From Deltaproteobacteria bacterium (GTDB taxonomy: Bacteria > Myxococcota_A > Polyangia > JAAYKL01), in the NCBI GenBank assembly GCA_029565915.1, contig JAKQNG010000296.1, forward strand, positions 1 to 64,000: DNA of 64,000 nt, read 5' to 3'. The notes beneath the pieces are model-generated. The model did no database searches. It was not told the origin of the DNA and saw only the letters and a program-made list of their open reading frames with translations. The position numbers and the translations under genes were made by a program. This document shows, in pieces, positions 1 to 64,000 of this stretch. How positions within the stretch are numbered: the first letter of the stretch is position 1; the number at the start of each line of letters is the position of its first letter.

Positions 1-151
1 TGGCGAAGCTGTTCCGGGCCGCGGCCCTTCTGGCGCGCCTTTCTTTTCTCGGCTACCTGTTTGAAGTAGACCCCAGGGGAGAACAATCGCTCGATCAAGC
101 TCTGGCCGCCGCCTGAAACCGGACTTTTTCAGGGACGACTATCCAGTCTGC

Positions 152-1300
152 ATGCCGATCTTTCCACGCACCCTCAATCCCCTGACCACCGGTGTTTCGG
201 CCTTCCTCTTCGGCCCCCGGATGACCGGAAAGACCACCCTGCTCCGGGGCATTCCGGCAGATGCCTGGTTCGATCTCCTCGATCCCGCACTGGAACTGCA
301 ATACCGGGCCAATCCCGGCCTGTTCTGGGAGCAGCTGTCCGCCATCCGGGAAGAGGCGGTAATCGTCGTTGACGAAGTGCAGCGAGCGCCGGAGCTGCTG
401 AATGTGGTGCAGATGGGCATCGATCGGCGCCGGCAGGTGTTTCTGTTGTCCGGATCGAGTGCGCGGAAGCTCCGTCGCGGCGGTGCGAACCTCCTCGGCG
501 GACGGGCGCTGGATCTGCGACTTCATCCCCTGTGCGCGGACGAACTCGGAAAAGACTTTCGAATGGACCGGGCACTGTCGTTCGGCACCCTGCCCCAGAT
601 TGCCACACTCGTCACAGAAAAGCGGGAGGATGTGGCCCGGCAGCTCCTCGCGAGTTACGTCACCACCTATCTGCGCGAAGAAATTCAGGCCGAAGCCCTG
701 ACGCGGAATGTGGGGGCGTTCGCCCGCTTCCTGCAGATCGCGGCGCAGCATCACGGCCAGGTCATCGAGTTCGCGTCCATTTCCAGGGACTGTGCCGTGC
801 CGGCGAGCACCGTGAAAGAGTACTTCCAGATTCTGGAAGATACGCTCATCGGCTTTCTGCTGTGGCCCTTCGACCGCAGTGAGCGGAAAAAGAGCCGACC
901 CAGGTTCTACCTGTTCGACTGCGGCGTTATCCGTGCGCTGCAGCAGAGACTCGAAGACCCGCCGACACCTGCCGAGACGGGATTCCTCTTTGAAAACTGG
1001 GTGGTGAACGAACTGCGACGGATTCGCGACTATGAAAGAAAGCCCCACGAGTTCGCCTTCTGGCGGGAAAGGGATCGGGTAGTGGATCTGCTGGTGACGA
1101 AAGGCAACCGGGTCATTCACGCATTCAAATGCAAGAGTGGACGCACGGACCTGCGCCCGGGTGTCGCTGGTCGTTTTCGGGAGATCTTCCCCGGGGTTCC
1201 CCTGGCGGTCATTTCCATGAGCGACGCGCGTCCCCGGATGGCCGACGGCGTGGAGATCCTGCCGGTGAAAGAGGCCCTGCAGCGCTATCGCGCGCTGTAG
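152..1300 (+). CDS. AAA+ ATPase of the DUF4143 family
   Basis: Walker A-like GPRMTGKTTL, Walker B IVVDEVQ, LSGSSARKL and the DUF4143 C-terminal YLFDCGVIRAL / FLFENWVVNEL motifs. Confidence 0.85.
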   Translation: MPIFPRTLNPLTTGVSAFLFGPRMTGKTTLLRGIPADAWFDLLDPALELQYRANPGLFWEQLSAIREEAVIVVDEVQRAPELLNVVQMGIDRRRQVFLLSGSSARKLRRGGANLLGGRALDLRLHPLCADELGKDFRMDRALSFGTLPQIATLVTEKREDVARQLLASYVTTYLREEIQAEALTRNVGAFARFLQIAAQHHGQVIEFASISRDCAVPASTVKEYFQILEDTLIGFLLWPFDRSERKKSRPRFYLFDCGVIRALQQRLEDPPTPAETGFLFENWVVNELRRIRDYERKPHEFAFWRERDRVVDLLVTKGNRVIHAFKCKSGRTDLRPGVAGRFREIFPGVPLAVISMSDARPRMADGVEILPVKEALQRYRAL

Positions 1301-1345
1301 GATTGCTCCTCCGTACCACTCTGGTCCCGTTTGAAAGGGTTTGTT

Positions 1346-1759
1346 ATGAAGGCAGAAAATTCATACCGGGCATGGAAAAGGACGATGCGGATTGTCTGCC
1401 GGGTCTTGCTGATTGTCCACGCATGGTATTCCTTCATCTATGTTGCAGGGATCGTGATGAGCGCATTCCGTATGGTCGGGGAACTCGTCGATCCCATTGG
1501 TACAATCGTGTTCTCGGTCATTTTTCCTTTTTCCCTTCTTTGTTCAATTTGTTGTTTCAATGTGCTGCGGGAGAGTCGACATGCGCGCATTTATGGGAAA
1601 ATTGTCGCAATCATTCAATTGCCCTTGTTTCCATTGGGAACACTGTTGGGGGCACTATTGCTCATTTGCCTTGTAAAACTCGCCGGTTTTCCAGCCGAAG
1701 CATATTCTGAACAACACGCGGATAGCAGCCGAACGCCAGACCATCATGTGGGGATGTGA
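1346..1759 (+). CDS. Small hypothetical membrane protein
   Basis: ORF with several hydrophobic segments; internal ATG at 1346 gives a plausible start; lower GC than its surroundings. Confidence 0.5.
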   Translation: MKAENSYRAWKRTMRIVCRVLLIVHAWYSFIYVAGIVMSAFRMVGELVDPIGTIVFSVIFPFSLLCSICCFNVLRESRHARIYGKIVAIIQLPLFPLGTLLGALLLICLVKLAGFPAEAYSEQHADSSRTPDHHVGM

Positions 1760-2046
1760 CATCATGGGCCATCTGGAACATGCTCATCAGAATAATTCGC
1801 CCTGGCAGTGAGGAGATACAAATGCCCCAATTATCTGCATTTACTCACCCCGGTCGGGCACCCCGGTCGGGAATATGAAATCATTGGGGAATTCGAAAAT
1901 GGGGGCGGCGGATCACTTCACGGGGAATGGGTCCTGCTCGATGACGGCGTAGAATTCGTTCACGGCAAGTCCGGCGCCGCCGGATGACCGGGGTGGTCCA
2001 GTTGGTGCCCACGAAGCGCACGAATGCCTTTCCGCGGAAGGTTATC

Positions 2047-2490
2047 TCATCCTCCGGAATCGAAAAGATCCAGCGGTTCAGTGAAAACCTGCGACAGGGG
2101 CAGTGCGATGATCTTTTCGCCCATGGCGAAGCGCTCGCGGCCGGGGTAGACCACGCGGAGGGATTCGAGGTTCAGATCCGCAAGAGCCGAGTGCATCGAC
2201 CAGGTTGTCTTCGGCGCCAGGGTCATCTTGATCTCGAAGCCATACCGCCGGTTGCCCCGTACGATCAGAAAATCGAGCTCCGCACCGGTGTGGGTGCGCC
2301 AGAAGAAACACTCTTCGGGCGTTGCGCGGTATCGCGTCGCAAGGGTCGAAATCACCATCCCTTCAAAAGACGCGCCGGCTTTCGGGTGGCCATCCAGGTC
2401 GTCTTGCGTGGCAATGCCGAGGAGCGCGTGCAGGATTCCGGAGTCGGCGAGGTATACTCTGGGTGATTTCTGAGATGCGGACAATGTGAT
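2047..2490 (-). pseudogene. C-terminal fragment of a DUF4143-family AAA+ ATPase
   Basis: SPRVYLADSGILHALLGI...FEGMVISTL...FFWRTHTGAELDFLIVRGNRRYGFEIK matches the DUF4143 C-terminus; the ATPase half is absent upstream. Confidence 0.75.
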
Positions 2491-2531
2491 AGAATCCGGA
2501 CATACAGAATTTTTTGTCGAAGGAGAAAGCC

Positions 2532-3749
2532 ATGAAACGCGCATTGATGATTGTCGCCGCCCTGTCCCTTCTTCCGGGATGCCCCGGCAATGAAGAACAG
2601 GACAACCGGCTGGGAGAAGACGGATATCCCTGTGGGGAGGTGACCTGGGAGAGTGTGTCCTGGGATCATGTCCTGGAGGACGGCAGCACCCCGGCGGAAC
2701 TGCTGGGGACCGTGGAAGGGGAGTGTTCCGCCCCCATGACCTGGGACGCTTTCAACAGCGACTGCGACATCGTCCCCGCCACCGGGGAGACCTCGATGGC
2801 GGTGACTGTTACGCTGGATCACACGCAGGTGCGCCTGGGACACTACGAAAACCCGGACACCGAAAGAATGGCGGATGAGGAGGTCGAGTGTGCCGCATTC
2901 CTTCTGGAGGTTCCGGCCCGGATTCACCTGGAAACCGCGGACGGCATGTTTGTGGAAACCACCGACACCCTGCTGATGGGCTATGCCGGGGCCACCGGTT
3001 CCCCTGTCCTGTCGTTCGAAAAGGAGCTGGGCGAACAGGGAGGTGCCCTGCAGATCGACCCCGATGACGCCACCTCGGTGCTCCTGCGCTACCGGCTGGG
3101 CGGTGCCACGGCGGCGTGCGCCGGGAATGTGGAGCTTACGACCAGCCATAGTGAAGGAGATGGAATTTCTTCCACAGGCAGCGGCGAACTGGGCAGCTGG
3201 TCGGCCACCTCCTGCCCCCTGGGAGAGACCGAAGTGGACGTGACCGCCATCCTTCCGGACGGCACCACCGTGGTCGAGCGGGTGGCCGAATACTGGGACG
3301 CGGCCGTTTACACGGGCACCTGGACGAACGGGGGCGAAGCGGACCTGCTGCTCCACGTGGCGGCGGCCGCAGACACCGCGTGCCGGATGGACGGCGGCTA
3401 CGGCGCCAGTCTGCCAGCCACCATCACTTACAGCACCAGCGACGGCGTCATCGCAGAAACGGTGGTGGCCGGCGAGCTGAGTGTGACCTTTGACGAAGCG
3501 GGCAATGTACGGGGGATGTCTGTCGATCTCAACGATGAGCTGGTCTGCACTTCGGCAGAGGACACCATTCCCTACGGGGACTGCGCCACGCTCACGGCGG
3601 CGACCATCCAGCTGAGAGTCCACGAGACCCCGGAAGGGACCAGCTTCACCGACGAGGGACTCTGGATCTACGAGTACCACACCGGCAGCACGTCCACCGA
3701 TCGGGAACCCGATGCCGTTGTGGGGCTGGAATTCCCCATCGGCGGGTAA
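2532..3749 (+). CDS. Hypothetical lipoprotein
   Basis: MKRALMIVAALSLLPGCPG signal peptide with lipobox; internal ATG at 2532 preceded by AGGAGAAAG. Confidence 0.7.
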   Translation: MKRALMIVAALSLLPGCPGNEEQDNRLGEDGYPCGEVTWESVSWDHVLEDGSTPAELLGTVEGECSAPMTWDAFNSDCDIVPATGETSMAVTVTLDHTQVRLGHYENPDTERMADEEVECAAFLLEVPARIHLETADGMFVETTDTLLMGYAGATGSPVLSFEKELGEQGGALQIDPDDATSVLLRYRLGGATAACAGNVELTTSHSEGDGISSTGSGELGSWSATSCPLGETEVDVTAILPDGTTVVERVAEYWDAAVYTGTWTNGGEADLLLHVAAAADTACRMDGGYGASLPATITYSTSDGVIAETVVAGELSVTFDEAGNVRGMSVDLNDELVCTSAEDTIPYGDCATLTAATIQLRVHETPEGTSFTDEGLWIYEYHTGSTSTDREPDAVVGLEFPIGG

Positions 3750-3785
3750 CCGCCTCTCTGGCGCTGAACGAAGGAACTGTGACAC

Positions 3786-4655
3786 TCAGCAGTTTATCTG
3801 TTCAAAGAGGGCGCGGAATGCCTCCTGCAACGGCGGCGCGGTCAACGGATGGTCAAGGGGCGTGAGACGCCGCATTGATGCGGCGGGGATGTCCCGGCAG
3901 AACGGAATGCGCCCGAGGAAGGGAATGTGCCGTTCTTCACAGAGTCGTTCCACCGCCGGCGGGTGTTCCCATCCGGGCATGGAGCGGTTCAGCAGCACCA
4001 CCGCGGGAATGCCGCGGAGGTCGCACAGGTCGAGGAGCCGCTGCAGGTCGCTGAACCCCGACACGGTGGGTTCCGTCACCGCCAGCACCTGATCCGTCAA
4101 GGAGAGGCAGGCCTGCACGGGACAGCCGATGCCCGGCGGACCATCCACCACCACGAACGGCGCTCCCCGTTCAGCGGCGATCTGCCGGGCCCGGTCCACG
4201 ACGGCCGTGACCATCCGCCCGGAGTTGTCCTGCGCGGGCAGCAGCTCGCCCTCCACCAGGATGCCGCTGTCGCATTCCCGCACCCGAAGGACGCCGGTCT
4301 GTCGGGGCATCGTGTCAATGGCGCCGGGGGCGCAGACGATGAGGCATGCGCGACAGCCCTCGCAGCGCATCGGATCCACCCGGGCGGTTTCCGCGGTTAT
4401 CCGCACCGCATCGAACCGGCATACCCGCGCGCATTCGCCGCAGCCGTTGCACAGGGCGTCGTCCACAGCGGCGTACTGCCCGGCGTTGAGGGCCTCCTCG
4501 GATACCGTCCGGCCGGAGAGGAACAACCCGAGATTCGCGGCTTCCACATCGGCGTCCACAGCCACCGCGTCGTTCTTCAGGAAACGGACAAGAGATGCGG
4601 CGATGAGCGTCTTGCCGGTGCCGCCCTTGCCGCTCAGCACGGCGATCTGTTTCAC
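3786..4655 (-). CDS. MinD/Mrp-family P-loop ATPase with inserted ferredoxin domain (ORP-cluster type)
   Basis: SGKGGTGKT deviant Walker A plus CNGCGECARVC / CEGCRACLIVC 4Fe-4S motifs; GTG start at 4655 overlaps the upstream gene by 4 bp. Confidence 0.88.
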   Translation of the reverse strand: MKQIAVLSGKGGTGKTLIAASLVRFLKNDAVAVDADVEAANLGLFLSGRTVSEEALNAGQYAAVDDALCNGCGECARVCRFDAVRITAETARVDPMRCEGCRACLIVCAPGAIDTMPRQTGVLRVRECDSGILVEGELLPAQDNSGRMVTAVVDRARQIAAERGAPFVVVDGPPGIGCPVQACLSLTDQVLAVTEPTVSGFSDLQRLLDLCDLRGIPAVVLLNRSMPGWEHPPAVERLCEERHIPFLGRIPFCRDIPAASMRRLTPLDHPLTAPPLQEAFRALFEQINC

Positions 4656-5512
4656 GGCGGACCTCCTTGCGCCAGCAACTCCCGGGCGATGGAGCGCGCC
4701 GTTTCGAGGAGTGCCGGACATTCCCCGGGGACGAGGGTTCCTTCCGCGCCGGCCCGGGCGATGGCCGCAGAAAAGGGAATGCGACCGACGATCCGCAGCC
4801 GGTGCGCTTTCGCGAAGCCATCCACATCCGCATCGCACAGGTCGCACCGGTTGATCACGACAAGGGGTGTGCGTCCCAGTGCCGCGCACAGGTTGACGGC
4901 TGCGGCCAGATCGTGGAGCCCGGACGGCGTGGGCTCGGTGATCAGGATGACCCGCTCGACCGCCTCCACCACCGCGGCCACCGGACAACCGGTTCCCGGC
5001 GGCGCATCCACGACGAGGAGCGCATCCGGTGACTGTCGCACGACCGTGGCCAGCAGGTCTTCAATCAGCGGCTTCGCCCGGGCTTCGCCCACGTCCAGTC
5101 GACCGGCAAAAAATCGCAGCTCCTGCGCCGTGCCTTCTTCGATGACGCCGATCCGACGGCGGTGTTCGACGAGGGCGTGTTCGCTGCAGACCAGCAGGCA
5201 GGCGCCGCAGCCGTGGCAGAGACGATCAAAGACGTGCACGGTCTGATCGAAGACGGTGATGGCGGAAAAGGCGCAGATGGACTGGCAGTTGCCGCAGCCC
5301 GAGCAGGACACCCCCACCGGGGCGGGGATGGACACGTGGGACGATGTGAGCTCATCGATCCGGGGGTGGAGGAACAGGTCGCCGTCCGGTGCTTCCACGT
5401 CCGCATCGACATAGGCCACCGTGTGCCCTTCGTCGGCGAACACGCCGGCCAGGGTGGTGGCGAGCAGCGTTTTTCCGGCACCACCCTTGCCGCTGGCGAC
5501 GGCTACTTTCAT
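4652..5512 (-). CDS. MinD/Mrp-family P-loop ATPase with inserted ferredoxin domain (paralogue)
   Basis: MKVAVASGKGGAGKTLLATTL, CSGCGNCQSIC, CHGCGACLLVC; ATG at 5512. Confidence 0.88.
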   Translation of the reverse strand: MKVAVASGKGGAGKTLLATTLAGVFADEGHTVAYVDADVEAPDGDLFLHPRIDELTSSHVSIPAPVGVSCSGCGNCQSICAFSAITVFDQTVHVFDRLCHGCGACLLVCSEHALVEHRRRIGVIEEGTAQELRFFAGRLDVGEARAKPLIEDLLATVVRQSPDALLVVDAPPGTGCPVAAVVEAVERVILITEPTPSGLHDLAAAVNLCAALGRTPLVVINRCDLCDADVDGFAKAHRLRIVGRIPFSAAIARAGAEGTLVPGECPALLETARSIARELLAQGGPP

Positions 5513-6270
5513 CGGGGAATTTTCAGGGTGACCCGCCGCAGCCCGCCGGAACGGTATTCTTCGAGGGCCTTTGCCGCGGTGAGCCCCGGCGGCGCAGACC
5601 ACATGGCGATGTGCATGCCTTCAAGGGCCATGGACGCGTCCGGTCCGAAGCGCCCCGAGATCACTGCACGCACGCCCTGCCGGTGCAGGAGGGATGCGGC
5701 GCCGGTACCCGCTCCATGGGCGGCCAGGGCGGCCTCGTTCTTCAGAGTCCGCACGCCATTGCTGTCCACAATCAGAAAGGCGGGGGCCCGGCCGAATCGC
5801 TCGTCCATGGCCGCCCCCAGTCCCTTGTCGTCACAGACCGCCACAGCCACGGCGCCTTCTTCCAGTGCGAGCCCGGAGGCCTGATGGTGACCACCGCAGC
5901 TGTCCGCGTGGTCGTGGGCGCAGGGCACGATTCCCTGCAGGTGACCTTTCATCCATGCGTCCAGCGCATCGCCGACGCGGCCGGATGCGCCGGTGGCGAC
6001 CTCAATGCCCGACTGGTTGAACATGGCCACCGCCCGGGGCCCCATCCCGCCGGCAATAATGACGTTGGCGCCGGTGGAAGCGATGAACGCGGGTACCGCA
6101 CCCGGGGTATGGGCGGCGAAGTGGGGATTGTCGACCACCTGATGAGAAACAATCCGATCCCCGTCTGCTTCGACGAGAACAAACGCGGGACAGCGGCCGA
6201 AGTGGGCGGATACAGCACCTTCGAGACCGCGTCGATCATCTGCGGCAATGGCAATCCGTCGCACCGTCAT
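5509..6270 (-). CDS. Tandem-domain NifX/NifB-like (dinitrogenase iron-molybdenum cofactor family) protein
   Basis: Two consecutive NifX-like domains (IAIAADD...SAHFGRCPAFVLV and VAVAVCDD...DERFGRAPAFLIV). Confidence 0.82.
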   Translation of the reverse strand: MTVRRIAIAADDRRGLEGAVSAHFGRCPAFVLVEADGDRIVSHQVVDNPHFAAHTPGAVPAFIASTGANVIIAGGMGPRAVAMFNQSGIEVATGASGRVGDALDAWMKGHLQGIVPCAHDHADSCGGHHQASGLALEEGAVAVAVCDDKGLGAAMDERFGRAPAFLIVDSNGVRTLKNEAALAAHGAGTGAASLLHRQGVRAVISGRFGPDASMALEGMHIAMWSAPPGLTAAKALEEYRSGGLRRVTLKIPR

Positions 6271-6506
6271 CCGCGTCCACCCCGTCCTCTCCCGCCGCCG
6301 TTTCCGCCACCGCCGCCGTTTCCTCTCCCACCGCCGTTTCCGCGACCGCCGTGGCAGCGTCCCCGTCCGCCGCCCCGGGGCTGTCCACCCCTTCCGACGC
6401 CCATCCCCGCGCCATCACCGTTGTCGTCTGTCGGGTTGCAGCCGCCGAAGCCGCCTCCCGTGCGAGGGCCCTTTCCCTCCGGGCCGGTTCCATTTCTTCC
6501 GGGCAT
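6267..6506 (-). CDS. DUF5320-like Gly-rich small protein
   Basis: MPGRNGTGPEGKGPRTGGGFGGC N-terminus typical of DUF5320; stop overlaps the next start (ATGA). Confidence 0.7.
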   Translation of the reverse strand: MPGRNGTGPEGKGPRTGGGFGGCNPTDDNGDGAGMGVGRGGQPRGGGRGRCHGGRGNGGGRGNGGGGGNGGGRGRGGRG

Positions 6507-6509
6507 CTT

Positions 6510-6890
6510 CTACCTCCTCCGTTGAAGCCGGCCGCATCGCCGCCGGTTCTGCATGCCGCGCCCGGGACAGCCGCCGATGGTAACGACGTCGCCGCCCTGC
6601 GCGATGGTTTCAATGGCTTCTTTCGCCCCGCTGATCGCACCCGCAATCACGCGGATGCCCATCTCCAGGGCCAGGGGTTCAAACCGTCTCGGGAACCCGC
6701 CGCAGATCAGCACGACCACGCCGTGCTGCCGCAGCAGCGCCAGTCGCTCCAGCAGGGTGGACTCCGGCGCCATGGCCACAATGGACCACTCCACCACCGC
6801 GCCGTCCCTGGCCTGTCCCACCAGCACCCGGTCGGCAAAACCGAACCGGGGAGCGACCTCCATCTCAAATAGCGGCGCGGCGATGTTCAC
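6510..6890 (-). CDS. NifX/NifB-like (dinitrogenase Fe-Mo cofactor family) protein; corrected GTG start
   Basis: VNIAAPLFEMEVAPRFGFADRVLV...GVVVLICGGFPRRFEPLALEMGIRVIAGAISG; GGAGG SD 5 nt before GTG at 6890; the longer ATG at 6932 overlaps the putative promoter. Confidence 0.75.
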   Translation of the reverse strand: MNIAAPLFEMEVAPRFGFADRVLVGQARDGAVVEWSIVAMAPESTLLERLALLRQHGVVVLICGGFPRRFEPLALEMGIRVIAGAISGAKEAIETIAQGGDVVTIGGCPGRGMQNRRRCGRLQRRR

Positions 6891-6915
6891 CGGAACCTCC
6901 TGTTCACCGGCATAA

Positions 6916-6931
6916 AGCAAGAACCCTGCCA
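6916..6931 (-). promoter_or_regulatory. Putative sigma54 (-24/-12) promoter of the ORP-like operon
   Basis: Minus strand TGGCAGG-GTTC-TTGCT matches TGGCACG-N4-TTGCW; GG-N10-GC spacing exact; about 26 nt before GTG 6890. Confidence 0.75.
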
Positions 6932-6942
6932 ATGTGCCGATG

Positions 6943-8274
6943 TCAGGCGAGGCCCAGGTCCTTCATGCGGCGCCAGAGGGTGGTGCGGCTGATGCCCAGG
7001 ATCCGGGCGGCGCGGGAGCGGTTCCACAATACCTTGTCGAGCACGGCCCGCAGCTGTCCGGCCTCCGTCGTTTCGTCCGGCGTTTCCGCTGAACGGATGG
7101 CCGACACGGGGCGACCGGCCGCGGACAGCACCTCCGGCGGCAGGCAGGTCGTGTCAAAGGTCGCGCCCCGGCACAGGACCGCCGCCCGCTCCAGGATATT
7201 GCGCAGCTCCCGCACGTTGCCCGGATAGTCGTAGTCGTACAGCAGGCGCATGGTGCGGGAAGCGAAGGCCGGAACCGGTCGGCCGATGCGTGCGCAGATC
7301 CGCTTCATCAGGTGTTCCACCAGCAGAGGGATGTCCTCCCGTCGCTCCCGCAGGGGCGGGATGTCCATCGTCACCACGCGGATGCGGTAGTAGAGGTCTT
7401 CCCGGAATTCACCGTCCTGCACCATCTTTTCGAGGTTCCGGTTGGTGGCGCACACCAGGCGCACATCCGCCACGTGGAGTCGCGAATCCCCGAGGGGCTG
7501 GTATTCCCCTTCTTCCAGCACCCGCAGCAGCTTCACCTGGAACGCGGGGGAGATGTCGCCGATTTCATCGAGGAAGAGGGTGCCCCGGTCCGCCTGGGCG
7601 AATCGCCCCACCCGGCTCGCCACCGCGCCGGTGAACGCGCCCTTCGCGTGGCCGAACAGCTCCGACTCCAGCAGCGTGTCCGGCAGGGCGCCGCAGTTCA
7701 CCCGGATGAACGGGCCGCTCCTGCGCAAGGACAGGTTGTGGATGGCGCCGGCCACCAGCTCCTTGCCGGTTCCGCTGGGCCCGCGCACGAGCACCGGGGC
7801 GTCGGACTGGGCCACCTGGGGAATGGTGGCGAAGATCTCCTGCATGGCCCCGCTCGCGCCGACCATGTCCTCAAAAATGTGGCGGTTGGACAGCTCGCTG
7901 CGCAGCAGCTCCACGTCGCTCACATCCCGGAATATCTCCACGCCGCCCACCATGCGCCCCTCCTTGTCCCGCAGGATGGCCGTGGACACTTCGATGGGCA
8001 CCGCGTCCATGTCCGCATTGAGCACATCCACCCGCACGTCCCGCAGGGGAATGCCCGTTTCCAGGGTGTGGCGCAGGGCGCACCGGTTCTGGCAGATATC
8101 CGCCCGGAAGACCTCGTGGCACCGCCGTCCCAGAGCGTCCTGTACCGGAATGCCGGTAATCCGCGCCGCCGCCGCGTTGAACGAGGTGATGCGGAAGTGC
8201 TCGTCCACCGTGAACACCCCGTCGTTGATGCTGTCGAAAATCAGTGGAAAAAGCTGCGTCGTATTCTCACCCAT
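6943..8274 (-). CDS. Sigma54-dependent transcriptional activator (PAS + AAA+ + Fis HTH)
   Basis: PAS-like N-terminus, GPSGTGKELVA, ESELFGHAKGAFTGAV (intact GAFTGA), C-terminal Fis-type HTH. Confidence 0.95.
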   Translation of the reverse strand: MGENTTQLFPLIFDSINDGVFTVDEHFRITSFNAAAARITGIPVQDALGRRCHEVFRADICQNRCALRHTLETGIPLRDVRVDVLNADMDAVPIEVSTAILRDKEGRMVGGVEIFRDVSDVELLRSELSNRHIFEDMVGASGAMQEIFATIPQVAQSDAPVLVRGPSGTGKELVAGAIHNLSLRRSGPFIRVNCGALPDTLLESELFGHAKGAFTGAVASRVGRFAQADRGTLFLDEIGDISPAFQVKLLRVLEEGEYQPLGDSRLHVADVRLVCATNRNLEKMVQDGEFREDLYYRIRVVTMDIPPLRERREDIPLLVEHLMKRICARIGRPVPAFASRTMRLLYDYDYPGNVRELRNILERAAVLCRGATFDTTCLPPEVLSAAGRPVSAIRSAETPDETTEAGQLRAVLDKVLWNRSRAARILGISRTTLWRRMKDLGLA

Positions 8275-8316
8275 GGTTCACTGTTCCATCTGCCGCCCCT
8301 GAGCAGGTTGTTTAAC

Positions 8317-8355
8317 TGAAACATACTGTAACACAATTTGAAACGGTTTGTTCCA
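8317..8355. promoter_or_regulatory. Putative tandem activator-binding palindromes
   Basis: TGAAAC-ATACT-GTAACA (8317-8333) and TGAAAC-GGTTT-GTTCCA (8339-8355), 22 bp apart; overlaps TGTTT-N5-AAACA (8309-8323). Confidence 0.45.
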
Positions 8356-8383
8356 ATCGATTCTGCTGCATCTTCCTGCGTGC

Positions 8384-8399
8384 GGGCATGGTATTTGCT
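8384..8399 (+). promoter_or_regulatory. Putative sigma54 promoter upstream of the VKOR-DsbA gene
   Basis: GGGCATG-GTAT-TTGCT with exact GG-N10-GC spacing. Confidence 0.5.
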
Positions 8400-8416
8400 T
8401 TTTCGAAAAGTCAGCC

Positions 8417-9610
8417 ATGAATGATATCCACATGAATTCCATATCCGTCCCTGTGCCGCGCCGCCGGATCGCCATCATGATTCTGCTGTGCGTCGCGGGC
8501 CTTGTCGTGTCCGGCGAGCTGCTCCTTGTCCACTACCGCACCCACACGGATCCCGCATTCCATTCCCTGTGCGCGGTCAACGACGCGGTGAACTGCGAAA
8601 CCGTCGCCCTGTCTCCCTGGTCCGTCGCCCTGGGCATTCCCGTGTGCATCTGGGGCCTCATCGGATACAGCACGCTGCTGGCGCTGCTCCTGTGGAGCAT
8701 CCGTCAGCCGGAGGAACGGTCGATGCCCGCCGCAACGCTGGCCGTTACACTGGCCTTTCTGGCCGTGTCCGCCGCCCTCGCGTGGATATCGTTCACCATC
8801 ATCGATTCCCTGTGCCTGCTGTGCATGACCACCTACGCCGTCAACCTGGCCATGACCGGCATTTCCGTCTCCCGGGTGGCGCTCAGGGACGACGGACTGT
8901 GGACGCTGGTGCGGCGCGATCTGGGCGTTGTGCGCAGCGGGCCGCTGTTCTGGACGATCCTGGCGGTGACGGCCGTTGCCGCGCTGGTGACCGTGCGCGT
9001 GTCCCTGCCCACCTGGTGGGATTCATCCGGGGATCAGGCCACCGGGCAGGCGGACGCCGTGCGCGAAGGAGAAACCGCCCATTTCGTCGGCGCGGCGGAT
9101 GCGCTGCTCACGATTGTCGAATACAGCGACTACCAGTGCCCGTTCTGCCGGATCGCCCACCGCCGGGTGCGCAGGCTGCTGGAGTCCCATGGGGATCGGG
9201 TGAAGCTGATCCACCGCCAGTTTCCCCTGGACGACGCCTGCAATCCTCTGGTGAAGCGGCGCTTCCATCCCTTTGCGTGCCATTTCGCCCTGGCCGCGGA
9301 GTGCGCCGGGGAACAGGGCCGCTTCTGGCAGATGAACGACGCCCTGTTTGGTGCCCACGACACGCACAAATCCGAAGACATCGACGTCTTTGCCATGGCC
9401 GCGGACATCGGCGTGGACGTGGAACGGTTCCGCACCTGCATGCAGGATCCGGCCACCCGGGCCCGGTTGCGGGAAGATATCGACAAGGGCCTCGCCCTGG
9501 GCCTGACCGGAACGCCGACATTTGTGGTGGACGATAAACCGCTGCGCAAAGCCCTGTCTGCGGAGCTCATCGAATCGCTGCTTTCTGAACGAAGCCGAAA
9601 AGCGCCCTGA
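8417..9610 (+). CDS. Vitamin K epoxide reductase domain-DsbA-like thioredoxin fusion protein
   Basis: VKOR-like membrane domain (CAVNDAVNCE...DSLCLLCMTTY) and DsbA-like domain (YSDYQCPFCRIAH...GLTGTPTFVV). Confidence 0.88.
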   Translation: MNDIHMNSISVPVPRRRIAIMILLCVAGLVVSGELLLVHYRTHTDPAFHSLCAVNDAVNCETVALSPWSVALGIPVCIWGLIGYSTLLALLLWSIRQPEERSMPAATLAVTLAFLAVSAALAWISFTIIDSLCLLCMTTYAVNLAMTGISVSRVALRDDGLWTLVRRDLGVVRSGPLFWTILAVTAVAALVTVRVSLPTWWDSSGDQATGQADAVREGETAHFVGAADALLTIVEYSDYQCPFCRIAHRRVRRLLESHGDRVKLIHRQFPLDDACNPLVKRRFHPFACHFALAAECAGEQGRFWQMNDALFGAHDTHKSEDIDVFAMAADIGVDVERFRTCMQDPATRARLREDIDKGLALGLTGTPTFVVDDKPLRKALSAELIESLLSERSRKAP

Positions 9611-9636
9611 AAAGGACTGGCCAGCGGGATCAGTCG

Positions 9637-9975
9637 CTACTGATTTCTGAGTGCGTCGAGTTGCATTCTGAGCAGCGGGAGGCTCTCAACGACAATCTGC
9701 CAGATGATTTCTATATCGATACCGGAATAGTCATGGACAATCCGATTGCGCATACCAGCCATCTGATGCCAGGGAAGAGATGCATGCCGGCTGATAAAAT
9801 CCGATGGCATCTGACGGGCCGCCTCTCCGATAATTTCGATATTCCGGACCACCGCGTCGACGGTCCTGTCATCCGCCAGGAACTGCTCCCGGGTCATCCC
9901 CTCGCAGTAGCGACCAATCCGTTCCATCGCGATGTTCATGTCGTCGATGAGAATATGCGGATCCCGCTCAGACAT
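9637..9975 (-). CDS. hepT: HepT-like (DUF86) toxin
   Basis: RNRIVHDY matches the RX4HXY HEPN motif; adjacent to a MntA-like NTase; internal ATG at 9975. Confidence 0.85.
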   Translation of the reverse strand: MSERDPHILIDDMNIAMERIGRYCEGMTREQFLADDRTVDAVVRNIEIIGEAARQMPSDFISRHASLPWHQMAGMRNRIVHDYSGIDIEIIWQIVVESLPLLRMQLDALRNQ

Positions 9976-10267
9976 CCTGCCGCTCCAGTTCAATCTGCCT
10001 GAGCAGACGGCCGCGAAGGGCCCGGGTTGAAACCAGATCGACCGGATGTCCGAGCAAGGCCTCGAGTTCATCACCCAGTTCCACCATGCGAAGACCGATT
10101 TCGGGTTTCACATCAACGAGTATGTCAATGTCGCTGTGTTCCCCTGCCTCGCCGCGAACGACGGAACCGAACAGCCACATGGCGCGCAGCGGAAACTGTT
10201 TCTGCAGTCGCGGTTTTTCACTGCGGAGTACTCTCAGCACATCTTCTGTGTTCATGGAAACCGGCAT
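9968..10267 (-). CDS. mntA: MntA-like minimal nucleotidyltransferase antitoxin
   Basis: GSVVRGEAGEHSDIDILVD matches GSX10DXD; overlaps hepT by 8 bp. Confidence 0.85.
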   Translation of the reverse strand: MPVSMNTEDVLRVLRSEKPRLQKQFPLRAMWLFGSVVRGEAGEHSDIDILVDVKPEIGLRMVELGDELEALLGHPVDLVSTRALRGRLLRQIELERQDV

Positions 10268-10438
10268 GAAGCATGCATATCATTCCCGCCTCTGAAACTC
10301 AATGACCCGGTCCCGCGACGCCGACAGACCGGTCTGTTCCCGCCTGCCAGAAAACCTGAACCGCAGGGGTTCCTGTACGACACCCGGAGGCATCCACGAT
10401 GATTCAGGTGTTGAAACCGATGTCGAACGGTCAGCGGG

Positions 10439-11731
10439 TCAGGCGTGGTCGAGTTCGGCGGTGGCCGCAATGGCGGCAATGGTGCCGTCCGCCACGGCGG
10501 TGGTGATCTGGCGGTACTTCTTGTGCACGATGTCGCCGGCGGCAAATACGTGGGGAATACCGGTGTGCATCGATTCGTCCACGACGAGATATCCCCATTC
10601 ATCCGTGGTCAGTTCATCGCCGAACCGATCGAGGTTGGGCTTCATGCCCACAAAGACAAATACGCCATCGCAGGCAATGTCGTGCCGCTCCTGCGTCTTC
10701 AGGTTTTCCACGCGCACGGCGTTTACGGTTTCCGCGGATGCGAGGAAGGCCCGGGGTTCGTGGGACCAGAGCACCTGTATGCCGGGATGGTCGAGGACCT
10801 TCTGCGCGGAGACGGCATTGGCCTGAAACCGGTCGAACTGGTGGACCATGGTGATGCGCGTGGCGAACCGGGCGATGAACAGGGCTTCCTCCACGGCGGA
10901 GTTGCCGCCGCCGATGACCACCGCGTGCTTTCCTTCAAAATACTTGGCGTCGCAGGTGGCGCAGTACGACACGCCCTTTCCCCGGAACTCCCGCTCCCCC
11001 GGGATGTTGAGCAGCCGCGGGGAGGTGCCCGTGGCCAGGATGATTTTTTCTGCGAGGATGGTTTCAAGGCCGTCCACGACGATTTCCCGTCGGTGGAGGT
11101 CGACGCGGGTGACATCGACGGCGGAGCGGAACTGCGCGCCGGCGGCCTTTGCCTGTTCGGCCATGTAGTGGGCCAGCAGGTACCCCGGCTGGGGCGTCAC
11201 GAACCCGGGGTAGTTGGACACCTGGTGGGTGATGCTGACATTGCCGCCGGGCAGGGCGGTGTCGATGACCAGGGTATCGCGCTTCGCCTGGGCCGCATAG
11301 ATCGCCGCGGCCAGCCCCGCCGGTCCACCGCCGATGATGGCCACATCCACCCGGGTGTCCGTCGAAGGTGCAGCGGCAGCCAGCTCCGCCGCCCGCTGGT
11401 CGGGCAGCAGCGCGTGGAGGTTGCGGGTGAGGTCGGCCCGCCGGATGCCCCCCGTCAGCGTGTCACCGGTCCGTTCGCCGTTGCGGAAAAAAATAACGGT
11501 GGGTGAGCCGGTAATGCCAAGGGAAGTGGCCAGCTCCCGGTTTTCCTGCCGGAAAATTTTAATAAAGGTCACGTCGTTGCCGTAGATGCGGGCCAGGGAT
11601 TCGTACTTGGCGGCCAGGGCTTCGCAGGGCGGGCATTCGGTGGAATAAAAATCCACCACAACGGGGCGCCCGGATTCCAGCACTTCCTTCTGCCAGTCGG
11701 CCTGACCGATGGTCAAAATGATATCTGACAT
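10439..11731 (-). CDS. Thioredoxin-thioredoxin reductase fusion protein
   Basis: N-terminal Trx domain with CPPC, then FAD GGGPAGLAAAIYAAQ, CATCDAKYFEGK, VIGGGNSAVEEAL, GDIVHKKYRQ. Confidence 0.92.
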   Translation of the reverse strand: MSDIILTIGQADWQKEVLESGRPVVVDFYSTECPPCEALAAKYESLARIYGNDVTFIKIFRQENRELATSLGITGSPTVIFFRNGERTGDTLTGGIRRADLTRNLHALLPDQRAAELAAAAPSTDTRVDVAIIGGGPAGLAAAIYAAQAKRDTLVIDTALPGGNVSITHQVSNYPGFVTPQPGYLLAHYMAEQAKAAGAQFRSAVDVTRVDLHRREIVVDGLETILAEKIILATGTSPRLLNIPGEREFRGKGVSYCATCDAKYFEGKHAVVIGGGNSAVEEALFIARFATRITMVHQFDRFQANAVSAQKVLDHPGIQVLWSHEPRAFLASAETVNAVRVENLKTQERHDIACDGVFVFVGMKPNLDRFGDELTTDEWGYLVVDESMHTGIPHVFAAGDIVHKKYRQITTAVADGTIAAIAATAELDHA

Positions 11732-11734
11732 GGC

Positions 11735-13066
11735 TCAATCCTCTTCCTTCTTGCCGCGCACGCGGCCGTCTTCTTCAAAGTAAACGGGAAACCCGGCTGC
11801 GGCGATGTCCGCCACGGGCCGGCAGTCCGGAGAATGCAGGTGGCCGTGGGTGTTTCTGGCCACCGCTCCGCAGCCGCCGCCGCAGACGAGCGCCGCGGCA
11901 CAGCTGCGACAGGACTCGATGGCGAGGACGTCCCGGTCCTGCCAGAGGGCGATGGCCGCTTCGTCCCGCTGCACCACCGGGAAAAATGTGCCCAGCTCTT
12001 CGCCGGGCTTTCCCACCGTGGCTGTGCAGGAGAAGATGCGGCCCAGGTGGTCGAAGGCCCATTCGGTTTTGCAGCCCGGGCAGCTGTCGAAGACGGGGTC
12101 CGGCAGCTCACCGGTCCGGGCCAGCGTGCGGACGAAATGAAACGACGGCGCGTGGAACGCCATCACGTGGGGGTGCGCCGCGATGATGTCGGCCAACTCC
12201 CTGGCCAGCTCCAGCCTCGACAGGATGGCCGTTGCGCGGTGCTGGCAGGCGTGGAGCTCGTAGTTGCGCCCCAGCTGGGTTTTGAACAGGGGGTCCGCGG
12301 TCCATCCCCGGTCAATGGCGAACCGCGCCAGGTCGGGCAGGTTGTCGAGGTTGTCCCGGTCCACCACCATCCGCAGGTTGACGGGAATCCTTGCCGCGAG
12401 CAGCTGGTCCACGCCGCGGACGATCTTTTCAAAGGTGGGCCCGCCGTCCTTGCGCGGCCGCCGTCGGTTGTGGAGGTCCTCGGTGCCGTCCAGGGTAACC
12501 TGCACCTCCCGGATGAAACTGTCTTGCAGCACGTCCAGGTATTCTTCGACAAAGTAGCCGTTGGTCACCACCGCGGTGGTGGTGTGCCGGCGGGTCGCGC
12601 CCGCAAGGAAAAAGGTCACCGCATCCCTTGCGGATGCGCCGGGCAGCAGGGGCTCTCCGCCAAAAAGGGTGAAGTACCGGCGGCGTCCCGCAAAGGCGTG
12701 TTCCACGTAGTCGAACAGGGCGTCGATGACCGGCCGCTGATCACCACCGCCGCCCTGCAGGTAGTCCGCCTGGTAGCAGTAGTCGCAGTCGAAGTTGCAC
12801 GCGTAGCCGGGCACGTAGAAGAGCTGCACCTCGTCGGTGTCGCGGGCATCAAGGAATTCGAGATATCGGCGGCGGAACTGGGCTTCCTCCTCCGGTCCGA
12901 AGGACGGGTCGTCGCTGGACGCGCGCCACGTTTCCATCTCCGCGGCGCTGAGCAGGTGGGCGGTTCCCGTGAGGGCATTGGCAATCAGGCAGGACCCGTC
13001 GTTGCCCACGGGCGCCACCATGTCGTACTTCGACCGGCGCAGCGGCATTTCTGCATCCTTTCGCAA
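11735..13066 (-). CDS. Radical SAM/SPASM domain protein (peptide-modifying type)
   Basis: CNFDCDYCYQ (CxxxCxxC), LFGGEPLL, C-terminal SPASM-like Cys pattern (CPGCKTEW...CRSCAAALVCGGGCG...C); alternative start at 13048. Confidence 0.9.
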   Translation of the reverse strand: MRKDAEMPLRRSKYDMVAPVGNDGSCLIANALTGTAHLLSAAEMETWRASSDDPSFGPEEEAQFRRRYLEFLDARDTDEVQLFYVPGYACNFDCDYCYQADYLQGGGGDQRPVIDALFDYVEHAFAGRRRYFTLFGGEPLLPGASARDAVTFFLAGATRRHTTTAVVTNGYFVEEYLDVLQDSFIREVQVTLDGTEDLHNRRRPRKDGGPTFEKIVRGVDQLLAARIPVNLRMVVDRDNLDNLPDLARFAIDRGWTADPLFKTQLGRNYELHACQHRATAILSRLELARELADIIAAHPHVMAFHAPSFHFVRTLARTGELPDPVFDSCPGCKTEWAFDHLGRIFSCTATVGKPGEELGTFFPVVQRDEAAIALWQDRDVLAIESCRSCAAALVCGGGCGAVARNTHGHLHSPDCRPVADIAAAGFPVYFEEDGRVRGKKEED

Positions 13067-13105
13067 AAAAATCTCGGTGAAACCGGCGCGGGGCCTCCGG
13101 CGGCG

Positions 13106-13255
13106 TCAGTCGTGGCAGCCGGCGACGATTTTTGAATTCTTGGCGCAGCACTGGGCGCGGGAACCGGCCTTGTCCGCTTTGCCCGACGGGGTCTTGTCGC
13201 GTTCGCGCTGGTTGCGGGCCGTTTTGTCGGTTGGTTCCTTCGTGAGTTTTTTCAT
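13106..13255 (-). CDS. 49-aa peptide MKKLTKEPTDKTARNQRERDKTPSGKADKAGSRAQCCAKNSKIVAGCHD; candidate substrate of the adjacent radical SAM enzyme
   Basis: Hand-translated; absent from the ORF track; ATG overlaps the TGA of the methyltransferase gene (ATGA); AGGAG 8 nt upstream; C-terminal CC-X9-C. Confidence 0.75.
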   Translation of the reverse strand: MKKLTKEPTDKTARNQRERDKTPSGKADKAGSRAQCCAKNSKIVAGCHD

Positions 13256-13935
13256 CGGTTGTTCTCCTGTGGGTCAGAGGGTCGGCAGCCGCAGCCACAG
13301 CCGGGCCGCACGCCGCAGACGGTAAAACTGGACACTTCAATTTTTCCCTTCGGGTAGGGGTCGCTTTCTTCGAGGATGCGGATGTCGGCAAACCCGGCGA
13401 GTTCCAGGGTGGCGAGGTATTCGTTGCGGGTCACTGCCCCGGCCCAGCATTCGGCCACGGCCGCCGGGTCGTTGCGGTACTCCTGCGGCACGGGCGCGGA
13501 CGAATAAATGTCGCTCACCGCAAATCGGCCACCGGGTTTCAGGATGCGTCGGATTTCGCGCCACACGGCGGGTTTGTCCGTGGCGTGGTTGATGGTGCAG
13601 TTGGAAATCACGAGATCGGCCACACCGTCGGGGAGGGGCAGTTTTTCGATGGAGGAAGCGATGAACTCCACGTTGGATGCGCCCGTTTTCTGTGCGGTGC
13701 GGCGGGCGACCGCGAGCATGCCGTCCGCCGTGTCGATGCCGAAGACCTTTCCGGTGGGGCCCACGGCTTGCGCCATGCGCAGCACGTCGGTGCCCCGGCC
13801 GCTGCCGATGTCCACGCAGGTTTCGCCCTCCTGCGCCTTTGCGAAATTCAGCGCACCGCCGCAGGAGAGGCAGCAGGATGACGCGGCCAGGCCGCTGTAG
13901 CGCTCGTCAATTTTCTGTCGGATGGATTCGTTCAT
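13252..13935 (-). CDS. ArsM-like SAM-dependent methyltransferase
   Basis: DIGSGRGTD SAM site; SNCTINHATDKPAVWREIRRILKPGGRFAVSDIYSS and AECWAGAV resemble arsenite methyltransferases; start at 13935. Confidence 0.82.
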   Translation of the reverse strand: MNESIRQKIDERYSGLAASSCCLSCGGALNFAKAQEGETCVDIGSGRGTDVLRMAQAVGPTGKVFGIDTADGMLAVARRTAQKTGASNVEFIASSIEKLPLPDGVADLVISNCTINHATDKPAVWREIRRILKPGGRFAVSDIYSSAPVPQEYRNDPAAVAECWAGAVTRNEYLATLELAGFADIRILEESDPYPKGKIEVSSFTVCGVRPGCGCGCRPSDPQENNR

Positions 13936-13964
13936 GGGACCTTCCTTCGCCCGGCTGCCGGACG

Positions 13965-13992
13965 AGTGTACCACAGGGAGCCGCCGGCCCAA
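13965..13992 (-). promoter_or_regulatory. Putative extended -10 promoter of the methyltransferase/peptide/rSAM operon
   Basis: Minus strand TTGGGC-16 bp-TACACT with upstream TGG (TGn); about 30 nt before ATG 13935. Confidence 0.35.
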
Positions 13993-14010
13993 TCACCGGT
14001 GTCAAAAAAG

Positions 14011-14958
14011 TTATTCGATAATGATGGATTCGAAACAGGCGATGTTGGTTTCGATGCGGAAATTGGACTGGCTGGTATGGCGCTCCGCGTGGAACACGTC
14101 CATGGGGTAGGAATTGCCCGGTTCGATGCCCAGCTCGCCGGCCTTGGCGTCGAAGTCGATGGTTCCCTCGTAGGGCCAGTGGAGACCGCCCAGATCGAGG
14201 GCGATGCGGTTGTTGACGAAAATCCACAGGTCGTCGTCGCCCCGGAAGGTGAACACCTGGCCTTCTTCGTACTGGAACTCCAGATGGATTTCGGTGGTGA
14301 ACAGGAAGTTGCGCAGCTCGCCGTCGTCGTCCACCTGGCCGGACTCGGCGCCGAACCCTTCGCTGTTGCCGATGGGGAAGAAGGTGCTGTCGTCATAGAC
14401 AAAGGAACCGCTGCCGCTGTCTTCGAGGGTGAGCGTATCCTCGATGCGGACGTTCACGCCGTCCACGTCCGTGTACCACTGGGCAAAGCTGGAAGCGCTG
14501 TCCCACATGGGGATACTGCCCCAGGCAGGGCCCGTGGGGGTGCTGGTGGCGTTTTCGAGAAAACCGCCGTTGGGACAGGTTTCGCCGCAGGCGGGGTCCG
14601 TGGTCTGGTACTCTCCCTGCAACTGGTTGAATTCGGGCTTGCGGCTCGCGCCGAGGACCGGTCGCACCATGCCCTGGCATGGGCCCCAGCCGAGGTCCGC
14701 CCGCTCGAAGTCCACGTGGTCCGAGGTGAAGTCCCGGTAGACCACCTGCAGGGTGCTCTCGCAGTCGCCGTCCGAATCGCTGTCCGAGTCCGAATCGCTG
14801 TCCGAGTCGGAGTCGGAATCCGAATCGGAGTCGCTGTCCGCATCCCCGGGGCCGTCGTCGCCCGGCCGCTCGGTGCCGCCGGTTTCGCAGGACGTGCCGG
14901 CCAGGCAGAGGAGTGCGCACGCAAGCGCGATCAGATGAAATGAGTGGTTGGTTGTCAT
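14011..14958 (-). CDS. Fibro-slime domain lipoprotein with (Asp-Ser)n linker
   Basis: Lipobox LAGTSCE, D-A-(DS)n-D-G-D linker, [25 protein letters not shown] fibro-slime signature; start at 14958. Confidence 0.85.
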   Translation of the reverse strand: MTTNHSFHLIALACALLCLAGTSCETGGTERPGDDGPGDADSDSDSDSDSDSDSDSDSDSDSDGDCESTLQVVYRDFTSDHVDFERADLGWGPCQGMVRPVLGASRKPEFNQLQGEYQTTDPACGETCPNGGFLENATSTPTGPAWGSIPMWDSASSFAQWYTDVDGVNVRIEDTLTLEDSGSGSFVYDDSTFFPIGNSEGFGAESGQVDDDGELRNFLFTTEIHLEFQYEEGQVFTFRGDDDLWIFVNNRIALDLGGLHWPYEGTIDFDAKAGELGIEPGNSYPMDVFHAERHTSQSNFRIETNIACFESIIIE

Positions 14959-14977
14959 GAGAACTCCTGATGGCCGG

Positions 14978-15865
14978 TTATTCCACCGGCGGGACAAAGC
15001 ATTCGATGGTGGTCTCGATGCGGAAGTTGGATTCGAGGGTGTGGCGCTCCGCGTGGAACACGTCAAAATCGTAGGTGTTGCCGGGCGTGATGCCCAGGGT
15101 GTTGGCCATGTCGTCAAAGTCGATGATGCCTTCCTTCGGTTCGTGGGTGCCGCCGAGGTCGAGGGCCAGCACGCCGTTCACGAAGATCCACAGGTCGTCG
15201 TCGCCTCTGAAGGTGAAGGTTTCGCCACCCACATATTCGAAGGCGGAGTGGATTTCGGTGGTGAACAGGAAATTGCGCTGTTCGTCATCATTGTCGAGCT
15301 GGCCGTCCTCTGCGCCGAAGCCTTCGTCGAGACCCAGCGGAAAGAAGCTGCTGTCGGAAAAGACATACAGGCCGTTGTCCTGTTCTTCGAGGATGATGCC
15401 CTTTTCGATGGCGATGTTGGTGCCGTCCACATCCCGGTACCAGTCGTTGAAATTGTCCGGTGTGGGGTCGCCCAAGTCAGCGGGCCAGTCGTTAATGTCG
15501 TAGCAGGTGTCGTTGGGGTGGACCCAGCAGGCGTCGTCATCGTCGTAGACCGGATTCTTGTCGCTGTCGAGCTGGGGTCCGAGCAGTCCGCGGATGACCG
15601 CGTTTCCGGGGTTCTCGATTTCGAAGTCGCTGTGACTCGCCTTGAAATCCCGGAAGGTGACGGGGAGGATGCCGCAGTCTGAGTTGATCAGTTCCGGATC
15701 GTCCACGATGCCGTTGCCGTCCGGGTCAATGTCGCCGTCGCTGTCAGAATCGCTGTCCGCATCGCTGTCGCCGTCGCCGCCGGGGGGTGGATTGGCATTG
15801 TCCGTATTTGAACAGGCCATCAGCAGGGCGCAGATGAAAAACGCGAAGAATGGTTTTTGTGTCAT
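14978..15865 (-). CDS. Fibro-slime domain lipoprotein (tandem paralogue)
   Basis: Lipobox [20 protein letters not shown] linker, [25 protein letters not shown]; start at 15865. Confidence 0.85.
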
Positions 15866-16036
15866 GGCATGTCTCCTTGGGGTAATCAATCGGTACAAAG
15901 TTAATCCATTTTTATTATATCTGCATTGAATTCCAGCCGGGGATTCTGTTCGAAAAGATGCGCGAAATGAGCAGAAATGGCAACCGGGGACGGGTTTCGT
16001 TCGAGTTTCACAATGACCGCATCCGGGCGGACTGGG

Positions 16037-17452
16037 CTACCTTGCGAAGGTGTCGAACAGTTCGTTGAACGCAGACCGTTGCGGGATATCGGTCATGGGA
16101 GCGAGGGTTGCATCCGGCGTCACGGTGCCTTCCACATCGTCCACCCGGCAGACCACCGCGTCCCCGCCTGCACCGAGCTGCAGTTCTTCAAATGCGGTCA
16201 TGTAGAAATCGTGGGTGAACACGGCGCCGTCCGCGGAACGGTAGGACAGGGTCAGGGTCTTTTCCCCGGCGGGCCCCGGCGGCGCGATACCGTAGTACCG
16301 GGCATGGACATCGTCCGCCGTGGGGGTATCGATGCTCTCCGCATAGTCCGCGTAAATGAAGGCCAGGAAGGTTCCGGGATGGTCGTCGTGGTCCGCCCGC
16401 GCGGTCACGATTTCCGTGTCCTGCGGGATAACCAGGATCAGCCGATCGGTGCCGGGATCCCCGAAGATTGCATCTCCCCATCCGCCGCCGCCGAAGAAAT
16501 TGGGACCGAGCCAGCGATCGTCCAGAACCTCGTCCACATACCACACCACCACATCGTTTCCGTAGCCGCCGTACACCCGGAAGTCCCGCATGTTCCCCTG
16601 CAGGATGACCATGTCGTCTCCGTCGGCCAGGTCCGTCGTATCCGTCCGCCCGGCGAGGCCGTTGCCCAGGTCGATAGCCGCCGGCCCGAAGTTCCGGATG
16701 AACACCAGATCCGAGCCGGGGCCCGTGTGGACCGTGGTGCCGCTGATGTCGTAGGTGTTGAGGGGAAGGACATTGTCGGAGCCGAGGATGACCAGGTCGT
16801 TGTCGAACAGGGCGCCCCGGGTGTCCGAACCGGTCCGCAGGTCCACGCTGGCGCCGGTGGCATAGCGCAGCATGTCCGGGCCCTCCCCGGGATTGATCCC
16901 GGCCGTGGAGGACAGGTCGCCCCCCGGTGCCAGATCGAAGATATCCACGCCGGGGCAGCCTTCCCAGTTGTCCGCCCGGTGATCCATCTCGACAGCGCTG
17001 CCGTCGAGGCTGATCATCCGCCAGCCGAACACGCGGCCTTCGCCGTCCGCCAGCGCTTCGAAATCCACACCCCGATCCACGAACTCGTTTTCGTAGATGG
17101 CCAGTCCCTCGTCGCCGGGGCAGTCGCATTCATTGTCCCATCCCCATGTGCCCGGGGGCAGGGTTGGATGGGTTTCGTCGAACATGCCGTCGATGGGAAA
17201 CTCCGACGGTGCGGGATTCCAGCTGCCGTCCCAGGAATACGCATTGGCGAAAGACGGATCCGCCGGGGGCAGGCCGGTACTGTGGAAGGGCGGCACCTGG
17301 TATTCCGGTGTCTCCTCGTCCGACGCGTCGTCCCCGCCGCCGCAGCCGGCCGTCCCGAGGCACCACCCCAGGCACAGGAGAAACGGCCATCGGCTGTACG
17401 ACAGCTTCGTCCGATGAACGCGTGAAATCATCGCGGGCATCCCTTTCGCCAC
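16037..17452 (-). CDS. Hypothetical lipoprotein, Asp/Gly-rich
   Basis: Signal peptide with GTAGCGGG lipobox; Gly/Asp-rich repeats (LADGDDMVILQGN, YGGYGNDVVVWY). Confidence 0.7.
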   Translation of the reverse strand: MAKGMPAMISRVHRTKLSYSRWPFLLCLGWCLGTAGCGGGDDASDEETPEYQVPPFHSTGLPPADPSFANAYSWDGSWNPAPSEFPIDGMFDETHPTLPPGTWGWDNECDCPGDEGLAIYENEFVDRGVDFEALADGEGRVFGWRMISLDGSAVEMDHRADNWEGCPGVDIFDLAPGGDLSSTAGINPGEGPDMLRYATGASVDLRTGSDTRGALFDNDLVILGSDNVLPLNTYDISGTTVHTGPGSDLVFIRNFGPAAIDLGNGLAGRTDTTDLADGDDMVILQGNMRDFRVYGGYGNDVVVWYVDEVLDDRWLGPNFFGGGGWGDAIFGDPGTDRLILVIPQDTEIVTARADHDDHPGTFLAFIYADYAESIDTPTADDVHARYYGIAPPGPAGEKTLTLSYRSADGAVFTHDFYMTAFEELQLGAGGDAVVCRVDDVEGTVTPDATLAPMTDIPQRSAFNELFDTFAR

Positions 17453-17489
17453 AGGTCGCTTTCCCGCCCTTGTCTGACCATCCCGCCAA

Positions 17490-18479
17490 TCAGTTGGCAG
17501 CGCAGTCGGTGACGCAGGCCGCTTCGTCGGCGCTGCAGGCCTGCCGGCAGGAAATATAGCCGGCCATGTCGCCGGGCCAGGTGTCTTCGCATTCCCATTC
17601 GCAGGTTGCGCGCGCGGCCGAACAGCTGCTGCTGCAGAGGTAGATGGAATCGTAGCCGGCGCAGCCGTAGTAGCTGTCGCTGCAGTCCGTGGTGCAGGCG
17701 GCGTCGGTGCCGTCGCAGCCCTGCTGACAGGTGGTCACACCGGTCAGGCACGGGCAGGCGCTCATGCACAGGCTGAAATCGCTCTGACACGAATACCCGG
17801 CCGTTTCGCAGTCCCACACGCAGGACGAATCGTCCGGGCCCGTGCAACCGGCAAGGCAGGTGGCGATCTGCTCTTCACAACCGGGCAGGGACGCGGCGAA
17901 TCCGGCGGCGCAGGTGCGTTCGCAGTCTTCGTTGGCCGGATCTTCCACGTGCTCCGCGGCGGTGTCCCAGGTGCCCGTGCATTCGTCGAGGCAGGGCACC
18001 TCGTCGGCGCTGCAGGCCGTCCGGCAGTTGGTGTACTGCGTCATGTCCGCAGCGGTTTCGCAGTCGTAGAAACACATGCTTTTTACGCTCTGGCAACCGA
18101 GGGCGCAGTTGTAAGGGGAGAGATTTTCCGTGCAGGACAGATAGCCGTTATTGCAGTCCATGAGACAGGCAGTGTCACTCTGCGGACAGTTCCGCGCGCA
18201 GGATACCACCCGGTCCGCGCAGGGACAGTCGGCGATGCACCGCGTGAAGTCCATCTGACAGTTTCCGGCCAGATCCTCGCAGTCCCACACGCAATCGTAA
18301 TCGTCGAAGGAGGTACAGGAAGACAGGCACTCGTTCATCCGATCGTCGCAGTCGGCCACCCGCGACGCATAGTGTTCCACGCAGCTCTCTTCGCAGGTGA
18401 GATTGTCGGTGCCGTCGCCGCGACATCCGGTCAGCAGGACGACAATCGCGCAACTGATGAGTGGATGACGGTTGCTCAT
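17490..18479 (-). CDS. Cysteine-rich lipoprotein with duplicated CX3C-repeat module
   Basis: LLTGCRG lipobox; 50 Cys, mostly CX3C pairs; two homologous halves; start overlaps the upstream CDF stop. Confidence 0.8.
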   Translation of the reverse strand: MSNRHPLISCAIVVLLTGCRGDGTDNLTCEESCVEHYASRVADCDDRMNECLSSCTSFDDYDCVWDCEDLAGNCQMDFTRCIADCPCADRVVSCARNCPQSDTACLMDCNNGYLSCTENLSPYNCALGCQSVKSMCFYDCETAADMTQYTNCRTACSADEVPCLDECTGTWDTAAEHVEDPANEDCERTCAAGFAASLPGCEEQIATCLAGCTGPDDSSCVWDCETAGYSCQSDFSLCMSACPCLTGVTTCQQGCDGTDAACTTDCSDSYYGCAGYDSIYLCSSSCSAARATCEWECEDTWPGDMAGYISCRQACSADEAACVTDCAAN

Positions 18480-19444
18480 GGTTTGTCCTCTGCTGTCTCA
18501 GCGGACGCCTGGGAAGCCCGATCCAGGGACGTGGCACTCAGACCGTAGCATTCCTTTTCTTCGGTGTTTCCCTCGGGCTCCACGTGGACGAGCACGTCGT
18601 ACACCCGGTCCACGGCGCCGCGGATGCCCTCTTCCACCTGCCGGGCGATGCCGTGGGCGTCGAGCACGGTCATGTCGCCGCGCACCTCGATATCGAGGTC
18701 GATGACATACTGCCCGCCCATGCGGCGCACCCGCGTGCGGTGGGGATGGGAAGCGCCCGGAACGCTTTCGACGGCTTTGAAGATGCGCCGGTACACGTCC
18801 TGATCGGGCGTACCGTCCATGATTTCGGCAGATGTCTCAAAGAAGATGCCGAAGGCCACCTTCATGATCCACACGCTGACAATCAGGGCGACGATGGGGT
18901 CGATGAGGGGCATGTGCAGCGCGAAGGTGGCAAAGAGACCCACGAGGACAGAGGCGGAAATGACCACGTCGTTGCGCATGTTTTTCGCATCCGCAATGAG
19001 CATGTCGCAGTTTGTCGCGCGGCCCGCCCGGAACTTGTACAGCGCCAGGGCCAGTTTGGCGGCAATGGAAATGCCGGTTACCCAGAGGGCGGCGGTGGTG
19101 GGCATGGTGGCGGTTTCGTGGAAGAACAGTTTTTTACCCGCGGCCAGAGCCAGCTGGGCACCCGCGAAGAAGATGATGATGGACAGCAGCTTGGTGGCGA
19201 TGGTCTCCGCCCGGGCATGGCCCCACGGGTGCTCCCGGTCCGGCGGCTTTTCGCTGATGCGTACCGTGAAGACCGTGACGAGGGACGTGATGACGTCCGT
19301 GGCGGAATCGATGCCGTCGCTGACCACCGAAAAACTGCCGGACAGGAGACCCACGGCGATTTTCATGGCGGACAGGATGGCGTTGCCAAAGGTGCCGATC
19401 CATCCGGCCCGGATGATGATTGCGCTGCGCTGGGCGGTGGGCAT
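18476..19444 (-). CDS. Cation diffusion facilitator (CDF) family transporter
   Basis: SVVSDGIDSATDVITS, ADAKNMRNDVVISASVLVG, LIDPIVALIVSVWI; C-terminal cytoplasmic domain; start 19444 or upstream 19555. Confidence 0.9.
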   Translation of the reverse strand: MPTAQRSAIIIRAGWIGTFGNAILSAMKIAVGLLSGSFSVVSDGIDSATDVITSLVTVFTVRISEKPPDREHPWGHARAETIATKLLSIIIFFAGAQLALAAGKKLFFHETATMPTTAALWVTGISIAAKLALALYKFRAGRATNCDMLIADAKNMRNDVVISASVLVGLFATFALHMPLIDPIVALIVSVWIMKVAFGIFFETSAEIMDGTPDQDVYRRIFKAVESVPGASHPHRTRVRRMGGQYVIDLDIEVRGDMTVLDAHGIARQVEEGIRGAVDRVYDVLVHVEPEGNTEEKECYGLSATSLDRASQASAETAEDKP

Positions 19445-19551
19445 GAGTGCGTTCACAATGTCCGGGTTGTACACGTTTCGCGGCGTTGATTCAAGCCGAC
19501 CCGCGGCGAACCCGCGCTGGTCTGCACGGTGTTCCCGGCGCGGGTGATTCG

Positions 19552-20121
19552 TCATCGTCCGGCCGCTGCCAGCACTTTTTCTGCCGTGATTCGCGTGCCG
19601 GGTTGAATCAGTTTCCAGACGAGAACAAAGGAGCCCGCGTGAACCTCCTTCTGTCCAACGACGACAGGCAGCATCTCCAGAAACCGCCGCCGGAACAACC
19701 CGGGCCGGAATGCGGGCAGCGCCACCAGCTTTTCGATGTCCTGCAGATCCTTTACACGGCAGCGGAACGTCTTCATCAGAACCAGGTCTTCGGGGCACAG
19801 GGTATATACCTTCAGCCGGATGCCGGAAAACGAACCGGCATGAACTGCCAGCCTGCGCCAGTCATCGGGCAGATGGGATTCAAAGGTATGAATGGCACCG
19901 TTGAGGTTGAGGGCGATGGTTTCCGGGGCTTCCGCGCTCGTTTTTAGCAGATCCCGGTTGTTCCCGTCGATGAACGCATCCACGTCCTTTGTTGCCCGGG
20001 TGCCGGGAACCAGTATCAGCATGGCGGTCCCTCCTCCGAGGTAGAGCCCGGTTTCCTGCCGGAGGCGGGCATCCAGCCAGCGCAGAAAACGTTTCAGCGA
20101 TGGGGCAGTCACCAGGTTCAC
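19552..20121 (-). CDS. Nucleotidyltransferase-like protein (AbiEii/DUF6036-like), putative toxin of a TA pair
   Basis: YLGGGTAMLILVPGTRATKDVDAFI NTase signature; 4-bp overlap with an upstream HTH gene. Confidence 0.65.
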   Translation of the reverse strand: MNLVTAPSLKRFLRWLDARLRQETGLYLGGGTAMLILVPGTRATKDVDAFIDGNNRDLLKTSAEAPETIALNLNGAIHTFESHLPDDWRRLAVHAGSFSGIRLKVYTLCPEDLVLMKTFRCRVKDLQDIEKLVALPAFRPGLFRRRFLEMLPVVVGQKEVHAGSFVLVWKLIQPGTRITAEKVLAAAGR

Positions 20122-20684
20122 GCCATGTGCCTTCTGAAATCACCGAGGTCAAAGGCGCCGTAAACGCCGCGCTCCTTCATCGGCCGGGGAGTCCGGGAAA
20201 TAATCTGTTCCGCCGACATGTACCGGCGGCCGAAAAAGAATGCGCTGCCATCATCCGGCATGCAGGTGTCCGCCAGAGAGCGAAAGGTCGACTGCCTGGA
20301 AATCGCGAAGGCAATCTGGGATGCCGCCGAAAGGAGCCTGCGCTGGGTCGTCGTAAGGGCAACCCGGGACGCCTCCGCAAGGTCGGAGGCGCGAAGGACG
20401 GCGGGCAATACTTCAAAACTCCGGGCGTCTCCATTCTCGGATTGCTGCAGAAGGGTGCGCAGCTCTGTGGCCCGTTCATCGACGCCGGCCAGCAGTTCCA
20501 GAGGATTCACGCCGAGCACACCGGCCAGGGCGACAACGCCCCTGGCGACAGGCTGGTAGTCCGCTTTGAACATGTCATAGAACCCCTGACGGGAGAGACC
20601 GGATGCGACGATCAGGGAGGAGGCATTGAAGTCTCCTTGTTGCATGAGCGCTTCCACCTTCTGTTTGTCGATACGAAGACGCAT
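20118..20684 (-). CDS. HTH (XRE-like) regulator, putative antitoxin
   Basis: N-terminal HTH (ASSLIVASGLSRQGFYDMFKADYQPVARGVVALAGVLGVNPLELL). Confidence 0.65.
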   Translation of the reverse strand: MRLRIDKQKVEALMQQGDFNASSLIVASGLSRQGFYDMFKADYQPVARGVVALAGVLGVNPLELLAGVDERATELRTLLQQSENGDARSFEVLPAVLRASDLAEASRVALTTTQRRLLSAASQIAFAISRQSTFRSLADTCMPDDGSAFFFGRRYMSAEQIISRTPRPMKERGVYGAFDLGDFRRHMA

Positions 20685-20749
20685 GGAAGGGCTCCTTCCT
20701 TTCCTCTGCAGACACAGACAGCGTAGTGCGGGTTCCGGCGACAGTCAAT

Positions 20750-20781
20750 AATTTTTGACAATTCCTATAATTTTTGACAAT
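20750..20781. repeat. Two 13-bp direct repeats AATTTTTGACAAT upstream of the HTH/NTase pair
   Basis: Copies at 20750-20762 and 20769-20781, 19 bp apart. Confidence 0.7.
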
Positions 20782-20897
20782 CGGAGAAATGCGCGGAAGA
20801 AACCGAAAGGAAGGGTGCAGCTGGTCGGTGTGAAAACCAGCGGTACACTTTTTATGGTTGGGTATGAACGATTCTTTGAAGACCTTGGAGGTGTGCC

Positions 20898-21080
20898 ATG
20901 CCCGAATGCCGGATGTGCGGCGATGAAGTGGAAAAAGAAGATCTGGTGACGGTGCGCAGCGGAGGAAGGAAAATCCGCGTGTGCGGCGACTGCGCGGAGC
21001 GCGCGGCGGAGGAAGCCCTGGTGGCACAGGAGAGCGAAGCCGCCGTGCAGCAGATGATGGGGTTCAAGGGGCGGCGCTAG
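20898..21080 (+). CDS. Small zinc-ribbon-like protein
   Basis: CRMCG...CGDC (two CxxC) in a 60-aa ORF with upstream GGAGG. Confidence 0.6.
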   Translation: MPECRMCGDEVEKEDLVTVRSGGRKIRVCGDCAERAAEEALVAQESEAAVQQMMGFKGRR

Positions 21081-23245
21081 AGATTGCGTTCGATGAACGC
21101 GGTCATCCGCGAAAAAAGGTGGGTGAGCACTTCCGGGTCGTCGATGCGGTGACCGGCGCCGGGATAGAACAGGATTTCGGGGGTTTTACGCGCGTCAATA
21201 AAGGCGCGCATCAGTTTCTGCGTGTGCAGTGGCAGCACGTTGTCGTCTGCCAGCCCGTGGATGACCAGGGTGGGAACGGTGAGTTTCTTGACGCGACTTG
21301 AAAGGTCCGTGGCCGTGTATCCCTCCGGGTTGTCCTGCGGTCGCTGCATGTAGCGCTCCGTGTAGGCCGAATCGTACAGGGACCAGTTGGTCACCGGCGC
21401 CACCGCCACGGCAAAGCGGAAGGTCTGTTCCGCCTCCAGGGCCGCCGACAGCGCCATGGTGCCGCCGAAGGACCAGCCGACAATGCCCACGCGTCGGCGA
21501 TCCACCCAGCTGTTTTTCAAAAACTCGCGCAGGGCGGCGAGCTGGTCGTCGAGGGGCACCCGCGTCAGGTTGCGGTGAACGGCGGCCTCGAATTCCCGTC
21601 CACGGCCGGCGGAACCCCGGTTGTCCACCGTGAAGACGACGATGCCGCGCCGCGCCAGCAGGTCCCGCCAGGGGCCGAAGGTGGTATGGAACGATTCGGT
21701 CACCGCCTGGACGCCGGGTCCGCCGTATACGTAGACCAGCACCGGATAGCGCCGGGTGCTGGACAGCACCGCCGGACGGGTGATGTGGGCATGGAGGGCG
21801 TTGCCGTTCACTTCGATGGTCACAAGTTCGTTGCGCACGTCGTCGGGGGACGTGTAGATGTCTCCGCCGCGCACGTCCACGGAAGCAATCTGCCGCCCAC
21901 CCGCATCCATCAGGGTGGTGACCGGCGATGAGGTCAGGGTGGAAGTGGTGACGGCGAAGAGCTTTCCGTCCGGCGACGCCACCGCGTCGTGGACAAACCC
22001 GTCTGCCGACAGACGGCGGATTTCTCCGGACGTTGGCGACAGTACGAATACGGCCGACGACAAGGGACCTTCCCGATCGCCGATGAACAGGATCTGCCCG
22101 GTGGCCGGGTCGGCGGTCAGGACTTTTTCTGCGTTCCAGTTTCCGTCGGTCAGCTGGCGGAGGGGCTGATCGTCGCCGCCCGAGAGATAGAGGTGAAAGA
22201 ATCCATTCCGCCGGGACACGCGCACGGCACTGCCGTCATCGCGGAACAGGGGCAGTCCGGCCCAGTCGACCCAGCGGGGATCGATTTCCTCGTCGACAAC
22301 AGCGCAGGTGCCGTTTCGCGTATCGCAGCGGAGGATTTCGAGGGTGGTCTGCAGGCGGTCGAGGCGGGCCACGGCCAGGTGGGTGTCCCCGGGCATGAAG
22401 GCGGCACCGGGCAGGTAGACGTCGGCCTCGCTGGAGAGGTTCATCCATACGGGCGCAGCGCCGGCGGTGGCGTCCATGACGCCGATGTCGACAATGGGAT
22501 TGTCGGCGCCGGCCAGGGGATAGCGCAGGGCGCGCACGGGACCCGGTTCTTCCGCCTCCACCCAATGGAGGGGAATGTGGCGCTCGTCCACCAGGGTGAA
22601 CCACAGGCGCAGGCTGTCAGCGGCCCAGCCGAACCCGCGGGTAGTGGAAAATTCCTCTTCGTACAGCCAGGGCACGCATCCGGCGCAGAGGCCGTCTTCG
22701 GCCAGATCGGTCAGCACCGTCTCCTGCAGGGTGGCGAGATCGAGGACGGACAGGTTGTCATCGCGCAGCACGGCGAGCTTTGTGCCGTCCGGGGAGACGG
22801 CCATTCTGTGCGGAACCCGGTCGCCCTGCAGCAGCACCCGTTCTGTGCCGTCCAGATGAACGGCGATGAGCGCGTCTCCGCAGCGAACGAGCAGTTCTTC
22901 TTCGTTGCGCCAGGCCGCATCCGTCACGGGACAGTCCCTCTCCGCGAGCAGCGGGCGCTCCTTTTTTCCGTCCACCTCGTACAGCCACAGGGCCGGTGGT
23001 GCGCCGGGCCGGGTTGTTGCGATAAAGGCGAAGCGGGCGGAATCCGCTGACCAGATGATGCTGGACACGGGGCGCTTGACGGCGGAGGGGCGATGAAAGA
23101 GGGTGACGATATCCGGGTCTGCTTCCAGCGCGACCCGGGGGCTGGAGTCGGCCGCATGGGGCGCTACCGTGGGGCAGGCGGGACGCTTTGTACATCCTGT
23201 CAGAACGACCAGAACCGATAGAACCGCGTAAAATTTCCAGTGCAT
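21077..23245 (-). CDS. S9 family (DPP IV-like) peptidase, lipoprotein
   Basis: VLTGCTK lipobox; GGPGVQAV, GWSFGGTMAL nucleophile motif, HGLADDNV, GAGHRI. Confidence 0.93.
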   Translation of the reverse strand: MHWKFYAVLSVLVVLTGCTKRPACPTVAPHAADSSPRVALEADPDIVTLFHRPSAVKRPVSSIIWSADSARFAFIATTRPGAPPALWLYEVDGKKERPLLAERDCPVTDAAWRNEEELLVRCGDALIAVHLDGTERVLLQGDRVPHRMAVSPDGTKLAVLRDDNLSVLDLATLQETVLTDLAEDGLCAGCVPWLYEEEFSTTRGFGWAADSLRLWFTLVDERHIPLHWVEAEEPGPVRALRYPLAGADNPIVDIGVMDATAGAAPVWMNLSSEADVYLPGAAFMPGDTHLAVARLDRLQTTLEILRCDTRNGTCAVVDEEIDPRWVDWAGLPLFRDDGSAVRVSRRNGFFHLYLSGGDDQPLRQLTDGNWNAEKVLTADPATGQILFIGDREGPLSSAVFVLSPTSGEIRRLSADGFVHDAVASPDGKLFAVTTSTLTSSPVTTLMDAGGRQIASVDVRGGDIYTSPDDVRNELVTIEVNGNALHAHITRPAVLSSTRRYPVLVYVYGGPGVQAVTESFHTTFGPWRDLLARRGIVVFTVDNRGSAGRGREFEAAVHRNLTRVPLDDQLAALREFLKNSWVDRRRVGIVGWSFGGTMALSAALEAEQTFRFAVAVAPVTNWSLYDSAYTERYMQRPQDNPEGYTATDLSSRVKKLTVPTLVIHGLADDNVLPLHTQKLMRAFIDARKTPEILFYPGAGHRIDDPEVLTHLFSRMTAFIERNL

Positions 23246-23313
23246 GGCGGCAGCTTATCCCATCGGGTCTGCAGGACAAGCGGAATTGCCGAGCCGGGGG
23301 AGGCGATTCCCGC

Positions 23314-25476
23314 TCAATACCGCCGTATTGGTGACGATTTCGGGTGGTTCAGGCGTCCATGAAGCGCCGTCATCACGGCGAACACGTCCGCTTCGATGTC
23401 TTCGGGAACATGGCGGAGCATGGCGGCAATGAGGGTCTCCACCGCCAGCCGCGGGCTGACCCGGAAGGAGGCGATTTCGCCGGGCTCGCGCAATTCAAAG
23501 ATGTTGGTAAAGCTGTGGTCCTCGTTGAAGCCCGCCAGCAGTTGTCGCAGAGAGACCGCACCGGCAAGGCGACGATACTCCCGCAGCATCTCGTTGGCGA
23601 CCTGCAGTGCGGTCGGATCTTTCTCGCTGGCCTCCATCAGATCAACGCCGATGGTGAGTTGGCCGATCCGCTGCAGAAAGGAATCCACAGTTTCGCCGGT
23701 GATGATGCTGCCGTGCTGCGGGGCGATGATACGCACCTCGGGGGAGAGGCGATGGACCGCCAGCAGGGCGCGATCCAGCGCGCGCCGACTCGGCATGTAA
23801 ATCTCGTGAAACATGGCCACGCCGCCAAAGCTGTTGTCGATCGCCACCATGCCCGGACCTGAAGTGGTTCCCCCGAACAGGTCTCCGGAAAACAGCACGC
23901 CGCTGCCCGGATCATGGACCATCACCGCACCCCGGAAATGGCAGAACGGCGTGGGAACAAACCGCAGATGCTGGTCATCTCCGAAACTCAGGTGGCTGCC
24001 GGGGATGCTCTCGGTGGAGATGTACAAGCCCGGGTCGAATCCGTAGTGGCGGACCAGTCGCCAGGTGTCTTCGCTGCAGACGATGAAGGCACGGGGCGCC
24101 AGACGCTGGATCGCCGCCGCATTGCCGCACACATCCGGATCCTGGTGATTGAGGAAGATGTAGTTGAGGTTTTCGATGTTGCCGATGATGGACACCACCT
24201 TTGACACAACCGTGTCCATGTCCCGGGGCGGTCCGGGATCCATCAGCACGGAAATCGTGCGACCGGCCGCGGAAAAGACCCGCAGATAGGCGTTGCACTC
24301 CAGCTGTGTGCCGTGACGCCGTCCCACCCAGTACGCACCCGGCGCCAGCTCCACCACCTCGTCGTCGGTCCCGGAGCTGTGGAGGAGTGACACCCTGCGG
24401 ATTGCGGGCAACGGCGGCGGGGTCGGGACCGCCGCAGCACGCGGGGATGTAACCGCTCGGGAGGATGCGGGATGCCGTCCGGCATGGCGCAGCCGGCTGA
24501 GCAGCGACGAGATGTCCCGTTGCAGCTCCACCATGGATTCCTGTCGATCCGCCGGATTCTTGGCAATGGCGCGGAGCACCACGGCGCGCGTTTCGTCGGG
24601 AAGCCCCAGCTCCACGGCGCGTGCCTGGTCCCAGGGGGGCGTGTCATAGATGTGCTGCATGAAAACCCTGAAGTAGGATTCGTCATCAAAGGGCACCCGG
24701 GCAAACAGCAGCTCATACAACACGATGCCCAGAGAATAGATGTCCGACTGCGCCGTCATCTCCCGGCCCTGACACTGTTCGGGCGACATGTAGGCCGGCG
24801 TGCCGAAGACACTTCCGGCCATCGTCAGACCCTTCTTCAACGTGCCGGCCGTCGGAATGACGGCATTCGCGATCAGTTTGCCGATTCCCAGATCCAGGAT
24901 TTTCAGCACCGGTTCTCCGGTGGATTCCGGCTGGTGGAGAAAGAGGTTGTCGGGTTTCAGGTCGCGGTGGATCACCCCGCGCTCGTGGGCGGCAGCCATG
25001 CCTTCGCAGGCCTGCAGCAGGAAGGAGAACGCGTCATGGGGAGAGATGCTCTTTTGTGCCACCATCTGACCGAGGGTGCGTCCGGTCAGTTTTTCCATGA
25101 CCATGAAGTGGGCGAAGCCCGAAAGGACGCCGAAATCGAGTATCGCCACCACGTTGCGATGGGCGATGAGCGAGATGAGCATGGCTTCCTGCCGGAACCG
25201 ATCGTTCACCTGGTCGTCGGTCGCGTGTTCGGCCTTCAGCACTTTCAACGCCAGTCGCCTGCCCGTGTCGGTGTGCTCCACTTCGTAGACATCGGCCATG
25301 CCGCCGGAGCCGAGCAGGCCCAGAACGCGATATCGGTCTTTTACAACGGTGCCGATCAGCGGATCGGAACGCCCGGAAACCGGACGGACGATGGCGCCGT
25401 CCACCGGGCAGTACCGCACATCGGGATTCGCGCCCTCCTGGCCGCACAACGGGCAGAACCAGATATTTACTGTCAT
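23314..25476 (-). CDS. Ser/Thr protein kinase with C-terminal flavodiiron/ODP-like MBL-fold domain
   Basis: N-terminal zinc ribbon (CPLCGQ...CPVDG), kinase motifs (HRDLKPDN, DLGIG, APE-like SPEQ), then LNHQDPD, FSGDLFGG, APQHGSII. Confidence 0.85.
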   Translation of the reverse strand: MTVNIWFCPLCGQEGANPDVRYCPVDGAIVRPVSGRSDPLIGTVVKDRYRVLGLLGSGGMADVYEVEHTDTGRRLALKVLKAEHATDDQVNDRFRQEAMLISLIAHRNVVAILDFGVLSGFAHFMVMEKLTGRTLGQMVAQKSISPHDAFSFLLQACEGMAAAHERGVIHRDLKPDNLFLHQPESTGEPVLKILDLGIGKLIANAVIPTAGTLKKGLTMAGSVFGTPAYMSPEQCQGREMTAQSDIYSLGIVLYELLFARVPFDDESYFRVFMQHIYDTPPWDQARAVELGLPDETRAVVLRAIAKNPADRQESMVELQRDISSLLSRLRHAGRHPASSRAVTSPRAAAVPTPPPLPAIRRVSLLHSSGTDDEVVELAPGAYWVGRRHGTQLECNAYLRVFSAAGRTISVLMDPGPPRDMDTVVSKVVSIIGNIENLNYIFLNHQDPDVCGNAAAIQRLAPRAFIVCSEDTWRLVRHYGFDPGLYISTESIPGSHLSFGDDQHLRFVPTPFCHFRGAVMVHDPGSGVLFSGDLFGGTTSGPGMVAIDNSFGGVAMFHEIYMPSRRALDRALLAVHRLSPEVRIIAPQHGSIITGETVDSFLQRIGQLTIGVDLMEASEKDPTALQVANEMLREYRRLAGAVSLRQLLAGFNEDHSFTNIFELREPGEIASFRVSPRLAVETLIAAMLRHVPEDIEADVFAVMTALHGRLNHPKSSPIRRY

Positions 25477-25577
25477 GGATGCGACCACCGCGTGTCTGTC
25501 CACATGGCCTGCATCCTACCGCGTTCTGATACCGAAAAGGCGGAATCTTTTATTGGAGGAGGCCCGCCCATGAGGGC

Positions 25578-26769
25578 TCAGCCGGCTTTGATGCAGATGA
25601 GGCCCTTCAGGTAGGCGCCTTCGGGAAAGTGGACGGAGACCGGATGATCGGGCCCCTGGGTCAGGCGGGCCACCGTGCGCATGTCCGCTCCGGCGTCCAG
25701 TGCCGCGCCGGCGACGATTTTTGAAAACAGCTCCGCGTCGATGCCCCCCGAACACGAGAACGTGGCGAGGATGCCCCCCGGCCGCAGCAACCCCATGGCC
25801 AGCAGGTTGATGTCCTTGTATCCCCGGGCCGCCTTTTCGGCAGCGGCGGGGGTCGGCGCGAACTTCGGGGGATCGAGAATCACCACGTCGAACCGACGTC
25901 CTTCATTGCGGAACCGGCGCAGCAGGGCAAACACGTCTTCCTCCACCCACTCGAACAGGTTTTCGTCAAACCCGTTGCGCGCGGCGTTGTCCTTCGCGAG
26001 AGAGAGGGCCTCCCTGCTTGTGTCCACGGATACGATGCCCCGGGCCCCGGCGGCGGCCGCGTGGATGCTGAACCCCCCCCGTGTAGCAGAAGCAGTTGAG
26101 GACGTCCTTTCCCGCGCACAGGTCGCCCACCAGCCGGCGATTGGCCCGCTGGTCCAGGTAGAATCCCGTCTTGTGACCCGTGTCCACCCGCACCCCGAAG
26201 ACATGGCCGTATTCGCGGATATCGAGGGTGGCGGAGGAAACGGTGCCCCGGAGGAGTCCGCTGCGCTCCGGCAGTCCCTCCAGCTTCCGCACGTCCGCGT
26301 CCGACCGCTCGTACACGGCCGCGCAGCCGGTTTCCTGCGCCAGCACGTCAACGATGACGTCGAGGAAGTGCTCCACCCCGGCGGACAGGCACTGGAGGAC
26401 GACCACGTCGCCGTAACGATCCGCGATGAGTCCCGGCAGACCGTCCGATTCTCCGTGAATGAGCCGCAGGGCATCCGTGTCATCTGTCAGCCGCAGGCCC
26501 TGTCGCAGGCCGATGGCGCTGCGGATCCGGCGGACAAAAAAATCCCGATCCACCGTCTCGCCTTCGGTAAAGGTCCACACCCGGGCGCGGATCTGCGATG
26601 CGGGCGACAGCGCCGCCGTTGCCAGGAAGGCGCCTTTCTGATCGCGGACGGTGACGGTCTGTCCGGTGGCCGGCGTGCCGGTCACCCTGTCCACAGCGCC
26701 GGAAAAAATCCACGGATGACGCCGCAGAAGGGATTTCTCGCGTCCCTTTTTCAGGATCAGATCGCTCAT
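25578..26769 (-). pseudogene. rlmI: RlmI-like class I rRNA (cytosine-C5) methyltransferase, single-base frameshift in a G8 tract
   Basis: N-terminal PUA-like LKKGREKSLLRRHPWIFSGAV to CFCYTGG in one frame, GFSIHAAAAGA... to VILDPPKFA in another; removing one G at 26073-26080 joins them. Confidence 0.85.
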
Positions 26770-26788
26770 GGAATGCGGGACACCACGG

Positions 26789-29257
26789 CTAGAGCTCGCT
26801 GCCGATGGCGGACTTGATATCGTTGCGGGAGGCCTCCACGAATTCCCGCAGGCGCCGCTGCACCCGATCATTGATGCTGTCCCTCTCCCAGCTGCCATCC
26901 GCGTTCTTTGCGCCGGCGGGCACACCGGTCAGCACCTCGATGCCCTCGTCGATGGTGGACACGGCGAAGATGTTGAACTTTCCGGCCCTCACCGCCTCCA
27001 CCACCTCCGCCCGCAGCATGAGGTTGCGCACGTTGGGCACGGGAATCAGCACCCCTTCTTCGCCGGTCAGTCCCCGCCGCTCGCACACCTTGAAGATGCC
27101 TTCGATCTTTTCGTTCACGCCGCCGATGGGCTGCAGCTCGCCCAGCTGGTTCACCGAACCCGTCACCGCGATGCCCTGTTTGATGGGGCAGGTGGACAGG
27201 GACGAGAGCAGGGCGAACAGCTCCGCGGCGGACGCGGAATCCCCGTCGATTTCGTCATAGGACTGTTCAAAGGTGACGGATGCCGAAAATCCCAGGGGCT
27301 CCTCCTGGGCATAGCGGCCGCCCATGTAGCCGATCATGATCAGCGCACCCTTGTCGTGGATGGCGCCCGAGAGCTGGACTTCCCGGTCGATGTTCACCAC
27401 GCCCCGGCGGCCCACGTAGGTCCGCGCCGTGATGCGGACCGGCGTGCCGAAGGCGAACCCTCCCACGTCATAGATGGCGATGCCGTTCAGCTGGCCCACC
27501 CGGGCGCCGGCCGTGCGGATGAGGATACCGCCCGAATCGATTTCCCGTCCCACGGCCTCGCTGACGGAGCCGTGCATGTATTCCCGCGCGGCGATGGCCT
27601 GCTCCACGTCCTGCCGGCGGATGGCCTTTGCTTTTGCCTTTCGTGCGAAGCGGTTGGCCTCCGCCAGCAGATCCAGGAGCCCCGCCTGCCGCGTGGAGAG
27701 CATCTCCCGGCTGCGGGCCTTGCGGGAAGCCGCTTCCAGCACCCGCGCCACGCCGCCCCGGTGGACGGGCAGATAGCCTTCTTCCTTGCAGACCTGCCCG
27801 ATGAAGCGGGCCAGCTTGGTCACGTTGGCGCGGTTGTTGGGCATGGTGGGTTCGAAGTCGGCGAGCACTTTGAACAGGCGGCCGAAATTCTCGTCCTCCG
27901 TGTTCAGCAGGTAATACATCTCGTAGTTGCCCACGAGGACCACCTTCATCTTCAGGGGAATCGTGCCGGGCTTCAGGGCCCCGGCCAGCTTGGGCGCCCC
28001 GCTTCCGTGGGGCACGCCTTCGTCGATGCGGATTTCTTTGTGCCGCAGGGCCCGCTTCAGGCTGTTCCAGGCATTTTCGTGGGAGAGCAGCTCCTGGGCC
28101 TGGATGAGCAGGTAGCCGCCGTTGGCCTGGTGCAGGGCCCCGGGCCGCAGCAGGGTGTGGTCCGTGGAGAGGCCGCCGGGGGTTTCGCGGTATTCGAAGG
28201 CACCGCAGAGGGCCGCCGCCGTGGGCATCCGCTCCACCACTACCGGTGCGCCGATTTGAGAGGAGCGGTCGACGAATACATTCACCCGGTAGAGGATTTC
28301 CGGATTGTCGCTGGCGGGCAGATCCCGGTCCAGAAAAGGCAGCAGGGCGTCTTCCGGACTCTGGCCGGAACCGGGTGGGCCGGATGGTCCTTCCCGATGG
28401 TCGTCCGGGGTGAAGATTTCGTAGTTTTCGATGCAGTGCTTCTGCACGTTGCGCAGGTAGGCGGTGACTTCGCCGCCGAGGGACCGGTACTGGTCGATCA
28501 CCTCGCCGATGCGCTCGCCGATGATGGGGGTGATGGCCCGGATTTCGGCAGCACGCACCCGTTCATCGTGGTCGATTTCGAGCTGTCGCCGGGCATAGGC
28601 GAAGGACTCGGCCTTTTCCTGAAACTGGATAATCCGCTTTTCGATGCGGCGGCGGGTGTTGTCGGGCAGCTTTTCCATGTCCGCTTCCGTGAGCGGCCGG
28701 TTCCGGTACAGGGGCATCACGTGCAGAGCGTTTTCACTTTCCCGGATGACCAGTCCCAACTCCTTTGCCACCCGGGAGGCCTTGGCCGTCAGGGCATCGG
28801 CCCGGGCCTTGGTCTCCGCCACGATGCCCGCGCGGATGTGGCCCGAGGCCCCTTCGAGCAGAATGCGGGGAATCATCTTTTTCAGCTCCCGGACGAGGCG
28901 TTCCATCTCCCGGGCGAACACCCGTCCGCGGCCCGCGGGCAGAAGGATGGGCCGGGGGCGGTCGGGGGCGTCGAAATCATGCACGTAGCAGATGTCTTCG
29001 GGTACGGGTTCCTGCTGGGCCCGGGTGGCGAGAATGCGCTTCAGAATCGAGGTCTTGCCAGAGCCCGGATCGCCCACCGCAAAGATGTTGTAGCCCCGGG
29101 TGGTGATTTCGAGACCCGTTTCCACCGATTCCATGGCCCGCTCCTGGCCGATGATGTCGTGGCAGGCGGACAGCTCCGCGGTGGTCCGGAAATCCAGCCA
29201 GTCCGATGGAATACTGCCGGAGAGCTGGGCGGGTTTGAGTCTGTGATTTTTCTTCAT
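26789..29257 (-). CDS. Lon-related ATP-dependent protease (AAA_32/LonB-like)
   Basis: GDPGSGKTSIL; S16 protease segment FEQSYDEIDGDSASAAELFALLSSLS...GIAVTGSVNQLGELQPIGGVNEKIEG. Confidence 0.93.
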   Translation of the reverse strand: MKKNHRLKPAQLSGSIPSDWLDFRTTAELSACHDIIGQERAMESVETGLEITTRGYNIFAVGDPGSGKTSILKRILATRAQQEPVPEDICYVHDFDAPDRPRPILLPAGRGRVFAREMERLVRELKKMIPRILLEGASGHIRAGIVAETKARADALTAKASRVAKELGLVIRESENALHVMPLYRNRPLTEADMEKLPDNTRRRIEKRIIQFQEKAESFAYARRQLEIDHDERVRAAEIRAITPIIGERIGEVIDQYRSLGGEVTAYLRNVQKHCIENYEIFTPDDHREGPSGPPGSGQSPEDALLPFLDRDLPASDNPEILYRVNVFVDRSSQIGAPVVVERMPTAAALCGAFEYRETPGGLSTDHTLLRPGALHQANGGYLLIQAQELLSHENAWNSLKRALRHKEIRIDEGVPHGSGAPKLAGALKPGTIPLKMKVVLVGNYEMYYLLNTEDENFGRLFKVLADFEPTMPNNRANVTKLARFIGQVCKEEGYLPVHRGGVARVLEAASRKARSREMLSTRQAGLLDLLAEANRFARKAKAKAIRRQDVEQAIAAREYMHGSVSEAVGREIDSGGILIRTAGARVGQLNGIAIYDVGGFAFGTPVRITARTYVGRRGVVNIDREVQLSGAIHDKGALIMIGYMGGRYAQEEPLGFSASVTFEQSYDEIDGDSASAAELFALLSSLSTCPIKQGIAVTGSVNQLGELQPIGGVNEKIEGIFKVCERRGLTGEEGVLIPVPNVRNLMLRAEVVEAVRAGKFNIFAVSTIDEGIEVLTGVPAGAKNADGSWERDSINDRVQRRLREFVEASRNDIKSAIGSEL

Positions 29258-29441
29258 GGATATTGAAAATCCTTACTGTCGACGGCAACCGTCGGGTTGC
29301 GCAAAAAAGCGGACGGGTTGTAGCACAAACAAAAAAAAGAGGCATCGCGCTTTTGGGGTGCACTTTTTTGGCACAATTTGCCCCTCTGCGGCCGAAAGAG
29401 GAGATGGAAACCCCAAAACCCGACTGCCAAGGAGTCCATCC

Positions 29442-30675
29442 ATGAAACGAACGATCATTCCATCCCTGCTGTTTGTCGTGTTCTGCGTTCTGCCGTCGAT
29501 GCGCGCTGATGCGGACGCCGGGCCACCTGCGACCGATGGGGCGGACCTGCTGCTGGTTGCCGGCGAACAGCAGATCATCGAAGCGGACGATATTGCCAGC
29601 TTTTCGGAAAGCACGGCGGGCGTCATCGAGGTGAAGGTGCCCAGAAGCGGCCGCCAGCTCGTCGTTACCGCCCTGCGCCCCGGGGACACTTCGCTGCTGC
29701 TGCTGCGCCACGACGGCACCTCCCGCCACATCGCCATCACCGTGTTCGCCCGGCATCCGGCGGCGATCATCGAGGAGCTGCGCACATTGGTAGCCATTCC
29801 GGGCATCACCTACCTGCGCATGGGACCCCGGGTGTTCATCGACGGGGAAGTCCGCACGGAAGCGGAGCTCGCCCGGATCGAAAAGGTGAAGGCCCTGTAC
29901 CCGGGGCAGGTGCAGTCCCTGGTGCAGGTGGGAAATCCCGTGCGGGCAAGGACGAACATCCGGCTGGACCTGACCTTCATCGAGCTGAGCGCGGCAAAGA
30001 CCATGGAAGCCGGGGTGCGCTGGCCCGCCGAGCTGGGGGCCGGAGGGGCCGTGGAGATGAGCTACGACCTGATGACGGGCATGCCGGCGGCGTCTTTCCG
30101 GGTGGTGGATCAGGCAGCGCCGTCCCTGGCGGCGGCAGAGGCGTCCGGTGCGGTGCGGATCCGCAAAAAGGCCTACCTGGTGACGACCAGCGGGAGCCCG
30201 GCGAGCTACCACGCGGGGGGGCGAGGTCAACGTGAAGGTGGCCGGCTCCCAGGCGGCAGAGCTGCGGACCGTGCCCTGGGGCTGCAGCCTGAAGGTGCTG
30301 CCGCGGTTGGACCGGGAGGCGGGGGTCATCGATCTCGAAGTGGAAGCGGAGGTCGCGGACCTGAAAGAGACGGATCAGGATGCTCCCGGGCGGACCATCT
30401 CAAAGGTGCAGACCCTGGTCCACCTGGGGCTCGGCCAGTCCATCGTCCTTTCGGGGCTCGATGCCCGGTCCGAGAGCCGCACGACGTCGGGTGTGCCGTT
30501 TCTGTCGCGTATTCCCATTCTGGGCATGCTGTTCGGCGTCCACCGCAAACGGGAGGACACGGTGAACGGACTGGTGGCCATCACGCCCGTGGTGCTCGAT
30601 CACCCGGACCGGGACAGCCGCCGCCTCATCGATGCGGCCCTCGAAAAGTTCAATCGCTGGAAGGGAAAGAATTGA
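29442..30675 (+). pseudogene. Secretin/CpaC-like pilus assembly protein, single-base frameshift in a G7 tract
   Basis: CpaC-like N-terminus (LLLVAGEQQIIEADDIASFSES), secretin-like C-terminus (IVLSGLDARSESRTTSGVPFLSRIPILGMLFG) in another frame; join at 30215-30221. Confidence 0.75.
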
Positions 30676-30782
30676 TGTGACACTGCCCCCGTCCACCGGC
30701 TCCGGATATCCTTGGACACCGGGCGCACTTCTGGTAGCGTTCCGCACGTTGATCGCACCCTTGCGTTTCAGAGGAAATCCGC

Positions 30783-31337
30783 ATGACATCCGCTCTTGTA
30801 CCCATCGCCGACGGTTTTGAAGAAATCGAAGCATTGACCATTGTCGATGTGCTGCGACGGGCCGGTGTGGCCGTCACGGTGGCCTCCCTGTCCGGTGGAC
30901 CGGTCAGAGGGCGCTCGGCGGTCACGGTGACCCCCGATGCCGGACTTGACGAGGCATTGCGGCGCGGTCCCGTTGACCTGATTGTACTGCCGGGGGGCAT
31001 GTCCAACGCTGCTCATCTGCGGGACGACCCGCGGGTGGTGAACGCCGTTCGCCTGGCCCATGCAGATGGCCGTGTGGTAGCTGCCATCTGCGCCGCACCC
31101 ATGGTCCTCGAAAAAGCCGGTCTGTTGCACGGCGTCGACGCCACCATCTATCCCGGCATGGAGAGTGAAATTCCCTCCTCCCGCATTGTTGAAAAAGATG
31201 TGGTGGAGGCTGGCTCCATCATCACCGGTCGCGGTCCCGCGGCAGCCATGGCATTCGCCCTCACCCTGGTCCGCGTCCTGTGCGGACCGGAAACGTCGCG
31301 GCAGGTGGCGAAGGCACTCCTCGCCGCCGGGCGATAG
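30783..31337 (+). CDS. DJ-1/PfpI family protein
   Basis: ADGFEEIEALTIVDVLRRAG, AAICAAPMVLEKAGLL nucleophile-elbow Cys. Confidence 0.93.
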   Translation: MTSALVPIADGFEEIEALTIVDVLRRAGVAVTVASLSGGPVRGRSAVTVTPDAGLDEALRRGPVDLIVLPGGMSNAAHLRDDPRVVNAVRLAHADGRVVAAICAAPMVLEKAGLLHGVDATIYPGMESEIPSSRIVEKDVVEAGSIITGRGPAAAMAFALTLVRVLCGPETSRQVAKALLAAGR

Positions 31338-31347
31338 CGCTTTTTTC

Positions 31348-33033
31348 ATGCTGCGGGAACTGCAGATCCGCAATCTGGTGCTCATCGAAGACGCGAGCCT
31401 GACGTTCTCGCCTCGATTCAACGTTCTCACGGGCGAAACCGGCGCCGGAAAATCCCTCATCGCCACATCCCTTGATTTGTTGCTGGGAGACCGCGCCACC
31501 AGCGCCCTCGTGCGGAAGGAAGCAAGGGAAGCGGAAGTGGAAGGCATCTTCGATATCGGCGACGAGCCCCTTGTCCGCGCCGCCCTCGAAGAAGCCGGCC
31601 TGCCCGTAGACGACGAACTGCTCATCCGGCGGATCATCCCGGCGGACGGGCGGCACCGATGCTTCATCAACGGCCGGGTCGCCTCCCTCGGCGTACTGGG
31701 CACCCTCGCCGCGGGCCTCGCCACATCCATGAGCCAGCACGCCCACCAGGAGCTGTTCGAGCCCGAACGCCAGCTGGCGCTCCTCGACGGATTTGCAGGA
31801 AGCGGCACCCTCCTCGAAAAGGTCAGCGCATTGTTCGGCACTCTGCAGCGGCAACAGGACGATCTGTCGCAGCTCCTGTCACAGGATCGGGACAGGGCGG
31901 CCCGGATGGACTATCTCGCTTATCAACTCGACGAATTCGATCGCGTCTCGCCGCAGGACGGCGAAATGGCGTTACTTGAAAAGGAACTCTCTGTTCTGCG
32001 CCACCAGACGACGCTCCTCGAAGGGACCAATGCCTGTGCCGGCGAACTCTACGAAACGGACGGCTCCATCTTTGAGCGGCTGGGAAACCTGTCGAAATCG
32101 CTGCAGCAACTCACCCGGTTCGATCCGTCCCTGGAAGACGATGCACGCCAGCTGCAGGAGGCCTCCATCCTGGTGGAGGAGGCTGCCCGTTCCATCGGCC
32201 GGTACAGCCGCCGACTGGAGGCGGACCCCGCGCGACTCGAAACGCTGGAAGAGCGGAGAGACACGCTGGTGCGGCTGGCGCGCAAGCACGGCGTCGACGC
32301 CGATGAACTGGCTGCGAAGGCTGCGGCCCTGCGCCACGAGCTGGCATCCCTGCAGACCTTCGAAGATGCGGCGAAGTCCCTGCAGGCGGGACTGGATAAG
32401 GCCCGTGCCGATGCGCTGGCGGCTGCACAGGAGTTGAGCCGGACGCGACACCAGGCCGCCGGGAAATTCTCTGCCGCCGTCACGGGGGAACTCACCGCTT
32501 TGTCCTTTGACCGGGCCGCGTTTCACGCGGACATCACCACGGACGATTCGCTCCTTCGTTCCACCGGCATCGATCGGGTCGAGTTCACGGTGGAGCTGAA
32601 TCCGGGCGAAGGCGCCCATCCACTTCGGAAAGTGGCCTCCGGCGGCGAACTCTCCCGCATGATGCTGGCCCTGAAGAAAACGGCGGCCGGCGTGGGGCCG
32701 GTGGGAACGTACGTATTCGACGAGGTGGATGCGGGCATCGGCGGCAACACGGCCCGGGCGGTGGCGGCCAGTCTCGCCGATGTAGCGGCCCATCACCAGC
32801 TCATCTGCATCACCCATCTGGCGCCCATCGCAGCGCGGGCAGATGCCCACTTTCACATCCGCAAGGAGCAGGAAGACGGCCGGACTGTCACTCGCGTTAC
32901 GCCCCTCACCGAAGCGCAACGGGTCGAAGAAATTGCCCGCATGCTGGGCGGCAGCGCCGATGCCGGCATGGTGTCGGCGGCAAAGGAACTGCTGAAGGCC
33001 GGTCGACTACCCAAAAAGAGAGGTGCCCCATGA
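31348..33033 (+). CDS. recN: DNA repair protein RecN
   Basis: LRELQIRNLVLIEDASLTFSPRFNVLTGETGAGKSLI; C-terminal FDEVDAGIGGNTA, CITHLAPIAARAD. Confidence 0.96.
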   Translation: MLRELQIRNLVLIEDASLTFSPRFNVLTGETGAGKSLIATSLDLLLGDRATSALVRKEAREAEVEGIFDIGDEPLVRAALEEAGLPVDDELLIRRIIPADGRHRCFINGRVASLGVLGTLAAGLATSMSQHAHQELFEPERQLALLDGFAGSGTLLEKVSALFGTLQRQQDDLSQLLSQDRDRAARMDYLAYQLDEFDRVSPQDGEMALLEKELSVLRHQTTLLEGTNACAGELYETDGSIFERLGNLSKSLQQLTRFDPSLEDDARQLQEASILVEEAARSIGRYSRRLEADPARLETLEERRDTLVRLARKHGVDADELAAKAAALRHELASLQTFEDAAKSLQAGLDKARADALAAAQELSRTRHQAAGKFSAAVTGELTALSFDRAAFHADITTDDSLLRSTGIDRVEFTVELNPGEGAHPLRKVASGGELSRMMLALKKTAAGVGPVGTYVFDEVDAGIGGNTARAVAASLADVAAHHQLICITHLAPIAARADAHFHIRKEQEDGRTVTRVTPLTEAQRVEEIARMLGGSADAGMVSAAKELLKAGRLPKKRGAP

Positions 33034-33515
33034 CCATGCACTGGAAAGTGCGACGGGAGTTTCTCTCCCGCGTGGAGATATTCAGTGACCTGAGCAGCGG
33101 CGATCTGAAGGCCGTGGCCAAATCGTGTTCGGAGAGCGAATTCGCGGACGGCCAGTTTCTGTGTCGTCAGGGAGATCGCGGCGTGGCAGCGTTCCTCATC
33201 GTGTCAGGTCGGGTGGACGTGGTGGAGGAATTCGCGGACGGCACCTCGATGGTCATTGCCACCCTCGGGCAGGGCGCCTTCGTGGGGGAACTGTCCATCA
33301 TCGACGGTGCGGCGCGGGTGGCGTCCATCCGGGCCAACGGCGATGTGAATGTCCTGGTGCTCACCCAGTGGGCCATGCTGGGGCTGATGAAGAGCAAGCC
33401 CTCCATCGCGGCGGCCATGTTGCCCGTCATTGTCAAGCGCTTCCGCCAGACAACGGACGAATTGCGCCGCCACAACGCCCAGTCCGACGAAGGCCGCAAA
33501 TCCATTTACGGGTAA
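33030..33515 (+). CDS. Cyclic nucleotide-binding domain protein
   Basis: FLCRQGDRGVAAFLIVSGRVDVVEE...LGQGAFVGELSIIDGAARVASIRA; 4-bp overlap with recN. Confidence 0.85.
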   Translation: MTMHWKVRREFLSRVEIFSDLSSGDLKAVAKSCSESEFADGQFLCRQGDRGVAAFLIVSGRVDVVEEFADGTSMVIATLGQGAFVGELSIIDGAARVASIRANGDVNVLVLTQWAMLGLMKSKPSIAAAMLPVIVKRFRQTTDELRRHNAQSDEGRKSIYG

Positions 33516-33551
33516 AATCTTCGGCGGCGTGCCACGACCCCGAATGTCCGG

Positions 33552-34676
33552 TCAATCCCAGGGAAAGCGACAGGCGAGCTGCCAGCGGTTGCGCAGCTCC
33601 GTCATTTCCTTCTGCAGCACCGGCGGAACCGGGCATCCGTGAACCCGGCGGAACCGCCACGCCTCATATTCCTTCTCGCCCGCCGTGTAGATCCGTTCCT
33701 CGCCGTCCGCCTTCTTCGAATGGCGCAGATCGCGCATGATCTGGCCGGCAATCCGCGCAAACAGGTTGAGGCCGAGAAAATGGTCGATGTCGATGGCGAT
33801 GAAAAAATGGCCCAGGGGATAGGACACTTTCTGTCCATCTGCCGCAAACCCGTTGAGGGCTTTCAGAAACGCGCCGCCCTGCAGGGCCGCAGACAGGACC
33901 TCCACAACCGTGGCATATCCGTACCCTTTGTACCCGCCCCCATCTTCGCCCATTCCACCCAGGGGAGTCAGGGCTGCCCGGCCCTTTGTCAGGTCGACGA
34001 GGACCTGTTTTGTGTCGGTGCGGCTTTCGCCGTTTTCGCCGATGACCCATCCGGCGGGCAGGGGTTTGCCGGCGCGTCCGTACACCTCGATTTTGCCGCG
34101 CTGGGTAACGGACGTGGCGCAATCGATGAGAAATTCGAACTCTTCGTCGGTGGGAAACCCGATGGTCAGCGGGTTGGTGCCCAGCATGTTTTCAACGCCG
34201 AATGTGGGCGCAATGGAAGGACGCGCGTTGGTGCCGGTGATGCCGATCATTCCTTCCCTGATGGCCATCAGGCTGTAGTAGCCCGCAATGCCGTAATGGG
34301 TGGAGTTCCGCACGGCGGTCATCCCCATGCCCAGGGCCCTTGCCTTTTCGATGGCCATTTCCATGGCCCGTCTGGCAACCACGTGACCCATGCCGTTGTT
34401 GCCGTCGAGCACCGCCGTCGTGGGGGTTTCCTTTATCACATCGATTTTCGTGACGGGGTTCAGGATGCCCGCGTCGATGCGGTCGATGTAAATCGGTTTG
34501 AACCGGCCGATGCCGTGGGAATCGATGCCCCGCTTGTCCGACGTGATGAGCACGTCCGCGCAGATTTCCGCATCCCCGGGCGGCACCCCGGCCGCGCGGA
34601 ATCCGTCCGCCATGAACTGCTCCAGCAGGTCGAAATCAAGCCAGGCGCAGTCCGCATACTGATTGCTGTCATTCAT
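33552..34676 (-). CDS. Ldh family (malate/lactate dehydrogenase-like) oxidoreductase
   Basis: SDKRGIDSHGIGRF, NSTHYGIAGYYS, GTNPLTIGFPTD. Confidence 0.92.
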   Translation of the reverse strand: MNDSNQYADCAWLDFDLLEQFMADGFRAAGVPPGDAEICADVLITSDKRGIDSHGIGRFKPIYIDRIDAGILNPVTKIDVIKETPTTAVLDGNNGMGHVVARRAMEMAIEKARALGMGMTAVRNSTHYGIAGYYSLMAIREGMIGITGTNARPSIAPTFGVENMLGTNPLTIGFPTDEEFEFLIDCATSVTQRGKIEVYGRAGKPLPAGWVIGENGESRTDTKQVLVDLTKGRAALTPLGGMGEDGGGYKGYGYATVVEVLSAALQGGAFLKALNGFAADGQKVSYPLGHFFIAIDIDHFLGLNLFARIAGQIMRDLRHSKKADGEERIYTAGEKEYEAWRFRRVHGCPVPPVLQKEMTELRNRWQLACRFPWD

Positions 34677-34693
34677 ATCCGCAACTCCTTGCT

Positions 34694-36046
34694 TTATCTG
34701 TCCAGGGACTGCGGGAGGCTCTTCACGCAGACAATGCGACAGGTGTCATTCTTGCTTTCGTACGTCATCAACTGGCCGTCGGAAAAATGGATGGTAACTC
34801 CTTCCGCGTCCACCGGATCGGAAGTGGCGGTCCAATAGCAGGTGTTCCGGAAACCGGGAAACACCGTTTCGTTTACCGCCGGTTGAAGAAATCGAGTATC
34901 TACGATGCTGCGCAACTCCGTGGCGTTGGGCAGGCGCCAGTTGGTCGTTCCGTTCCACACCAGCCCTTCGCAGTAGTCCAGTCCCTGGCTCCACGATCGC
35001 GATATGGTTGTTCCGCTGGTGCATGCCGAGCCGGTGAGACCGGCAGTGCACCCCTGCCAGACCAATGATGTGATCTGATCGGTAACTTCCGGATTTGTTG
35101 AGGAGGTTCTCGAAAAGCGTTCGGTTGGGGCAACGCCGCCGCGCACGCATCGCACCCGGGCGCTTTCCGTGTGGCGCAGGACATTCACTGCCGGCCGACT
35201 GAACTGGACGATCCATCCATCGCGGGCATCGTCCACCGCTGATGTGGACGTCCAGAACCGATCCGGCGGCGTGGCGGGAAACGCCGTTGGTGCAATGGAC
35301 GGCGCTGTTTGGTCGAAATCGACGATGGAAACAAGGGCATGGTCGTCCGGCAGGCGCCAGTCCGTGTCTCCGGCCCAGTCGAGCGCCTCACAGAGCGCCA
35401 GGGCGTCAAACCAGTTCATGGACGTTGCCGTACCGTTTTCGCAGGAATTTCCCGACAGACCCGCCGCACAGCCCTGCCACACGAGACCGGTGACCATGTC
35501 CGTCACAGTGGGTTCCTCCGACGCGTCTGTGTCACGGACAAATCGTTCGTCGGCGGTATGCAGAACATCCCAACCGTACTGGGCATCCTGGCCGTATGCA
35601 AATTCGGCGAGCGCAGGACACGTGATGGTGGTCATCAGGTTCCAGCAGGACCGCTGATTCGTGTCCGGCAGGGGAAACAGCGGTCCGGGCACGTTGCAGG
35701 AGGCATCTCCGCAGCCCGGGGATACACAGATTTGATTGACGCAGATATCCCATGAACGATCCGGAAGAGTGTCGATGACGCAGGAAAAGCCATCCGCGCG
35801 ATCCCGGCACTGGGTGTCTGAGTCCGCGTCTGTATCACTGTGTGTTTCCGTATCTTCCGGCAGGGTTGTGTCCGTTTCCGGGTCCGGATCCGTCGCCGTT
35901 TCCGTATCATTTCCAGTGTGGGTATCGGCGGAGGTGGATGTGGCCGTATCGAATGATCGGGCGTCCGGCAGAGTCAAATCACCACAGCCCGTGGCAAGAC
36001 AGAAATAGAAAGCAATGAAAAATGCAGGTCGTCCCTTTTTCATCAC
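34694..36046 (-). CDS. DUF1566 (Lcl C-terminal) lipoprotein, paralogue 1
   Basis: Lipobox ATGCGD; Thr/Asp/Ser-rich linker; two repeats ending in WRLPD/WRLPN DUF1566 motif. Confidence 0.85.
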   Translation of the reverse strand: MMKKGRPAFFIAFYFCLATGCGDLTLPDARSFDTATSTSADTHTGNDTETATDPDPETDTTLPEDTETHSDTDADSDTQCRDRADGFSCVIDTLPDRSWDICVNQICVSPGCGDASCNVPGPLFPLPDTNQRSCWNLMTTITCPALAEFAYGQDAQYGWDVLHTADERFVRDTDASEEPTVTDMVTGLVWQGCAAGLSGNSCENGTATSMNWFDALALCEALDWAGDTDWRLPDDHALVSIVDFDQTAPSIAPTAFPATPPDRFWTSTSAVDDARDGWIVQFSRPAVNVLRHTESARVRCVRGGVAPTERFSRTSSTNPEVTDQITSLVWQGCTAGLTGSACTSGTTISRSWSQGLDYCEGLVWNGTTNWRLPNATELRSIVDTRFLQPAVNETVFPGFRNTCYWTATSDPVDAEGVTIHFSDGQLMTYESKNDTCRIVCVKSLPQSLDR

Positions 36047-37377
36047 AGGTCATCCCGGACGCAGCGGATGGCCCCGTCGGCGGACTTGTCCCGCAGGGTC
36101 CGATGCCCGGAGGAAAAGTCCACAATCCACCCTTCTTCATACGGAAAAAGAGCGCGCGCCGTGGAGGTCCAGAAGGGCAACGGCGGGGTCTGTGGAAACA
36201 GGTCCGACTGAATGGACGGATCGTTGAAGCGGTAATCCACAATGCTCGCCAGCTCCACTGCATCAGGCAGTCGCCAGTCCGTATGTCCCGCGAAGTCGAG
36301 CGTTGCGCAATACAGGAGCGCCCCTTCCCAGTTGGCTTCCAGAATCGTTCCCTGTGCGCAGTCCTCCGCCGCGAGGCCCGCCGCACATCCCTGCCAGGTG
36401 AGCTGATTGGTGCTGTCCGTGACGATTCGTTCTCCGGACACATTGGAACCTGTGAGGGTGCGCCCGGACGTCGGCATGCTCCGGACGCAGACGGCATACA
36501 CGTCGTAGTAGGTATTGGATTTGGCCAGGGGCACGACATGGCCGTACTGGAAATTCACGGTCCATGCAAAGTCCGATTGGCCCGACTGAGTGGTGGAGGT
36601 CCAGAAGCGGTCGGCCCGGAACGTGGTGAATACATATGCCGCATCAAACATGTACACATAGGAAGGCCTGCCCAGATTGACAATGGACATGAGCTCGTAC
36701 ACATCGGGCAGGCGCCAGTCGTTGTATCCGGCGTGATACAGATCACTGCAACGGTTGCGCGCATCTTCCCAGAATACCCAGGGTTCATACCAGATGCCGG
36801 TAGTCTGCCACATGAGCCCGGTTACCAGATCCGTCACCGTGGCAGGAGCGGCCGTTTCCGTATCGCCTGTGTCCGTGTCCACAGGAAACCGCTGGTCGAT
36901 GGTGTGAGTCACATCCCAACCATGCTGCGCATCCTGACCGGCAAATGGGCTGTCGTCCAGCGGGCAGGAAATGGATTCCACATCGCTGTAACAGACTCGC
37001 ATGTACGTGTCGGCCAGCGGAAAGTGAGGTCCGGGCGGATTGCACGAAGCGTCGTCGCATCCCGGCGACACACAGTGGCCATCCACGCATATGTCGAGGG
37101 GATATTCCGGCGTCGTTGTCAGCGCGCAGGGCGAAAAATCCGCGAGTCCCCGGCACTGGGTATCCGTTTCCGTATCGTCCTGCGTCGCCGTATCCATCCC
37201 GGTGTCGCTCTGCGTGTCCGTGCTGTCCTGCGTCGCCGTGTCTGTTTCCGTGTCATCCGTGTTCGAAACGTTCGTATCATCCGTCGAGGTGTCCGTATCA
37301 AAGGCTTGCGCGTCCGGCAGGTGCAAATCGGCGCAACCACATACAATCACCATCAGGACAAAATGAATGCGCATCAT
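36043..37377 (-). CDS. DUF1566 lipoprotein, paralogue 2
   Basis: Same architecture; two DUF1566-like repeats; 4-bp overlap with neighbours. Confidence 0.85.
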   Translation of the reverse strand: MMRIHFVLMVIVCGCADLHLPDAQAFDTDTSTDDTNVSNTDDTETDTATQDSTDTQSDTGMDTATQDDTETDTQCRGLADFSPCALTTTPEYPLDICVDGHCVSPGCDDASCNPPGPHFPLADTYMRVCYSDVESISCPLDDSPFAGQDAQHGWDVTHTIDQRFPVDTDTGDTETAAPATVTDLVTGLMWQTTGIWYEPWVFWEDARNRCSDLYHAGYNDWRLPDVYELMSIVNLGRPSYVYMFDAAYVFTTFRADRFWTSTTQSGQSDFAWTVNFQYGHVVPLAKSNTYYDVYAVCVRSMPTSGRTLTGSNVSGERIVTDSTNQLTWQGCAAGLAAEDCAQGTILEANWEGALLYCATLDFAGHTDWRLPDAVELASIVDYRFNDPSIQSDLFPQTPPLPFWTSTARALFPYEEGWIVDFSSGHRTLRDKSADGAIRCVRDDL

Positions 37378-38834
37378 TTTCCTCCACCTGCACAGCGTCC
37401 GTCGGAAACATTGCAGACGCCACTGATGCAGACCGGGTCATCCATGCAGAGAAATCCCTCTTCCAGGCCGCCGCGCACACAGCGGACAAATGCGTAGGCA
37501 AAGACCTTGAGCTTGGCGGACTCAACCCCGTCAGCAAAATCAATTCCGCGGGCATATTGGGGTAATGCGGCGTTGGTGGTGGACGACCAGAACATCGATT
37601 CGGTGGGTGTGGCCGGAAACAGCGTTTCATCCAGCCCGGCGTCCCTTCGACTGTGGTGGACAATGCTCCGCAGCTCGGTCACGTCGGGCAGTCGCCAGTC
37701 GGAAAATCCCCCGTGGGACAGGTCCGCGCAGTAATGAATGGCGCCTTCATGGTCGAACGTGGCCGATGTGCCGGTGCATGCGGCGCCGGAGCGCCCGGCA
37801 ACACATCCCTGCCACGAAAGGCCCGTCGCGCTGTCCTCCACCACCCGTCCCTCGGGCGGCGACAGCACGGTCCAGTGTCTGGCCGAGGCGGGCAGGCCGC
37901 TGATGCAGAGAATTTTTTTCAGTTGGGATTTCGGTGTGGAACCGGTTGTTCCGGTCGCCAGCGCCAGGCTCCACGCCGCGTTGACGGAAGCAACCGTTGT
38001 GGAAGACGACCAGTAGTACCCGCTGGACGATGCGGTGGGAAACGCGTCCGGGTTTACGGCCGGGTTGCTCACGCCCGGATTCACAAGGGAGTGCAGCTCG
38101 AACTCATCGGGCAATCGCCAGTCTGACCGTCCGCCCCATTCCAGATCGGCACAATACATTACCGCGTCGCCCCATGTCCGGGTGTCGTCCATGCCGTTCG
38201 CACAGAGGCTTCCCGTACGCCCTGCCGGGCAACCCTGCCAGACCAGGCGGGTGACCGTGTCTTCCACTATCGGTTCTTCCGGCTCTGTTTCACTCCTCAG
38301 AAAGCGGGTTGCTGCTCCGTGCACAACGTCCCATCCCCATTCCGCGTCCTGTCCGGTAAGAATATCTCCGGGCGTCGCGCACGATATCGTCGAAGCATCG
38401 TTGTAGCAGATGCGCTGTCCCGTGTCCGGGAGCCGGAAATGAGGGCCCGGTGCGTTGCAAAGGGACGTGCCGCAACCAGGCGACTGACAGGTGCCGTCAA
38501 TGCAGATGTCGTAGTCCCGGTCGGGAGCGGTGATGATCCGGCACGGAGCGAAGTCGTCGATGTCGCTGCACTGCGTGTCCGTGTCCGCCGGTTCGTTGGA
38601 ATCGGTATCCGTATCCAATCCGGTATCCGAATCTGAATCGGTGTCCGCATCGGCATCTGTATCCGCGTCGGCGGCTGGTTCCGAATCACTGTCTGTGTCG
38701 GCGTCTGTGTCGGCGTCAGCCTCCGATGGCGTGTCCGTATCAAACGTCCGCATATCGGGCAGTTTCAGGTTTCCGCAGGCGGCAAAGAAGCAGCCCGCCG
38801 TCAATATCGTCCATGTGGCCGTTGTGTGCTGCAT
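37374..38834 (-). CDS. DUF1566 lipoprotein, paralogue 3
   Basis: Same architecture; long (DADTDSDS)n linker; two DUF1566-like repeats. Confidence 0.85.
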   Translation of the reverse strand: MQHTTATWTILTAGCFFAACGNLKLPDMRTFDTDTPSEADADTDADTDSDSEPAADADTDADADTDSDSDTGLDTDTDSNEPADTDTQCSDIDDFAPCRIITAPDRDYDICIDGTCQSPGCGTSLCNAPGPHFRLPDTGQRICYNDASTISCATPGDILTGQDAEWGWDVVHGAATRFLRSETEPEEPIVEDTVTRLVWQGCPAGRTGSLCANGMDDTRTWGDAVMYCADLEWGGRSDWRLPDEFELHSLVNPGVSNPAVNPDAFPTASSSGYYWSSSTTVASVNAAWSLALATGTTGSTPKSQLKKILCISGLPASARHWTVLSPPEGRVVEDSATGLSWQGCVAGRSGAACTGTSATFDHEGAIHYCADLSHGGFSDWRLPDVTELRSIVHHSRRDAGLDETLFPATPTESMFWSSTTNAALPQYARGIDFADGVESAKLKVFAYAFVRCVRGGLEEGFLCMDDPVCISGVCNVSDGRCAGGGK

Positions 38835-39934
38835 CAGAATGAAATTGTCACGCCTCCGGGAGCGGGAACGACGCGTGTCGCCGCATCCGGTTGTTCCTTC
38901 TTGTTGCGCGAGGCCACAAACAGGGCTGCCGCCGTCACGGCGAAGGCGCTCGCCGCAATGCCCGAAACGAGTCCCACCGTGCGATTTCGATCATAGTGAC
39001 TGAGGGCGGTCTGCATGTCCGACCATGCGGCATCGTACCGGGCAACAAGATCCGGTTGCGGCGCATCCGGATTGATATCTTCTTCCACAGAGACGAACGT
39101 CTTGTTCGCCTCATTGAAATCCGTCCGGTTGCGTCCCGCCAGACCGTAAAACACCCCGCAGCCGATTCCTGCCACCACCGCCACTCCCGCGCTCACCCAC
39201 GCGGCGATGCGCATTTTTTTCTGCTTTTCGACAGTCGCTCGTTGCTTTGCGGAATCCTGCGTGATCGTCGGCGCGGATGAAAAATCCGTGTTCTCCTGGG
39301 GCGGTGTCTGTGTCTGCGCAACCGGCAGCGGAGCTTCCTGCGCCGGCAGGGTCAGCACCACGGCAACTGTTTCCCGGGAAAGCACCTGCACCGTTTTCTC
39401 GATGTGCCGATCATCAATCGTCGCGGTTACCGTATGGCTTCCCGGATCCACCATGATTCGCAAAGGAAGCGGACTGTGTCCGGCTTCGCGACCGTCCACG
39501 GAAATCATCGCGCCGCCCGGATCCGAGGTCACTTCCAGAATCGCTACCAGATTGTTGATCTCCGCGCGCATCTTCTGCGCCGCGTCCTTCATCGCGTTAT
39601 CGAGGACGTCGCCGAAATCCGCTTCCAGCCGATCGAGAGTTGTCAGGGCCTCGTTGTAGCGGGAGGTCACCTTGTACACGTTGGCCAGATTGAACACGCA
39701 GGTCTTTGTGGGATACAGGCGGTCGGAGGCTTCGAATTCCATGGCCGCCGCGTCGTATTTTTCGGCTTTGAACAAGGACAGAGCAGCCTTGAAGTGTTTC
39801 TGGGATTCGTCTTTTACGGCGCTTGAATCTGCCGTCGCAAGGGAAGTTTCCTGACAGATACCCGCAGCGCCACAAAGCAGACACAGCAGCGCGACCGTCG
39901 CGCCGATCCGTCGTGACCAGGTGTTTTGTTTCAT
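38834..39934 (-). CDS. TPR-like/PEGA domain protein
   Basis: Signal peptide, TPR-like region, PEGA-like SDPGGAMISVDGREAGHSPLPLRIMVDPGSHTV, C-terminal TM helices. Confidence 0.75.
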   Translation of the reverse strand: MKQNTWSRRIGATVALLCLLCGAAGICQETSLATADSSAVKDESQKHFKAALSLFKAEKYDAAAMEFEASDRLYPTKTCVFNLANVYKVTSRYNEALTTLDRLEADFGDVLDNAMKDAAQKMRAEINNLVAILEVTSDPGGAMISVDGREAGHSPLPLRIMVDPGSHTVTATIDDRHIEKTVQVLSRETVAVVLTLPAQEAPLPVAQTQTPPQENTDFSSAPTITQDSAKQRATVEKQKKMRIAAWVSAGVAVVAGIGCGVFYGLAGRNRTDFNEANKTFVSVEEDINPDAPQPDLVARYDAAWSDMQTALSHYDRNRTVGLVSGIAASAFAVTAAALFVASRNKKEQPDAATRVVPAPGGVTISF

Positions 39935-41457
39935 TCGAACTCCTCGGAAATCATGGCGCCGCGGCGATCTTCCCGAATCGTCGATCCGGTGGCGGCTTTT
40001 TTCCCTCCGTCCGCGCGGGTCGGACGGGAGGGCTTGCGCACGGGTTGCACGGCCGGATCCGCAGAAACGGGCTCCTCGTTCAGGAGCGGCTTCCACACGG
40101 CTTCCACAGTCAGGTTCTTTTCGGGAATCACGGAGATGACAAACGGTTCCATGCCATCCGCTTCCACGCGCAGAGGAACGATGGTGGCTCCCTTTTTCAC
40201 GCGGAATGGATTCATCGGCACCGGCGCGCCATCATACAGAATGCGTCCGCCTTCGGGTACATGGCGCACGTCGATCTGCACGCCTTCTGTCTCCGGAGAT
40301 GGAGAAACGGCTGGCATGGGAACGACGGCCGGTTCCATCCGATCGCCCCCGACCCCCATGAGCGCAAATGCCACCGCACCGCCGATGAGCACTGCCGCTG
40401 CAATGCTGATGAGGATGGGTTTGCGGACACGGGTGATTTTTGTGCCGGTCCATTCACCGGAGCGGGACTTGATCAGGTCCGCCAGAACGCTCGATGCGGA
40501 CGATCCTTCGCTCGGTTTTTCAGATCCGCCGATGTCGCCACCGGCCACTTCTGTCCGGATCTGCGTGGCGAGCATGAACATGCCCGACTCCCGGTTGTTG
40601 AACGCCTGGAGTTTTTTCAGCTCATTGAGCATCTCCTGCGCGCTCTGACAGCGATCCGCCGGATCCTTGGAGAGCTGGCGACGAACCAGGGCATCCACCT
40701 CCGGCGGTACCCCGGGATGGGTCTGCCGCAGGGATTGCGGCTCATCGTGCATGATGCTGACAAGCAGCATGTTGTAGTTATCGCCCCGGAACGGCAGATA
40801 GCCGGTGAGCATCTCGTAGAGAATGACCCCCATGGCGTAAATGTCCGTTCGGTGATCCACACTCATTCCCTTTGCCTGTTCCGGCGACATGTACGCCGGC
40901 GTGCCCAGCAGGGTTCCCGTGCGGGTGAGCCGGGTGCTGTCCTTCGGCTGTGCCATCTTGGAAATGCCGAAATCGATGAGCTTCACCGTTGGAGGGCCCG
41001 ATTCGTTGCGCACAAGAAAAATATTCGCGGGCTTCAGATCCCGGTGAACGACGCCCTTTTCGTGGGCCGCACCGAGGGCCAGCAGGGCCGGCTCCAGAAC
41101 GCCGCAGGCGGTTTCGATGCTGACAGGTCCCGTGCGTGTGAGCATGCTGTCAAGATCTTCACCTTCGAGATACTCCATCACCATGTAGGGCTCGTTGCGC
41201 GAAGTGACCCCCACATCCATGATGTCGATGATATTCCGATGGCCGATGGCGGCCGCGGTCTGGGCCTCCCGGTAGAAGCGTTTCAGCACGTCCCCGTCCG
41301 TGGCGAATTCCGCGTGCAGCAGCTTGACGGCCACGCGTTTTCCCACCACCAGATGACGACCTTCGTAAACGGCACCCATCCCGCCACGCCCGAGCAGACG
41401 GACAAGGACATATCTCTCGTCAAGTGTTTCGCCCGAATAATCGACGTCGTTTGTCAT
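39931..41457 (-). CDS. Hanks-type Ser/Thr protein kinase with TM helix and PEGA-like tail
   Basis: GRGGMGAVYEG, VHRDLKPANIFL, DFGISK, GTPAYMSPEQ; TM ILISIAAAVLIGGAVAFAL. Confidence 0.93.
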   Translation of the reverse strand: MTNDVDYSGETLDERYVLVRLLGRGGMGAVYEGRHLVVGKRVAVKLLHAEFATDGDVLKRFYREAQTAAAIGHRNIIDIMDVGVTSRNEPYMVMEYLEGEDLDSMLTRTGPVSIETACGVLEPALLALGAAHEKGVVHRDLKPANIFLVRNESGPPTVKLIDFGISKMAQPKDSTRLTRTGTLLGTPAYMSPEQAKGMSVDHRTDIYAMGVILYEMLTGYLPFRGDNYNMLLVSIMHDEPQSLRQTHPGVPPEVDALVRRQLSKDPADRCQSAQEMLNELKKLQAFNNRESGMFMLATQIRTEVAGGDIGGSEKPSEGSSASSVLADLIKSRSGEWTGTKITRVRKPILISIAAAVLIGGAVAFALMGVGGDRMEPAVVPMPAVSPSPETEGVQIDVRHVPEGGRILYDGAPVPMNPFRVKKGATIVPLRVEADGMEPFVISVIPEKNLTVEAVWKPLLNEEPVSADPAVQPVRKPSRPTRADGGKKAATGSTIREDRRGAMISEEFE

Positions 41458-41600
41458 TGAACAGGCCCTTCGCGCATGCAACCGCACATCAATGGGTTTA
41501 ACGGGACATGCAAAAAGTGTACTTCCTGTGATGGCAATGTCAAACGGCTGACGACAATTCCAGCCTCGCATGTGAACGGTCTCCGTGATATGTGTTCGAC

Positions 41601-44228
41601 ATGTTTCACCGAGGAATCCTTCTGATCCTGCTCTGTATTGTCGCCTTGCCCGCCGCGGCACAGGAACCGGACCCGAACGCGACACCTTCTTCCCCGGACG
41701 ATCTGGTTCCTCCTTCGCTCATCGAATATGTGGAGGCCACCTATCCCGAAGAGGCGCGCAAAAAGGGTGTGCAGGCGCAGGTGCTCGCGCAGATCAGCGT
41801 GGATGAAACGGGCGTGGTCACGGGCGTGGCGGTGGTGGAGTCGGCGGGAAAATCCTTTGACGACGCGGCGAAGGAGGCGATGTACCAGTTCCTGTTTACG
41901 CCGGCCACAAAGGGCGGCGAACCGGTTCCTTCAAAAGTTCTTTACCGCTACACGTTTTTTCTGACACCGGAGGCCGTCCCTCCGGACGAAGTGACGGAAC
42001 CGCTGCCCGCGGTACTGAAGGGCGTTGTCCGGGACATGGATGGACAGCCGGTGCCCGGAAGTGTCGTTTTACTCGTGGCAGCGGATGGCAGCGCACAGGA
42101 AAACTCCGCCGGCCTTCGCGCGGTGGCAGATGACAGCGGCGCCTTCGCGTTTGACAGCCTGCCTGCCGGCGCCTGGCAGCTCGACATCGTCGCACCCGGC
42201 TACCAGCCCCTTTCTTCGCAGGAAATCCTCGAAGAAGGGGAGTTGCGCGAAGTGCTGCTGCGCCTCGACGAAGAGACGAGCGACTACGAAACCGTCGTGC
42301 GGGCGCGCAAGCCGCCGAGGGAAGTGACCCGGCGCGAAATTACCCGGCGCGAAATCACCCGCATTCCGGGCACCGGTGGCGACGCCCTGCGCTCCGTGCA
42401 GAATCTGCCCGGCATGTCCCGGGCACCGGCCTTCAGCGGACAGCTCCTCGTCCGGGGCAGCGCGCCCGAAGACTCAAAATATTTCTTCGACCAGATGCCC
42501 ATTCCCATGCTGTACCACTTCGGCGGGCTCACCTCGGTCATCAATTCGGACCTGCTCGACCGCATCGATTTTTATCCGGGCAACTACTCCGTGCGGTACG
42601 GCGGCGCCACGGGCGGCATCGTGGATGTCTATCCCCGCGCACCGGCCACCGATCGATTTCACGGCTATGTGGACGCGGACCTGTGGGATGCCTCCGTCCT
42701 CGTTGAAACCCCCATCGGCGACAAATGGTCCATCGCCGTGTCCGCGAGGCGCAGTTACATCGACGCCATCCTGAACGCCGTCATGCCCGAGGAGGGCGGC
42801 TTTCAGTTCACCGTGGCGCCCCGCTACTGGGACTATCAGCTGGTGGCGGACTACCATCCCCATCACCGCGACAACCTGCGCCTGTTCGTCTTCGGATCGG
42901 ACGACAAGGCCATCTTCCTGTTCGGCAATCAGGTGGTCGGCAATCCCACCTTTACCGGCGGCATCACTTTCCACACCCTGTTCCATCAGGCCCAGCTGCG
43001 CTGGGAGCATCGCTTCAACCGCCATCTGACCAATGAGGCGAATATCGGCTTCGGCTACCAGGAAAGCGACAGTGCCGTGGGTGACCTGTTCCGGTTTGAC
43101 ACATGGGGTGTGCCGGTGTTTGTGCGCGACGAGTTCGAGTGGACGGCGGCCCGGCAGTTCATCCTGCGCATCGGCGTAGACACGCAGATGTACGGCTCGA
43201 AGTGGAACATCGTCTCCGCCACGGCCCTGCCCACGGAGGGCCAGCCCATGGATCCCATTGTGGCCGGCGGTGAACCGTTCACCTCCGACGGGAGCGGCTG
43301 GTTCATGTGGCCCGCCCTGTACGCGGAAGGTGAAGTGATTCCCCTGCCCGACCTGCGGATCATCCCCGGCCTGCGGCTCGCCTGGTTCGATCAGATCCAT
43401 CGCTTCGGCTTCGATCCGCGGCTCGTCGTGCGCTGGAAACTCCTTCGCCACACCACCGCCAAGGCGGGCGTCGGCCTGTTTCACCAGGCCCCCAACACCG
43501 CCGTGTCCGACCCCGAATTCGGCAATCCGGACCTGAAGCTGACAAAGGCCGTGCATTACAGTGCGGGCCTGGAACACGAAATTTCTCCCGTCATCGACAT
43601 CGGCATGGAGGGTTTCTACAAGCAGATTTTCGATCTGGTGGTGCCCGGCGAAAGCGGCGACAGCCAGATCCTCGGCGGCGGCGCGCTGCAGGGACCGCGC
43701 TATACCAACGAAGGGAAAGGCACCGTGTACGGGTTTGAGCTGCTGCTGCGCCATCGACCCACGGACCGATTCTTCGGCTGGGTCAGTTACACGTTCATGC
43801 AGAGCACCCGCATCGATCGGGCGGGCGAACCGCGGCGGCCCTTCGATTTCGATCAGACCCACATCCTCACCGTGGTGGCGAACCTGGTGCTGGGCCGCGG
43901 CTGGGAGGCCGGGGTGCGCTTCCGACTGGTGACCGGCAATCCCGACACGCCCGTTACGGGCGCCGTGTTTGACGCGGACTCGGATTCCTACTGGCCCGTG
44001 TACGGACCCGTCAACTCGGACCGGTTGCCGGCCTTCCACCAGCTCGATGTAAGGGTGGACAAAATCTGGACATTCAAACACCTGCAGTACTCGGTCTATG
44101 TGGACGTGCAGAACGTGTACAACCACAAAAACGTGGAAGGCTACGACTACGCCTACGACTACTCGGACAAGGTGTATTTCTACGGACTGCCCATTCTGCC
44201 CAGCGTGGGAATGAAACTCGAATATTGA
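41601..44228 (+). CDS. TonB-dependent receptor with N-terminal TonB C-terminal-like domain and carboxypeptidase regulatory-like domain
   Basis: N-terminal YPEEARKKGVQAQVLAQISVDETGVVTGVAVVESAG (TonB_C-like), VKGVVRDMDGQPVPG-type regulatory domain, plug GGDALRSVQNLPGMSR, outer-membrane barrel. Confidence 0.88.
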   Translation: MFHRGILLILLCIVALPAAAQEPDPNATPSSPDDLVPPSLIEYVEATYPEEARKKGVQAQVLAQISVDETGVVTGVAVVESAGKSFDDAAKEAMYQFLFTPATKGGEPVPSKVLYRYTFFLTPEAVPPDEVTEPLPAVLKGVVRDMDGQPVPGSVVLLVAADGSAQENSAGLRAVADDSGAFAFDSLPAGAWQLDIVAPGYQPLSSQEILEEGELREVLLRLDEETSDYETVVRARKPPREVTRREITRREITRIPGTGGDALRSVQNLPGMSRAPAFSGQLLVRGSAPEDSKYFFDQMPIPMLYHFGGLTSVINSDLLDRIDFYPGNYSVRYGGATGGIVDVYPRAPATDRFHGYVDADLWDASVLVETPIGDKWSIAVSARRSYIDAILNAVMPEEGGFQFTVAPRYWDYQLVADYHPHHRDNLRLFVFGSDDKAIFLFGNQVVGNPTFTGGITFHTLFHQAQLRWEHRFNRHLTNEANIGFGYQESDSAVGDLFRFDTWGVPVFVRDEFEWTAARQFILRIGVDTQMYGSKWNIVSATALPTEGQPMDPIVAGGEPFTSDGSGWFMWPALYAEGEVIPLPDLRIIPGLRLAWFDQIHRFGFDPRLVVRWKLLRHTTAKAGVGLFHQAPNTAVSDPEFGNPDLKLTKAVHYSAGLEHEISPVIDIGMEGFYKQIFDLVVPGESGDSQILGGGALQGPRYTNEGKGTVYGFELLLRHRPTDRFFGWVSYTFMQSTRIDRAGEPRRPFDFDQTHILTVVANLVLGRGWEAGVRFRLVTGNPDTPVTGAVFDADSDSYWPVYGPVNSDRLPAFHQLDVRVDKIWTFKHLQYSVYVDVQNVYNHKNVEGYDYAYDYSDKVYFYGLPILPSVGMKLEY

Positions 44229-44238
44229 AAGGACTGCC

Positions 44239-45534
44239 ATGACCACCATCCTGATCCGCAACGGCCGGGTCATCGATCCGTCCTGTGGAAAGGACGCCAT
44301 CGCCGATCTGTTCATTGAAGACGGGCAGATCGTCGGCACACCTTCCCTGTCCCCTTCCACCATCATCGATGCAGCGGGCCTCTGGGTGGTTCCGGGCCTC
44401 ATCGACGTCCACGTGCACCTGCGGGAGCCGGGCGCTGAACACAAGGAGACCATCGAGACCGGCACCGCCGCTGCGGCCGCCGGCGGCTTCACCACGGTCA
44501 TTGCCATGCCCAATACGACCCCCTGCGCGGACAACCCCGACGTGTTGAAAATGGTCATGGAAAAGGCGGCCTCTCTTGGCGGCACGCGGGTGATTCAATC
44601 CTGCGCCATCACCGTGGGACGTCGCGGCGAGCAGGTGGTCGACATGGCCGCCATCAAAAAGGAGACGGGCGTTTTCGTTTTTACCGACGACGGCGACGGC
44701 GTGGAGAGCGACGCCGTCATGGAAGACGCGCTGTGCAGGGCGGTGCCGCTTTGCGCAATTCTCAGCCAGCATTCCGAATTCGCACGCATTTCAAAAAAGG
44801 CGGCACTCCATGAAGGCGAAGTGTCTGCCGTGTTGAAGCTCGCCGGCCAGCCCGTGGCCTCGGAATATGAGATGGTGGCGCGGGACATCGCTCTGGTAAA
44901 GAAGACCGGTGGACGCCTGCACGTCAGCCATATCTCCAGCGCTGAGGCCATCGATGCGGTCCGGCGGGCCAGGGAGGAGGGCCTGCCCGTCACCGCGGAA
45001 GTCACCCCCCATCATCTGCACCTGACGGACGACACCGTGGGCGAGGCCGGCACCATGGCCAAGGTCGCCCCACCCCTGCGGCCACTCCACCACGTGGAAG
45101 CCTGTCGCGCGGCTCTGGCGGACGGCACCATTGACGTCATTGCCACGGATCACGCGCCCCACACCATTGCAGACAAGGCGGGCAGCATGGAGAAGGCGTC
45201 CTTCGGCATGGTGGGGCTCGAAATCGCGGTTCCCATGATTCTCGCGCTGGTCAAAGACAATGTCCTTACGCCATCGCGGATGATCGACGCCATGAGCTGT
45301 GCGCCGGCCCGGATCTTCGGTATTCCCGGCGGCACGCTGGCGCCCGGCGCCGCAGCGGACATTACGCTCATCGATCCGGACGATCCGTTTGACATCGATC
45401 CGCGCACCTTCCGGTCCAAGGGAATCAACACGCCGTTTGCGGGATATCACGCAACCGGTCGCGCCGTCTGCACCATCGTGGGCGGGCGGATCATCTACCG
45501 GACCGGCCGGGCTGCGCAGACACCCGGAAGTTGA
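44239..45534 (+). CDS. pyrC: Dihydroorotase
   Basis: GLIDVHVHLREPGAEHKETIETGTAAAAAGGFTTV, ATDHAPHT. Confidence 0.95.
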   Translation: MTTILIRNGRVIDPSCGKDAIADLFIEDGQIVGTPSLSPSTIIDAAGLWVVPGLIDVHVHLREPGAEHKETIETGTAAAAAGGFTTVIAMPNTTPCADNPDVLKMVMEKAASLGGTRVIQSCAITVGRRGEQVVDMAAIKKETGVFVFTDDGDGVESDAVMEDALCRAVPLCAILSQHSEFARISKKAALHEGEVSAVLKLAGQPVASEYEMVARDIALVKKTGGRLHVSHISSAEAIDAVRRAREEGLPVTAEVTPHHLHLTDDTVGEAGTMAKVAPPLRPLHHVEACRAALADGTIDVIATDHAPHTIADKAGSMEKASFGMVGLEIAVPMILALVKDNVLTPSRMIDAMSCAPARIFGIPGGTLAPGAAADITLIDPDDPFDIDPRTFRSKGINTPFAGYHATGRAVCTIVGGRIIYRTGRAAQTPGS

Positions 45535-45609
45535 AATCGCTCCTGTCGCATGGGAATCGACCCTGTTGCGGCAATTGACGTTTCGAGGCATTCCCACTAA
45601 ATTGTCCCT

Positions 45610-45858
45610 GTGGCCATTATCGCAGATCAGCTTTCTCCCCTTCTGTTCTGGGACGTTGCCCCGGAGTCCTTTTACTGGGAGCAGCATCGTCGCTGGTTGG
45701 TGCAGCGCGTGCTGGAACGAGGCAGATGGGAAGACTGGTTGCTGGTCAGTTCCGAACTCTCCTCAGATGAAATTCGAAAACTGGAACCCTCCTTGAAACT
45801 GGCACCCCGGGAGCGCCGGTTCCTGTCGATCTGGTTGCAACGCAACAATGCACACTGA
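45610..45858 (+). CDS. Small DUF6922-like protein, possible orphan antitoxin
   Basis: 82-aa ORF MAIIADQLSPLLFWDVAPESFYWEQHRRWLVQRVLERGRWEDW; its 3' end overlaps a truncated downstream ORF. Confidence 0.5.
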   Translation: MAIIADQLSPLLFWDVAPESFYWEQHRRWLVQRVLERGRWEDWLLVSSELSSDEIRKLEPSLKLAPRERRFLSIWLQRNNAH

Positions 45859-45916
45859 ACCGGTCACGAAGGATGAGATGGAGATTCTGGCAACGGAACT
45901 TATTCAGAGAGCTTGA
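45848..45916 (+). pseudogene. N-terminal remnant of an AbiEii-like nucleotidyltransferase toxin
   Basis: MHTEPVTKDEMEILATELIQRA then stop; resembles the N-terminus of AbiEii-type NTases that follow such small genes. Confidence 0.4.
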
Positions 45917-45946
45917 GGTCCGGCCTGTCACGGATGCCGGGGCCAG

Positions 45947-47614
45947 CTACGGCTGCGAGGGAATGGAAACCGGCAGCAGATTCAGATGCAGTTCGTTATT
46001 CTGGTTCTGAGACGGCGTGCAACCGTGTTTGTGAAAAATGGTCTTATGCTCTTCGTCATATTCGAAGGGGTGGCGGGTGTAGGGATTGCGAAGGTTCCCG
46101 GGAGATTTCGAAAGGAAGCTTTCAATATCTGCCGGAGGGACTGTTTCAGTAATGTATCTGATTTTCAAGATGACAAGCCGACGTACAATCTCTGCAGTGA
46201 CCACCCTGTGGTAGTACTTCTGCAATGCTGGAAGAGACACTTTCAGCGAAATCACGCCAATGAAATTCTGCGCCGTATCCATAACCCCGAAGTCCAGTTC
46301 GGACATTACGCAATTGCCGTTGTCGTCAAACTCGGCCAGTGGCATCTGGCTGACACTTCCCAATTTTTTGAAGAAGGGGAAACTGAGTTCCGTTGCATGA
46401 TTCGGCTTGAAAAGAATCTGCCTGGCAGGCAACACCGGGTTTTTCAATGCTTTCATTTCTTCAATCACACCGACATGCATGGCGTGGTACAGGGCAGCGA
46501 ATTCCTGCCTGAACGATTTTTTCATCGACAATTCATCAGGCGAAAATGGGCGAAGCAGGTAGTGGAATCCGGAAATATGGGAATGGAACTCCGGGTTATC
46601 CAGAAAGCGGGATAACTGGTAAACGCTCGCTGCCCAGGTGGCTACTGCGATCATTTTCAGCATGAGGGTGTCTGCCATTGACAGCAGACGGCGACTGAAT
46701 CCCAGTTGTCGTTTCAATAGAGCAACTGCCTCTTCGACCTTTCCATCATGCAACAGCGTTTCAGCGTAGAACAACAGAAGTTTGTTGCCGGATATCAGTG
46801 GCGACAGCCGCAGGTCTTCCATTTCAGGAAGCAGCGGAAACGGCGTATGCCAGCGCGAAAACCTCTGGAGAGATAGATACCGTTCGATTGCGTCCTGATT
46901 CTGCTGGAAGAGACTGCGTATTTTTTCCTGTTCTTTCGGGCACAGAAAAGAGGCGCGATTTGTATCGAGGCGATTCAGAAAATCCTGATCTCGTTTTTTG
47001 AAATTCCCGAAAACCGGAAAGTCAGAATCGAAAATCTCAGTCTGGTATGCCTCCAGACCACTCCAATCTCCACGCCGGATGAAATCTCTGGATATTTGGG
47101 ACACTTGAACTCCATATTCCGCATCTCCTGTCGTCGAATCTGTCTGTCCGAATCCCATCACCGCATACAGCATATTGCTCGCGGGTTCCTTATCCTCCGC
47201 TATCTGCATGAAGGATTCAGCATCCCGGGAAAGCGCGCGGTCCGGGAATATCCAGTTCCACCAGGTGGCACAGAAGAATCCAACCATCACCGAGTTCGCA
47301 AGAACACGCAGATATGGCGCTTTCATCCTCTTGCGGATTGCAGCATAGCCGACACCAGCTGCCGCAACAGCGGCAACGGCTGCAATGTAGTTGAGATAAG
47401 GCTGTTGTTCCGCTGTCCTGTTGAGAATGAACAGCGCAAGATAGCCGGTGCCGGACAGAGAAAAGACCGTTACAATTGCACTCTTCATCGAAACGGCATC
47501 CCGGGGCGGCACGAGCCTGGATATGAGTACAACCAACGAAGGACCAACGATGAAGAGCCACGTGACAATCAGTCCGCCGTGCAGTCCCACCGCCATCTCG
47601 AAGGTTTCTGTCAT
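45947..47614 (-). CDS. Hypothetical membrane protein
   Basis: N-terminal TM helices and long soluble C-terminal region; visibly lower GC than its surroundings; ATG at 47614. Confidence 0.65.
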   Translation of the reverse strand: MTETFEMAVGLHGGLIVTWLFIVGPSLVVLISRLVPPRDAVSMKSAIVTVFSLSGTGYLALFILNRTAEQQPYLNYIAAVAAVAAAGVGYAAIRKRMKAPYLRVLANSVMVGFFCATWWNWIFPDRALSRDAESFMQIAEDKEPASNMLYAVMGFGQTDSTTGDAEYGVQVSQISRDFIRRGDWSGLEAYQTEIFDSDFPVFGNFKKRDQDFLNRLDTNRASFLCPKEQEKIRSLFQQNQDAIERYLSLQRFSRWHTPFPLLPEMEDLRLSPLISGNKLLLFYAETLLHDGKVEEAVALLKRQLGFSRRLLSMADTLMLKMIAVATWAASVYQLSRFLDNPEFHSHISGFHYLLRPFSPDELSMKKSFRQEFAALYHAMHVGVIEEMKALKNPVLPARQILFKPNHATELSFPFFKKLGSVSQMPLAEFDDNGNCVMSELDFGVMDTAQNFIGVISLKVSLPALQKYYHRVVTAEIVRRLVILKIRYITETVPPADIESFLSKSPGNLRNPYTRHPFEYDEEHKTIFHKHGCTPSQNQNNELHLNLLPVSIPSQP

Positions 47615-47616
47615 TT

Positions 47617-48741
47617 TCACGCCATGGGTAGACCGGCGAGCCAGGATGCCGCGCGGCGCACTTCGACGCCCTTGTTCGTGGTTTCCGTGCGCAGGTGCTG
47701 CACGAGCTGGGTGGCGGGAAATCCGTACCTGGCAGCGAACGAGATCAGGTTTCGATCCGGTGTCGACTCCGAGGTCTTGCATTCGATGATCCGTTCAATG
47801 GATTTTTTTTTCACGAGCGCGAAGTCCACCTCCGCACCGTCTTTCGTGCGCAGATAGTGAAGCTGGCGGGATTCGCCCCGCTGGTCCTCCTGGTACCAGG
47901 TGTACTTGAGCAGCGACAGGGCCGTGAGGTTTTCAAACCGCGCCCCGCCCGGTGCGTTCACGAGACCGGTGTCGAAGAAATAGATTTTCGGCTCCTTGAG
48001 CAGGGAGCGGGCGATGTTGCGCGACCACGGTGTGATGCGGAAGACGAGGAACAGCGCTTCGAGGATCTGGACGTACTTCGTTACCGTGGTGGGCGAAACG
48101 CCGATATCCCGCGCCATGGACGCAAAGGAGCAGGGCGAGCCGACCCGCTCGCGCAGGAGTTCGAAGGTGAGCTGGAGCGCCTTGAAATCGATCATCCGTT
48201 GAAAATCGAGAACGTCATAGCGGATCATCGCGTCCGCGTACTGGTTGCGCCATCGTTCCGCATCTGTCGCCGTATCGCCGAGCAGCGGCTCGGGAAAGCC
48301 ACCGCGGCTCATCAATCGCTCCAGATCGCCGTCCAGCGGCGTTTTCGCGATTTCCGCCGGGCAGAAGGGCAGCAACCGGTGCCGGAAATACCGTCCGGCC
48401 AGCGACTCCCCACCGCGGGAGAGGACGTCCATCCGTGCGCTGCCGGTGACGAGAATGCGAAGACCCGGCGGGCGCGTGTCGAAGATCCCCTTCAGGTACC
48501 GCTGCCAGTCCTTCATCTTGTGGATTTCGTCGAGAATGAGCAGCCCGGTACCGGGCAGCCAGGCTTCTTTTGCAATGACGTCGCGATCCGCGCGGTTGTC
48601 GTAGTTGAGATAGACAGTGCGCTCGTACCGGGTGCCGATCTCCCTGGCGAGCCAGGTTTTTCCCACCTGCCGCGGACCCACGAGAAAAACCATTTTCTTT
48701 TCGAGATCGCGAAGGAGCGATGCCGTCTGAAGTCGATCCAT
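47617..48741 (-). CDS. AAA+ ATPase of the DUF4143 family
   Basis: VGPRQVGKTWLAREI, LILDEIHKM, LVTGSARMDVLSRGGESLAGR, IYFFDTGLVNAPGG. Confidence 0.9.
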   Translation of the reverse strand: MDRLQTASLLRDLEKKMVFLVGPRQVGKTWLAREIGTRYERTVYLNYDNRADRDVIAKEAWLPGTGLLILDEIHKMKDWQRYLKGIFDTRPPGLRILVTGSARMDVLSRGGESLAGRYFRHRLLPFCPAEIAKTPLDGDLERLMSRGGFPEPLLGDTATDAERWRNQYADAMIRYDVLDFQRMIDFKALQLTFELLRERVGSPCSFASMARDIGVSPTTVTKYVQILEALFLVFRITPWSRNIARSLLKEPKIYFFDTGLVNAPGGARFENLTALSLLKYTWYQEDQRGESRQLHYLRTKDGAEVDFALVKKKSIERIIECKTSESTPDRNLISFAARYGFPATQLVQHLRTETTNKGVEVRRAASWLAGLPMA

Positions 48742-48906
48742 GTCCGACTATTTACCACGCAAATGAAAAATAGTCGCGACTTTTTTCCACTCCAGTATCA
48801 GATTGCCAGCCCGGACGGGCGAGGTCAGATCCGGCCTGTCACCTCTCCTGACCGCTGTCCGTCACGGGAAACCGGGCGGTCGACACAGGAAAAGGGCGAT
48901 CTCCGA

Positions 48907-49815
48907 TTACTCCTGCTTCTGCGGTGGTGTGCTGTCCTTTGCCCAGTGCAGGGTGCGCTGGGGGAACGGGATTTGGATGCCCCGCGCGTCAAAGAGCTGC
49001 TTCAGGCGACGGCGGTATTCACGGCCCACGGCCCACTGCTGGCTGGGCACGGTCTTCAGGCGGGCCTTGATGATCACGGCGCTGTCGCCGAAACCGTCCA
49101 CCCCGAACACCTCCATGGGCTCCAGGATGAAGCTTTTCCACTGATCGTCCGCCCGCAGGGACTCGGCCGCTTCCTTCATTGCCTCGATGACCCGATCCGT
49201 ACTCTCGCGGTAAGCAACAGCGACATCGAACACCATGGCGGACCAGCCCTTGGTCATGTTGGCCAGCGTATTCACCTTGCCGTTCTGGAACACGTGCACG
49301 GTGCCCGACTGGTCCCGCAGCACGATGGTGCGCAGGCCCACCTGCTCCACCAGACCAGAGACGCCGTTCACCACCGCGATATCGCCGGCGCGCACCTGGT
49401 TTTCCATGAGCATGAAGAATCCGGAGATCACGTCACGCACCAGTTCCTGGGCGCCGAACCCGACCGCCAGGCCCGCGATGCCCGCACCGGCGATGAGGGG
49501 CGCAATATCCACGCCCATCCGCCGCAGCAGCAGCATGACCACCATGGCCCAGAGGACCACCCGCAGGGCCGAACGCAGGATGCCCAGCAGTGTCTCCAGC
49601 CGCTTTTCCGATTCCTGGGTTTCAATGGCATCTCCGGTGGGCAGGCGGCCTGCGATGTTCCTGCGGATTCGATCCAGTATCACATCCACCAGCTTGAACC
49701 CCATCAGGCCGATGGCGGCGATGAGCAGAATGGCGGGCAGCGAACTCAAGGACCACGCGATGGTCCGATCGAGCAGGGTTTCCCAGAACTGTGCGGTCAT
49801 CCATTCTTTCATCAT
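48907..49815 (-). CDS. MscS-family mechanosensitive channel
   Basis: AGAGIAGLAVGFGAQELVRDVISGFFMLMENQVRAGD. Confidence 0.94.
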   Translation of the reverse strand: MMKEWMTAQFWETLLDRTIAWSLSSLPAILLIAAIGLMGFKLVDVILDRIRRNIAGRLPTGDAIETQESEKRLETLLGILRSALRVVLWAMVVMLLLRRMGVDIAPLIAGAGIAGLAVGFGAQELVRDVISGFFMLMENQVRAGDIAVVNGVSGLVEQVGLRTIVLRDQSGTVHVFQNGKVNTLANMTKGWSAMVFDVAVAYRESTDRVIEAMKEAAESLRADDQWKSFILEPMEVFGVDGFGDSAVIIKARLKTVPSQQWAVGREYRRRLKQLFDARGIQIPFPQRTLHWAKDSTPPQKQE

Positions 49816-49885
49816 CAGAATTCTCCTCGTGCGCGTTTCACAAAAAAACCATACGGCGGACAGAATGTACAGACAGGAAGAGCGG

Positions 49886-52800
49886 TCAGCGGACAATCAC
49901 CTTGTCCGTTGCGCTGCGGCCGAAGGTCTCCGGCGTATACATTTCTTCTGCCTTCGCGGGGGGCGCGAGAAATTCGCCCGGTGTGGTGGCCTTTGCGACA
50001 TACGTGTATTCCACCACGCCCTCCCACAGGCCGGACGCAAACGCTTCCGCCCGCTCATCGCGCAGGTTCTGGTGCTCGAACCAGTTGCGATGGTAGAACC
50101 ACCCGGGACCGTTGCCGGTCATGGACGGCGCCGCCTCCACCGCCACGTCCGGATTGACCGCTTCAAATCCCGCGGGCAGCGGATCGACAAGAGCCACGTG
50201 ATATCGCCGGACCGTTGTTTCCATGGTTACCCTTACGCGCACGCGGCAGCCCGCCCGGATCAGCCAGCTGCCATCCTTCTGGCGCCGCACGTCCTCGTCG
50301 TCGTCCACGGGTTCATACACCCGCGAAACGGCAAAGCCGTGATCCGAAGCGGGCAGCATCAGATCCGACGGCGAATAGTTGAGTGCAATGCGGTAATACA
50401 TCCGGCCCGCGCCGTCCTTCTGCAGGATGAGTGACTGCATGTCCGTTCCCGCGAGGACCTGTTTCATGGGCACCTGCGCCACCGCCTGATCCGTCGTGCG
50501 ACCGCGGAATGTGTGTTCCGCATAGTTCTTCCCCAGCCACAGCCGCGCCACGAAGTCGGGCGATACCTTTTCAAAAGTTGCAAAATAGCGGTCGAGGGCC
50601 AGCAGGACAAACGCGTTTTCCTGGGTGGACTGCCAGCGTCCCTGCACCTGCCCGGCCAGCAGGCCCCGGACGAGCATGGGAATCAGCTCGTCTGTGGGAG
50701 TCACTTCGATGAGCGCGTGGAGCCAGATACCGTCCACCCGGCGATCCGAATGAAACAGCACGCGCGCGCCATCGGGATAGGCGGTGGTAAAATGGGCCGC
50801 CGACGCCGTCAGGGTGGCGCTGTTGGCCCCGCGCCGCAGAATCTGTTCAGTCAGTCCCGCGTTGTTTTTCACCACCGGCAGCAGCCAGCCCAGGGATTCC
50901 ATGGGCATCTTTTCCACGCCGACGTCGGAAAGCAGCCGCGCGGCGCCGTCCATGTCCGTGTCGCCCATGCGATGGCGCACGTGAAGGGCAAAGGCGCGCA
51001 GGGACTGACGGCTCTCCGCCGAATACTCGCCCGGAATGTGGGAATCGATGTTCTTCAGATACCAGCTGACCCGCGAAAGGGTGTCGTCGCTGACCTTGAA
51101 ACCCTTGTCCTTTGCCGTCTGCAGCGCCATCGCAACATAAATGGACACGTAGGGCCAGGGGCTTTCGTTGGCTCGCCACAATCCGAACCCGTTGTCCCAT
51201 CCCTGCCGCCCCGCCAGTGTGGCAATGGCGCCGTTCACCATGGTTTCCAGTTCCGCCGGCGTCGGCATCCCGGGAACATCGAAGGCGGTCAGCACGTCTT
51301 TCAAGGCCGCGATGGACAGGATTTTCGATGCGAGCTGCTCGCTGCATTCGTAGGGATACTCAACAAGGTACAGGAAGGCGTCCGTCAGAGCCTGCAGCTG
51401 GGTGGATGACGTGGTCACTTCGAGCCCGCCGAACTCCGGATGAACGTCCCCGGGCATCTGCAGGGCCGCCGCCGTGGCGCCCTGATCCACCTGTCCGTAG
51501 GTGGCAAAGGCCTCCGTGGTACCGGGTGTCCATACGGGAATCACCACATTCACCGCATCGGCAAATCCCTCCGTGGCGGCCATGATCTGGACAGTGGCCC
51601 TGCCTGCTTTCTGCGACGCCGCAGGGAAACGGACCTCCAGCCGATCGCCGGCCGGCACCCGCACCCGACGGCCCGGTGCATCGAGGAATGCCTTCTTTGA
51701 CAGCTCCGGCAGCGTCCGTGCAAAGCGCAGGTTGTCCGCACGCACCGCCACGTCCACCCACATGTCCTCTTCGGTCTGGTTCTGCAGCACAACGGGCAGG
51801 AGGAAGCGATCACCGCAGTGGAGGAAGCGGGGCGCAGAGGGCCGCACCATGAGGGGCAGCTTCGCGGTCACGGCGGACTCGGCCCGTCCGAATCGATTCT
51901 TCCCATCGGCGACCACCGCCATGATGCGATAGCGGGTGAGGGAATCGGGCAGGGTCATCTCCACCTGCGCCGTGCCGTCCGCGGCGGTCATCACCCGGGG
52001 TGCGAACAGGGCGAGGGGCGAAAAATTTGATCGAACGGCGACCGGGGTTGTTGCCGCGCTGCCCGTACCAGTGGCATTGGCCAGTGGCAACGCCATCGAG
52101 AGTTCCTGCTTGTCGCGCGCCCCGCCGTTGCGCCCACCGGGGGACGACTTCTGCACGCGCAGGTTGCCGCGAAAACTCCCGTCTCCGTCCGCCCAGTCGC
52201 CGACGCGTTCTACGGTCTGACGGGTCATCTGCGCCTTTGCCGCGGCCAGGGCTGCATCGTCCGCGAGGCGCAACCATGCCCTCGAGTGAACATCCTGCAC
52301 GCCGTCTTCCACGTTCCGGTAAAACGTTTCCACGGGATCCTTCAGGGTATAGCCCGTCAGGGCGAGCACCGCCTCGTCCACCGCGAACACTGTCACCTCG
52401 CCGTCCTTTACCGGACGCCCCGCCGGATCAGTCACCGTCACGTGTACGTCAGTGGTGCTGCCCGGGCGCAGAACCTTCTCTGCGGCGGATACCTCCACTT
52501 CCAGGCGCCGGTGCGTCGCGGGCACTGACAGGGCGATGGTGCCCGATGCCGCGGCGGGTGCACTGTCGCCTCCATCCCTGCCGACAGCGGCGCCCACCAG
52601 ATCCACCTGCAGGGTCACCTGGGGCACGTGGCGTTCGACGATGTTGATGGAAACAATGGTATCGCGGGTCAGGCGCAGCACCCGGCGGTGCAGCAGTCCG
52701 CCCCGGCGCAGAGTCAGTACGCCATCGGAGGGATAAAATGGCGACTGCACCAGTACCTTTGCCACATCCCCGGGTGCCCACTCTTCCTTCTGAGGGACAA

Positions 52801-55800
52801 GGACAACCCGATCCGTTTCCAGCATTCGATCCACCGGCGCGCCGCCGGTCACAAAGAACCGCATTTCGCTGCGATTGGGCCGCCCGGCACGGTCCTTCAC
52901 GGTGGCCGTCGCCACGTAGAGGCCGCCGCGATCCGGCGAAAAGCGGCATTCTGTCAGATATTCCCGACCAAGGGCACAGCGGGCGACTTCGATGGCGTCG
53001 CCGTTCCATCCCCGTCCTTCCACGCGGGTGAGCCGCACTTCTCCCTGTGCTGCCGTCACCCGGTTGCCATCGATGTCCACCACGGCGGTTTCCAGGGCCA
53101 CCTGATCGCCCACCTCGATGAAGTTGCGGCTGAGTCGCAGCCCTGCATACAGCCGCGACGGGTGCACGAGGATCTGCGAGGAACTGCTCCACATCTGGCG
53201 GTTCACGTCCTGCACCGTGGCCCGGGCCGTCACCAGCATGGGCCGCACGGGATCGAGGGAGCGGAACCGGATATCCAGGCCGTGGGTGCCCGTTGCGTCC
53301 GTCGTTCCCGTTTTTTCAACGGTGGCCGACGGCGACGGTGGCGGCTCCCAGCACCGCCAGAAGGGCAGATATGGGCCAAAGTGCCAGTCCGACCAGCCCG
53401 GCGGTGAATAGTCCGCCACCACGGACTGGAGATGCCATGTTACCGGCGCATTCAGAAGAGGCCCGCCGGCATAGTAGGACGCAGCCACAGAAGCGGTGGC
53501 CCGACCGCCGAGGATGTGGACACCCTCGTCAAACCCGGTGCTCACCGCGAATTCGGGGGTGCGGAACTCCGCAATCTGGAAGGCGTGGGTATCCCGTCGC
53601 AGTTGGGTGTCCAGTGTCGGGTCGTCGACCTCCACCTCTACCCGGGCATTCCCCGTGTGGACATCGTCGGGCAGGGCGGTTTTCAGATGGAAGCCGCCAT
53701 TCTCGCTGATGGGTGCGCTGCCTTTTGAAAGGGGATTGCCCCGTGGGTCAGAAACTGTCCAGTTCACGCGTTCGGCCACCTTTGTCTGCGCATCGGGGAC
53801 GTCCCCTTCATCGCCGCGCAGTTTTCGCACGTAGCCCTTGATCCACACGGTTTCGCCGGGCCGGTAGATGCCCCGATCATCGAAGAGATGCACCCCGAAT
53901 CGATTCTGACGCGCAAACGCCTGCCAGCCGCCGGGAACCAGCACCGCGTCGCTTCCCGTTCGAGCCACCAGCACATCCCCTCCAGGGATGCCCGGAAGGG
54001 CCAGTACGCCAAGCCCCTGCGCATCCGAGGTCATTTCCGCCACAGCCGCACCATCGTTCAGAAGTTGAATGCGGGCGCCATCCACCGGCGCGCCGTCCTT
54101 CAGGCGGGTGACAAAGGCAACCAGTTCTTTTCCATCGGCGAAGGCAGACAAGCCCAGCGAAGTTACCTGTATCCAGCAGCTCACTTCCTGGCGATTCCAC
54201 GATTCTTTTGCCTGTACGACGGGTTCCACTTTCAGCACGAAATGACCGGTGCCGTCTTTCAGGTACGGTTGCAGATCGATGGCCACGGGGGTAATGGCAT
54301 CCGGTAATCCGTCGGGACGGACGGTTTTGTCAAACAGGCGGCGGCCCGGCAGCGGCTGGTGGCGGGATTCTTCGTTCCAGCGCTGGTCTGCCCAGTTGCG
54401 CCACGCGGGATAATCGGTGGGCGTCACCGCGTGGAGCGTCACCTTCAGGCTGTTGTGGTTGACCGAATAAACGGTCATTCGCGGCGTTGCCGAAGGAGAC
54501 AGGGTCAGCAGCTCACCTTCGGGACCGAAGAGATTTTTTCCAATGCTGCCGGTTTTGAACTGGACCCGGACCGGTTTGGACAGTTTCTGTCCATGCACAT
54601 CCCGCAGGGAGGCGGGGATCTCCACCTTGTAAGTCGTCCGGCCGTTCTTCAGGCCATCCAGGGATATGGTTTGACCCGACGCGTCGATGACCAGTTCGGC
54701 CACCGGGGGCGTGACAATGATGTTGTCCTTGGAAAAGGATGCAAGGTCGATTTCGTTGGAAAAATCCACCGTCCAGGCAGCGTCCGGCGCGCACGTGTCA
54801 TCAAAGCCGCACTGGTGGTGGGTGACCCGGAACGGACCGAAGGTGGAAAACGAAAACGTCTGCGCCACTCTGGTCCGACCGGGGCCTTCGGCCGAGGGCG
54901 CACCGGCATCCACAAACACCACCACTTCCGTGGCCGCCGGCAGGGGGCGTTCGACCCGGAGCGCCAACCATTGCCCTTCTTGCGCGTGATCCACCAGGGT
55001 GTGCACCGGACTGTTTTCGATTTCCGCTTCTGTGGCCGGCCGCAGGGGAACCTGCTGTCCGCGGAAGCCGAGCTTCACGTAGCGGCCCATGGCCGCCGGA
55101 TCGATGCGCTGGTCGAAGGCGATGAAAATGACCTCGTCCAGACCTCGTCCGTCTCCCGTGGGGTACATCTGTGTCATGGTCGGAGGCGGTGTGGAAAACG
55201 AAAATCGAAATTTCTCCTTCAGCCGCTCGCCGTCGACGCCGGCGATTCCCGCCGGAATGATGGCCTCGTAATCCGTCGCCATGGGAAACCGGTCCGTCGG
55301 TCGAAATGTGATCGTCCGCGTGCCCAGCCACTGCCACTGTCCCGGCGGCTGCGGCGTCAGCTGCACGGGGAGGTTCTGCTCGACCTGTGCCTGGGTGCCC
55401 ACGGCCACCATGGGTTGCGAAAAGGTCACGCGCAGGTCCGGCGCCTCGTTCACACGGTCCCGGGGGGCCGCCTGTACAACGGTGAGGGGACCATTTGTTG
55501 CGGACGGCGGCGGACGGCGGATTGTCGACACCGACAGTTCCACCCGTTGGCCGGGAGCAGGCGGTCGGCGGGACGATTCCCGCATGGCCCATGGCGCTTG
55601 CGCGGTTTCGGGGAGCGTCGTCGCCGCGCGGTCCAGCAGAGCCCGGGATGCTTCGTCTGAGAGCCACTCGCCTTCTTCCACGCGATCAGTCGCGATGGAT
55701 GGCGGGCCGCTCCATGAAGTCACGTCCATGACCAGGCCCGCGCCTTCCTCTCCTTCTTCAAATTCGGCGACCTCTGGCACCGGCGCTTCCACTGCCGGAG

Positions 55801-55909
55801 ATGCGGTCACCACCTGCTGAGAAGGAGCGGCTGTGCCACCCCCGCAGTTATTCAGAACCGGAAGGGTCGCCATGGCGACGACCATCCACACAGCATTGCG
55901 ACAGGTCAT
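49886..55909 (-). CDS. Bacterial alpha-2-macroglobulin family lipoprotein with thioester
   Basis: Lipobox LNNCGG; MG-like domains; EYPYECSEQLASKIL (CXEQ thioester) ; start 55909. Confidence 0.93.
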   Translation of the reverse strand: MTCRNAVWMVVAMATLPVLNNCGGGTAAPSQQVVTASPAVEAPVPEVAEFEEGEEGAGLVMDVTSWSGPPSIATDRVEEGEWLSDEASRALLDRAATTLPETAQAPWAMRESSRRPPAPGQRVELSVSTIRRPPPSATNGPLTVVQAAPRDRVNEAPDLRVTFSQPMVAVGTQAQVEQNLPVQLTPQPPGQWQWLGTRTITFRPTDRFPMATDYEAIIPAGIAGVDGERLKEKFRFSFSTPPPTMTQMYPTGDGRGLDEVIFIAFDQRIDPAAMGRYVKLGFRGQQVPLRPATEAEIENSPVHTLVDHAQEGQWLALRVERPLPAATEVVVFVDAGAPSAEGPGRTRVAQTFSFSTFGPFRVTHHQCGFDDTCAPDAAWTVDFSNEIDLASFSKDNIIVTPPVAELVIDASGQTISLDGLKNGRTTYKVEIPASLRDVHGQKLSKPVRVQFKTGSIGKNLFGPEGELLTLSPSATPRMTVYSVNHNSLKVTLHAVTPTDYPAWRNWADQRWNEESRHQPLPGRRLFDKTVRPDGLPDAITPVAIDLQPYLKDGTGHFVLKVEPVVQAKESWNRQEVSCWIQVTSLGLSAFADGKELVAFVTRLKDGAPVDGARIQLLNDGAAVAEMTSDAQGLGVLALPGIPGGDVLVARTGSDAVLVPGGWQAFARQNRFGVHLFDDRGIYRPGETVWIKGYVRKLRGDEGDVPDAQTKVAERVNWTVSDPRGNPLSKGSAPISENGGFHLKTALPDDVHTGNARVEVEVDDPTLDTQLRRDTHAFQIAEFRTPEFAVSTGFDEGVHILGGRATASVAASYYAGGPLLNAPVTWHLQSVVADYSPPGWSDWHFGPYLPFWRCWEPPPSPSATVEKTGTTDATGTHGLDIRFRSLDPVRPMLVTARATVQDVNRQMWSSSSQILVHPSRLYAGLRLSRNFIEVGDQVALETAVVDIDGNRVTAAQGEVRLTRVEGRGWNGDAIEVARCALGREYLTECRFSPDRGGLYVATATVKDRAGRPNRSEMRFFVTGGAPVDRMLETDRVVLVPQKEEWAPGDVAKVLVQSPFYPSDGVLTLRRGGLLHRRVLRLTRDTIVSINIVERHVPQVTLQVDLVGAAVGRDGGDSAPAAASGTIALSVPATHRRLEVEVSAAEKVLRPGSTTDVHVTVTDPAGRPVKDGEVTVFAVDEAVLALTGYTLKDPVETFYRNVEDGVQDVHSRAWLRLADDAALAAAKAQMTRQTVERVGDWADGDGSFRGNLRVQKSSPGGRNGGARDKQELSMALPLANATGTGSAATTPVAVRSNFSPLALFAPRVMTAADGTAQVEMTLPDSLTRYRIMAVVADGKNRFGRAESAVTAKLPLMVRPSAPRFLHCGDRFLLPVVLQNQTEEDMWVDVAVRADNLRFARTLPELSKKAFLDAPGRRVRVPAGDRLEVRFPAASQKAGRATVQIMAATEGFADAVNVVIPVWTPGTTEAFATYGQVDQGATAAALQMPGDVHPEFGGLEVTTSSTQLQALTDAFLYLVEYPYECSEQLASKILSIAALKDVLTAFDVPGMPTPAELETMVNGAIATLAGRQGWDNGFGLWRANESPWPYVSIYVAMALQTAKDKGFKVSDDTLSRVSWYLKNIDSHIPGEYSAESRQSLRAFALHVRHRMGDTDMDGAARLLSDVGVEKMPMESLGWLLPVVKNNAGLTEQILRRGANSATLTASAAHFTTAYPDGARVLFHSDRRVDGIWLHALIEVTPTDELIPMLVRGLLAGQVQGRWQSTQENAFVLLALDRYFATFEKVSPDFVARLWLGKNYAEHTFRGRTTDQAVAQVPMKQVLAGTDMQSLILQKDGAGRMYYRIALNYSPSDLMLPASDHGFAVSRVYEPVDDDEDVRRQKDGSWLIRAGCRVRVRVTMETTVRRYHVALVDPLPAGFEAVNPDVAVEAAPSMTGNGPGWFYHRNWFEHQNLRDERAEAFASGLWEGVVEYTYVAKATTPGEFLAPPAKAEEMYTPETFGRSATDKVIVR

Positions 55910-55940
55910 GGATGCTTCTCTTTCTTCTGGGTGCGTTTCG

Positions 55941-57596
55941 TTACAGCAGCAGCCGGTTGTGTTCCGAACGGGATTCTCCGGCACTGGATACCCGGATGGC
56001 CGCCTGATCGTGTACGGGACAGGCGAATTCGCAGGCGCCGCAGCCGCTGCACCGATCGGGCACGACAAACGGACGTTTCAGGACAATGCTTCGACCATCG
56101 ACGGTCACCGTGACCTCCTCCAGTCGGATGGCTTTTGGCGAAATGGGACAGAACTCCTCGCAGACCGTGCAGGGCGTGGCCATGCCAAAGGGCAGGCAGC
56201 GCCCCTGATCGATGAACGCGGTGCCGATGCGCACCAGCGCCGCACCCCGCGCGCCGGTTTTTTCGTTTTCGCTGACGCGCAAGATGGCCGCCGTGGGACA
56301 GACCTGCGTGCAGAGCGTGCAGGTGGGCTCGCAGTACCCCACCCGGGGCACCAGCACGGGTGTCCACAGGCCTTCGACGCCGGCTTCATCCAGCGCCGGA
56401 TGCAGCGCGTTGTTGGGACAGATCTTCATGCACTGACCGCACCGGATGCAGCGGGCCAGAAAATCTTCTTCTGCCACCGCGCCGGGAGGCCGGATGCAGG
56501 CGGGATCGGGCCGTCCTTCCGGTCCCGTCACACCGCCCCGTCGCAGCACGGGAACCAGCAGAGCGCCCGCCGCCAGACCCGTGGCCAGATGCCGCTTGCG
56601 CAGATCGGGCCCGTCCGCCACCTGTTCGCCCAGACCGCCCACCGCGGCAAAATGCAGCGCGTCGTCTTCGCACACAGCCACGCAGTTCATGCACAGGTCG
56701 CACTCCGCACGCTGCCAGTCCGTTCCGGGCAGAGGAGATGCCGCCCCCGAACAGGCCTTTTCGCACTTGCCGCAGTTGGTGCATTTTGATTCGTCCTTGC
56801 GCAGCACCAGCAGCGAACGCTGCCCGGACAGTCCCAGCAGGGCACCCAGGGGGCAGAGATAGCGACACCAGAACCTTGGATGGAACCGGTTGGCAATCAA
56901 TACGGCGACAAAGAAGAGGGACACCAGCAGGCCGCCGGACACCAGCAGCCCGTTGTGATGCACGAGCAGGCCCGCAGCGCCGTCGTACAGGCGATCGGAT
57001 ATCTGCTGCACGGCCGTGGAATCCGCCGCCGACATCCGCCCGATGAAACCACCGGCAACGAAATCGATGACCGGCAGGACCGTCAGCGCGATGCCCCGCG
57101 TCACAAGGGACAACGGATCGAACAGCCCGGCAATGGCCGAGCCGCAGAGGGCCGCCAGCAGGCTTCCCGCCAGCAGATAGTATTTGATTCGATGGCCGGG
57201 CTTCGGCCGGTTCGCGCGGATGCGCGCCGCTGTGGACAGGGTGGGACGGAACGCGGAACAGGCGTGGTTCAGCGTGCCCATGGGGCACACCCACCCGCAG
57301 AAGAAACGGCCCAGAAAGACGGCCGTCCCCAGCACGATGAGGCTCCACAGCAGGGTGGATGGCACGGTCCAGGTGGACAGGAACACCAGCAGCAGGGCCA
57401 GCGGATCGATGTCGAGGAACGCTTCCACGGGCCACGGAACGCGGGTGACGTTTCCTGCGTCGTAACCCGCGCCCGTCAGATCGGCCGTTGCAAAGATGAG
57501 CAGCAGAAAAACGGCCAGAAACGCTATCTGGGAGATGCGGCGACCTGCGCGCCAACGGGCCCAGAAGATCCTGCGTCGGTCCCGGTCCCCGGCCAT
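55941..57596 (-). CDS. NapH-like polyferredoxin membrane protein
   Basis: Membrane helices with CGWVCPMG and CRYLCPLG; multiple CxxCxxCxxxC 4Fe-4S motifs; start 57596. Confidence 0.9.
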   Translation of the reverse strand: MAGDRDRRRIFWARWRAGRRISQIAFLAVFLLLIFATADLTGAGYDAGNVTRVPWPVEAFLDIDPLALLLVFLSTWTVPSTLLWSLIVLGTAVFLGRFFCGWVCPMGTLNHACSAFRPTLSTAARIRANRPKPGHRIKYYLLAGSLLAALCGSAIAGLFDPLSLVTRGIALTVLPVIDFVAGGFIGRMSAADSTAVQQISDRLYDGAAGLLVHHNGLLVSGGLLVSLFFVAVLIANRFHPRFWCRYLCPLGALLGLSGQRSLLVLRKDESKCTNCGKCEKACSGAASPLPGTDWQRAECDLCMNCVAVCEDDALHFAAVGGLGEQVADGPDLRKRHLATGLAAGALLVPVLRRGGVTGPEGRPDPACIRPPGAVAEEDFLARCIRCGQCMKICPNNALHPALDEAGVEGLWTPVLVPRVGYCEPTCTLCTQVCPTAAILRVSENEKTGARGAALVRIGTAFIDQGRCLPFGMATPCTVCEEFCPISPKAIRLEEVTVTVDGRSIVLKRPFVVPDRCSGCGACEFACPVHDQAAIRVSSAGESRSEHNRLLL

Positions 57597-58561
57597 CAGA
57601 GTTCTGTCACTTTGACCCGCGACAGATCGGCTGTCCCCAGTCCCCGCTGTTGCGCGAGGGCGAGGTATGGCAGGTCCGCCGGTGTCAGTCCGATGAGGCG
57701 GCAGGACCAAGCGTCCACCGCCACCTGATCCGTCGATGCGATGACCTTGCCCACTTCCTGCGTGTCCGCCAGGTTTCCGCCCTGGGGACCGTTGCGCAGC
57801 AGCACGCGGGTGGCATCCATGACCGTGAGGGTGGGCCGGATGAACTCCGCGAGATCGGCAATGGAGTCGTCAATGCGCTGGTGGAGGCGGTTTCTGCGGC
57901 CGCCGAGGATGCCGTAGAGGTTTTTCATGGCGCCCGTAAACTTCGACAGCCCGTGATGCTTGGCAATGGGCACGTTGATGAACCGATCCGCGGACACGGC
58001 GGGCACCAGCACCGGCATCCGTCCCAGGATGATGCCGCCCATGTCGTAGTCGCGGAACCGGTGTTCTGCCGGCAGGATGACTTCTGCCCCGGCTGCCTGT
58101 GCCGCTTTCCAGATGCCCGAACGAGTGAAGCACCGCTCCGGATCATTGCAGGTGTTGTCGGTCACCACCACCGCCCCGGCCCCGGCTTCGAAACACAGCC
58201 GGACCAGTGTTGCCACCACCTCCGGATTCGTGTTCGCCGCCTGCACGGGGGTGCGGTCCCATCCGATGTTGGGCTTGATGACCACCCGGTCGCCCTTTTT
58301 GACAAACGCCCCGATGCCGCCCAGCTCCTTTACGGCGGCCCTCACCGCGCGGTCCGGATCGCCGCCGGCCACCACCAGCCGGGGGCGGTCCTCCTGTTGT
58401 GGGGCGCGGAAATCCCGCACCTGCCGCACGGCTGCCCGTTTTACCGGCTCGTCGCGCCCCCTGTCGCTCGACAGACAGGCACCGCCCACGCAGGCCGAGA
58501 CCCCGGCGCAACCCAATGCCGCGCGCTTGAGAAACTCCCTGCGGTTCCAGGCATCGGTCAT
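57596..58561 (-). CDS. DUF362 domain protein with Tat signal
   Basis: NRREFLKRAALG Tat motif; VKKGDRVVIKPNIGWDR, VVTDNTCND, AKHHGLSKFTGAMKN. Confidence 0.92.
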   Translation of the reverse strand: MTDAWNRREFLKRAALGCAGVSACVGGACLSSDRGRDEPVKRAAVRQVRDFRAPQQEDRPRLVVAGGDPDRAVRAAVKELGGIGAFVKKGDRVVIKPNIGWDRTPVQAANTNPEVVATLVRLCFEAGAGAVVVTDNTCNDPERCFTRSGIWKAAQAAGAEVILPAEHRFRDYDMGGIILGRMPVLVPAVSADRFINVPIAKHHGLSKFTGAMKNLYGILGGRRNRLHQRIDDSIADLAEFIRPTLTVMDATRVLLRNGPQGGNLADTQEVGKVIASTDQVAVDAWSCRLIGLTPADLPYLALAQQRGLGTADLSRVKVTEL

Positions 58562-58573
58562 GAAAACACCTCG

Positions 58574-59893
58574 CTATCGACGGGCTTTTTTCGGCGCGGG
58601 TTTTTTCGGTGCCGGCTTTTTCGGGGCAACCTTGGCCGGTGCCTTTTTAGGTTCCGGCTTTTTGGGAGCGGCCTTCACCGGCGGTTTTTTCGGTGCCGGC
58701 TTCTTCGGGGCCACCTTGGCCGGCGCCTTTTTGGGTTCCGGTTTTTTGGGAGCGGCCTTCACCGGCGGCTTCTTCGGTTCGGGCTTCTTCGGGGCCGCCT
58801 TCACCGGGGCCTTCTTCGGTTCGGGCTTCTTCGGGGCCGCCTTCACCGGGGCCTTCTTCGGTTCCGGCTTCTTCGGGGCCGCCTTCGCCGGGGCCTTCTT
58901 CGGTTCCGGCTTCTTCGGGGCCGCCTTCACGGGTGCCTTCTTCAGCTCGGACTTCTTCGGTGGTTCGGATTTCCGCGCCGCCGCGTCCTTTGCCGCCTGC
59001 TTCCTGGCCTCAATTTTCTTCAACTCGGCCACCCGGTCCTCTTCTGCCCGTCGCACGGCCCGTTCCTTCGCCCGCCGCGCCTCTTCCTCTTCTTCCCGGC
59101 GCGCCCGCTCTTCCTCTTCCTTCATCCGCTTCTCCTGCTCGAGCCGCGCCTGCAGGGCCAGCTTCTTGTGGTCCACGGAATTTTCAATTTTTGCCACCAT
59201 GCGTCCGCAGGCGGGACAGAAGTCGATGATATCTTCCTGTACCAGCCTGGCCCGGATGCCCGTCGGCAGTTCCATGCGGCACACCCGGCAGATGCCGTCG
59301 TGCAGCACGGTGAGGCCCACGCCCGAACGGGACTGGCGCAGTCGATCGTATTTGCGCAGCAGCGATGACGGAATACCGACCACCGCCTTACGCCGCTTTG
59401 CCTCCAGATCGTCGATCTGGTTTTTCAGCTTTTTCAGCTGGGCCTCCGGTGCCTGCTGGGACTTCTGCACTTCTTCGGACCGCTTCGCGATCTGCTCGTC
59501 CACCTTTGTCAGGTTTTTCTGCAGGGTCGCAAGCTGATCGTCCGTTTCCACCAGCAGGACGGCGAGCTTGTCCTCTTCGGTGCGCAGGGCCTCCGTGGAG
59601 GAGCGGTTGCGGGGCTTGAAGGCCCGCGTGCGGTTGGCGATGAGCTGCTTGATCGCCGTGCGGATGTCCTCCAGGGTATTCTGGTACATGTCCCGCTGGG
59701 CCCTGGTGGCGGTCTGGCTGCGCAGGAGCTCCGTCTGTTCCGCTTTCAGCTCGTTGAGCCGTGCGTCTTCGCGCATACAGCGTGCCTGTAATTCCCGCGC
59801 TTCATCCACCAGATCCCGGATTTTCAGATCGATATCCTGAACGGAGAGAAGCGCTTCCAATGATTTACTTTCCCGCAGTTGCATCCTGTTCAC
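58574..59893 (-). CDS. Coiled-coil C4-type zinc-ribbon protein with Lys/Pro/Ala-rich repeat tail
   Basis: Coiled coil, CRVCRMELP...CPACGRMV zinc ribbon, then about 9 copies of APKKPEPKKAPVKA-like repeats; alternative start 59884. Confidence 0.85.
   Translation of the reverse strand: MNRMQLRESKSLEALLSVQDIDLKIRDLVDEARELQARCMREDARLNELKAEQTELLRSQTATRAQRDMYQNTLEDIRTAIKQLIANRTRAFKPRNRSSTEALRTEEDKLAVLLVETDDQLATLQKNLTKVDEQIAKRSEEVQKSQQAPEAQLKKLKNQIDDLEAKRRKAVVGIPSSLLRKYDRLRQSRSGVGLTVLHDGICRVCRMELPTGIRARLVQEDIIDFCPACGRMVAKIENSVDHKKLALQARLEQEKRMKEEEERARREEEEEARRAKERAVRRAEEDRVAELKKIEARKQAAKDAAARKSEPPKKSELKKAPVKAAPKKPEPKKAPAKAAPKKPEPKKAPVKAAPKKPEPKKAPVKAAPKKPEPKKPPVKAAPKKPEPKKAPAKVAPKKPAPKKPPVKAAPKKPEPKKAPAKVAPKKPAPKKPAPKKARR
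58589..58960 (-). repeat. 42-bp (14-aa) tandem repeat encoding the K/P/A tail
   Basis: Successive AAPKKPEPKKAP[VA]K units in the translated sequence. Confidence 0.85.
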
Positions 59894-59995
59894 CTCTGGT
59901 ATCGAAATTATTAAACGATCTGGTACATTATGTCAAAGCGCCCCGAACCCGGGAAGCGCGGAAACACCGGACCGCCATCGACGAAACACAGACCC

Positions 59996-61888
59996 ATGAC
60001 TTTGACCCGATTGCCTTTTGATGTTGTTGTCATCGGCGGTGGCCACGCCGGCTGCGAGGCCTTTGCCGCGGCCTGTCGCGTCGGCGTCCGGGCCGCCCTG
60101 GTCACGCCTTCCCGTCAGGCAGTGGGCACCCAGCCCTGCAACCCGGCCGTGGGCGGACCCGGCAAGGGCCACCTGGTGCGCGAAGTGGTCGCCCTCGGCG
60201 GCATCATGGGTGAGGTGACGGATCGCAGCGGCATCCAGTTCCGCACTCTGAATCGCACAAGGGGTCCGGCGGTGCGGGCCACCCGCGTACAGACCGATTC
60301 GGCCGTGTACGTGCTGGAGATGATGGTCCGGCTCGAACAATTCCTCGACCGGGGCACCCTGCTGGAGGACACCGCCACCGCCCTGCACTGGAAAGGGGAT
60401 GGTCCGTCCCGTCGGATCACGGGCGTGCAGCTGGAGCGGTCGGGGTTCATTCCGACCCGCAGTGTGGTCATCACCACCGGCACCTTCCTGCGGGGCATGC
60501 TCTTCATCGGCGACGAAATGACCCCCGGCGGTCGGCGGAACACACCCCCTTCCGTGGATCTCGCCCTCTCCCTCGAACGCACGGGACTGCCCCTCATCCG
60601 CCTGAAGACCGGCACCTGCCCGCGCCTCTCCGGGGACAGCATCGACGTCTCCTCCCTGGAACCTCAGCCCGGCGACGATCCGCCGCCGTTCTTCAGTCCG
60701 GATACCCGGTCCTGTGCACTGCCCCAGCGCACCTGCCACCTCACCTGGACCGGTGAGCACACCCACGCGATCATCCGCGAGAACATGCACCGCTCGGCCA
60801 TGTACAGCGGGCTCATTTCGGGCACGGGCCCCAGGTACTGCCCGTCCATCGAGGCCAAGATCAACCGCTTTGCCGACAAGGACCGCCACCAGATCTTCCT
60901 GGAGCCCGAAGACCGGGACGGGCGGATCATCTATCCCTCCGGGCTGTCCACCAGTTTTCCGCGGGACGTGCAGGAGGCGATGGTCCACTCCATCCCCGGA
61001 CTGGAACGGGCCCGCATCGTGCGCTTCGGCTACGCGGTGGAGTACGACGCGGTCCAGCCCCGGTGCCTTTCGCCCCACCTGGAAGTGGACGGTTTCGCGG
61101 GCCTCTTCCTCGCGGGCCAGATCCTGGGCACCTCCGGCTACGAAGAAGCCGCGGCCCTGGGGCTCATCGCGGGCGCCAATGCGGCCCTTCTCGCGCGGGG
61201 CGACGCGCCCATCGTGCTGCGGCGGGATCAGGCCTACGCGGGCGTGATGATCGACGACCTGACGGGCACCGGCGTGGATGAACCCTATCGCATGTTCACC
61301 TCCCGGGCGGAGTACCGGCTGCTGCTGCGGGAAGACAACGCGGATGAGCGACTGCTGGCGGAGGGCCTGCGCGCGGGACTGATCGACGAGACGGCGGCCC
61401 GGCGGGTGCGGCAGGTGACGGATGCGGTGAAAGCCGCGGGGGACCGGTTGCGGGAGACCGTCGTCACCCCTTCGTCGGCGAACAACGCCACCCTGCGGGA
61501 GGCGGGTCTCGACGAGGTGAAGAAGCCGTCGTCGCTGCTCGATCTGGCGAGGCGGGAGGGCTGCGCGCTGGCGCGACTGTTGCCCCTGGCGCCCTGGCTG
61601 GGTGAGCTCGATGATCGGACCCGCACGCGGCTCGAAGTGGATATCCGCTACGAGGGATATCTGGGACGTCAGGAAGCGCAGGCCAAACGGCTGGGCGAAA
61701 TGGACACGGTGAAGTTTCCGCCGCAGATGGTGTTCCGGGGCATTTCCGGGCTGCGGGGTGAGGTGGTCGAAAAGCTCGAACAACTGCGTCCCGCCACCCT
61801 CGGCCAGGCGAGCCGGATTCCGGGCATCACCCCCGCCGCCATCGAAATCCTGCGGGTGTACGCGAAACGCCAGTCCGCGACACCGTGA
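59996..61888 (+). CDS. mnmG: tRNA uridine 5-carboxymethylaminomethyl modification protein MnmG/GidA
   Basis: VVVIGGGHAGCEAF, QPCNPAVGGPGKGHLVREVVALGG, SPHLEVDGFAGLFLAGQILGTSGYEEAAALG. Confidence 0.97.
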   Translation: MTLTRLPFDVVVIGGGHAGCEAFAAACRVGVRAALVTPSRQAVGTQPCNPAVGGPGKGHLVREVVALGGIMGEVTDRSGIQFRTLNRTRGPAVRATRVQTDSAVYVLEMMVRLEQFLDRGTLLEDTATALHWKGDGPSRRITGVQLERSGFIPTRSVVITTGTFLRGMLFIGDEMTPGGRRNTPPSVDLALSLERTGLPLIRLKTGTCPRLSGDSIDVSSLEPQPGDDPPPFFSPDTRSCALPQRTCHLTWTGEHTHAIIRENMHRSAMYSGLISGTGPRYCPSIEAKINRFADKDRHQIFLEPEDRDGRIIYPSGLSTSFPRDVQEAMVHSIPGLERARIVRFGYAVEYDAVQPRCLSPHLEVDGFAGLFLAGQILGTSGYEEAAALGLIAGANAALLARGDAPIVLRRDQAYAGVMIDDLTGTGVDEPYRMFTSRAEYRLLLREDNADERLLAEGLRAGLIDETAARRVRQVTDAVKAAGDRLRETVVTPSSANNATLREAGLDEVKKPSSLLDLARREGCALARLLPLAPWLGELDDRTRTRLEVDIRYEGYLGRQEAQAKRLGEMDTVKFPPQMVFRGISGLRGEVVEKLEQLRPATLGQASRIPGITPAAIEILRVYAKRQSATP

Positions 61889-62067
61889 AATCGGAGATCC
61901 ACCAGCAGCATTCCGATGACCCGGTGAGGTCCGGCCAGTTCATTCTGACGGGGTCACAACAGCTCGGCATGATGGAAAGCATCACCCAGAGTCTCGCGGG
62001 CCGCATCGGCAGCGACTGCGGCATCAATCACGGCACTGTGAGCAGCTGGCTCAGCGTTCTGGATTGT
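61885..62067 (+). pseudogene. Remnant of a DUF4143-family AAA+ ATPase with internal deletion
   Basis: [26 protein letters not shown] followed immediately by [20 protein letters not shown]; intervening family sequence missing. Confidence 0.65.
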
Positions 62068-62081
62068 GCTATACCATACAA

Positions 62082-64000
62082 ATGTATTGTTTGGGCAGCT
62101 ATATTCCCCTGTGGTGCCTCAGCCATTTTTCGTTCCTGGAGGGCGCCAGCCATCCCGAAGAACTGGTGGAAGAAGCCCACCGAATGGGGCTGCGTGCCAT
62201 CGCGATCACCGATCGGGACGGCGTATACGGCATGGTGAAGGCCCACATGAAGGCGCTGGAGCTGGGCATCCAGCTCATCGCCGGTGCGCAGATGACCCTC
62301 GCCGGCGGCGGTTGCGTGGTGCTGCTTGTCAAAGACGAGGCGGGATGGAAGAACCTGTGCACACTCATCTCAAAGGGTCGCCTCGCGGCGCCCAAGGGAC
62401 ACTGCGCATCGTCTCTCTCATCCGTCTGCGCCCACAGTGAGGGATTGATCGCCCTGCTGCCCGACACCGCCTTTGCCGCGGAAGAACCCCTGCGACGGGC
62501 CCTCGCATCCCTCCACCTCGCTTTTCAAAAAGACTGTTTTGCCCTGATCACGCGCCACCAGGAGCCGGCGGATCGTCCGCGCAACCACCGGATGTGCCGC
62601 CTGGCGCAGGAAGAAGGCGTCCCCGTCGCGGCCACCACCCGGGTGCTCTATCATACGAAGGCCCGCCGCCCCCTGCAGGACGTCCTCACCTGCATCCGCC
62701 ACGGCGTCACCCTTTCCGGGGCCGCTCCTTTCACCCATCAAAACGACGAACACCACCTCCATGCGCCCGCTTCGTTTGCCATGTGCTTTGCCGACCTGCC
62801 GCAGGCGGTGGCGATGACCGGCGCCATCGCGTCCCGCTGCCGGTTCTCCCTCGGCGCGCTCCGCTATCGATATCCGTCGGAAACCGGAGACGACGGCGTG
62901 TCCTCCTCGCAGCGGTTGCGTCAGCTCACCTTCGAAGGCGCAGCGGCGCGCTATGGCGGTGCCATCCCCGACCGGATCGCCCGGCAGCTCGAAACGGAGC
63001 TCGCCCTCATCGATGAACTCAACTATCCCGGATATTTTCTCACCATGTACGAGGTGGTGCAGTTCTGCCGGCAGCAGAACATCCTGTGCCAGGGGCGGGG
63101 CTCCGCGGCCAATTCGGCCGTCTGCTACTGCCTTGGCATCACGGCCGTGGACCCCATGCAGATGGACCTGCTCTTTGAGCGCTTTATCTCCAGGGAGCGG
63201 GCCGAGCCGCCGGACATCGATCTGGACATCGAGCACCGCCGCAGGGAAGAAGTCATCGCTTTTATCTACCAGAGGTACGGCCGCTCCCATGCGGCCATGG
63301 TGGCCGTGGTGGTGCGCTACCGGCCCCGCTCCGCCGTGAGGGATGCGGGGCGCGCCCTCGGGGTGGGCGAAGCGGCACTCGCCCGTCTTTCAAAGCTGCT
63401 GTCCCGGTGGGGCGCGGTGGAGGCGGACGCCTTTGTCAGCGCGGGTCTGTCACCGGATGTTCCCCTCTACGGCCACCTGCTGCAGATGGCTTCCCTGCTG
63501 GTGGATGTCCCCCGTCACCTGTCCATCCATCCGGGAGGATTCCTGCTGGGCAGCGAACCCGTCCACCACCTGGTGCCCGTGGAAAACGGCGCCATGCCGG
63601 GGCGCACGGTCATCCAGTGGGACAAGGACGACGTGGAGGCCATGGGCCTCTTCAAGGTGGACCTGCTGGCCCTCGGCGCCCTGACCCACCTGCACCTGTG
63701 CTTCGACCTGCTGAAGGAAACCCGCGGTCTGGCGGTGGATCTGGCGTCCATTCCCGCGGACGATGCGGACACCTGGGAGCTGATTTCCAGGGGCGACACG
63801 GTGGGCGTCTTCCAGATCGAAAGCCGCGCCCAGATGGCCATGCTGCCAAGGCTGCGCCCCCGCCATTTCTACGATCTGGTCATCGAGGTGAGCATTGTGC
63901 GGCCCGGCCCCATCACCGGCGGCATGGTCCATCCTTACCTGCGGCGCCGCCGCGGCGAAGAGGAAGTGACCTTTCCCCATCCCTGCCTCGAACCGATCCT
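62082..64000 (+). CDS. dnaE2: Error-prone DNA polymerase, DnaE2/ImuC-type alpha subunit (3' end beyond window)
   Basis: Frame open to window end: [93 protein letters not shown]. Confidence 0.93.

Follow-up and report, generated by a model that had tools for sequence, protein, structure and literature searches.

On the minus strand of the 64,000-nucleotide stretch of DNA analysed here (the window) lie four genes with very little between them. They encode an ArsM-like SAM methyltransferase (MT; 13252..13935, 227 aa from ATG or 246 aa from an alternative TTG start), a precursor-like peptide of 49 aa (13106..13255; MKKLTKEPTDKTARNQRERDKTPSGKADKAGSRAQCCAKNSKIVAGCHD), a radical SAM/SPASM enzyme (rSAM; 11735..13048, 437 aa from ATG or 443 aa from a TTG at 13066) and a thioredoxin-thioredoxin reductase fusion (TrxTR; 10439..11731, 430 aa) in which the thioredoxin domain is N-terminal and the NADPH thioredoxin reductase follows. 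An earlier note on this DNA had described the genes as co-directional and tightly packed, and so they are: ATGA at 13255-13252 is common to the MT stop and the peptide start, and only 3 bp separate the rSAM stop from the start of TrxTR. The spacing from peptide to rSAM is 57 bp (ATG start) or 39 bp (TTG start), and AGGAG stands directly upstream of the peptide gene's ATG.

The peptide has, as the same note had it, exactly three Cys (36, 37 and 47), all of them C-terminal. A variable Lys-rich N-terminal part precedes an invariant 16-residue tail, AQCCAKxSxxxxGCHD, and alignment of the corresponding peptides from other genomes places the predicted core, and modification site, at 13106..13156 on the minus strand (AQCCAKNSKIVAGCHD and then the stop), with its vicinal Cys-Cys, Lys, Ser and C-terminal Gly-Cys-His-Asp. 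Across the cassettes the peptides span about 31-60 aa, MKSLVKKTRKGQVKQAQCCAKQSQIIAGCHD being a natural 31-aa form; they begin with a variable, Lys-rich MKSL(V/I)KK... and end in AQCC(A/S/T)Kx(S/T)xxxxGCHD-stop. Neither Pfam nor NCBIfam holds a family that matches them. That the gene is a chance ORF is ruled out by the equivalent peptide, in equivalent position and with the invariant tail, in more than 110 other loci. Among 108 distinct core DNA sequences, all of a fixed 51-base length, 9 tail positions differ only by silent codon changes, which shows the tail to be translated and strongly selected. Silent third positions of invariant core residues have a pairwise difference of 0.50, in a test that is conditional on the motif and takes its weight from the saturation of those silent sites and from the profile-led loci. 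Every core Cys codon in the 108 is TGC or TGT, with TGA in none, which speaks against a selenopeptide among the cores collected; the pattern by which they were collected itself requires Cys and would pass over a divergent Sec form. Since the searches demanded the Cys-rich motif or its profile, strongly diverged peptides would escape them.

All four genes recur as a set in Myxococcota, Spirochaetota, Bacteroidota and Ignavibacteriota. With rSAM as query 278 relatives came to light, and among the best 80 of these, for which presence of the peptide was assessed, each locus or genome left uncut by a contig edge proved to carry the peptide gene. Coming from the other side, an independent whole-genome search with the peptide profile led to MT and rSAM genes alongside in all 36 loci fetched. 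The two profiles, peptide and rSAM, pick the identical five of 297 Bacteroidota genomes, in which the rSAM matches exceed 660 bits, the next best in the 297 being 201. Gene order is not fixed (TR-MT-pep-rSAM in some Spirochaetota), and at two split loci, L069 and L101, MT and peptide sit on another contig. TrxTR is nearly always near the other cassette genes; at one locus, L151, there is none within the 10 kb fetched, so that it may not be strictly needed in cis. A PLSDB plasmid search gave no match at E 1e-40, and a plasmid-borne cassette was rejected on that result. Peptide searches and neighbourhood comparison, as proposed in the earlier note, show the four genes recurring as a conserved unit, and its statement that the combination was not recognized as a characterized pathway has held: no matching family turned up in the libraries searched, and a literature search for the gene set or the motif found no description.

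The rSAM is complete in its cluster ligands. Its radical SAM motif, CX3CX2C, is formed by C84, C88 and C91, and the SPASM Cys, expected as CX9-15GX4C, CX2CX5CX3C and C, are present as C323-X12-G-X4-C341, C380-X2-C383-X5-C389-X3-C393 and C409; all are invariant in the cassette rSAM alignment and in 79 homologues, with C268 as a further invariant Cys. What sort of SPASM enzyme is it? The nearest NCBIfam families of the window's rSAM are the peptide maturases CefB, TIGR04463, PapB and Clo7bot, all far under cut-off, and for 20 of 20 cassette rSAMs tested the best models are again peptide maturases (the same four and geopeptide). The scores against the ranthipeptide maturase families PapB, TIGR04463 and CefB, 89-103 bits, compare with cut-offs of 340-600, and because the enzyme lies far under every curated family cut-off the type of bond made by known maturases is not transferable to it. 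The nearest solved structure, by both sequence and fold, is CteB (5wgg), a thioether-forming maturase, with a nearly full-length match. A predicted model of middling confidence (pLDDT 75 from a 20-row input alignment, the SPASM region being poor) begins with strands at 9-13, 20-24 and 29-33 and helices at 35-43 and 52-71.

The core proposal of the earlier note, that the short Cys peptide is the substrate of the adjacent SPASM enzyme, is strengthened by the co-occurrence, the conserved core and the maturase type of the rSAM. Two findings had been named there as ones that would tell against it: related rSAM loci without a conserved CC...C core, and an rSAM belonging to a non-peptide clade. Instead, the peptide and its core are kept in such loci, and by profile the enzyme groups with peptide maturases. 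Precursor-peptide maturases normally modify the peptide encoded adjacently, which tells against a reading in which the peptide goes unmodified, the rSAM acts on some other substrate and the peptide itself serves as a small partner in redox or regulation, e.g. as an electron relay between the Trx domain and the rSAM/SPASM clusters or MT. The extreme invariance of the whole 16-residue tail, beyond the candidate acceptor residues, would fit such an unmodified binding partner also, as would the dedicated Trx-TrxR nearly always near; we regard it as unlikely, though worth keeping in mind.

Of known systems, that of SCIFF and CteB (ranthipeptides) is closest in outline, with a short Cys peptide adjoining a SPASM rSAM that has an N-terminal leader-binding-like domain, and with an invariant, housekeeping-like peptide. 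The cores are nevertheless unrelated, six Cys in SCIFF against three in the cassette peptide; the cassette rSAM is far under the cut-off of the SCIFF maturase model, and the constant ArsM-like MT and Trx-TrxR partners are peculiar to the cassette. CefB and TIGR04463, maturases of Cys-rich RiPPs, are the best-scoring NCBIfam models, yet their cut-offs, 600 and 525, stand far above the roughly 100 bits reached, and we know of no ArsM or TrxTR partner for either. For each of the 20 cassette rSAMs tested, PapB, the freyrasin maturase, ranks with the nearest profiles. PapB joins Cys to the Asp beta-carbon and accepts Cys-Xn-Asp with n = 0-6, hence CX1D (PMC9413430). The cassette peptide terminates in Cys-His-Asp, a candidate CX1D site, but is without CX3D repeats, and its rSAM reaches 89 bits against PapB's cut-off of 340.

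Sactipeptides and ranthipeptides likewise pair a Cys peptide with an rSAM, and a secreted antimicrobial RiPP (bacteriocin) would share that architecture. Competitive toxins diversify, however, and this core is nearly identical across phyla; nor does any exporter, peptidase, protease or immunity gene recur among the cassette neighbours. A bacteriocin is the least probable of the readings considered. A defence system was rejected, PADLOC giving only generic superfamily matches (pVip for rSAM and mad2 for MT).

The third partner, TrxTR, consists of the Pfam domains Thioredoxin and Pyr_redox_2 and scores 313.7 bits with TIGR01292, under the cut-off of 343. The window's protein has CPPC in its thioredoxin and CATC in its reductase; among 74 homologues the thioredoxin motif is CPPC in 63 and CAPC in 11, and the reductase has YCATCD in all 74.

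MT is kin to, and distinct from, the arsenic methyltransferases. It shares with ArsM (PRK11873) the fold family and the three As(III)-ligand positions, its Cys25, 113 and 163 aligning with the As(III)-binding Cys72, 174 and 224 of CmArsM (4kw7). Of 68 cassette homologues, 67-68 keep each of Cys21, 22, 25, 40, 113 and 163, and all 68 keep the triad. Unlike ArsM it is shortened, falls under the PRK11873 cut-off (204 bits against 263), and with the other cassette MTs forms its own clade on a long branch apart from canonical ArsM (support 100/99). The DVU_1556 methyltransferase model gives 92 bits, also under cut-off. An ArsM-like MT is common to the cassette, the DVU_1556 family and ArsM-related selenoprotein systems (NF047649, NF041536/7); PMC13188914 lists TrsS, a selenoprotein of the radical SAM kind, together with ArsM-fusion selenoproteins. 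Scores for these are under their cut-offs, and the cassette tails found are without selenocysteine. A protein in which ArsM and radical SAM are fused is encoded separately in the same family of genomes (L177, G003).

With a radical SAM enzyme as its neighbour, the ArsM-like MT recalls an arsenosugar or organoarsenical pathway of ArsM/ArsS type. The rSAM is by profile a SPASM peptide maturase, with such maturases best and the ArsS model absent among the matches listed for it, and it is on rSAM type that this reading is rejected; the fused protein just mentioned, existing separately, speaks against it too. We know of no conserved Cys peptide in ArsM/ArsS systems, and consider such a pathway very improbable here.

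More serious is the possibility of a metalloid device. The peptide, modified or not, would bind As(III) or a comparable soft element (Sb, Te, Se, Hg) through its three thiols, as a ribosomal substitute for glutathione, and pass its load to MT, with Trx-TrxR as reductant. Thiol-arsenic precedents favour it, since ArsM proteins take As(III)-thiol complexes as substrates and can use Trx/TrxR, and ArsD binds As(III) via Cys12-Cys13-Cys18; so does the As(III) triad kept in 68 of 68 MTs. At the Spirochaetota locus L144, MT and rSAM are found with arsR, a Trx-like lipoprotein gene and ccdA, adjoining arsC and acr3, i.e. within an ars island, and at four Spirochaetota loci a gene adjoining or near MT resembles that for the metal-binding selenoprotein MbdU. 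Against it, acr3, arsC and arsR homologues of the L144 type are lacking within the flanks examined at about 119 of 120 loci, MT is on its long separate branch, and a canonical ArsM above cut-off is encoded elsewhere in the window's genome, next to an ArsR-type regulator and a permease, and in 6 more of the 15 genomes tested. That ars context at 1 of about 120 loci, together with the separate canonical ArsM, disfavours a simple ars-operon gene; the metalloid or thiol role suggested in the earlier note for the ArsM-like enzyme is thus left with the triad and L144 on its side and with the missing ars neighbours and the separate ArsM against it. We hold a metalloid device to be possible, at rather less than even chances.

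We think it probable, by a modest measure, that the product of the cassette is a ribosomally made Cys peptide, modified after translation, with an intracellular role as carrier or small thiol cofactor. The best reading is of a housekeeping-type RiPP with an invariant core and a dedicated thioredoxin system to keep it reduced; that it stays within the cell is suggested by the lack of any protease or exporter among the recurrent core genes. As leader we propose the variable, Lys-rich N-terminal segment, which would be bound by what the model depicts as an N-terminal beta-beta-beta-alpha-alpha domain of rSAM, a candidate leader recognition element (PqqD/RRE fold). The enzyme would then act on the tail AQCCxKxSxxxxGCHD, most plausibly forming a thioether from Cys to a nearby residue, for which the C-terminal Cys-His-Asp is the first candidate. 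The dedicated TrxTR may keep the remaining Cys-Cys dithiol reduced, and MT may methylate either the peptide or a soft element carried on its thiols. So short a peptide can be synthesised or co-expressed, which makes the reaction of rSAM and the acceptor of the methyl group directly testable.

Radical SAM RiPP families mostly have variable cores and products for export or competition. Here the core is frozen over four phyla, the partners are fixed and no exporter recurs, which speaks rather for a cofactor-like role, cf. PQQ, mycofactocin and SCIFF, and the cassette has the look of a peptide-cofactor or metalloid-handling system not yet described. More speculatively, and we would not ourselves bet on it, this may be a thiol cofactor of ribosomal origin that is new and shared between phyla: an rSAM-modified peptide with an invariant CC...CHD tail that holds a soft element or methyl group, or hands it to a dedicated ArsM-type methyltransferase, and is recycled by TrxTR. 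If true, the peptide would be a genetically encoded replacement for a small-molecule thiol.

Four genes lie together on the minus strand of the window, in the order ArsM-like methyltransferase (13252-13935, below the ArsM cut-off when scanned with Pfam and NCBIfam), 49-aa Cys peptide (13106-13255, with no match in Pfam or NCBIfam), radical SAM/SPASM enzyme (11735-13048, for which the nearest NCBIfam models are peptide maturases, though its scores are only a fraction of what those models demand) and thioredoxin-thioredoxin reductase fusion (Trx-TrxR; 10439-11731, with both domains recognized by Pfam and NCBIfam). The co-directional layout described in an earlier note, including the ATGA shared by methyltransferase and peptide genes and the 3-bp gap preceding Trx-TrxR, is borne out. 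Directly downstream of Trx-TrxR is a pair resembling a type VII toxin-antitoxin, HepT RNase and MntA nucleotidyltransferase (9637-10267, minus), and beyond it a fusion of VKOR with a DsbA-like thioredoxin domain (8348-9610, plus), a membrane enzyme that forms disulfides; L016 and L023 likewise have DsbA-like proteins in the cassette's vicinity. A NifX/Nitro_FeMo-Co-like stretch (5872-6270, minus) is about 4 kb past the Trx-TrxR end, with similar genes near the cassette in L053, L093, L100 and L144, while at 14011-15898 (minus) two adjacent lipoprotein-like genes have fibro-slime (PA14-like) domains and Ser-Asp-rich repeats.

At 116 loci, which comprise 108 different DNA sequences, the peptide ends in a tail of fixed length, AQCC(A/S/T)Kx(S/T)xxxxGCHD-stop; the CC...C core, whose absence the earlier note named as a refutation, is conserved. 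Nine tail positions show no change in the first two bases of the codon among the 108 sequences, with the silent third positions of these codons differing in half of the pairwise comparisons, a figure conditional on the motif since the collection pattern required most of the residues. Loci reached through the radical SAM enzyme or a peptide profile gave no other tails. The Lys-rich N-terminal part varies in sequence, with MKSL(V/I)KK as a frequent start, and some peptides have an extra Cys-Cys ahead of the core. In L146 the AQCC motif is doubled (peptide MKTLIKKKSAAQCCATAQCCAKISSIVAGCHD, ending at 4877, minus), a natural test for which Cys-Cys pair matters. Scanning 25 peptide homologues for known families gave scattered weak matches and nothing more.

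The same cassette is present in 6 of 59 genomes searched, the window's own not being counted, with the peptide between methyltransferase and radical SAM enzyme in each (the copy in genome G009 ends at a contig edge). A scan with the radical SAM alignment, in which each GTDB species was represented by a single genome, yielded 278 relatives, the best 80 coming from MAGs of Bacteroidota, Ignavibacteriota, Spirochaetota and Myxococcota. Do homologous loci lack the Cys peptide, as the earlier note asked? Among these 80 it adjoins methyltransferase and/or radical SAM enzyme wherever sequence is available. Three loci (L064, L080 and L099) are broken off at the radical SAM gene; methyltransferase and peptide are elsewhere in the same genomes for L064 and L099, and on another contig for L069, showing that pieces of the cassette can part on the chromosome yet stay together in the genome. 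A methyltransferase search of the L080 genome gave no good match.

A profile built from the peptide alone, the kind of check proposed beforehand, was run over whole genomes: 297 of Bacteroidota, 284 from the window's phylum and 247 of Spirochaetota, with matches in 5, 13 and 35 of them, respectively. Exactly those five Bacteroidota exceed 660 bits with the radical SAM profile, the next-best score among the 297 being 201 bits. Methyltransferase and radical SAM enzyme are adjacent to the peptide or close by in all 36 loci fetched in this way, and Trx-TrxR in 33; of the remaining three, L167 and L168 come from contigs only ~3.4 kb long, and L151 has none within the fetched 10 kb. Since Trx-TrxR comes first in some Spirochaetota loci, gene order varies while the gene set is kept.

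The radical SAM enzyme carries CX3CX2C, the complete seven-Cys SPASM set and one further invariant Cys, C268. For 20 of 20 members the best NCBIfam matches are the CefB, TIGR04463, PapB, Clo7bot and geopeptide maturases, and the nearest solved relative, both by sequence (E 7.6e-17) and by fold (E 1.5e-15, TM-score 0.63), is the thioether-forming CteB (5wgg). The predicted structure, of medium confidence, opens with three strands and then two helices, the order expected for a leader-binding domain. The tree tracks phyla roughly, with a few exceptions, so that an old family is more probable than one that spread recently.

In the alignment, Cys25, Cys113 and Cys163 of the methyltransferase fall at the positions of Cys72, Cys174 and Cys224 of a solved arsenic methyltransferase, the three ArsM residues known to hold As(III); the cassette residues, together with Cys21, Cys22 and Cys40, are kept in 67-68 of 68 cassette homologues. 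The cassette methyltransferases nevertheless form a single clade separate from canonical ArsM (support 100/99). The window's genome also has a canonical ArsM, above cut-off, adjoining an ArsR-type regulator and a permease (both named by eye); canonical ArsM is present in 7 of 15 genomes tested and absent from 8. Genome G003 encodes a 622-aa protein that joins an ArsM-like methyltransferase to a radical SAM domain (L177:1-1866, minus), probably an ArsM-ArsS arsenosugar fusion.

Does the cassette serve arsenic resistance in general? At the Spirochaetota locus L144 (1-8230, genome G643) it is set among acr3, arsC, arsR, a Trx-like lipoprotein and ccdA, acr3-arsC being beside arsR-Trx-ccdA-methyltransferase-radical SAM, with a divergent peptide gene and Trx-TrxR both as a degraded remnant (868-1345) and as an intact copy (6935-8230). 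With the L144 genes as queries, acr3, arsC and arsR were matched at no other locus within the flanking sequence covered, and context thus gives no support to such a role, which may exist all the same. The recurrent neighbours are DUF1847 proteins (24 loci, often between radical SAM enzyme and Trx-TrxR), a short IS1595-related zinc-ribbon protein (13 loci), DUF302 (nine) and DUF6132, mostly in Bacteroidota. The zinc-ribbon protein, perhaps a regulator, resembles the N-terminus of IS1595 transposase without the transposase domain, and its gene is upstream of the methyltransferase and recurrently divergent (L027, L040, L050, L056, L061, L066 and others). At several Spirochaetota and Myxococcota loci the gene immediately upstream of the methyltransferase encodes a MarR-type regulator, which has homologues at 14 loci, and four Spirochaetota loci have an MbdU-like protein, presumably that labelled DUF5714.

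Radical SAM/Cys-peptide pairs are of an already known kind; the new element is that this pair has an ArsM-type methyltransferase and a Trx-TrxR fusion as constant partners, together with an invariant core. The peptide and this radical SAM enzyme belong to no family described in Pfam, NCBIfam or PADLOC, and neither the gene combination nor the tail motif turned up in the literature searched. A competitive toxin is disfavoured: the frozen core, the presence of just one copy in nearly every genome and the lack of a recurrent exporter among cassette neighbours argue against it. The related maturase PapB makes Cys-Asp bonds at the beta-carbon and accepts one intervening residue (PMC9413430), and because of this our first guess is that the radical SAM enzyme would form a thioether linking the last Cys to the C-terminal Asp. 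The Cys-Cys dithiol would thereby be left free for the dedicated Trx-TrxR, and the methyltransferase may then act on a thiol-held soft element, or on the peptide. Most likely the cassette is a RiPP system with an intracellular thiol cofactor or carrier as its product; the metalloid and cofactor readings are compatible, and both can be true.

Follow-up and report, generated by a model that had tools for sequence, protein, structure and literature searches.

A conserved cysteine-tailed peptide gene beside a radical SAM/SPASM protein and an ArsM-like methyltransferase: probable precursor of an undescribed RiPP family

Is a reading frame of 49 codons, lodged between a methyltransferase gene and a radical SAM gene, a gene at all, and if so, what is its product for? 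The question is raised by a stretch of 64,000 nucleotides from a Deltaproteobacteria bacterium (here called the window), in which a sequence-only reading had proposed an unannotated small peptide gene with a ribosome-binding site, a start overlapping the gene upstream, and a Cys-free leader followed by a segment holding all the cysteines. Translation of the minus strand gives exactly the residues that it described. An AGGAG precedes the ATG by 8 nt, the start codon shares the letters ATGA with the TGA that ends the upstream methyltransferase gene, and all three cysteines are sited in the last 14 residues. The Cys-free leader stands for the window copy, but not in general: among 95 distinct full peptides 74 have three cysteines, 21 have five, and none has four. 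In those 21 the extra pair lies in the linker as CC or CxC (e.g., L023, L035, and L102). The features of the locus are collected in Table 1.

Table 1. Position of the peptide gene, its companion genes (the “cassette”), and adjoining features within the window
Feature	Positions	Strand	Remarks
ArsM-like SAM methyltransferase (MT), short	13252..13935	-	ATG at 13935; Cys-rich C-terminal tail
Precursor peptide gene, 49 aa	13106..13255	-	Leader MKKL..., then a variable basic linker, then core AQCCAKNSKIVAGCHD
Conserved 16-residue core AQCCAKxSxxxxGCHD	13109..13156	-	Codons only, stop excluded
Radical SAM/SPASM protein (rSAM)	11735..13048	-	Likely ATG at 13048, preceded by AAAGGA; cluster motif CNFDCDYC; SPASM pattern of 7 Cys and a further Cys; beta3-alpha region at the N-terminus
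Thioredoxin (CPPC)-thioredoxin reductase (CATC) fusion (Trx-TrxR)	10439..11731	-	Begins 3 nt beyond the rSAM stop
HepT/MntA-type (type VII) toxin-antitoxin pair	9637-10267	-	Just beyond the cassette
VKOR-like domain fused to a thioredoxin-like domain	8348-9610	+	Convergent with the toxin-antitoxin pair and the cassette
Two tandem secreted-looking proteins	14011-15898	-	Just upstream of the cassette; Asp-Ser repeats, weak PA14 match

The peptide ORF is a real gene. Starting from the rSAM alone, a search through genome contigs confirmed 185 relatives; the best 80 of these 185 loci, from Myxococcota, Bacteroidota, Spirochaetota, Ignavibacteria, Elusimicrobia, and Margulisbacteria, were used. Because 75 of the 80, found only through the neighboring rSAM, carry a peptide with the same tail, the frame cannot be put down to chance. 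Loss of in-frame conservation among relatives with the flanking genes had been set beforehand as the result that would refute the gene, and the outcome was the opposite; the claim of a real, coupled small coding gene therefore holds, translation itself being inferred.

A comparison of the cysteine segment with the rest of the peptide had also been called for, and the last 16 residues, AQCCAKxSxxxxGCHD followed directly by the stop, are indeed far more conserved than the linker, which is free to vary. Over the 16 residues pN/pS is 0.148 (99 loci). It rises to 0.295 in the six codons that open the leader (97 loci), 0.584 at the five variable places of the core (99 loci), and 0.625 in the linker (536 equal-length pairs); these figures are rough, as pS is near saturation. 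The 94 loci compared hold 92 distinct DNA versions of the core and 52 distinct core peptides, and at the conserved codons these 92 versions vary only synonymously: alanine uses all four GCN codons, the two glutamine codons stand at 46:46, cysteine is TGC or TGT, and all three stops occur. Nine positions (Q, C, C, A, K, C, H, D, and the stop) were preset in the search pattern, which accounts for part of their invariance; outside it the core is still fixed at A1 and G13 (92/92 distinct DNA versions each) and at S8 (91/92). With a peptide so short, set between two genes and without a family match, one could suspect a chance frame or a by-product of overlap in the intergenic stretch, but in-frame conservation across phyla with saturated synonymous change rules this out for all practical purposes. 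No Pfam or NCBIfam model fits the peptide, save for weak matches to the BTK motif (5 of 23 peptides, best E 0.019) and one to YchJ (E 0.084), and no solved structure matches it at E 1. Selenocysteine in the peptide was rejected, as no TGA variant occurred in 91 loci under a pattern allowing stops at the cysteine places.

The peptide gene belongs to a cassette in which it is the second gene: MT, peptide, rSAM (after a gap of 57 nt), and Trx-TrxR. This order is almost constant in the best 80 of the 185 rSAM loci, where MT is found in 73, Trx-TrxR in 77, and the peptide wherever MT is. Five of the 80 lack the peptide (L030, L034, L047, L068, and L073). The contig starts at or shortly before the rSAM in L034, L047, and L073, and the genomes of L030, L068, and L047 hold a peptide with adjoining MT at another place; none was found in those of L034 and L073 at E 0.01. 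Fifteen further stretches, preselected as known carriers, gave peptide and MT in 15/15, rSAM in 14/15 (in opposite orientation in L128), and Trx-TrxR in 13/15 (in L129 the contig ends after it). The peptide or cassette is present two or three times in some genomes, as on contigs C80, C70, and C149 of G240 or at L016 and L056 of one MAG.

Co-occurrence points the same way. Across 59 related genomes, the source genome included, rSAM occurs in 7 (at 43-100% identity), the peptide in 8, and both together in 7 (Fisher p 2e-8, uncorrected for kinship, the genomes not being independent); two further genomes have only weak 31% matches, which were counted as other families. A phylum-wide search placed the peptide in at least 14 of 377 genomes at E <= 3.6e-7, again including the source genome, with 18 more at E 0.0015-0.1 taken as noise. 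In the phylum to which G405 belongs, at least 6 of 395 genomes, G405 among them, also have the peptide. MT adjoins the peptide in 13/13 loci from the 377-genome search and in 8/8 from the G405-phylum and L-locus genome searches, and rSAM appears in 11/13 and 5/8 of these short stretches, respectively. The tightest pair in the cassette is MT and peptide, not rSAM and peptide. Neither a mobile nor a viral origin found support: no rSAM match was seen in plasmids at E 1e-40, and of 31 pattern matches in viral contigs none was confirmed.

What kind of enzyme is the rSAM? A domain search finds the radical SAM domain, and the protein meets the criterion for a SPASM radical SAM enzyme, CX3CX2C plus the seven-cysteine SPASM pattern, kept at 97-100% in 94-95 aligned rows. 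In the numbering of the 443-aa ORF, C90, C94, and C97 are retained in 99-100% of rows, C332 in 97%, and C347, C386, C389, C395, C399, and C415 in 100%. All 42 members scanned match RiPP-maturase models. Bit scores, available for the window copy only, are far under every NCBIfam cut-off, the best being TIGR04463 (103 bits; cut-off 525) and CefB, NF038107 (101 bits; cut-off 600).

An AlphaFold model of the rSAM (pLDDT 91.7) has CteB as its top structural match by both Foldseek and a second aligner (Z 25.9, rmsd 3.9, 384 aligned, 17% identity), spanning model residues 6-431. The peptide-modifying enzymes anSME (close behind at Z 25.0, rmsd 4.0, 334 aligned), ChlB, SkfB, and SuiB follow; CteB alone among the top matches covers the N-terminal region. 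In the full-length model this region is predicted to run beta-beta-beta-alpha-alpha, an order of strands and helices that resembles a leader-binding RRE domain. As identity to CteB is only about 15-18%, the chemistry of the rSAM cannot be read from it.

In our view the peptide is probably the precursor of a RiPP family not described before, with the rSAM installing cysteine chemistry on its core; the product and its function are unproven. Two RiPP criteria are met by observation: a short encoded precursor lies beside a modifying enzyme (in the 75 of the best 80 rSAM loci), and leader and core parts are under different constraint. By this proposal the rSAM would recognize the conserved MKSL-type N-terminus of the peptide through its own N-terminal region, would abstract a hydrogen in the 16-residue core and, using its SPASM clusters, might join a core cysteine sulfur to carbon in a thioether-type bond. 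The Trx-TrxR fusion, whose CPPC and CATC cysteines are kept in 87/87 rows having those columns, would hold the thiols of the core (and of MT) reduced, and the ArsM-like MT may then methylate either the product itself or a metalloid bound by the product's thiols. That the rSAM acts on the peptide is inferred; bond type and MT substrate are likewise inferences, the chemistry being drawn from relatives, and no modification has been observed. Because the core is near-fixed, we also infer a housekeeping-like product with an intracellular thiol or metal(loid) role rather than one for export. Against the RiPP reading stand this lack of any seen modification, the absence of a constant protease or dedicated exporter in the cassette loci, the MT-peptide pair being the tightest, and G039, where MT, peptide, and Trx-TrxR were found without rSAM (the contig ends just beyond, so its absence is unproven).

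The nearest known systems help to place the cassette. CteB and ScfB, the SCIFF (ranthipeptide) maturases, share SPASM cysteines with the rSAM and provide its closest solved structure, nearly full length with the N-terminal region included; SCIFF precursors are likewise short cysteine peptides adjoining their maturase. However, the SCIFF criterion of six cysteines in forty-five is not met by peptides with three or five, nor is that of the maturase model TIGR03974 (66.6 bits vs. a cut-off of 425), and the present cassette has MT and Trx-TrxR as extra partners. The rSAM RiPP systems TIGR04463 and CefB are the best-scoring NCBIfam relatives, but their cut-offs lie far above the scores obtained. 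Arsinothricin (arsQML) and arsenosugar pathways employ an ArsM plus a radical SAM protein, a pairing that the cassette repeats. To our knowledge, their enzymes act on arsenicals without a ribosomal peptide, whereas the rSAM here is of the SPASM type and comes with a conserved peptide. We found no prior description of the peptide or cassette in the literature; subscription papers were mostly not covered, and an earlier description is not excluded.

The MT gives reason to weigh a different account, in which As(III) or a similar element is bound by the thiols of the core and passed to the ArsM-like MT, Trx-TrxR recycles the thiols, and the rSAM either produces an organo-metalloid or tunes the peptide. 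A pyramidal As(III) site is well served by three thiols, the number that the core offers. By sequence alignment, the MT cysteines match C72, C174, and C224 of CmArsM, and these equivalents are conserved in 87/87, 88/88, and 89/89 rows having the column. The three residues are integral to arsenite binding in CmArsM (PMC5552862), and the MT thus satisfies the ligand criterion of ArsM. Acr3 adds weak support at best, being present in 7/8 peptide carriers vs. 28/51 noncarriers among the 59 relatives (p 0.13, not significant). Yet the MT, though of the ArsM methyltransferase family, is not an ordinary member: its median length is 215 aa, it scores 203.6-204.8 bits against the ArsM (NF008823) cut-off of 263, it is linked to peptide and rSAM, and 31 cassette MTs form a clade of their own, with 100/99 support, apart from 26 other ArsM-like proteins. 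(The 31 were picked for spread from 89 MTs; of 30 fetched loci, four were cassette MTs and the other 26 entered the tree.) In addition, a canonical ArsM (352.6 bits) is encoded near Acr3 on another contig of the source genome, C34. The gene neighborhood also speaks against this account. Among 123 other neighbor proteins Pfam found thioredoxin 10 times, OsmC 3 times, and rhodanese twice, and no ars family is among the 25 families listed of 153; an ars operon around the cassette, considered as a candidate, was not seen among the top neighbor families. (From a pool of 273 ORFs 148 were drawn and these 123 scanned; the pool left out core genes, long Trx-TrxR, the DUF302, DUF6132-like, IS1595, and DUF1847 clusters, and ORFs <110 aa.) The cassette setting is one of thiol and sulfur more than of an arsenic operon, and we regard the metalloid account as rather unlikely. 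Its meeting point with the RiPP proposal, a product carrying arsenic or a similar element, would be a new RiPP class in which the rSAM shapes a three-thiol peptide, the ArsM-like MT acts on the bound element, and Trx-TrxR is the reductant; this too we hold to be unlikely.

The same neighborhood lends something to another alternative, that the peptide stays unmodified, as a small metal- or redox-binding protein with a C-C-X9-C-H ligand set and that the rSAM has some other substrate. Small thioredoxins and DUF302 and DUF1847 proteins often adjoin the cassette, the CC-X9-C spacing has a neighboring histidine, and the BTK motif of Pfam, weakly matched above, binds zinc. This would leave unexplained the leader, linker, and core layout, the near-absolute invariance of the last residues, and the co-occurrence with a RiPP-type rSAM, and we think it improbable. 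Clustering of neighbors over 91 loci gave DUF302 (25), a small membrane protein, which we take to be DUF6132-like in the absence of a Pfam match (20), an IS1595-type zinc-ribbon ORF (19), DUF1847 (13), and a pyridine nucleotide-disulfide oxidoreductase (8). The IS1595-type ORF, mostly 140-160 aa, lies on the opposite strand just before the cassette (e.g., L022:2562-2999) and could have a regulatory function instead of being what is left of a transposase. In the window, the two components of the HepT/MntA-type pair score 54.8 and 52.7 bits, slightly under the curated cut-offs of 60.

A peptide gene of roughly 30-53 codons, easily dropped by length cut-offs, is among the most strongly conserved parts of a cassette found in several phyla. 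Antibiotic-type RiPPs seldom have cores so nearly identical from phylum to phylum, and on this ground our analysis suggests a housekeeping role for the product, possibly as a cofactor or as a thiol or metal carrier, PQQ and mycofactocin being parallels. An orphan rSAM family thereby gains a likely substrate, and its chemistry becomes directly testable.

Follow-up and report, generated by a model that had tools for sequence, protein, structure and literature searches.

Oxygen-binding diiron proteins (ODPs) serve signal transduction as sensors of oxygen and of iron (PMC7319448, PMC7666581), having been recruited to several signalling pathways and in some cases fused to signal transduction domains (PMC7319448). 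The ODPs of known structure, from T. denticola (6qnm, 6r9n) and T. maritima (6qrq, 6qwo), are free-standing proteins of 253 and 255 residues that signal through a chemoreceptor and through CheA, a histidine kinase; in the T. maritima sensor the glutamine that precedes the last histidine has been noted as an unusual ligand (PMC7785958). Here we describe a gene in which an ODP domain is carried by the same polypeptide as a Hanks-type Ser/Thr kinase (STK). It lies within a 64,000-nucleotide stretch of contig JAKQNG010000296.1 (assembly GCA_029565915.1, Deltaproteobacteria bacterium), referred to below as the window, at the coordinates given in a preliminary description of this DNA (23314-25476), and is placed on the minus strand with its ATG at 25476 and its stop codon, included in this span, at 23314-23316. 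The 720-residue product comprises a zinc ribbon, the kinase, an ODP diiron-type metallo-β-lactamase (MBL) domain and a C-terminal helical extension, all of which are located below by their coordinates on the same strand. The fusion of a Ser/Thr kinase to an ODP-like MBL domain, as first noted in the preliminary description, is borne out by matches to the Pfam Pkinase (E = 3e-43) and ODP (E = 1.1e-47) models within the one protein, which are far beyond chance.

Identity and metal site of the C-terminal domain

The ODP domain extends over residues ~372-615 (23632-24363), of which residues 392-589 are matched by the Pfam ODP model (PF19583; 162.9 bits against a cut-off of 27.2), whereas the generic Lactamase_B model matches the same protein with an E-value of only 4e-6. 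Among proteins of solved structure the ODP chemotaxis sensors score best, with phmmer E-values of 2e-21 and 3e-19 and profile E-values of 4e-56 and 2e-51; flavodiiron proteins (FDPs) come next in the profile ranking at 8e-22, followed by hydrolase-type MBLs at ~2e-6 or worse. The AlphaFold model of residues 361-720 (pLDDT 91.7, pTM 0.86) was submitted to Foldseek, the check that the preliminary description had proposed, and the first eight matches in the PDB were the T. maritima and T. denticola ODPs, among them the peroxy-diiron form 6r9n, ahead of the flavodiiron proteins. TM-scores normalised by target were 0.82-0.85 for 6qwo, 6qrq and 6r9n, and 0.75-0.85 across the ODPs of the two species, while a viral fold library returned generic MBL matches only.

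All four motifs quoted in the preliminary description are present, and together they supply the HxDxD, H, D, H set that marks an ODP, with a glutamine replacing the third histidine of FDPs. The first, LNHQDPD, provides H444-Q-D446-P-D448 (24133-24147), followed by V449 where flavodiiron proteins have H84; FCHFRG provides H513 (23938-23940), FSGDLFGG the bridging carboxylate D532 (23881-23883), and APQHGSII the ODP-type glutamine and histidine ligand Q587-H588 (23713-23718). Conservation was scored over 58 relatives, in all of which H444, D446, D448 and H588 are identical. H513 is retained in 57 of 57 ungapped rows, D532 is an aspartate in 57 of 58 relatives and a glutamate in the other, and the ODP-specific Gln587 is kept in 57 of 58; the position of flavodiiron H84 is V, I or L in every relative (n = 58), and H557 and Y560 are also conserved. 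The C-terminal domain is thus a member of the ODP sensor family by sequence and modelled fold, with a predicted metal site. An incomplete metal site or a match to hydrolase-type MBLs, the outcomes named in the preliminary description as telling against its reading, were not seen: the ligand set is complete and conserved by sequence, and the hydrolases fall far below the ODPs by profile. As regards the metal itself, a Zn-bound crystal form of the T. maritima ODP is known (6qwo), and Zn or Mn could be bound here instead of Fe.

Two other identities were considered for this domain and rejected. A hydrolase-type MBL is disfavoured by motif (HxDxD-V and not HxHxDH), profile and fold, and a classical flavodiiron reductase by motif (no HxExDH), profile, fold and the missing flavodoxin domain; the lack of such a domain, already remarked upon in the preliminary description, was upheld by a Pfam scan of the window protein, which found no rubredoxin domain either. 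With the flavodoxin electron donor missing, turnover as an NO/O2 reductase is probably not the function of the domain. It is improbable that the ODP domain is an O2-scavenging or other redox or hydrolytic enzyme, with a kinase joined to it as a means of localisation or of controlling the enzyme by phosphorylation. The MBL/FDP fold is mostly enzymatic, and this domain is the sole ODP/FDP-family match in its own metagenome-assembled genome (MAG), as might suit such an enzyme, but the protein offers no flavodoxin or rubredoxin domain as electron source, its ODP signature is of the sensor type, and the fusion of ODPs to GGDEF, MCP and REC domains leaves a sensor role as the common factor.

Beyond the ODP domain the protein continues for ~105 residues (~616-720; 23317-23631) in an extension that was absent from the preliminary description. 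The predicted structure places helices around a β hairpin in the order α-α-β-β-α-α; no Pfam family covers this region, and the alignment to the solved ODPs ends at about residue 615. The extension accompanies the ODP domain in near relatives, fused and free-standing alike, which makes it a probable part of the sensor module and not of the kinase.

The kinase half and its proposed control

The zinc ribbon that the preliminary description had placed at the N-terminus is present (C8-x2-C11-x11-C23-x2-D26-G; 25396-25455), its composition being three cysteines and one aspartate and not four cysteines. This C3D ribbon is retained in all seven of the other proteins of the same fusion type (clade A below) that were checked (L005, L006, L014, L015, L069, L070 and L072). 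The kinase domain itself occupies residues 49-312 (24541-25332; Pfam Pkinase, E = 3.1e-43), with PknB and PknA of M. tuberculosis as its closest folds, and contains all of the catalytic motifs: the GSGGMA loop, LALK with the VAIK-type lysine, HRDLKPDN, DLG and SPE. It is accordingly a motif-complete, PknB-like Hanks-type domain, for which phosphotransfer is predicted. In the catalytic loop the window protein has HRD, while four clade A kinases (L005, L006, L055 and L072) have HCD, a non-RD form with Cys for Arg. The genome that carries the gene has ~30 matches to other kinases, and two of its kinases (L101 and L102) have an N-terminal CxxC ribbon like that of the window protein.

Kinase and ODP are joined by a linker (residues 313-371; 24364-24540) with a Pro/Ala-rich stretch of low confidence at 335-353, where the pLDDT is below 50. 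In the full-length AlphaFold model the individual domains are confident while the arrangement of one domain relative to the other is unreliable (pTM 0.53), which leaves any kinase-ODP contact putative. The lack of a fixed interface, and the fact that fusion by itself is no proof of regulation, could be taken to favour a kinase that is constitutive or under another input, with the ODP acting as a scaffold that binds metal, or as a module for dimerisation, and sensing nothing; the complete conservation of the metal ligands, together with that of H557 and Y560, is not to be expected of a pure scaffold, and we regard this explanation as having little likelihood.

We consider it likely instead that the window protein is a soluble Hanks-type kinase responsive to O2/Fe(II), with sensor and kinase combined in a single protein. 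By analogy with the characterised ODPs, the diiron site would bind Fe(II) and then O2 to give a stable peroxo adduct. PknB-type kinases activate through dimers, and the peroxo-diiron ODP reportedly acts on the phosphorylated state of CheA, a result attributed to Muok et al. in 2019. We envisage that the ligand would change the ODP, most likely through the arrangement of its dimer and the adjoining C-terminal helices, and that the way in which two PknB-like kinase domains come together across the flexible linker would alter as a result; the repositioning of these domains would switch both autophosphorylation and the phosphorylation of substrates. In an apparently anaerobic relative of the myxobacteria such a switch might report the intrusion of oxygen or iron status. 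For the window protein we infer the identity of the metal, O2/Fe(II) as the ligand, the dimer-based mode of switching and the sign of the response. The proposal that the ODP gates the kinase is strengthened by the recurrence of ODP-STK fusions, by the pairing of the two in operons and by the fusion of ODPs to other signalling outputs.

The same architecture might alternatively sense NO, peroxide or the availability of iron, and not O2. Diiron sites of the FDP type react with NO, as is established for the flavorubredoxins that are the next best matches, and ODPs have been described as sensors of iron as well as of oxygen (PMC7319448). Set against this, it is with O2/Fe that the ODP-type coordination, in which Gln replaces H84, has been characterised, and no NO-stress genes were recognised adjacent to the kinase-ODP gene; NO, which the preliminary description had listed among the possible ligands, finds no specific support, the published ODP ligands being O2 and Fe(II). 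We judge this explanation unlikely, if less so than a scaffold or an enzyme, and retain the O2/Fe(II)-responsive kinase as the preferred reading.

Relatives, origins and genomic context

When the ODP half was searched against 84,980 species genomes, 63 loci were recovered, and further loci were added from the host's family and phylum; linkage of ODPs to Ser/Thr kinases was observed repeatedly among them. Fusions fall into clade A, the zinc-ribbon type (the window protein and eight others), clade B from Polyangiales (nine proteins) and clade C (eight proteins). In 26 loci of the Myxococcaceae type a separate ODP gene is instead followed directly by an STK gene on the same strand, with the kinase domain beginning 153-370 nt past the ODP reading frame, such that the order is kinase-ODP in the fusions and ODP-kinase in the operons. 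One such locus, in which the free ODP gene of Myxococcus xanthus directly precedes a kinase gene (L042), presents a testable partner pair. A further pair, L047, groups beside that of Myxococcus xanthus even though its record bears the title Comamonas sp. KCTC 72670; that record is probably mislabelled or contaminated. In one clade C locus (L073; genes at 33-1232 and 1351-3519, both on the minus strand) a divergent free-standing ODP with APHHG, not APQHG, lies immediately downstream of the kinase-ODP fusion.

The genetic coupling of ODPs to signalling proteins extends past Ser/Thr kinases. REC-ODP fusions occur in Caldithrix and one Bacteroidetes MAG, the former mirrored in Desulfobulbus by a REC-DUF4388 gene that adjoins a free ODP gene, and HEAT-repeat-ODP fusions occur in Fermentibacteria. 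Genomes of the host's own phylum encode four ODP-GGDEF proteins and one ODP-PAS-MCP protein, possible O2-linked sensors for c-di-GMP signalling and taxis respectively.

The ODP tree places the STK-fused proteins in three distinct groups, with the operon-type proteins in another, and its well-supported branches force three changes of the fused state. The kinase tree, which includes paralogues from the host's own genome, places each of the four groups in a clade of its own. Constraining all four kinase groups to one origin is rejected, if weakly (AU p = 0.027); the same constraint on just the three fused groups is not (p = 0.156). These trees support repeated coupling of ODP to STK, at least as regards fused versus operon forms. 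On balance we lean towards the broader reading, in which a diiron-peroxo sensor directly controls a Hanks-type STK in one soluble polypeptide and in which ODP-STK coupling among myxobacteria evolved at least twice and probably on three or four occasions, in the form of kinase-first fusions as well as ODP-first operons.

Searches of the host genome (90% completeness) gave no match to COX1 or CydA, that is, no heme-copper or bd oxidase was seen, while four POR_N (PFOR-family) and several rubrerythrin matches were obtained, a combination that suggests an anaerobic host. The fusion is found in two of 13 other genomes of the host's family and, with most of these genomes lacking the gene, is patchy and not essential to the lineage. 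COX1 is lacking in two fusion-bearing relatives (G003 and G011) and in most of the family whether or not the gene is present; it does occur in a clade A genome (G282) and in the clade B and C genomes searched, and the role of the kinase-ODP protein is therefore not tied to strict anaerobes.

No conserved neighbour gene that would point to a target or partner was found in the clade of the window protein. Directly upstream of the kinase-ODP gene in the window lies an RlmI-like RNA methyltransferase gene (25578-26925, minus strand) that is broken across two reading frames, a PUA-like N-terminal part (25966-26925) and a methyltransferase part (25578-26483), by a frameshift that is either genuine or an assembly error. 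Elsewhere in the window a DUF6036/AbiEii-like nucleotidyltransferase gene (19552-20684, minus strand) follows a small gene that encodes a product with an HTH-like start, the two being a possible type IV toxin-antitoxin-like pair.

Comparison with known systems

The window protein shares the kinase fold and catalytic motifs of PknB-type Hanks kinases, from which it differs in having no PASTA domain (Pfam scan) and in carrying an ODP sensor in the C-terminal place. To our knowledge an input is known for only a minority of the many myxobacterial Ser/Thr kinases; here the input domain is of characterised chemistry, so that a single purified protein lends itself to tests of the ligand, the spectrum and the output of the kinase. 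With the flavodiiron proteins that act as NO/O2 reductases (ROO, FprA and flavorubredoxin), its second-best match, it has the diiron MBL core in common, but it lacks their flavodoxin domain and has HxDxD for HxExDH, V for H84 and Gln ahead of the last His. The likeness to the ODPs of T. denticola and T. maritima is far closer, since these have the MBL fold, the HQDPDV, H, D, APQHG and FHxxYM elements and the lack of a flavodoxin domain in common with the window protein. It is the covalent attachment to a Ser/Thr kinase, in place of action through a chemoreceptor and CheA, and the additional C-terminal extension that set the window ODP apart from them.

ODP sensors and ODP-signalling fusions in general have already been published, while an ODP-Ser/Thr kinase was not found described in literature searches, although Muok et al. 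(2019) or its supplement may still list one. If the proposed role is correct, ODP sensing reaches beyond chemotaxis to Ser/Thr phosphorylation. In the window protein, as in the ODP-signalling fusions already reported (Muok et al., 2019; restated in PMC7319448), the ODP would take the place of the input module for signal transduction.
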